IMG/VR virus record: IMGVR_UViG_3300037468_000146
Location: 1-24,583 of that record
From: a virus
Direction: 5' to 3' (one strand)
Length of the DNA stretch: 24,583 nt
Positions within the stretch are counted from its first letter, which is position 1; each line of letters opens with the position of its first letter. Shown here in pieces: positions 1-24,583 of the stretch. Position numbers and translations under genes: made by a program. The notes beneath the pieces were generated by a model. That model saw nothing but the letters and a program-made list of their open reading frames with translations, was not told the origin of the DNA and did not search any database.

Positions 1-101
1 CGAGCTGGAAGTTCATCGGCGACTGGCCGGTCCGCACGGACGCCGCCACGGGCGACGACGCGCGGTACAAGCGGTTCTGCTCGGTCCTCTCGGGCGAGTA
101 G
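1..101 (+). CDS. C-terminal end of an upstream head gene (partial)
   Basis: The reading frame is open from the window edge to a TAG at 99-101 and gives the last 32 residues of a protein, beginning SWKFIGDWPV and ending FCSVLSGE. The tail is short, mixed polar and aromatic, and too small to place in a family. Because head-completion genes follow and a terminator-like hairpin sits directly behind the stop, the end of a capsid or capsid-decoration gene is the most natural reading, but that is inference from position only. The 5' part lies outside the window. Confidence 0.55.
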   Translation, partial: SWKFIGDWPVRTDAATGDDARYKRFCSVLSGE

Positions 102-110
102 CCTTTCCGG

Positions 111-148
111 AGCGGGGCGCGCGGCTGGTGTTGCACCGGCGCCCCGCT
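111..148 (+). terminator. Long hairpin directly after the first gene; possible terminator or processing site
   Basis: AGCGGGGCG (111-119) pairs perfectly with CGCCCCGCT (140-148). Inside the loop CTGGTG (125-130) pairs with CACCGG (134-139) through one G-U pair around a TTG loop, leaving a five-base bulge. This makes a very stable bipartite hairpin ten bases after the TAG at 99-101. There is no run of T after it (TCATCACC follows), so it is not a textbook rho-independent terminator; it could instead be a 3' stabilising or RNase-processing structure. Confidence 0.5.
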
Positions 149-480
149 TCATCACCTTCGGCCACCCTTCGGGGCTTGTGGCGCTTGACCCGCGCCTTGG
201 CCGCTTCCCCGTCTCGGATTCACCTGTGGTGGATCAGTCAACGAGCGGGACTTCGGTGCCTCACGGCACCACTCGGGGCAAACCCTGCCATCCGGCATGG
301 AACCGCCCCACTTCGTGGCGACGACTGCACCCTTGCTTCGGCTCGTGGTCGCAACGTCGGGACTTCGGTCCTGAGTCGTTCCCTTCCTGAAACAGCAGCC
401 CCCCTTACGGCCGGGGACCAATGGCCGGAACTCTGCTGCGGAAGATAGGGAAACCTCGCCACACCTTTTCGGGAGTCGTC
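149..480 (+). other. Non-coding, hairpin-rich stretch (candidate structured RNA or leader)
   Basis: With the hairpin at 111-148 this makes a 379-bp gap, the only gap over 300 bp in the window. Open frames here are short, rich in Arg, Pro and Ser, lack good ribosome sites, and run equally on both strands, so I call none. Inverted repeats are dense: GGTGCC 255-260 with GGCACC 265-270, extended by CGAG 242-245 with CTCG 272-275; CCAC 308-311 with GTGG 315-318; GGAC 360-363 closing a TTCG loop with GTCC 368-371; ACGACT 321-326 with AGTCGT 374-379, enclosing the last; CAGCAG 393-398 with CTGCTG 433-438, enclosing CGGCC 408-412 with GGCCG 423-427. TTCG occurs seven times between 157 and 471. The function is unknown; it could be a leader for the next gene or an independent RNA. 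Confidence 0.4.
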
Positions 481-741
481 ATGGCAAAGCGGAAGTCAGC
501 AAGCACGGTCGAGGCAGTCGCGGTGAGCGACGAGGCCTCCCTGTCGGCTGCCCCTGCCATGGCGGAGGCTCCCGACGTGAGTGCGCTGCCGGTGGCTTGG
601 CGCGTCGTGAAAGCCTCCCAAGCCTACCTGTTCGGCCAGCCGTTGCGGCTCGCTGCCGGGAAGGTGTTGGCTGTGGCATCCTACGGTGCAGTCGCCATCC
701 AGCGACTGAAGGACCAAGGCGTCGAGCTGGAGCCGGTCTGA
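481..741 (+). CDS. Small head/neck protein of unknown function, 86 aa
   Basis: The start is the ATG at 481, nine bases behind GGGAG (471-475); an in-frame upstream ATG at 421 lies inside the hairpin region and has no comparable ribosome site. Residues 1-40 are Ala/Ser/Glu-rich and probably disordered. Residues 41-86 (WRVVKASQAYLFGQPLRL to GVELEPV) look like a compact beta-beta-helix domain, similar in outline to small domains found beside capsid genes that run hydrophobic strand, basic turn, then a helix ending in L..GVxLEP. That resemblance is by pattern only. It opens a run of small genes leading to the sheath, so a head-proximal structural or accessory role is likely. Confidence 0.75.
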   Translation: MAKRKSASTVEAVAVSDEASLSAAPAMAEAPDVSALPVAWRVVKASQAYLFGQPLRLAAGKVLAVASYGAVAIQRLKDQGVELEPV

Positions 742-775
742 CCGCGCCAGCCACGCCGCAGAGCGGAGGCGGGCC

Positions 776-1189
776 ATGCCGTTGAACGACTTCGAGAAAG
801 AGCGCGTGCGGTACCACCTCGGCTACCCGCAGGTGCAGCCTGCCGCGTCCATCGTCTTCGGTGTGCCGCGCCCCATCCAGACGGCGTTCCTCGTCGAGCA
901 GGCGATGAACTTCATCCTGCCGATGGCCGAGGACCGCCTGCGGAAGATTCTCACCGTCATGGACGGGGTGGAGTGCCGTCTCCAAGCCGCGCAGGATCGA
1001 CTCGCTGCCATGAAGCTCGACTCGCTCGAGCTTCGCGCCGACGAGTGCGGACAGCTAGAGACGGAGTACCAGCGGTGGGGCTTCCGGCTCGCGGACGTCC
1101 TCGGTGTGCCGGTGTACGCCTACTCCACCAAGTACCGCGGCGCTTCCACGGGCAAGCCGTCGGCAGGCAGCATTCCGGTGGTGGGGTAG
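776..1189 (+). CDS. Putative head-tail connector / head-completion protein, 137 aa
   Basis: ATG 776 follows GGAGGCGGG. The protein starts MPLNDFEKERVRYHLGY and then has a long, mostly helical middle with regular hydrophobic spacing (residues 40-105). It ends in a short Gly/Ser-rich tail. The opening pattern of a charged helix followed by RYHLGYP and a hydrophobic patch (PAASIVFGVP) recurs in small proteins encoded directly after capsid genes in many tailed phages. That, and its place two genes before an HK97 gp10-like protein, suggests a connector or stopper role; the exact function is not proven by any motif. It is followed after three bases by the next gene. Confidence 0.7.
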   Translation: MPLNDFEKERVRYHLGYPQVQPAASIVFGVPRPIQTAFLVEQAMNFILPMAEDRLRKILTVMDGVECRLQAAQDRLAAMKLDSLELRADECGQLETEYQRWGFRLADVLGVPVYAYSTKYRGASTGKPSAGSIPVVG

Positions 1190-1192
1190 CCG

Positions 1193-1759
1193 ATGGGTGA
1201 CTGCTCCGAGCCGAAGTACGCCCAGCTCAGCGGCATGGACCTCAGCAAGACGCTGGGGCGGCAGCTCATCGGCGTGGCCGACAACCTGCGGAACCTGCTG
1301 ACGCTGTTCGGGATGCGGCCCTACGAGGTCCACATCGTCCGCACCCGTTGGTCGGGAGGCGAGCGCGGCATTGGGCAGGAGTTCGTCATCTCGGACACAC
1401 CCATCCTCCCCACGCCCCTCATCTCGAGCCTCGACGGCATCACGCGCATCGTGAACAGCGTCGGCATCGACGAGCAGGGCACGGTGAAGCTGTCGGAGGT
1501 GTCGGGGCGGTACTCCGAAAACTTCCTGTCGGGGCAGGACTACGAGGGCAACCCGCAGGACGGCGACACCCAATGGTTCTACGAGGTGCAGTTCCCGACG
1601 CCGGGAACCGTGGCGGACGGTGCACCTCGACGGCGGTTCTTTCCCTCGAGCAGCCCGACCTACAACCCGTCGAAGTTCGAGTGGACGCTGACGCTGACGC
1701 GCTCGCACGTCGACCGCCTCAACGACGGCACCCCTGCGGGTGCGGGAGACCTGCCATGA
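1193..1759 (+). CDS. Neck-region structural protein of unknown family, 188 aa
   Basis: ATG 1193 lies three bases after the previous stop; the stop TGA (1757-1759) overlaps the next ATG as ATGA. The N-terminal 45 residues look helical; from about residue 48 the sequence is rich in beta-type segments (YEVHIVRTRW, QEFVISDTPILPTP, QWFYEVQFPTP, KFEWTLTLTRSHVDR). There are no Cys-based motifs beyond one Cys at residue 4, no signal peptide and no membrane helix. The position between connector-type and gp10-type genes suggests a neck or portal-adjacent protein. I do not recognise the family. Confidence 0.7.
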   Translation: MGDCSEPKYAQLSGMDLSKTLGRQLIGVADNLRNLLTLFGMRPYEVHIVRTRWSGGERGIGQEFVISDTPILPTPLISSLDGITRIVNSVGIDEQGTVKLSEVSGRYSENFLSGQDYEGNPQDGDTQWFYEVQFPTPGTVADGAPRRRFFPSSSPTYNPSKFEWTLTLTRSHVDRLNDGTPAGAGDLP

Positions 1760-2283
1760 CCAGCACCGTCGAGCTGAAGCACATCGACCGGGCGCTGTTC
1801 GCGCTCGGGCAGCGTGCGGTGAGCGGGATGTCTGCGGCGCTCACTTCGGTGAGCATGCGAGTGCGGCAGGACATCAGCCGTCGGGCGCAGACGTTCAAGT
1901 ACCCGCCGGGCTTCATGCTGCTGAACACCGGCTACTATGCGCGGGCGTGGAAGACCGAGAAGGTGATGGAGTCGTCGAGCGCGTTCGACGGGTACATCCG
2001 CGTCTTCAACCAAGCACCCTACGCCGGGGTGATCGAGTACGGACGCCGCGCCGGAGTCAGGCCGCCGGCCGCCGCACTCGTGCCGTGGGTGCGCCGCAAG
2101 CTCGGTGTGTCGGCCAAGAAGGCGCCGGGTGTGGCGTTCGTCATCGCACGCAAGATTGGTGCGCGCGGCATTCCCGGCAAGCACGTTCTGACGGACCCTG
2201 CCTACCAGACGCACCTCCAGCAGCTATTCGTGAGCGAGCTGAAGCGCACGCTCACGAACGTGCTGACGACGGGACGGCCATGA
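1756..2283 (+). CDS. HK97 gp10-like head-tail/tail completion protein, 175 aa
   Basis: Start ATG 1756 overlaps the previous stop in ATGA. Residues 1-60 form a predicted helix and basic strand (SMRVRQDISRRAQTFKYPPG). Then comes the pattern typical of HK97 gp10-type minor tail proteins: RVFNQAPYAGVIEYGRRAG (residues about 79-97), where the protein is described as closing on an invariant YA..vEyG turn, and a C-terminal PGKHVLTDPAYQ motif followed by an amphipathic helix. Members of this family act at the top of the tail tube or in the neck. The length fits the family (about 120-180 residues). The stop overlaps the next start again as ATGA, so the three genes are translationally coupled. Confidence 0.75.
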   Translation: MTSTVELKHIDRALFALGQRAVSGMSAALTSVSMRVRQDISRRAQTFKYPPGFMLLNTGYYARAWKTEKVMESSSAFDGYIRVFNQAPYAGVIEYGRRAGVRPPAAALVPWVRRKLGVSAKKAPGVAFVIARKIGARGIPGKHVLTDPAYQTHLQQLFVSELKRTLTNVLTTGRP

Positions 2284-2984
2284 GCGCGTGCTGCCCCTCC
2301 TGCGGCGCTGCCGCACCGAACCCCATCCAAGGACCGGCGAACACCTTCAAGGGTGGGCCGGGTGCGCGTCCGCCCGCGACGCTCGTCCGCATCTCGGACT
2401 TCTCGCCGACGCTGACGCCGTGGCGTGAGTGTGATCTGCACACCGCGATGGCGCGCGGCCTCGCCGAGTACCTCGGGCAGCAGGTCGTCGAGATCGGCGG
2501 TCGCCGGTTGCAGCTCCGCTGCTACACGACGTGGGCGGAGCCGGAGGAACAGGCGGTCTACCCAGCGGCGGCCATCACCGCCGAGACGGGCGAGTACGAG
2601 CGCGGCTTCACGCCCTACGTCGTCCAGACGTTCGACAAGAAGGACGCCGGACTGCGCCCCACGCTGATGTCCTTCGGGGAGTTCAAGCAGACCCTCAACG
2701 TCGAGGTGTGGTCGACCGATCCGAAGGAGCGGGCGTACCTCACGGCGATGGTGGAGGAGGCGCTGAACCCGCTCGACTGGATGTACGGGTTCCGGCTGGT
2801 GCTCCCGTTCTACCACGGCGTCGTCGCGACCTACGAACTCACCAGCTCCAAGTTCGAGGACACAGCAGACGACTCGATGAAGCGGTGGCGTCGAGTCACG
2901 TTCAATCTCACCGGCAACATCTCAGCTCTGCGGATGCTGGCGTTCCCCGACTCGGTTCCCCGGCTCGAGTTGGACGTTCGGTAA
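2280..2984 (+). CDS. Putative tail-terminator / neck protein, 234 aa
   Basis: The chosen start is ATG 2280, overlapping the gp10-like stop as ATGA; the same frame is open further upstream but that part lies inside the previous gene. The N-terminus has a CCPSCG cluster (Cys at 4, 5 and 8), followed by a Pro/Gly-rich linker. Residues from about 40 form an alpha/beta domain: YTTWAEPEEQAVYPAAAIT, EVWSTDPKERAYLTAMVEEA, then FRLVLPFYHG and a closing strand RWRRVTFNLTGNI. Strand-helix-strand order, size and position directly before the sheath gene match tail-terminator proteins that cap the tube and sheath. This is an inference from order and fold pattern; no signature motif is seen. Confidence 0.65.
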   Translation: MSACCPSCGAAAPNPIQGPANTFKGGPGARPPATLVRISDFSPTLTPWRECDLHTAMARGLAEYLGQQVVEIGGRRLQLRCYTTWAEPEEQAVYPAAAITAETGEYERGFTPYVVQTFDKKDAGLRPTLMSFGEFKQTLNVEVWSTDPKERAYLTAMVEEALNPLDWMYGFRLVLPFYHGVVATYELTSSKFEDTADDSMKRWRRVTFNLTGNISALRMLAFPDSVPRLELDVR

Positions 2985-3020
2985 TCTGCGTGGTACGCAA
3001 ACTCCTCGGAGGTCACTCCC

Positions 3021-4985
3021 ATGGCAGGCTTCATTCGGCGGTACGGCTACTTCCCGACCCAGCAGGTCATCCAGCAGATCGAAGGCGTCGTCATCGTCGA
3101 CACGCCGCCCCCGCAGTCGATTCAGGGCGTCAACACGGGCGTCGTCGGCATGGTGGGTGAGTTCGCGGACGTCACCTACGCGACGAGCGTGGACGGCACC
3201 GGCTCGGTGACCACCAAGATTCAGCCGGTCGAGGTCGTGACCGCGCAGGACATGCTCAACAAGGTCGGCGGCTGGGACCCGACGCTGGGCGATTTCGGCG
3301 CGGACGACGGCAACGGCTACTTCGCCGTGAGCGGGAAGATCTTCTCGCGGCTCATCCTCGCGCCCATCAACAACGCCTCAAGCAAGGCGATGCGGATGTA
3401 CCGCGAGCTGCCGCTGTCGCAGAGCGCCTCGGTCGCCTCGGCCAACCCGCAGATGCAGGCGGCGTCGGTCTCCGCTGGGGCGCAGTTCACCTACAGCACG
3501 CAGACGGTGCTATCGGCGAAGCGCGTGCAGTTCACCGCCGATGCGCCCATCGCCATCGGCACGAACGGCGTCCTCTCGACGGCGACCGCGGTGACGCAGA
3601 CGTTCACCTCGAGCGGCGCGGACTTCGCGGCGGCGAACGTGAAGGTCGGTGACGCGCTCGTCCTCGGCCACAGCGCCACGGGCGACTACGGCACCTACCG
3701 CATCACGGCGGTCGGGACGACGACGCTCACCGTCCAGAAGCTCGACGGGGCTTCGTGGACTCCGGCGGGAACGTCGGGCCTCGTCTACCGCGTTCACCCG
3801 GCGGCGACGTTCGACACAGGCGGCAACTACGCCCTCGCGGACAACGCGGGCTGCACCGTCATGGCGCGCCCCACGGTGTCGACCATCGTGGACGGCACCA
3901 TCTGCTCGAGCACGCTGTCGGGTGCGAGCGTCCCGGTGGCTGCCGGTGCGTGGGATCCGCTCTCCGGCCTCAAGTTCACCGCGCAGGCGGGCGATGTCAC
4001 CTACACCGCCGCCTTGCAGGCGCCGAACGCCGCGCAGAGCGCGACGATGGACGCGGCCTACCAGCTCGCCATCGACGGCTTCCTCGCTGACGCCGACCCG
4101 ACGCGCGACGTGAGCATCATCTTCTCGGCGCGCACCAGCGCGACGATCCGGCAGTACCTGTACCAGCACGTTCAGTCGGCCAGCGCGCAGGGTCGTGGGC
4201 GTGTCGCGTGCATCAGCCCGAGCCTGACGACGGTGAGCGAGGACACGGTCATCGGCAACGCCTCGCCGGGTGTCGGTGCCACGCGGAGCGAGCGCGTCAT
4301 CTACAACTGGCCGGGCGTGACGGTGCAGCAGCAGGCTGCGGTCACTTCGTCGTCGAGCCTCAAGCGCGCCAACGGCACCTACAACCTCGGCAGCGGTCTG
4401 CTCGACACGCGCACCGACGGCTTCATGGCGTCCATCCTGTCGAACCTCGCCAGCGAGCGGAACCCCGGACAGGCGACCGACCCGGTGCCGGTCTGCCTCG
4501 CGCCGGTCCTCGGCTTCCAGAGCGGCGACCTCGCCTCGTTCAAGATGGCGGACTACATCCGCTTCAAGCAGTACGGCATCAGCGCCATCCGCTTCGACCG
4601 TGGCGGCGTGAAGGTGTTCCAGTCAGGCATCACCTCGAGCCTCACCAGCGGGCAGACCAACATCAACCGCCGCCGCATGGCTGACGAAATCGAGGACAGC
4701 CTTGCGGAAGCGTGGCTGCCCCTGACCAAGCAGGTCATGACCCAGCAGCTCCGCGACAATATCGACGCGGAGACGGTGGCCTACTTGGCGGGTCTCCAGT
4801 CGCCCACGAACCCTTCGGCGCAGCGCATCGAGGCCTACTCGGTCGACAGCACCAGCGGGAACACGCCGGAGCTGCTTGCGGCTGGCATCTACGTCGTCAT
4901 CGTCCGCGTGAAGATGCTGGCGACCGCCGACGAGATCGTGCTGCAAGCCGAGATCGGTCCCGGCGTGAACATCGTGGCGCAGTAG
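3021..4985 (+). CDS. Contractile tail sheath protein, 654 aa
   Basis: Start ATG 3021 sits behind GGAGG (3008-3012). The C-terminal third is sheath-like: MADYIRFKQYGISAIRF, then RRRMADEIEDSLAEAW and LTKQVMTQQLRDNIDAETV, then a final beta hairpin ending LQAEIGPGVNI. Sheath proteins assemble around the tube and contract to drive it through the envelope; the C-terminal region forms the inner handshake layer. At 654 residues it is longer than common sheaths of about 400-500. Residues about 155-260 form an extra beta-rich domain (VKVGDALVLGHSATGDYGTY, then ITAVGTTTLTVQKL) of a kind also seen in fibre proteins, presumably on the outer face. The 29-bp gap downstream contains only the next ribosome site. 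Confidence in the sheath call is high. Confidence 0.9.
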   Translation: MAGFIRRYGYFPTQQVIQQIEGVVIVDTPPPQSIQGVNTGVVGMVGEFADVTYATSVDGTGSVTTKIQPVEVVTAQDMLNKVGGWDPTLGDFGADDGNGYFAVSGKIFSRLILAPINNASSKAMRMYRELPLSQSASVASANPQMQAASVSAGAQFTYSTQTVLSAKRVQFTADAPIAIGTNGVLSTATAVTQTFTSSGADFAAANVKVGDALVLGHSATGDYGTYRITAVGTTTLTVQKLDGASWTPAGTSGLVYRVHPAATFDTGGNYALADNAGCTVMARPTVSTIVDGTICSSTLSGASVPVAAGAWDPLSGLKFTAQAGDVTYTAALQAPNAAQSATMDAAYQLAIDGFLADADPTRDVSIIFSARTSATIRQYLYQHVQSASAQGRGRVACISPSLTTVSEDTVIGNASPGVGATRSERVIYNWPGVTVQQQAAVTSSSSLKRANGTYNLGSGLLDTRTDGFMASILSNLASERNPGQATDPVPVCLAPVLGFQSGDLASFKMADYIRFKQYGISAIRFDRGGVKVFQSGITSSLTSGQTNINRRRMADEIEDSLAEAWLPLTKQVMTQQLRDNIDAETVAYLAGLQSPTNPSAQRIEAYSVDSTSGNTPELLAAGIYVVIVRVKMLATADEIVLQAEIGPGVNIVAQ

Positions 4986-5014
4986 TCGAGACGGCGCGAC
5001 GCCGGAGGTGACGG

Positions 5015-5725
5015 ATGGCACGCACTCTCATTCGGAACATCAGCGGCGACGATCTGACGCTGCCGCTCCCCTACACAGGAGTCCTGCTCGGCGGCGAGGC
5101 GACGGTCGTCGCGGACACCGCCGCGCAGGTCACCGCGTTCCTCGGTGGCGCAGACCAGATTCGCAACGTCTGGCAGATCGACGAGGTGTCCGACGGCAAC
5201 CCGCTGGGGCCGTATCAGCGGTCCACCGCTGCCGGGCACATCGCGGAGTCGCTGGAAAAGCTCGAAGTGCCGCTGTCGGTCAACGGGCAGAAGGTCACGA
5301 ACCTCGGCGCTCCGACGGCTGGTACTGACGCGGCGACCAAGACCTACGTCGACTCGCAGGTCGGCGGAGGTGCCATCACTGCGCTGGCGGGCAGCGTTCA
5401 GCCGCCCGCTGGGTCGGGGCCGTTCGCCGCAGGCACGCCGGTTGGCATCAGCACGGCGACGGGTGCGCTGGTGGCGTGCGACGCGCTCCTCCCAGCCACC
5501 TTCCCGTGCATCGGCATCTGGACCGCCGACTCTTTCATCCGCATCGGCGGGGTGGAAGCTATCGCCGGTCACGCTGCTGGGTCGCTGCTCTACGTCGGGC
5601 AGGGCGGCGGCCTCACGGCTACTCGGCCCTCGACGCCGGGAGCCATCGCCCAGCTGGTCGCTTCCGGACTGGCTGGCGGCGCGTCCATCTTCGTCGTGCC
5701 GGGCGGCTTGCAGGTGATCGTCTGA
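5015..5725 (+). CDS. Short tail fibre protein with YVD-type repeat, 236 aa
   Basis: ATG 5015 follows GGAGGTG (5003-5009). Residues 1-65 form a beta-rich N-terminal domain opening MARTLIRNISGDDLTLPLPY, a layout often seen at the base of phage fibre proteins. Residues 66-95 look like a short coiled coil (GHIAESLEKLEVPLSVNGQK). Next is NLGAPTAGTDAATKTYVD (about 96-113), the recurrent motif of long tail-fibre proteins that forms trimeric intertwined segments. The C-terminal 120 residues are a beta domain with LLYVGQGGGLTATRPSTPG near the end. It probably attaches to the tail and binds a surface glycan or presents other fibres. Its TGA overlaps the next start as TGATG. The target is unknown. Confidence 0.75.
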   Translation: MARTLIRNISGDDLTLPLPYTGVLLGGEATVVADTAAQVTAFLGGADQIRNVWQIDEVSDGNPLGPYQRSTAAGHIAESLEKLEVPLSVNGQKVTNLGAPTAGTDAATKTYVDSQVGGGAITALAGSVQPPAGSGPFAAGTPVGISTATGALVACDALLPATFPCIGIWTADSFIRIGGVEAIAGHAAGSLLYVGQGGGLTATRPSTPGAIAQLVASGLAGGASIFVVPGGLQVIV

Positions 5726-6141
5726 TGGCGCGCAAGACCTCCGCACCTCGCGCGCCGACGCGCCCTTCGGCAGGTCTCAAGGCTGCGCCGGAGCACGTTC
5801 GCGCCGCGCAGCCGAAGCCGGTGGTCAAGGTGCGCCCGCACCTCACGCCTGACGAGCGTGCGCGGGCCATCCTGTCGCGCACCCGCATGGAGAAGTGGGT
5901 CGCGGAGCGCGATCTCGCTAAGGCGCTCCACGCGCTTCTGCTGGCGCGCATCGACCCGACAGGTAAGCTCGCGGAGTACCTCGCGGATGCGGGGAAGGCC
6001 GAGCAGGCGTTCCGCGAGGAGCTGCGCGGCTACGAGGCGCTCATCGACAGCGTGAAAAAGAAGTGGCATTTGGATGGTGAGTTCGAGTTCGACCCCGAGT
6101 CCGGGGTCATAGCGGCCGGGACGAACCCGGAGAAGGAGTAG
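5725..6141 (+). CDS. Basic-N-terminus helical protein of unknown function in the fibre cassette, 138 aa
   Basis: The ATG at 5725 overlaps the previous stop (TGATG). Residues 1-45 are Ala/Pro/Arg/Lys-rich and likely disordered (MARKTSAPRAPTRPSAGLK). Residues 45-120 are strongly helical and charged, with DERARAILSRTRMEKWVAER and FREELRGYEALIDSVKKKW. The last 20 residues are acidic. There is no membrane segment, signal peptide or catalytic motif. Coupled translation to a fibre gene suggests a fibre-assembly helper or a small structural linker; I do not recognise a family and assign no function. Confidence 0.65.
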   Translation: MARKTSAPRAPTRPSAGLKAAPEHVRAAQPKPVVKVRPHLTPDERARAILSRTRMEKWVAERDLAKALHALLLARIDPTGKLAEYLADAGKAEQAFREELRGYEALIDSVKKKWHLDGEFEFDPESGVIAAGTNPEKE

Positions 6142-6145
6142 GCAG

Positions 6146-6796
6146 ATGGCGAACATTCCGAGTCTTTTCAGTGGTTCCAACGGCAAGTCGAAGGAGCTGG
6201 CCGCGCTCGGCTACGACGCGACGGGCAGCAACGAGGCGGGTCCGCAGATCGAGGTCGTCAGCGGCAACGTGCTGCTCGCGTCGGGCGGCTTCCGTCTCGC
6301 GCAGGCTGGGCAGAAGGTCACGGCCATCGCGGTGGCGGCGACCTCCTCCTCGACGGCTGACGACACCTACCTCGCCTCGGCGGGCTACGTTGACGCGCAG
6401 GTCGCTGCCGTCGCCAGCCCGACCAAGGTGACGTTCGCGGTGACCTCGGCTGCGGCCTCGGGTCTCGTTGCGGGCGCGGTCGTCGCGATGGGTTCGTCGG
6501 AGCTGATCCTCGCGGACGCCGACGCTGACGGCTCGTCCAACGCCTTCGGCGTCGTGTCGTCCGTGCCGAGCGACACCTCGGTCGTCGTGCAGGTGGACGG
6601 CGAGATCATCCTGTCGACGAGCCTCTCGGCCTTCGCCAACGGCGACCTCGTGTGGGTGTCCGGCACGGCGGGCGCGGTCGGCACCTACGATGCGCTTGCG
6701 GGCGGCGACTTCGCCACGCAGGTCGGCATCATCACGGACAAGACCACCAACAAGATCGTCCTCCAGTTCCGCGCCTTCGGTGAGGTCGCGGCCTAG
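6146..6796 (+). CDS. Tail decoration/fibre-type protein with N-terminal SNGKS tag, 216 aa
   Basis: ATG 6146 lies four bases after the upstream stop, with AAGGAG at 6132-6137. The protein opens MANIPSLFSGSNGKSKELA, and the next gene opens with a similar LLTGGNGKSNEFVG, suggesting a shared docking segment. Residues 20-55 resemble the start of simple decoration or fibre proteins (GPQIEVVSGNVLLASGGFRL). The remainder is beta-rich, Ala/Ser/Val-heavy and Cys-free, ending in a VWVSGTAGAVGTYDALAG strand pair also seen in other fibre genes of this window (finding below). A structural surface protein is likely; a capsid-decoration role cannot be excluded. Confidence 0.7.
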   Translation: MANIPSLFSGSNGKSKELAALGYDATGSNEAGPQIEVVSGNVLLASGGFRLAQAGQKVTAIAVAATSSSTADDTYLASAGYVDAQVAAVASPTKVTFAVTSAAASGLVAGAVVAMGSSELILADADADGSSNAFGVVSSVPSDTSVVVQVDGEIILSTSLSAFANGDLVWVSGTAGAVGTYDALAGGDFATQVGIITDKTTNKIVLQFRAFGEVAA

Positions 6797-6818
6797 TTCG
6801 GATTCAGGCAGCATCGTC

Positions 6819-6846
6819 GGGGCCGTCGTCACTCGGCGGCGGCCCC
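6819..6846 (+). terminator. GC-rich hairpin between two fibre-type genes; possible terminator or mRNA-processing stem
   Basis: GGGGCCG (6819-6825) pairs perfectly with CGGCCCC (6840-6846) around a 14-base loop. The bases after it (TTCACTTT, 6847-6854) are moderately T-rich. It sits in the 74-bp gap after the stop at 6796 and ahead of the ATG at 6871, whose ribosome site is GAGGTAG. It is terminator-like but weak in its tail, so partial termination or transcript protection between the two fibre genes is a fair reading. Confidence 0.4.
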
Positions 6847-6870
6847 TTCACTTTCGCGAGGTAGCGCGTC

Positions 6871-8061
6871 ATGTCAAAGCCCCTGCTGACCGGCGGCAAC
6901 GGAAAGAGCAACGAGTTCGTCGGCACGGCGAACGGGCAGGTGCCGACATGGAGCACTGCTGACGGGGGCCAGTGGTTCCCCGGCTCGCAGTCTTCGGGCG
7001 GCGGCGGCGGCGAGTTGTTCTACTTGAACAGCGGCATCGCGGCGACGGCCCCGACCACGAACCTGCCCTACACGGGCGGCTCGGGCGCAACCCTCGCGGA
7101 CTTCAACCCCGCACAGCTTTCGACGGTCTACGACGCCACGACGCAGACACGCACCACGCCGACGCTGCCCTCGAACGGCTCATGGCAGATCGTGCAGGGC
7201 TTCGTCACCGATGCCGCACTCAACCTGACGGCACTTCCTGCGGGCCTCTTTGAGTTCAACATTTGGGTGCAGGCGTCCTCCGGCGCAGGCCCGTCGCAGA
7301 CGCAGATGCGCGTGCGCGTCGGCAAGTACGACAGCTCCAACGTCCTCACCTACCTTTCGTCGTCGGACGCCGTCTACATCTACGACCCGACGACGCCGAC
7401 GCAGTACGTTCTGTCCGTTGTCATCGGGTCGAACACGCTGGCGACGACCGACCGGCTCTACGTCGAGATCAACGCGACAGCGACCGTGAACGGTCGCACG
7501 GCTACCTTCCACTTCGGCGCGGGCGAGCCTTCGCACGTTCACACGACCATTGTCGTCCCCATCAACCTTGCGGACGCAACGCAGGTGACCGGCATCCTGC
7601 CGACCGACAACGGCGGCACGGGCAAGGGAACTGGCTCGCTGCCCGCCATCAACACCGTCTTCGCGGGTGCGGCCTCGGGCAGCGCCGCGCTGCCGACCTT
7701 CCGCGCCCTCGTCTACGACGACATCAAGACGCTCATCCCCTACGACCTGCCGGTCGAGATTCCCGGCACTCCCGACACCAGCACCCGAGTCGTCAACTTC
7801 AAGGCGGTGCGTCCGTTCCGTCTCGCCGCCTCGGGGCATCAAGGCGGCTGCGCGGTGGCGAACCCCTCGACCAACACCAGCTTCACGGTGCAGAAGAACC
7901 TGTCCGGGACCGACACCATCACCTTCCAGAGCGGCGGCGGCTTCGCGTCCAGCATCACGCAGACGGACTTCGCCATCGGCGACCTGCTGACGGTGGAGAC
8001 GCCGAACGCCCTCAACAGCATGGACACGCCGTTCTTCACGCTCGCCATGACGCTGCTCTAG
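6871..8061 (+). CDS. Tail fibre protein with NGGTG repeat segment, 396 aa
   Basis: ATG 6871 follows GAGGTAG. The N-terminus (MSKPLLTGGNGKSNEFVG) is similar to that of the previous gene. Residues 45-50 are a poly-Gly hinge (GGGGGE). Residues 55-225 form a beta domain with FELNIW/RVRVGKYDSS-like strands, in outline like carbohydrate-binding jelly-roll modules. Residues about 231-255 contain VTGILPTDNGGTGKGTGSL, the classic motif of fibre shafts (VTGxLPxxNGGTG) that precedes a receptor-binding or chaperoned tip. The last 90 residues are a beta tip. The stop at 8059-8061 leads straight to a GGAGG for the next gene. A tail-fibre role is well supported by the motif; receptor unknown. Confidence 0.8.
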   Translation: MSKPLLTGGNGKSNEFVGTANGQVPTWSTADGGQWFPGSQSSGGGGGELFYLNSGIAATAPTTNLPYTGGSGATLADFNPAQLSTVYDATTQTRTTPTLPSNGSWQIVQGFVTDAALNLTALPAGLFEFNIWVQASSGAGPSQTQMRVRVGKYDSSNVLTYLSSSDAVYIYDPTTPTQYVLSVVIGSNTLATTDRLYVEINATATVNGRTATFHFGAGEPSHVHTTIVVPINLADATQVTGILPTDNGGTGKGTGSLPAINTVFAGAASGSAALPTFRALVYDDIKTLIPYDLPVEIPGTPDTSTRVVNFKAVRPFRLAASGHQGGCAVANPSTNTSFTVQKNLSGTDTITFQSGGGFASSITQTDFAIGDLLTVETPNALNSMDTPFFTLAMTLL

Positions 8062-8070
8062 GAGGCCGCG

Positions 8071-8367
8071 ATGCCCCTGCTCCGCTACCAGCGGTACAAG
8101 ACCGGATCGCTGCCGATCATCACCACCTACGCGCAGGAACTCGACGACTTTCGCATCGGCGGCTACATCGAGTTCGACTTCGGCAGCATTTCTCCTGCGT
8201 CGTGGTCCGTGGGGAACTGGGTGTTCCTGACCTATGCCACCGCCGATTCGTCGGTCACGCAGCAGAACCTCAACGACTATGCAACGGTGGCGGCTCCTCC
8301 CGGCTTCACCGCTGGCGCCCCGTTCCTCGACGTTCCGGGCAAGCGCATCCTCATCACGTTGACGTAG
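8071..8367 (+). CDS. Small fibre-cassette protein of unknown function, 98 aa
   Basis: ATG 8071 follows TAGGAGG with ideal spacing. The sequence is beta-rich and aromatic (RYQRYKTGSLPIITTYAQEL, YIEFDFGSI, SWSVGNWVFLTYA), with no Cys, no signal peptide and no membrane helix. It lies between a fibre gene and the large repeat protein, with nine- and ten-base gaps on the two sides, so it is clearly part of the same unit. It may be a small capping or docking module for its neighbour. I do not recognise a family. Confidence 0.7.
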   Translation: MPLLRYQRYKTGSLPIITTYAQELDDFRIGGYIEFDFGSISPASWSVGNWVFLTYATADSSVTQQNLNDYATVAAPPGFTAGAPFLDVPGKRILITLT

Positions 8368-8377
8368 GAGCAGGACG

Positions 8378-11167
8378 ATGGCGCTGACCAGCTACTTCAA
8401 GGCCGACAACACCTCGCTTCTGAACAACGTGGTGTCGTGGTCGGCGACTCCTGTTCCCGGACCGCCTCCGTCGTCGCCAAACTCACAAGCGGTGTGGGAC
8501 TCGCGCATCTTGTCGGCGCGTACGGCGCAGCCCGGTGCATCAACAACGTGGGGCAAGATTCTCGTCACCAACCCTGCTGGGCTTTGCACCATTCAAGCTC
8601 AGACCGGCGCTCTCATCACGCTCACGCCGACCGACCCCGAAGCGGCGGGTGTCGGCATTGAACTGACCAGCGCAGGCACGCAGAACTTCCTCATCACCAA
8701 CAACGTCGCCCTCGGTTCCTCGCAAGAGTGGAAGGTCGCCGCTGGTCGGCTGCTGGATGTACGCAGCGTCATCTCGGGCGCGACCTCATCGCTCATCAAG
8801 ACGGATGCCGGTACGCTCAACCTCGGGACAGGCGTCAGCACGTTCGGCAGCGGCGGCGGGCAGAGTTTCACCGCACGCGGTGGTCTCACCATCGTAGGCA
8901 GCAATAACTCGCTCGGTGCCGCCGCAAACACGGTCGTCGTTGAGAGCGGCGCGGCCATCCAAATCTCCACGGCCACGCCCGCGCAGACGGTGTTCAACGT
9001 CTCCGGCCCGGGCCTTTCGGGCATCAGCTACGGAGCCATCTCCAGCGACACCTCGGGCTGGGCAAACACCAAGACCATCACCGCGCAGTCGGACAACACG
9101 GTCATCGGATTCCGGGGCGGCGGCGCGTTCCAGATGCGCCTCGCCGTGGCTGCTGGCGTTACTGCCATCACGCTGAACGGTGAGAACGCCGCGCTGTCGG
9201 ACAACAGCGGCTACACCATGACCGGCGGAGCGTCGACCTACAACGCCACCGTCACGCTGGTCAGCTTCGCCTACAACGGCACCCTGCCTGTCGGCATCAA
9301 GTACAGCATCGGCTCGGCAGCAAATGTCACCGACGCGCCCAGCAGCGGCGGCGCAGGTCTCGGCAACCTCGGGAACACCATCATCGTCTCGGCCTCCGGT
9401 GGCCTGATGTCCGCGTCTGCCAGCGGCACCTTCAATCGGAACTACACCTTCGTCGGGCGTGCGCTGAACAACGGCCAGCCCAATATTTACAGCCACTTCA
9501 AATGCTCCAACACCGGCAACAGCACGACCACCTTTGCCGGTAGGCTCACGTTCCAAGGAACCTCCAGCGATTGGGTCCAGTTCACCGGCACCAATCTTCG
9601 GACCTCCATCTACCGCTTCGTGAGCGGCTGCATCATCGAAGGGCAGACCAAGTTCGTCGTCGGCAGCGCCGCTTTCGCGGTCACTTCGGACTGCACAGCG
9701 CAGTTTGACAGCGGTGTGGACCTCACAGGGTTCTACGGCCCGCTCTACGTCGCCAACATCAACTATGGCACCGCGTTCCCCAACGAAAACGCGGTTGTCT
9801 ACGTCGATGGAAACCAGACCTACATCGACAACACCTCGGGCGGCGCACTCACAGTTCGGCACAGCAGCTACACGAACGACAACGCGGACTTCCTGTTCGT
9901 CGGCACCAACCCGCTCATCCTGAGTGGCCCCGCAGCAGGACCGGCAGCAGAGTGGTCAGGTAGCATCAACGCCGCAGCAGGGTGGACCAACTCCAGCGCC
10001 AACCTGCTGACGCTCGACTTCAACTTCGGTGCGTCCGCGACTGCCGGTGCCTTCATCAAGAACGGTACTGGCCCCTTGGCCCTCAAGGGCAACAACACCG
10101 CGTTCACCGTACTCACGCACAACGCCGGGAGCCTGTACCTCAACAGCGCGGGGTCCGCTGGCCCCCCTGCCGCCACGATGGGGATGGGCGCGGCCACCCT
10201 CGACAACACCTCGGGCGTCGATATTGACCTGATTGCCGCCGGGCAGTTCAACTTGGTAGGTGCCGGTTTCACATGGGGAGGCACGGGAAATCTGTACCGT
10301 GCCTCCGGCGTGTCTTACGGCACCTCCCGAACCATCACATTCACGACCAGTGGCACGAAGACCCTCAAGTTTGCCAGCTGGCTGGCGTCCGGTTCGCCGC
10401 AACTCAACGTCGGAGGCGGTGCGACGGGAACGACCAGCCGCCTCCACATCGTAGGAGCCAACGGCAGTACCGCCACGGCATCGTCGGTCACGGCGGGCTA
10501 CCTCAAGGTGGGCAACGCATCAGGACTTGGTGCGGTTGGCTCGACGACCGCATGGACGGTGACGACCGGCGCGTGCATCGAACTGGATGGCGTCACCATC
10601 CCCTCCAGCAAGAACGGGTCGTCGCTTACCGGAGATGGCCCCACCGGCACCTCGCATGGCGTGCTGCGCTCCACGAGCACGACGGCGCCAAGCGAATGGC
10701 GCGGCTCTCTCGTTTTCAACAGCACGGCGGGTGGGCGCATCACCGCCGCCCCACAGACGACGCTCACGCTCTCCGATGCCACCTACTTGGTCATCGAGGG
10801 GCCGTTGGCGAGCAGCTGCCCTGCCTTCTTCGATGCGAACCTCGACGCGACCCTCAACGTCAACCGCCGGTTCGCTGCCACCATCGGAGCAGTCACCTGC
10901 GGGCAGGCGAACGGCACGGGTCGAGTCGTCCTTTCCCGTGCCAATCAGCACACGGGCAAGCTCACCTGCGCCGCAGGGACGACGGCGCTCACGAACACGA
11001 ACGCCGCCGGTCCCGCCGCTACGGGAGCGGGCGTGGATGTGAACGCGGGCGCGACTCTTGCCGTGGAGGTCGCCAGCACCTACAAGGCCGTCTTCCCCGG
11101 CACGACGAAGCTGGGCAGCAGCTTCGGCAGCCCCGCCGCCAAGGCAATCTTCCGCATCGGCGCGTAG
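8378..11167 (+). CDS. Large beta-solenoid adhesin with autotransporter-like repeats, 929 aa
   Basis: ATG 8378 follows GGAGCAGGA. The protein is rich in Thr, Ser, Gly, Asn and Ala, poor in Lys and Glu, and without signal peptide or membrane segment. At least four segments follow the passenger-associated-transport-repeat pattern (GxGxLxLxGxNxxxG..V..G.L.VG..xxLGxxx..V.V..GA.L): about 139-190 (LTIVGSNNSLGAAANTVVV), 560-615 (IKNGTGPLALKGNNTAF), 690-740 (YLKVGNASGLGAVGSTTAW) and 845-900 (VVLSRANQHTGKLTCAAG). Such repeats fold as right-handed beta-helices in bacterial autotransporters, where they extend from the cell. Here there is no beta-barrel translocator or secretion signal, and the gene is inside a phage tail module, so a tail-borne adhesin or spike is the likely role. 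No catalytic residues are recognised, so a depolymerase is possible but unproven. Confidence 0.75.
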   Translation: MALTSYFKADNTSLLNNVVSWSATPVPGPPPSSPNSQAVWDSRILSARTAQPGASTTWGKILVTNPAGLCTIQAQTGALITLTPTDPEAAGVGIELTSAGTQNFLITNNVALGSSQEWKVAAGRLLDVRSVISGATSSLIKTDAGTLNLGTGVSTFGSGGGQSFTARGGLTIVGSNNSLGAAANTVVVESGAAIQISTATPAQTVFNVSGPGLSGISYGAISSDTSGWANTKTITAQSDNTVIGFRGGGAFQMRLAVAAGVTAITLNGENAALSDNSGYTMTGGASTYNATVTLVSFAYNGTLPVGIKYSIGSAANVTDAPSSGGAGLGNLGNTIIVSASGGLMSASASGTFNRNYTFVGRALNNGQPNIYSHFKCSNTGNSTTTFAGRLTFQGTSSDWVQFTGTNLRTSIYRFVSGCIIEGQTKFVVGSAAFAVTSDCTAQFDSGVDLTGFYGPLYVANINYGTAFPNENAVVYVDGNQTYIDNTSGGALTVRHSSYTNDNADFLFVGTNPLILSGPAAGPAAEWSGSINAAAGWTNSSANLLTLDFNFGASATAGAFIKNGTGPLALKGNNTAFTVLTHNAGSLYLNSAGSAGPPAATMGMGAATLDNTSGVDIDLIAAGQFNLVGAGFTWGGTGNLYRASGVSYGTSRTITFTTSGTKTLKFASWLASGSPQLNVGGGATGTTSRLHIVGANGSTATASSVTAGYLKVGNASGLGAVGSTTAWTVTTGACIELDGVTIPSSKNGSSLTGDGPTGTSHGVLRSTSTTAPSEWRGSLVFNSTAGGRITAAPQTTLTLSDATYLVIEGPLASSCPAFFDANLDATLNVNRRFAATIGAVTCGQANGTGRVVLSRANQHTGKLTCAAGTTALTNTNAAGPAATGAGVDVNAGATLAVEVASTYKAVFPGTTKLGSSFGSPAAKAIFRIGA

Positions 11168-11188
11168 CGCCACCTCAAGGAGCAGCAC

Positions 11189-11470
11189 ATGGCCCTGCAA
11201 GGCAACCTGTCCGAAGACCGCAACATCTACATCTTCGACTTCCCGGCGTGCTACGCCCGAGTGGTCGAGGTGCGCTCGCAGTACGTCTCCAGCTTCATCG
11301 ATGTCTGGTACTACGCGGACGCGGACGCCCGTGCGAAGGGCGGCGTGTGCGTGAAGACCGAGGTCGTCGCGCTGGCGACCGCCGACCTCCCCCCGGCGTC
11401 GAACCCCATCGAGCAGGGCTACCTGTACCTCAAGACGCTGCCCGAGTTCGCGGGCTGGATTGATGTCTAG
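11189..11470 (+). CDS. Small structural protein of unknown function, 93 aa
   Basis: ATG 11189 is preceded by AAGGAG (11178-11183). The sequence opens MALQGNLSEDRNIYIFDFPA and is a compact alpha/beta protein with strands VVEVRSQYVSSFIDVWYYAD and VCVKTEVVALA, ending in a strand after QGYLYLKTLPEF. Its opening resembles small beta proteins placed beside phage tail-fibre genes, but I do not recognise a named family. It is the last but one gene of the fibre cassette. Confidence 0.65.
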   Translation: MALQGNLSEDRNIYIFDFPACYARVVEVRSQYVSSFIDVWYYADADARAKGGVCVKTEVVALATADLPPASNPIEQGYLYLKTLPEFAGWIDV

Positions 11471-11543
11471 CCTCTTGCGTGGTGCGGAGCGCCGGTCTAT
11501 CCGGGCGGCGCGCAAGGCGGCAAGGAGCCGCAGGGAGACGCAC

Positions 11544-11738
11544 ATGGCAGAGCAGCAGCAGGAACCGGGCATCAACCTCGGGCAGACCTACGGCATCACG
11601 ACGATGCTGTCATCGCTGATGGACATCCAGCAGGTCATCCGAAACATCCCGTCAATGGTCGCGCAGCTCGACGCGCTCAAGGCCGAGAACGAGAAGCTCA
11701 AGGCCGACCTCGCCGCTCTCGCGCCGAAGGCCGAGTAG
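11544..11738 (+). CDS. Short coiled-coil protein, 64 aa
   Basis: The chosen start is ATG 11544, eight bases behind AGGGAG (11532-11537). An in-frame ATG at 11463, overlapping the previous stop, would add 27 residues that are almost all Arg, Ala and Ser and look non-coding. Residues 30-60 are a short leucine-zipper-like heptad series (MVAQLDALKAENEKLKADL), so the protein should form a coiled-coil oligomer. There is no other feature. It could be a trimerisation or bridging factor for the fibres, but that is inference. A gap holding promoter- and terminator-like elements follows. Confidence 0.6.
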   Translation: MAEQQQEPGINLGQTYGITTMLSSLMDIQQVIRNIPSMVAQLDALKAENEKLKADLAALAPKAE

Positions 11739-11757
11739 GCGGAAACAGGGCGCAGGC

Positions 11758-11786
11758 TTGACGACCGGCTTGCCCCTCGGTACGGT
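11758..11786 (+). promoter_or_regulatory. Candidate sigma70-type promoter
   Basis: TTGACG (11758-11763; five of six -35 consensus bases) is followed after exactly 17 bases by TACGGT (11781-11786; three of six -10 bases). It lies in the only gap longer than 100 bp between 7000 and the right edge. A start point near 11793 would give either a leader for the tube gene or, if the terminator at 11842 works, an RNA of about 80 nt. High G+C makes chance matches less likely for the -35 but the -10 is weak. Confidence 0.35.
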
Positions 11787-11841
11787 CGTTCTGCTTCGGT
11801 AGACGAGGCAGGACGGCCGCACACCGCAACAGGTGGATAGG

Positions 11842-11870
11842 GCGCGTCGAGGGAAACCTCGGCGCGCTTT
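11842..11870 (+). terminator. Strong GAAA-loop terminator-like hairpin
   Basis: GCGCGTCGAGG (11842-11852) pairs with CCTCGGCGCGC (11857-11867) in eleven consecutive pairs including one G-U, closed by a GAAA tetraloop (11853-11856). TTTCGCTTT follows at 11868-11876. This is the best terminator-like structure in the window. It lies 20 bases before the start of the tail-tube gene, so either transcription of the fibre cassette ends here with the tube read by partial read-through, or the stem is a 5' stabiliser on the tube mRNA. Confidence 0.65.
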
Positions 11871-11889
11871 CGCTTTCGGAGGGCGCGAC

Positions 11890-12339
11890 ATGGCGCAGCT
11901 GCAACGGATCAAGGGTCAGGAAGTCGAGGTCAATCTGCTGGTGGACGGCGTGCCGCAGGACTCGCTCAACGCGGTCCGCAGCTTCACCGTCACGCCCCGC
12001 TTCGAACTGAAGGAGGAGCAGTACCTCGGTGAGACGTCGATGCGATTCGACGAGATGTTCACCGGCGTCTCCTTCAACATGGAGCTCAACTTCGCGGACG
12101 CAGGTGTGTTCCGCTTCATGACCGCCGTGAAGGAGCGAGCGCAGCGCCGCACGCCCGGCACGGTCGTCAACCTCAAGGCCACGCTGAACTACCCGAGCGG
12201 CAACGGTCGACGGACGCGCATCGTGCTGAAGGACTGCTTCTTCGGCGACATGGCGACGGCGTTCGGGAGCCGTGGCGACTACGGCACGTTCAGCATCGAC
12301 GGACGGGCGCAAGACATCGAGCTGCTGGGCACGGTCTAA
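11890..12339 (+). CDS. Tail tube protein, 149 aa
   Basis: ATG 11890 follows CGGAGGG (11877-11883). The small, beta-rich sequence fits a contractile-tail tube protein: an opening strand (LQRIKGQEVEVNLLVDGVPQ), a mid-protein loop (FELKEEQYLGETSMRFDEMF), and paired strands (GVSFNMELNFADAG, RTRIVLKDCFFGD) ending in ELLGTV. Size matches known tubes of 140-170 residues, and it lies immediately before the chaperone and tape measure, as tubes do. It stacks as hexameric rings around the tape measure inside the sheath. What is odd is that the sheath gene lies almost 7 kb upstream rather than next to it. The strong hairpin before its ribosome site may tune expression. Confidence 0.8.
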   Translation: MAQLQRIKGQEVEVNLLVDGVPQDSLNAVRSFTVTPRFELKEEQYLGETSMRFDEMFTGVSFNMELNFADAGVFRFMTAVKERAQRRTPGTVVNLKATLNYPSGNGRRTRIVLKDCFFGDMATAFGSRGDYGTFSIDGRAQDIELLGTV

Positions 12340-12357
12340 GCAGCAAGGGAGACAGGC

Positions 12358-12726
12358 ATGGGTTCGCTGGAGAGCATTCTCGCAGGGCAGATGAAGGACC
12401 GCGTGGTGTACCGCTTCACGGTGCCGGAGAGCATCAAGGGCGACATCCGCAGCATCGGCATGGTCGAGATGACCGCCGACGAGGAGATCGGCGTCGAGGC
12501 TCGGTGCAAGGGCGCACCGGAGCGTCGGGCGGCCGAGATCGCCAAGGCGTCCATCTGGGAGCTGAACGGGCAGCGCGTTCACAACGCCGACGGCACCATC
12601 GACAAGGCGTGGAACACGATGTCGCCCAAGGTGCGGACGCTGGTGAACCGCGAGTGGGTCCGCATCCACATCGCGGACGACGCGGAGAGCGAGTCTTTCA
12701 GCAAGTCCATGACGGTGAACGTGTAG
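12358..12726 (+). CDS. Tail assembly chaperone, short (unshifted) form, 122 aa
   Basis: ATG 12358 follows AAGGGAGAC. The acidic-basic helical protein (KGAPERRAAEIAKASIWELN, VRTLVNREWVRIHIADDAES) lies exactly between tube and tape measure, the fixed place of the lambda gpG/gpGT-type chaperone pair. Such proteins bind the tape measure and recruit tube subunits, and are absent from virions. It ends at TAG 12724-12726, while the -1 frame is open from before 12504 to 12965, which supports a longer frameshifted product. I do not see a signature motif; the call rests on position and the overlapping open frame. Confidence 0.7.
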   Translation: MGSLESILAGQMKDRVVYRFTVPESIKGDIRSIGMVEMTADEEIGVEARCKGAPERRAAEIAKASIWELNGQRVHNADGTIDKAWNTMSPKVRTLVNREWVRIHIADDAESESFSKSMTVNV

Positions 12727-12965
12727 CGCAGCGCGGGCGCTACCGGCTGGCGGTCAGCCACCACGTCTTCCTGTCGGTGTTCAACGAGGGGCGAGCGAAG
12801 AAGCTCTGGCGACTCCTCGCCTACCTCGGACGGTTCGGGCATCAGCCGGTGAACGTGACGCTCGCCCTGCCGTTCTCACAACTTCGACAGCTTGCGGACT
12901 CGCTGTCTGAGGTGATGGAGCAGGAGTTCAAGGCGAACGCCAGCACGCCGTACATGGACGACTGA
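12697..12965 (+). CDS. Probable -1 frameshift extension of the tail chaperone (T-type)
   Basis: This frame is -1 to the 122-residue chaperone and continues 239 bases beyond its stop. It has no ribosome site or ATG; the first possible start after the 12726 stop is GTG 12777, with no Shine-Dalgarno before it. The amino acids are protein-like: HHVFLSVFNEGRAKKLWRLL, then LALPFSQLRQLADSLSEVME, ending YMDD. It ends ten bases before the tape measure. I find no canonical X-XXY-YYZ slippery heptamer; the only homopolymer-like step near the end is TCT TTC at 12694-12699, where the A-site can re-pair (TTC to TTT) but the P-site cannot. Taken as frameshift by context; the start shown is an estimate of where the shift may occur. 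Confidence 0.55.
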
Positions 12966-12974
12966 GGAGCGCGA

Positions 12975-14561
12975 ATGTCAGCCACCATCGAAGCCGTCCT
13001 TCGCCTCCGTGATCAACTGAGCGCCCCGCTGCGTTCTGCGGCGGGGTCGCTCACGGATGCGACCCAGAGCGTCAACTCGCTGGACAACAGCCTCAAGAAC
13101 GCGGCGGCGTCTGCGGACGGGATGAAGGGCAAGCTCGCCGGGGCGCTCGGTGCCATCGGCGTCGGCATCGGCTTCAAGGAGATCCTCTCCCTATCGAGCA
13201 ACTTCGAGGACACCGCGCTTTCCATCGCAGGCAACATCAAGGCGTTCGACCTCGCACCGACGTTCACCGAGGCGAAGGACGCCGCGTCGAAGGCGCTCGT
13301 CACCATCAACGACATGGCGGCGAAGCTCCCCGGCGAGGCTGAGGACTACATCCAAGTCTTCAAGACCGCGCTGCCTGCGGCCATCCGCTCAGGACTCACG
13401 GACATCAAGCAGGTGTCCGAGTTCACGTCGAAGCTGACGGCGGTCGCCGTGTCCAACCAGATCGACGCCGCGCAAGCTGGTGCGGACCTCATGCGGATGC
13501 TGTCCGGCCAAGCGGGCATGGACAACCGAACGTGGATGGCGCTCGCCCCGCACATCAAGGTGACGACCGACCTGCTGAAGCACAACTCGAAGGAGCTGAA
13601 GGGGCTGGGCGTAGGGTCCGAGATCGTCGCGGAGAAGTTCAACAAGCTAGACATCTCCGTGCGGCGCAACCTCATCGAGTCGGCGCTCGGGCGCTTCGAC
13701 GAGCAGATGAAGGACGCAGGCGACACCTACTCGTCCAAGATGGGCGAACTGACGAGCCGCGTGAAGGAGCTGCTGCGCCTCGCCTCGGAGCCGATGTTCG
13801 AGGCGGCGAAGGACGCGCTTACGAAGATCAACAAGTACCTCGAAGACAACAAGGATCTGCTGAAAGACCAGCTTCAGAACTTCATGCAGATCGCCACGGA
13901 CTACATCCCGAAGATCGCGGATGGCATCGGGTGGGTCGTTAAGCACGCCGAGGAAATCAAGGACGCAATGGTCGTGGCGATGGACCTGTGGATCGCCTCG
14001 ACCACGCTATCCGCGCTGAACAACGTGCTCGGCGTCTTCCAGAAAATGGCCGCTGCCGCCACCACCATCGGAGCCATGCAGCTTGGTACAGGTGGCGGAT
14101 ACGGACCCGCTATGACCGTCGGAACGCGCCTCGCATCGTGGGGGCGCATCGGGGCCGGGTACGGCGCGCGTGCACTTGCAGGCACTGCGAGCGCAGCAGC
14201 ACTCGGTGCTGGCGCGTTCCTGTACAGCAAGGAGGCCAACGCCGACGAAGACTTCCAGCTTGTGACTGCGCGGCAGCGCATGGAAGACCAGCGTGCGAAG
14301 GAGGAAGCTGCTGCGCTTGAAGCTGCCAACGCTGAACTCGAGGCGTCTGTCGCCGACCGCTTCAATCTCGACAAGTACAAGTCCCCCGAAAAGAAGCCGC
14401 CCAAGTTCGACTTCCGCAACTCGCGCTTCGACATCAAGCAGCAGTTCGCGGAAGGGTTCGACCAAGACCGCATCGCCGTGGCGTTCGCCAGCGACCTCGC
14501 CCGCGTCGGTGAGATGAAGCTCCAGTCCGCAGTCGGGATGCGGAGCGGGTTCGTGAGGTAG
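12975..14561 (+). CDS. Tail tape measure protein, 528 aa
   Basis: ATG 12975 follows GAGGAGC. The protein is long-helical, Ala/Lys/Asp-rich, with a hydrophobic stretch at 53-67 (KLAGALGAIGVGIGF) near the N-terminus and another at about 396-418 (ARALAGTASAAALGAGAF), as expected for tape measures that later enter the cell membrane. Residues 70-320 are helical, with TALPAAIRSGLTDIKQVSEF and the conserved-looking GADLMRMLSGQAGMDNRTW. The C-terminal 110 residues are charged and coiled-coil-like (QRMEDQRAKEEAAALEAANA). With about 1.5 angstrom per residue it would set a tail of roughly 80 nm. Position between chaperone and baseplate genes fits. No peptidase domain is seen. Confidence 0.85.
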   Translation: MSATIEAVLRLRDQLSAPLRSAAGSLTDATQSVNSLDNSLKNAAASADGMKGKLAGALGAIGVGIGFKEILSLSSNFEDTALSIAGNIKAFDLAPTFTEAKDAASKALVTINDMAAKLPGEAEDYIQVFKTALPAAIRSGLTDIKQVSEFTSKLTAVAVSNQIDAAQAGADLMRMLSGQAGMDNRTWMALAPHIKVTTDLLKHNSKELKGLGVGSEIVAEKFNKLDISVRRNLIESALGRFDEQMKDAGDTYSSKMGELTSRVKELLRLASEPMFEAAKDALTKINKYLEDNKDLLKDQLQNFMQIATDYIPKIADGIGWVVKHAEEIKDAMVVAMDLWIASTTLSALNNVLGVFQKMAAAATTIGAMQLGTGGGYGPAMTVGTRLASWGRIGAGYGARALAGTASAAALGAGAFLYSKEANADEDFQLVTARQRMEDQRAKEEAAALEAANAELEASVADRFNLDKYKSPEKKPPKFDFRNSRFDIKQQFAEGFDQDRIAVAFASDLARVGEMKLQSAVGMRSGFVR

Positions 14562-14564
14562 TCG

Positions 14565-15713
14565 ATGGCAGTCAGCGTGTCAGGCACAGCCGTCGTCGCG
14601 CAGCCGGGGCAGAAGCTCACCTTCGCGCGGGCGAACACCAGCGACCTCAATTTCAGCATGGAACTGACGCAGCGCGGGCTGCCGCTGGAGACGCTCGAGA
14701 TCAACGGGAAGATGCGGACCGAGTTCACTTGGTACGCCGGTAGCCCGGTCGCCACCGTGCAGGTGCTCGGCGCGGAAGAGGACGACATCGCGCTTCACGG
14801 CTACTGGAAGGAGCGCTTCATCGGTGGCGGCACGGTCGCGCAGATCACCGTGGACGGCGCACGCATCTATACGGTCGAGGCGGCGGTCGCCGCGATGGAC
14901 GGGGCGCGGCGGCGCGGTCAGCCGCTGGTGATGACTTGGGGCAACATCTGCCGGACGGTCATCATCAAGGAGTTCAAGCAGACGTGGCACAACTTCCGCG
15001 ACTGCGAGTGGAATCTCGTCCTCGGCGTCATCACCATCGACACCATCGTCCCAACGACGCCGACTCCGAAACCGAAAGACCTCTCGGCGATTCACGACAA
15101 CCTCTACACCGGGCTGTCACAATGGCGGAAGGGCGTCTCGTTCCTGACGAACGAGCTGCGCTGGGATGCAGGGCTGCTGGCTGCGCTCGCGGAACTCGAC
15201 GACGTGCTGCTGGACTGCCAAGAGCAGGTCTTCGGCATCGTCTCGGACTTCGTCGGGCAGGTGCTCACGCCCTTCGACGCCGCTCGGCGGCTCGCCGCCA
15301 TCCTCACGACGGCGGTGACGCGCTGCAACGGCTTCGCCAACGAGATCATGAGCCTCTCGCTGTCTGACCTGTTCGCGGGCTTCGCGAACCCGGAAGACGT
15401 ACCGCTCGAGGTGCAGCAGCTTGCGGCCTTCAAGAAGTCGCAGGTCTACGCGCAGACGCGCGACTTGCGGAACCAGTACATCGAGTCCATCACGCCGCAG
15501 ATGCAAGCGCTCTCTCCGCCTCTGGTCGCCACGTTCGTCGCCTCCGGCGAGCAAGACCTGCGCGACGTGTCGCTGCTCTACTACGGCTCGCAGAACTACT
15601 GGCGTGGGCTGATGGCCTATAACAACCTCAAGTCGAGCAAGCTGATGGCAGGCGATCTCGTCTGGGTGCCTCAGAACTTCAGCGACACCAGCAACGCCTT
15701 CGGAGATCGGTGA
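14565..15713 (+). CDS. Baseplate protein with C-terminal LysM-like domain, 382 aa
   Basis: ATG 14565 follows GAGGTAG, three bases after the tape-measure stop. Residues 1-160 are a beta domain (LTFARANTSDLNFSMELTQR, EFTWYAGSPVATVQVLGAEE, TWHNFRDCEWNLVLGVITID) like the N-terminal part of tail/baseplate proteins that clamp the tube end. Residues 180-310 are helical. About 320-372 form a LysM-like module (RDVSLLYYGSQNYWRGLMAYN, then LMAGDLVWVPQNF), which is typical of tail-tip proteins between tape measure and hub (XkdP and T4 gp53 types). It probably connects the tube to the hub. The LysM-like fold there is usually structural rather than proven peptidoglycan binding. Confidence 0.75.
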   Translation: MAVSVSGTAVVAQPGQKLTFARANTSDLNFSMELTQRGLPLETLEINGKMRTEFTWYAGSPVATVQVLGAEEDDIALHGYWKERFIGGGTVAQITVDGARIYTVEAAVAAMDGARRRGQPLVMTWGNICRTVIIKEFKQTWHNFRDCEWNLVLGVITIDTIVPTTPTPKPKDLSAIHDNLYTGLSQWRKGVSFLTNELRWDAGLLAALAELDDVLLDCQEQVFGIVSDFVGQVLTPFDAARRLAAILTTAVTRCNGFANEIMSLSLSDLFAGFANPEDVPLEVQQLAAFKKSQVYAQTRDLRNQYIESITPQMQALSPPLVATFVASGEQDLRDVSLLYYGSQNYWRGLMAYNNLKSSKLMAGDLVWVPQNFSDTSNAFGDR

Positions 15714-17509
15714 TGGAAGGGACGCCCACCGTCTACTACCCGTCGTGCGTGGTCGACTTTCGCATCCTCTTCGACGAGGCGCTGACGCTCGCGACGACGG
15801 CAACAGGCACCCCGATTGCTCCGGCGTTCTCGGATGACACGCTGGCGGATGCGCGGTCACCGGAAACCAAGTCGACGGGCAACCCGCAGATATTCGCTGG
15901 GCAGTCGGACGAGAAGCTGTCGCACGTCACGGCGCGCATCCCGAAGAAGGTGAGCGTCGAGCTGCCCGCCTACCGCGAGGCTGGGACGTTCCACATCACG
16001 ATGGACTACCGCGACTTGCCCATCGACCCGCGGCTGGTGCGGTCGTGCGCGGTGGAGATCTACCTCGACACGGTGATGGCGTTCGAGTTCGGCATCGGCA
16101 TGGCTGGGCGTGCGTCGCAGTTCGACCGAGCGAGCATCCTCCCGTCGCAGAAGCGGCTGTCACAGCTCCAGCCCAACGACAGCAACCTGCTGATGGTCGG
16201 CATCGTGGACACTTGGAACGTCGCGCACAGCAGCAGCGGCAGCACGGTGACGCTCAAGGGTCGCGACCTGCGCGGGCTTCTGCTGAACAGCCCGTTCCGT
16301 CCGCAGACGCTCGACAAGCTGCCGCTGCGCGGGAACATCAAGGAGGTCGTCGAGTACCTCGTCAAGAGCCACCCGGCGGGCGGGAAGATCAAGACCGACA
16401 TCGCGCCGGAAGACGAGTGGCCCGACCTCAAGTGGCCGTCGCCGGGCGGCGAGTTCACCACTCGCGTCCGCAAGGGTGCGGCAGGCGACAAGAACAACGG
16501 CTCGGCAGGCGGCGACCCGAACTCACTGAACTACTGGGACGTGATCTCGAAGTATTGCTCGCTCGTCGGGGCGGTGCCGTACTTCAAGGGGAACACCCTC
16601 TACATCGCACCGTCTCGCAACCTCTACGACAACTACCGCGACTCGACGCAGCCGAAGACGCCGAAGTACCCGAGCGTCTTCAACAACGAGCGCGCCTCGC
16701 TTGGCGTCGAGGGGAACATTCGGCAGTTCATCTTCGGCAACAACGTCGAGGAGATGAACTTCGAGCGGAAGTACACCGGCAAGAAGACGACGGCGGTGGA
16801 GGTCACCTCGTTCAACACCAGCAGCAGTCAGCGCGGCTCAGGCAAGGCGCTGACCGCTCGGTGGCCTGCCGCCGCTCCGAAGCTCGCAGGTGCTCCCGCT
16901 GCCATCCAGAAAGACCCCGAGAAGGCACGAGCGACGTCCAAGCAGCCGAGCGGCAGCACGGCGCAGGAGGACATCACCCGCATCACCATCCCCGGCATCG
17001 CGGACAAGGCGCGGCTGCTCACGCTCGCGCAGGACATCTACGAGGAGATCGGTCGCGGCGAGATGGGCGGCAGCGTGTCCACGAAGTCGCTGGCGTCCTT
17101 CGGTGGATATAACAACGACCCCGACCTCGTTCGCCTGCGCCCCGGCGATGCTGTTCGCATCGGCATCGGAGAGAGCGGACTGAACTCGACCTCGACGTTC
17201 CTGTCGCCGCCGAACCTCGACGCGAGCGCGTCGGACGCCACGCTCCTCAAGGAGCTTCAGCAGCGCGGACTCGACACGAATCTGGCGAAGGCGCTCATCC
17301 TGTCGACACGGAACTACGTCAAGGGGCTGGAGAACGTCTTCCGCGTGAGCAACGTGAAGTATTCGTGGGACAACAGCACGGGCGTCAGCATCTCCTTCGA
17401 CTTCGCGAACTACATCCGGGCGCGTGCGGAGGTGACGCAGGTGCGTCCGCGTAGCAGCCTGTCACCCAAGACGGCGACGCGCACCGCGACGCCTCGGACG
17501 GGACAGTAG
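15713..17509 (+). CDS. Baseplate hub protein, gpD-like, 598 aa
   Basis: The start taken is ATG 15713, overlapping the previous stop as TGATG; a GTG three bases earlier is a weaker option. Residues about 165-225 hold the hub-type segment VTLKGRDLRGLLLNS, then a helix and VVEYLVKSHPAGGKI. Residues 270-320 have YWDVISKYCSLVGAVPYFKG and LYIAPSRNLYD, as expected for Mu gp44 / P2 gpD / XkdQ hubs, which fold like the gp27 ring under the tube. A Ser/Gly/Lys linker at about 365-425 (AAAPKLAGAPAAIQKDPEKA) separates the C-terminal strands. There is no lysozyme domain. It lies directly before the spike gene, with which it should form the hub-spike complex. Confidence 0.8.
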   Translation: MEGTPTVYYPSCVVDFRILFDEALTLATTATGTPIAPAFSDDTLADARSPETKSTGNPQIFAGQSDEKLSHVTARIPKKVSVELPAYREAGTFHITMDYRDLPIDPRLVRSCAVEIYLDTVMAFEFGIGMAGRASQFDRASILPSQKRLSQLQPNDSNLLMVGIVDTWNVAHSSSGSTVTLKGRDLRGLLLNSPFRPQTLDKLPLRGNIKEVVEYLVKSHPAGGKIKTDIAPEDEWPDLKWPSPGGEFTTRVRKGAAGDKNNGSAGGDPNSLNYWDVISKYCSLVGAVPYFKGNTLYIAPSRNLYDNYRDSTQPKTPKYPSVFNNERASLGVEGNIRQFIFGNNVEEMNFERKYTGKKTTAVEVTSFNTSSSQRGSGKALTARWPAAAPKLAGAPAAIQKDPEKARATSKQPSGSTAQEDITRITIPGIADKARLLTLAQDIYEEIGRGEMGGSVSTKSLASFGGYNNDPDLVRLRPGDAVRIGIGESGLNSTSTFLSPPNLDASASDATLLKELQQRGLDTNLAKALILSTRNYVKGLENVFRVSNVKYSWDNSTGVSISFDFANYIRARAEVTQVRPRSSLSPKTATRTATPRTGQ

Positions 17510-17511
17510 CC

Positions 17512-18144
17512 ATGCTCGACTCTCGAGTCCTCTCCAGCATCGACGTCTCCCGCCTCGCGGACGCCGTGTCGCGTCCCGGCATCGACCCTCGAGTGTGGGT
17601 GTCCTACGCCATCGTGCAGTCGGAGCCGGTCGTCGAGACGGCGCAAGGACAGCAGGACGTCTTCGTGGACGTGCTGCTCGTTCCGACGATGCAGCCCGAC
17701 ACGGCTCGCCTGTGCGCGGACTACGCAGGCAACGGCTTCGGCCTCTACGCGCCGCTGCACAAGGACGACGAGGTGGTGGTCATCGCTCCTTCGGGTGACC
17801 CTGACGAGGGGCTGGTCATCGCTCGGCGCTGCTGGTCGCCGTCGGACCTCCCGCCTGCCGAGGCTGGGCAGTTTCCCGACGACGTTCTGCTGGTAGTCGA
17901 GCCGGGGAAGAACGTCCGCATCACCACCTCGGGCGGCGGCAAGGTGTTCCTCGGCGACACGGAGGCCACGCAGCCTGTGGCGCTCGGTGGCACGGTGAGC
18001 GCCAGCGCCGAAATGGTGGCGTGGATGACGAAGGTGTCGGCAGCGGTCAACATCGTCGTCCCGCCGGTCGCGCCCAACCCGCCGCTCGCACCGCCGACGA
18101 CGTTTGGCGACATCCCGACCGCCGGAAAGGTGAACGCCGGATGA
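17512..18144 (+). CDS. Baseplate spike / puncturing protein, gpV/gp45-like, 210 aa
   Basis: ATG 17512 lies two bases after the hub stop. Residues 50-110 form an OB-fold-like region with VFVDVLLVPTMQPDTARLCA and GLYAPLHKDDEVVVIAPSGD, a typical entry into phage spike OB domains (gpV/gp45/GP5 type). Residues 140-175 run through GKNVRITTSGGGKVFLGD to ATQPVALGGTVSASAEMVAW, the thin beta-helix stalk and foot often seen in these proteins. The C-terminus is a short Pro-rich tail. No HxH iron-binding apex is present, so the tip must be held otherwise or supplied by another protein. Its stop overlaps the next ATG (ATGA). Confidence 0.75.
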   Translation: MLDSRVLSSIDVSRLADAVSRPGIDPRVWVSYAIVQSEPVVETAQGQQDVFVDVLLVPTMQPDTARLCADYAGNGFGLYAPLHKDDEVVVIAPSGDPDEGLVIARRCWSPSDLPPAEAGQFPDDVLLVVEPGKNVRITTSGGGKVFLGDTEATQPVALGGTVSASAEMVAWMTKVSAAVNIVVPPVAPNPPLAPPTTFGDIPTAGKVNAG

Positions 18145-18977
18145 GCATTGCATACGCAGGCCGCTGGGGAACGAGCGCGTGGGGAACGTCCCCGTGGGGC
18201 GGCATCGCCACCACCGGGCCGGACTTCGGCGTCGTCTACGCAGCGGGTGACCGCTTCGTCCATGTGGAGTTCGACGCCCCGCCGCAGGCCGTGTCTCCGA
18301 ACGCGCCGGGGGACGCGCTCAACCCGGCAACGTGGAGCATCGTCGGCACGACGACTGGGCGCGTCTTCACGGTCCTCGCGGTGAAGCGCATCAGCGCCAC
18401 CGTCTTCGAGATATTCACGCTCGAGGAGTTCGACCCGCACTTCGCCGACATCGAACTCTCGTCCTCGACGCTGCGGAACGCGGCAGGCATCCCCATCGGA
18501 GCCGCCATCGCGGCGTCGTTTCGCGGCGTGCGTCTCGAGGCGACCAGCACCTACGAGAAGCGGACGGTCGTCAAGGGCAACGCCCCTCGCGACTTCGCGA
18601 ACCCACCGACGCCGAACAGCCCGGTGGGCGGCACGTTCGAGATCGACTCGGGCGGCGACTACGAGCTGTCCATCGGCGCACCGCTGCTGCGAAAGCTGGT
18701 GCTGCGCCGCCTCGTCTCCGCGCCGGGCGACTTCTTCCACCTCCCCGAGTACGGCGTTGGGCTGCGCGAAAAAGACCCGCTGCCGGTCAACGACATCCGC
18801 GCGCTCAAGCGCGCCATCGAGAACCAGATTTCGATGGAGCCGGAGGTCGAGTCGGTGCAAGCGAACGTCTCCATCGGCGGGAACGTCGTGAACATCCAGC
18901 TCCTTGTGAAGACTCGTCCGGCGGGGGAGACCATCGAGGTCGGACTCAGCATCCCGCCCAACTCCGCTACCTACTGA
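18141..18977 (+). CDS. Baseplate wedge protein: beta domain fused to gp25/W-like domain, 278 aa
   Basis: ATG 18141 overlaps the spike stop (ATGA). Residues 1-22 carry a Trp/Gly repeat, WGTSAWGTSPWGG, common at the start of phage tail proteins. Residues 30-160 form an Ig/fibronectin-like domain (RFVHVEFDAPPQAVSPNA, then LNPATWSIVG). Residues 165-278 match the gp25/W layout: YELSIGAPLLRKLVLRRLVS, FFHLPEYGVGL, a helix LKRAIENQISMEPEVESVQA and a closing strand. W/gp25 proteins form the inner wedge of the baseplate that triggers sheath contraction, and are usually about 110-140 residues, so the N-terminal fusion doubles the size. It is followed by J, as normal. Confidence 0.75.
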   Translation: MSIAYAGRWGTSAWGTSPWGGIATTGPDFGVVYAAGDRFVHVEFDAPPQAVSPNAPGDALNPATWSIVGTTTGRVFTVLAVKRISATVFEIFTLEEFDPHFADIELSSSTLRNAAGIPIGAAIAASFRGVRLEATSTYEKRTVVKGNAPRDFANPPTPNSPVGGTFEIDSGGDYELSIGAPLLRKLVLRRLVSAPGDFFHLPEYGVGLREKDPLPVNDIRALKRAIENQISMEPEVESVQANVSIGGNVVNIQLLVKTRPAGETIEVGLSIPPNSATY

Positions 18978-18985
18978 GGTGACCC

Positions 18986-20188
18986 GTGGCTGACCTGCCC
19001 TCTTTCAGCGCCCTTTTCCGACTCGGTCGCGACGAGATTCTGTCGCGGCAGTCCGCGCTGTCGCTGGCCGTCGTGGACCGCCCCGGTTCGGACGCCAACA
19101 TCATCGTGGCGTCTGGCGCGGCGATGGCCGAGGAGGTCATCGCTCAGCTCGGCCTCGTCGCACAGGGGCTCTACATCAACAGCGCGCAGGGCGAGCAGCT
19201 CGACAAGCTCATCGGTGACCGCTACGGCCTCGGGCGCAAGGTCGCAGGGGCGGCGGTCGGCACCGTCGCCTTCACGACGACTGCCGCGAACCCGACGGCG
19301 TTCGTCATCCCCAAGGACACGCTGCTCCTGTCCTCCTCGGGCATTCAGTTTCAGACCGTGCAGGCGACGACGTTCCCGACCGGCGCCACCGGCCCGGTCT
19401 ACGTTCAAGTCCGCTCGGTGCAGTCGGGGGCCAACCAGAACTGCAAGGCGAACACCATCACGACGCTCGCCACGCCGCTCAACGGACAGCCGAACGACCT
19501 CAAGGTGACGAACCTCGTCGCCACGGCAGGCGGCTCAGACATCGAGACGGACGAGTCCTACCGCGAGCGCGGTCGGGCGTTCTTCTCAACGGCGCAGCGC
19601 GGCACCCTGCAAGCCATCCGGCAGGGTGCGCTCGCGGTCCCCGGCGTGCTGTACGCCACCTGCTTCGAGAGCGTCGACCAGACGGGCGTTCCCGACCGGC
19701 AGGTGCAGTTGGTGATCTCGGACGGCTTCACGGAGGCGCTGCTTCAGCTCTCCACCGGCCCGCTGCCCTCCAGCTACGAGACCCAGTCGCAGATGCTTGC
19801 GCAGCAGGTCTTTCAGAACCTCGACGCCTACCGGGCGGCAGGCATCTACGTCCAAGTCGTCGTCGCCAAGGTAGTGATGATCGCCGTCCAGCTCTCGCTG
19901 TCGTTCTACGCCGGGGCGGACATCAACGCCTCGACGGTGGCTGCGCGAGCGGCGTGCGTCACCTACATCAACAACCTGTCGCCGGGGCAGCCGCTCAATC
20001 CGACGGACCTCACCAACATCCTGCGCGGCGTGCCGGGACTGACGCCTGCCTCGACGGTCGTGCTGCCGAGCGGGACTGTCGTTGCCAAGCCGGTTCAGGT
20101 ACTACGGACGTCGCTGCCGATGGTGAACGCGGTGAGCGGCCTGCTGGGCTTCCCCATCGGGCAGAACCCGGATGAGGTGGTGTGCTGA
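18986..20188 (+). CDS. Baseplate wedge protein J-like, 400 aa
   Basis: The start is a GTG at 18986 with GAGGTGAC (18976-18983) before it; no ATG fits. The N-terminal helix is followed by GEQLDKLIGDRYGLGRKVA (about 71-89), then beta strands GTVAFTTTAANPTAFVIPKD and FQTVQATTFPTGATGPVYV. Residues 186-225 have TDESYRERGRAFFSTAQRGT and IRQGALAVPGVLYA, the J-family signature (E.D..YR.R, RGT..AI, V.GV). J proteins radiate from the hub and bind W, carrying the fibre network. Length and gene order after W agree with the Mu gp47/P2 gpJ type. Its TGA overlaps the next ATG. Confidence 0.85.
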   Translation: MADLPSFSALFRLGRDEILSRQSALSLAVVDRPGSDANIIVASGAAMAEEVIAQLGLVAQGLYINSAQGEQLDKLIGDRYGLGRKVAGAAVGTVAFTTTAANPTAFVIPKDTLLLSSSGIQFQTVQATTFPTGATGPVYVQVRSVQSGANQNCKANTITTLATPLNGQPNDLKVTNLVATAGGSDIETDESYRERGRAFFSTAQRGTLQAIRQGALAVPGVLYATCFESVDQTGVPDRQVQLVISDGFTEALLQLSTGPLPSSYETQSQMLAQQVFQNLDAYRAAGIYVQVVVAKVVMIAVQLSLSFYAGADINASTVAARAACVTYINNLSPGQPLNPTDLTNILRGVPGLTPASTVVLPSGTVVAKPVQVLRTSLPMVNAVSGLLGFPIGQNPDEVVC

Positions 20189-21288
20189 TGGCCGACAACG
20201 ACTTCAGCGTAGCGACGCCGCCGGTCGAGCCGCTGGTGCCGTTCACCCAGCAGGACTTTCTCGACCTCATTCAGCGCATCCTGCCGGGTCACTACCTCGA
20301 GAACATGCTGCCGCAGTCCTTCGACGGCACGCCGCCGGGGCCGGGCTGGGAGATATTCCAGTCGTTCGGCACGATGGCTGCTCGAGCGTCGGCGGCAGTC
20401 GCCAACTTCGGCACCGGCTCCTACATCCTCTCGGCGCAGGGTGGTGCCTACGCCGAGGCGACGGTGCGCTTCACCCGCCCCGACGCGCTGGCGGGCGCGT
20501 TCGTCCTCGAGACGGACACGCTCGTCGCCACCGCCGACGGCTACCTCTACCGGCCCGTCGCTCCCGTGGCGTTCGGTTCGACGGACGTGGGACCACACGA
20601 TGTAGTGGTGCGCGCCATCGGGCAGGGCTACGGGTGGAACTGCGAGGGCATTGTCACGACGGCGGACGGGACGGTCATCCCCGGACCCATCAGCATCGTC
20701 CGCTCGCCGGTCGAGACGCCGCCCCTGCAAGAGATGAACGTGCAGGTCGCTCAGCTCACCCCGGCAGTCGGTGGCCGAGATCCGTACCTTGACCTGCTCG
20801 GGCTGGACCGTGGCATCGCTCGCGAACCGGGCGAGTCGGACGACGACTACCGCATCCGCGTGCGCTCGCTGGGCGACAACGTGTCGCCGAACGCGATTCG
20901 CGCCGCGCTCGGGAACTACCTCGCGCAGTACCTCCCGTCTGGGGCGCAGGCCTTCTACTTCGAGTCGTGGGAAGCTGCGCCGTGCTGGGACTACCCCGCG
21001 CAGCCGCCCCCGGGCTACGCCGCTGGCGACACGACGGCGGGCAACTACACCTACACGACCATTGACGGGCGCACGGTCATCAATCCGATGGTCTACGACG
21101 ACCCGCGCAACATCGTGGAGAGCAACCTCGACCTCTACGTTGACCGGCAGTTCTCGCAGGGCGGATTGCTCGTCTTCATCACCGGCATCACCGATCCGGC
21201 GCAGCAGGCTGCCATCAGCAGCGCGCTCTACTCGCTGCTCAACAAGATCAAGGCGGCGGGCGTCTCGGTCTTCATCTTCATGCTCTAG
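20188..21288 (+). CDS. Second J-like baseplate protein, 366 aa
   Basis: ATG 20188 overlaps the previous stop (TGATG); GTG 20182 in frame is less likely. The protein begins MADNDFSVATPPVEPLVPFT, with DFLDLIQRILPGHYLENMLP. Beta modules follow (VRFTRPDALAGAFVLETDTL, VVVRAIGQGYGWNCEG). Residues 207-241 hold GESDDDYRIRVRSLGDNVSP and NAIRAAL, the J-type acidic signature, and the last 60 residues end in a helix-strand (DPAQQAAISSALYSLLNKIK). It therefore seems a tandem paralogue or structural homologue of the preceding J protein, sitting where a gpI-type wedge protein normally lies. It may form a second arm of the wedge or the fibre-docking platform. Confidence 0.7.
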   Translation: MADNDFSVATPPVEPLVPFTQQDFLDLIQRILPGHYLENMLPQSFDGTPPGPGWEIFQSFGTMAARASAAVANFGTGSYILSAQGGAYAEATVRFTRPDALAGAFVLETDTLVATADGYLYRPVAPVAFGSTDVGPHDVVVRAIGQGYGWNCEGIVTTADGTVIPGPISIVRSPVETPPLQEMNVQVAQLTPAVGGRDPYLDLLGLDRGIAREPGESDDDYRIRVRSLGDNVSPNAIRAALGNYLAQYLPSGAQAFYFESWEAAPCWDYPAQPPPGYAAGDTTAGNYTYTTIDGRTVINPMVYDDPRNIVESNLDLYVDRQFSQGGLLVFITGITDPAQQAAISSALYSLLNKIKAAGVSVFIFML

Positions 21289-21297
21289 GAGCCGCAC

Positions 21298-22683
21298 ATG
21301 GCGAACCAAGACTTCGACACCGCAGTCGTCAACCCGCTCGAGCGCCCTGCGTCAGAGGACATCGACCGCGCGCAGAGCCAGCTCAACCGCACGCTGCGCG
21401 ACCTGCTCGCGCCGCTGATGGCCTACGGGAGCAGCTCGGCGTTCGCGGACGGCTTCATCGCGCAGGGCTTTCAAGCGGTCCCTGCGACCGGCATGACGGT
21501 GGACCTGCAAGCAGGCCTCGGCTTCCAGCTCGACTTCGCCAGCACGCCCTCGGACATCAACGGCGTCGCCGGGCTGGACGACAGGAGCGCAAACAAGCCG
21601 CTGCTGCTGTCGGCGGCGGTGAGCGTGCCGGTCGCTACCGTGTCGGCGGGCAACTGCCGCCGCGACCTCATCTGCGTTCGCTACCAGCGGCAGGTGCAGG
21701 ACGCGCCGATCCCCATCTTCAACGCCACCTACTCGACGTTCACCGGAGCCATCCGTCCGAAGAACATGACCTTCGACCTCGCGCCGAACGGGGCCGCGAC
21801 GGTCGCCTTCGGCGGCACGCCCGCAGCAGGGACCGGCATCGCGGTCATGCAGGGCGCGGTGGCTCCGTACACCGACGAGGACAGCTTCCTCGCGGCGACG
21901 CTCGCCACGCTGCCGACCGGCTACATCGCGGTCGCCGTGGTGAACGTGGGCTTCGGCGTGACCAACATCACCGCCGACCGCATCGTTGACCTGCGGGCGC
22001 TGCTGCTGCCGACTGGGGCGACACAGGTGGGTGCGAGCGTCACCGTGCAGCGGAGCAACGTGCTGGTGGGCGCACTCCAGAAGTCGGCCCCGGCTGGCTG
22101 GAAGGTGTGCGCGGCGATTCCGGCGAACGCGACTCCGCAGCAGGCCGTGACGTTCTACCTCGTCGGCGGTGTGACCGACTTCGAGGTGGGCGGCGACGAA
22201 CTGCGACTGCGCACCACCGGCACCACGTTCGCAGGCACCAGCATCGCCGACGCCGGGCGAGACGCCTGTCTGTACGAGGGGTGGACGGCGGGTGTCGTCA
22301 ACCTCGCGCAGCAGTCCATCATCCAAGGAACCGACGCCGCGTGGCAGACCTCCGGTGCGTTCTCGGTCGCGGTGGGGCAGCCCTACCTGATGTTCACCGC
22401 CACCTTCGGCGTCGAGAACCTAGAACTCACCACGTTCAGCGCGACAAAGCTCGAGGGTTCGCTGGCCACACCACCGGCAGCCATTACCCTCGACTTCACC
22501 ACCGCCTCGCTACTCGGAGGTGCGGCAACTACCGCGGTGTTGGGCAATAGCGGTTCGGGCGTCCCCAATCCCGTCACCTCGACCGCTCCGACAGGCATCG
22601 TGCGCGGCATCATCGACACGACCACGCTGACCGCGACGGGCAACTACCGCCTCTCCCTGCTTACCTCGCTCCAGCGCGTCTAA
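21298..22683 (+). CDS. Baseplate-attached tail fibre or fibre-connector protein, 461 aa
   Basis: ATG 21298 follows TAGGAGCC. Residues 1-45 are a charged helix (NPLERPASEDIDRAQSQLNR, TLRDLLAPLMA), like fibre base segments that pack on wedge proteins. Residues 55-235 are beta (FQAVPATGMTVDLQAGLGFQ, NCRRDLICVRYQRQ, TLPTGYIAVAVVNVGFGV, DRIVDLRALLLPTG), a layout of upper fibre or baseplate-fibre connector proteins. Residues 235-460 are a further beta region with a jelly-roll-like feel (DACLYEGWTAGVVNLAQQ, GQPYLMFTATFGVENLELTT). No chaperone or enzyme motif is found. It is the first gene after the two J-like genes, so it is likely the fibre-network adaptor. Confidence 0.65.
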   Translation: MANQDFDTAVVNPLERPASEDIDRAQSQLNRTLRDLLAPLMAYGSSSAFADGFIAQGFQAVPATGMTVDLQAGLGFQLDFASTPSDINGVAGLDDRSANKPLLLSAAVSVPVATVSAGNCRRDLICVRYQRQVQDAPIPIFNATYSTFTGAIRPKNMTFDLAPNGAATVAFGGTPAAGTGIAVMQGAVAPYTDEDSFLAATLATLPTGYIAVAVVNVGFGVTNITADRIVDLRALLLPTGATQVGASVTVQRSNVLVGALQKSAPAGWKVCAAIPANATPQQAVTFYLVGGVTDFEVGGDELRLRTTGTTFAGTSIADAGRDACLYEGWTAGVVNLAQQSIIQGTDAAWQTSGAFSVAVGQPYLMFTATFGVENLELTTFSATKLEGSLATPPAAITLDFTTASLLGGAATTAVLGNSGSGVPNPVTSTAPTGIVRGIIDTTTLTATGNYRLSLLTSLQRV

Positions 22684-22693
22684 GGAGTCTCCC

Positions 22694-24583
22694 ATGGCCG
22701 TCACCGCGAACATTCAGATCAACGGCTTGCCGGGCAGCGACGACAACCTGCCGCTGTCCACGGCGGTATTCCTCACGAACGTCTCACCTGATCCGGTGTC
22801 CAGCTACCTGTGGGAGATCCTCACGCAGCCGCAGGGAACGAACACCGACCTGCTCTCGAGCAGCACGGCGGCGAATCCCCAGTTCACGCCGACGAAGGAG
22901 GGGAGCTACCTCATCCGGCTGACGGTCGACCAGTTCCTCCCGAGCGAGGCGTCTCAGCAGGTCATCGTCGGCGTGCGCGAGCTGGAGACGGATGACCGCA
23001 TCCCGGCAGCGGGCGAGACGACCGAGAACGACGGCACGACCGGCTGGGCGAACACGGCGGCGGACTACATCCTCCAGCGCGTGACGCGCCTCACGGACGC
23101 GGGCGCGTTCGTCGGGAAGGCGGGCGCGGCGGGCATCGTCAGCGGCACCGTCGTCGCGGCGTCCGGCGTGGCGACCATCGGCGCGGACCCGGCGAACCAG
23201 CGCGTCGTCCCGGTGTTCACCAGCGTCAACGGGACGATGGCAGGCATCGGCAACTACGAGCTGGCGGTCGCCATCGGTGCGGTCGTCGGCGGTGGCACTC
23301 CGGCAAGCGGCGCTCTGCTGCGCGTCCTCTACGCCGGGCTGGTGCAGGGCATCGCCTACCCCTCGAGCGCTCCAGCGGTGGGTGCTCCCGTCTACGTCGG
23401 GAACTCGGGGCTGCTGTCGCTCGCGGCAGGCACCTACACCCGCCCCTGCGGCACGGTCGCGGCAGTCGATACGGGCGCAGGGACGTTCGCGGTCTGGTTC
23501 GGCGGCGGCATCAGCAGCAGTGGGTCACCGAGCGGGCCTGCTGGCGGCATCCTCGGCTATCCGGGCAGCACCTACCCGAACCCGAATGGCCTATCGGCGG
23601 CAGCTGGTGCCATCCCGATTGAACCCGGTGCGGTTGAGGCGCGCTTTCAGCTGGACAGCGCCAACAGCAGCGCCACGGCACCGTCGCTCGTTTTCAAGGG
23701 CGCGGACAACACCGGCAGCGGTGCCGCTGGTGAAACGCGGCTGGAGGGCGGCAACAAAGGCACCAACGACGGCGGGTCTGTCTACGTCGAAGGCGCGACG
23801 ACAGGCGGCGCAGGTGGCCGTGCGGTCGTACAGGGCGGCAGCGCCAGCGAGGTTGGCGGTGTCGGCGGCGACAGCGTTGTCCAAGCAGGTGCGGGTGCTG
23901 TTTCGGGCGGCACGGCAGCGGTTGAGGGCGGTGAAGGTCTTTCGGGCGCTGGCGGCGCGGCATACCTTCGTGGCGGGTACTCGGGGTCAGGGCAGGGCGG
24001 CGCAGCCACGGTGGTGGGTGGCGAGAGCGACGATGACATTGGCGGTGACGCTACGGTCATCGGCGGCACACCAGCGGCTGGGTTCGCAGGCGGCAACGGC
24101 TACGTCCGTGGTGCGGACTCGCCTTCGGGGAGCGGCGGCAACGCGGGCGCGCTTGCCGGTGACGGCATTGCAGGTGGCGCTGCGCTTCTGGCCGCGGGCA
24201 ACGGAACCACCGGCAGCGGTGGTGCTTCCGAGGTTGTTGGCGGCAACAGCGCGGCAGACAACGGCGGCTTCGGCGCTGTCTACGGTGGCGGCGCGAGCGC
24301 GGCAGGAAAGATGTCCGGCAGCGCGAAGCTGGACGCCGGAACCGCAAGCGGTGCGGCAACTGCCGGAACCGCAGACGTCGGCGTGACGAACGCTTCGGCG
24401 GTCAACCTCGGACGCAGCGGTAAGCCTGTTCGCACCAACGGTCGCAACGTCGAGACGGCGGCGTCGGTCGCGCCTGTGGCGGCGGCGACGCTGCCGGTGA
24501 ACGCGGCGACCATCCTGCTCACGAACGCTGGACCGATTGGTCTGCTTGGCGCGCATCCGAACCTTCAGACCACCGACATCGAG
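22694..24583 (+). CDS. Fibre protein with PKD-like domain and glycine-rich repeats (3' end cut)
   Basis: ATG 22694 follows AAGGAG (22682-22687). All 630 codons to the window edge are open with no stop, so the protein is longer. Residues 1-95 are a PKD/Ig-like domain (SSYLWEILTQPQGTNTDL, FTPTKEGSYLIRLTVDQ). Residues 100-275 form a beta region ending in VYVGNSGLLSLAAGTYTRP, a module shared with other fibre genes here. Residues about 331-565 contain about fourteen tandem units of 13-17 residues with the pattern [x]aVxGGxxxxxGxGG, for example RAVVQGGSASEVGG, AAYLRGGYSGSGQGG, ASEVVGGNSAADNGG. These suggest a glycine-rich beta-solenoid or polyglycine-type shaft. After it begins a more ordinary beta sequence (PVAAATLPVNAATILLTNAG). 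A receptor-binding fibre or adhesin is likely. Confidence 0.75.
   Translation, partial: MAVTANIQINGLPGSDDNLPLSTAVFLTNVSPDPVSSYLWEILTQPQGTNTDLLSSSTAANPQFTPTKEGSYLIRLTVDQFLPSEASQQVIVGVRELETDDRIPAAGETTENDGTTGWANTAADYILQRVTRLTDAGAFVGKAGAAGIVSGTVVAASGVATIGADPANQRVVPVFTSVNGTMAGIGNYELAVAIGAVVGGGTPASGALLRVLYAGLVQGIAYPSSAPAVGAPVYVGNSGLLSLAAGTYTRPCGTVAAVDTGAGTFAVWFGGGISSSGSPSGPAGGILGYPGSTYPNPNGLSAAAGAIPIEPGAVEARFQLDSANSSATAPSLVFKGADNTGSGAAGETRLEGGNKGTNDGGSVYVEGATTGGAGGRAVVQGGSASEVGGVGGDSVVQAGAGAVSGGTAAVEGGEGLSGAGGAAYLRGGYSGSGQGGAATVVGGESDDDIGGDATVIGGTPAAGFAGGNGYVRGADSPSGSGGNAGALAGDGIAGGAALLAAGNGTTGSGGASEVVGGNSAADNGGFGAVYGGGASAAGKMSGSAKLDAGTASGAATAGTADVGVTNASAVNLGRSGKPVRTNGRNVETAASVAPVAAATLPVNAATILLTNAGPIGLLGAHPNLQTTDIE

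Follow-up and report, generated by a model that had tools for sequence, protein, structure and literature searches.

What would a protein with the repeats of bacterial autotransporter passengers do in the tail module of a phage? The window analysed here, the 24,583 nucleotides of IMG/VR virus record IMGVR_UViG_3300037468_000146, raises this question through a gene at 8378..11167 (plus strand), which encodes a 929-aa protein with segments resembling passenger-associated transport repeats (PATR). Receptor-binding proteins determine which bacteria a phage infects, and those of uncultured phages are mostly unrecognisable by sequence. Based on its repeats, a full-length relative, the predicted fold of residues 538-929 and its genomic setting, we consider it probable that the 929-aa protein is an exchangeable tail fibre or receptor-binding protein with a scaffold of PATR beta-helices, and that it would sit on the virion and bind the host.

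The preliminary description of this DNA had picked out four segments with the PATR pattern. Searched directly in the record, the Pfam PATR model PF12951 has its best match at 10910-10984 (17.2 bits, E 2.2e-4) and another at 10052-10099 (12.5 bits); neither reaches the curated Pfam cut-off of 27 bits, and a plain hmmscan of the 929-aa protein against Pfam and NCBIfam returns no PATR match. Since the Pfam model, at 30 residues, covers just the core of a longer unit, we built a long-unit profile of 113 columns from 626 domains, all from bacterial loci that a PATR consensus had retrieved. With this profile the 929-aa protein scores 33.0 bits, and four of its domains exceed 7 bits. Across 6,000 shuffled versions (2,000 each by residue, local block and dipeptide) the top score was -48.5 and none contained two or more domains above 7 bits; the reversed protein scores -59.5 bits, and no other ORF in the window exceeds 1.2 bits.

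The four PATR-like units lie on the plus strand at 8792..9100 (residues 139-241, 7.3 bits), 10055..10432 (residues 560-685, 19.6 bits), 10448..10780 (residues 691-801, 11.8 bits) and 10910..11089 (residues 845-904, 28.4 bits). The second and fourth are also picked up by the PF12951 search, and the third falls within residues 688-887, which align by blastp with a PATR protein from another phage contig (L006). The first has a matching unit in a full-length relative of 887 aa (L136:7911-10574) encoded by IMGVR_UViG_3300042301_003333, hereafter G004. This relative is 33% identical over 940 columns by tblastn (E 1.2e-58) and 37% by MAFFT; it reaches 50.0 bits with the long-unit profile, and its repeats (133-231, 527-617, 663-770 and 816-879) occupy positions matching those of the 929-aa protein. 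The scores against shuffles and these matching positions lead us to regard the four segments as real and homologous to PATR, each being too diverged for Pfam. Because single repeats fall under the Pfam cut-off, the 929-aa protein is best described as a diverged PATR homologue, short of Pfam-grade membership. The pattern seen in the preliminary description is thus borne out, with a repeat unit of approximately 110-160 residues that is longer than the motif given there; the PF12951 check proposed with it stays below threshold, while the bacterial long-unit profile gives a positive result.

A Gly/Ser/Thr/Ala/Asn-rich beta-solenoid could in principle have become PATR-like without common descent, and the biased composition of the 929-aa protein (G, S, T, A and N together approximately 0.57) as well as the sub-threshold single repeats would fit such convergence. 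However, shuffles that preserve local composition never come near the real score, the unit aligns in order across approximately 110 columns, and positional equivalents in three closely related backbones are strongly above the Pfam cut-off, which makes convergence highly improbable. Capture from a host and convergence had both been offered in the preliminary description; the long-unit alignment and the equivalents in related phages favour homology. Identity between residues 538-929 and bacterial loci is 21-30% in unit-level alignments. PATR proteins are abundant in Opitutae and related bacteria, as judged from the loci found with the PATR consensus, so that capture of the module from a bacterial adhesin is plausible.

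A single-sequence AlphaFold2 prediction of the whole protein was too poor for use (pLDDT 37.9). Residues 538-929 were modelled separately with a 61-row alignment that included 60 PATR segments drawn from loci of viruses and bacteria, yielding an all-beta model (pLDDT 73.8, pTM 0.73). Its neighbours among solved structures are HxuA, a beta-helical hemopexin-binding protein (top VIA-align Z of 12.9), Awp1, the AlgE4 epimerase, the Hbp passenger and an Ag43-type self-associating protein; the Foldseek E-values are not significant (best 2.9). The expectation of a beta-helix thus agrees with the nearest folds of this part, which are beta-helical passengers, and the model counts as supporting rather than decisive evidence because its alignment was itself chosen for PATR repeats and is biased towards a PATR-like fold. 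Stacking of diverged PATR units could extend a beta-helix along the full length of the protein.

Compared with the PATR proteins covered by PF12951 (autotransporters and large proteins of Opitutae and other bacteria), unit order and motifs are alike, whereas the 929-aa protein stays under the Pfam cut-off, has neither a barrel nor an evident signal peptide and is found in a phage tail context. No Pfam match to C-terminal beta-barrel translocator families was obtained, and the first 60 residues contain no hydrophobic stretch (Kyte-Doolittle 15-mer maximum 0.87, a crude test). Both absences, as well as the tail setting, had been noted from the sequence and hold up, the gene being encoded in the tail module among tail and fibre genes. 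On its left, all on the plus strand, are the tail sheath (3021..4985, phrog_23), a tail-fibre-type protein with the motif KVTNLGAP..GTDAATKTYVD (5015..5725; homologues within the same block), a tail-fibre protein (6871..8061, phrog_7049) whose termini match giant fibres (1060-2069 aa) of the relatives, and a 98-aa partner starting MPL..QRY (8071..8367). A 93-aa phrog_18037 protein (11189..11470, plus strand) follows directly, and a probable tail tube (11872..12339, plus strand; weak PF09393 match) forms the right border of the block, as the sheath forms the left. After the phrog_18037 gene, the window encodes a small protein (11547-11735) with a charged, coiled-coil-like C-terminus; the corresponding position in G004 encodes a small protein that has a single hydrophobic segment as well as a coiled-coil-like tail.

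As a query, the 929-aa protein has no sequence match among phages, viral or genome contigs, or PDB entries, and relatives were reached only via PATR-consensus and tape-measure queries. With the PATR consensus, matching ORFs, mostly without a barrel, were identified at 28 loci in IMG/VR contigs, with some contigs occurring twice. Two contigs, L094 and L101, have fibre and tape-measure homologues in common with the window; alignment of the tape-measure protein (12975..14561, plus strand, PHROG match) led to further relatives, and longer pieces of those records were then retrieved.

The window and 4 relatives (G001, G002, G006 and G007) share one gene order: sheath, fibre genes, partner, PATR gene, phrog_18037 homologue, tube and tape measure. 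The partner (89-99 aa in these relatives, 104 aa in G004) lies directly upstream of the PATR gene in all 6 phages with the block, and the phrog_18037 protein has homologues in all 5 of the others, that of G004 detected by tblastn. The PATR proteins of G001, G002, G006 and G007 measure 997, 1176, 771 and 756 aa and score 61.1, 48.1, 59.1 and 28.6 bits with PF12951, all above 27. G004 shares with the window the full-length PATR relative and an identical four-gene order; its block comprises segments like the 5015 gene product, a 1060-aa fibre, the partner, the PATR protein and the phrog_18037 homologue. In contrast to the window, however, this block is found not between sheath and tube but past the baseplate genes, behind a homologue of the window's 22694 gene, and the backbone is more distant. 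A place after the baseplate genes is usual for tail-fibre genes. In G003, G005 and G008 nothing separates the sheath gene from the tube gene behind it, and these records and G009, which may be fragments, contain no PF12951 match. The position in G004 and the adjacent sheath and tube genes in relatives lacking the block mark it as an optional insert whose position has changed between genomes. The 22694 gene itself (22694-24583) is long and cut by the contig end; it is 38-46% identical in several relatives and has no PHROG match.

The history of the PATR gene differs from that of its surroundings. Sheath identity between the window and G001, G002, G006 and G007 is 53-57%, and 43% for G004, whereas by tblastn the PATR gene matches G004 only, with no match to the PATR proteins of the other four. 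Because the closest sheaths accompany PATR proteins that escape tblastn, while the PATR relative resides with the distant sheath of G004, backbone and PATR gene are decoupled, which is the pattern expected for an exchanged tail-fibre block and not for a core structural gene.

The tail-fibre or receptor-binding reading thus draws on the fibre-gene neighbours, a divergence that outpaces the backbone, the move of the block to another place and the relatives in which it is missing. As a counterpoint, fibre genes are not usually located between sheath and tube, a slot that would suit a structural decoration as well. The PATR protein might instead be a spacer, i.e., a shaft or tail decoration that makes no receptor contact, with host binding left to another fibre such as the 6871-8061 product or that of the incomplete 22694 gene. 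The sheath-tube slot does lie among tail structural genes, and the block always contains a separate fibre gene. Yet these phages conserve their backbone structural genes well, whereas BLAST can no longer link the PATR proteins of the closest backbones to that of the window, and 4 relatives have no PATR protein at the sheath-tube place, so that we regard a purely structural role as rather unlikely. It is very unlikely that the protein acts away from the virion, as an intracellular or lysis-released product that targets cells or polymers in the surroundings of the infected cell: bacterial PATR modules belong to surface or secreted proteins and an endolysin-like gene lies close to the block in L094, but no signal peptide is evident (by hydropathy only), and the gene sits among fibre genes in 6 phages, in G004 directly after the baseplate genes.

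Under the tail-fibre reading, the carrier would be an uncultured contractile-tailed phage and the 929-aa protein an elongated tail-associated adhesin, with a beta-helical shaft or tip that contacts the host surface and repeats ultimately of bacterial origin. Fibre gene, 98-aa partner, PATR protein and phrog_18037 protein would form the exchangeable block. The partner accompanies the PATR gene in the relocated block too, which suggests that the two share a role in assembly or attachment, in which the partner and the C-terminal end of the PATR protein may both help. More tentatively, such proteins could represent a phage receptor-binding class derived from bacterial PATR adhesins, carried in an exchangeable four-gene block with the 89-104-aa partner as assembly factor or adaptor. 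If so, phages and bacteria would use one adhesin module on opposite sides of recognition. A PATR-based fibre would connect a bacterial surface-adhesin module with phage tails, and together with its recognisable small partner and conserved neighbours it would offer a way of finding such proteins among environmental phages.

Right-handed beta-helices are well known from phage tailspikes, such as the P22 tailspike and polysaccharide depolymerases. These are beta-helical adhesins on the tail, as proposed for the 929-aa protein, which, however, has no sequence match to tailspike families in PHROGs or Pfam. Searches of an open-access library turned up no publication that describes PATR repeats in phage tails. 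Nevertheless, PATR in tailed phages is not unheard of: a protein of an uncultured Caudovirales phage (A0A6J5M3L0, BFVD/UniProt) is already named 'Autotransporter-associated beta strand repeat', and its fold match to the 538-929 model is weak and not significant (E 6.3). With this entry, and with PATR proteins lacking a barrel in about two dozen IMG/VR contigs, the view of this protein as a lone novelty is not supported. Cultured examples appear to be missing, since there was no match among 50,697 named phage records in a search that filters low-complexity sequence and would detect long-unit PATRs like those of L006, L094, L101 and L116 at E < 1e-3, while a local control indicates that L095- and L011-type PATRs would be missed. 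A host search with the sheath gave no match in 388 Verrucomicrobiota genomes or in named phages; the genome part, run without a positive control, carries little weight.

Ten viral PATR proteins were scanned with Pfam; 8 are clearly above the PATR cut-off, a ninth barely so (28.6 versus 27), and none has a barrel match. We considered and rejected the possibility that L096 is a bacterial autotransporter in a viral contig: its N-terminus is signal-peptide-like, yet Pfam shows no barrel. A PHROG 'head closure Hc2' function for the PATR proteins of L094 and L101 was likewise set aside, as it stems from a single stretch of approximately 95 residues outside the clear PATR units. Other phage PATR proteins also adjoin tail genes. 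In one ORF, L103:3507-4121, a fibre-type domain and PATR are physically fused: a glycine-rich, fibre-like segment (YLVVAGGGGGG...GVVVVRY) continues directly into PATR repeats before the contig end cuts it. In one phage-contig protein (L006:955-4266), five PATR repeats are joined by a PA domain (PF02225) and a lectin-like-looking C-terminal part. A second PATR family in phages (L007, L009, L010, L013, L095, L100, L104 and L106-L110) has a conserved N-terminus (MKLTDSSAANVG...) and an equally conserved type of C-terminal domain. Its start often overlaps the stop codon of the upstream ORF, which in L013 matches tail proteins; in the same contig, a tape-measure gene lies downstream of the PATR gene. 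The window's own tape measure shares 40 residues near its C-terminus (479-518, 14409-14528) with that of L101 (L101:14465-16303) at 85% identity, compared to 32% in the best stretch elsewhere, so that this tail end may be either strongly constrained or recently exchanged.
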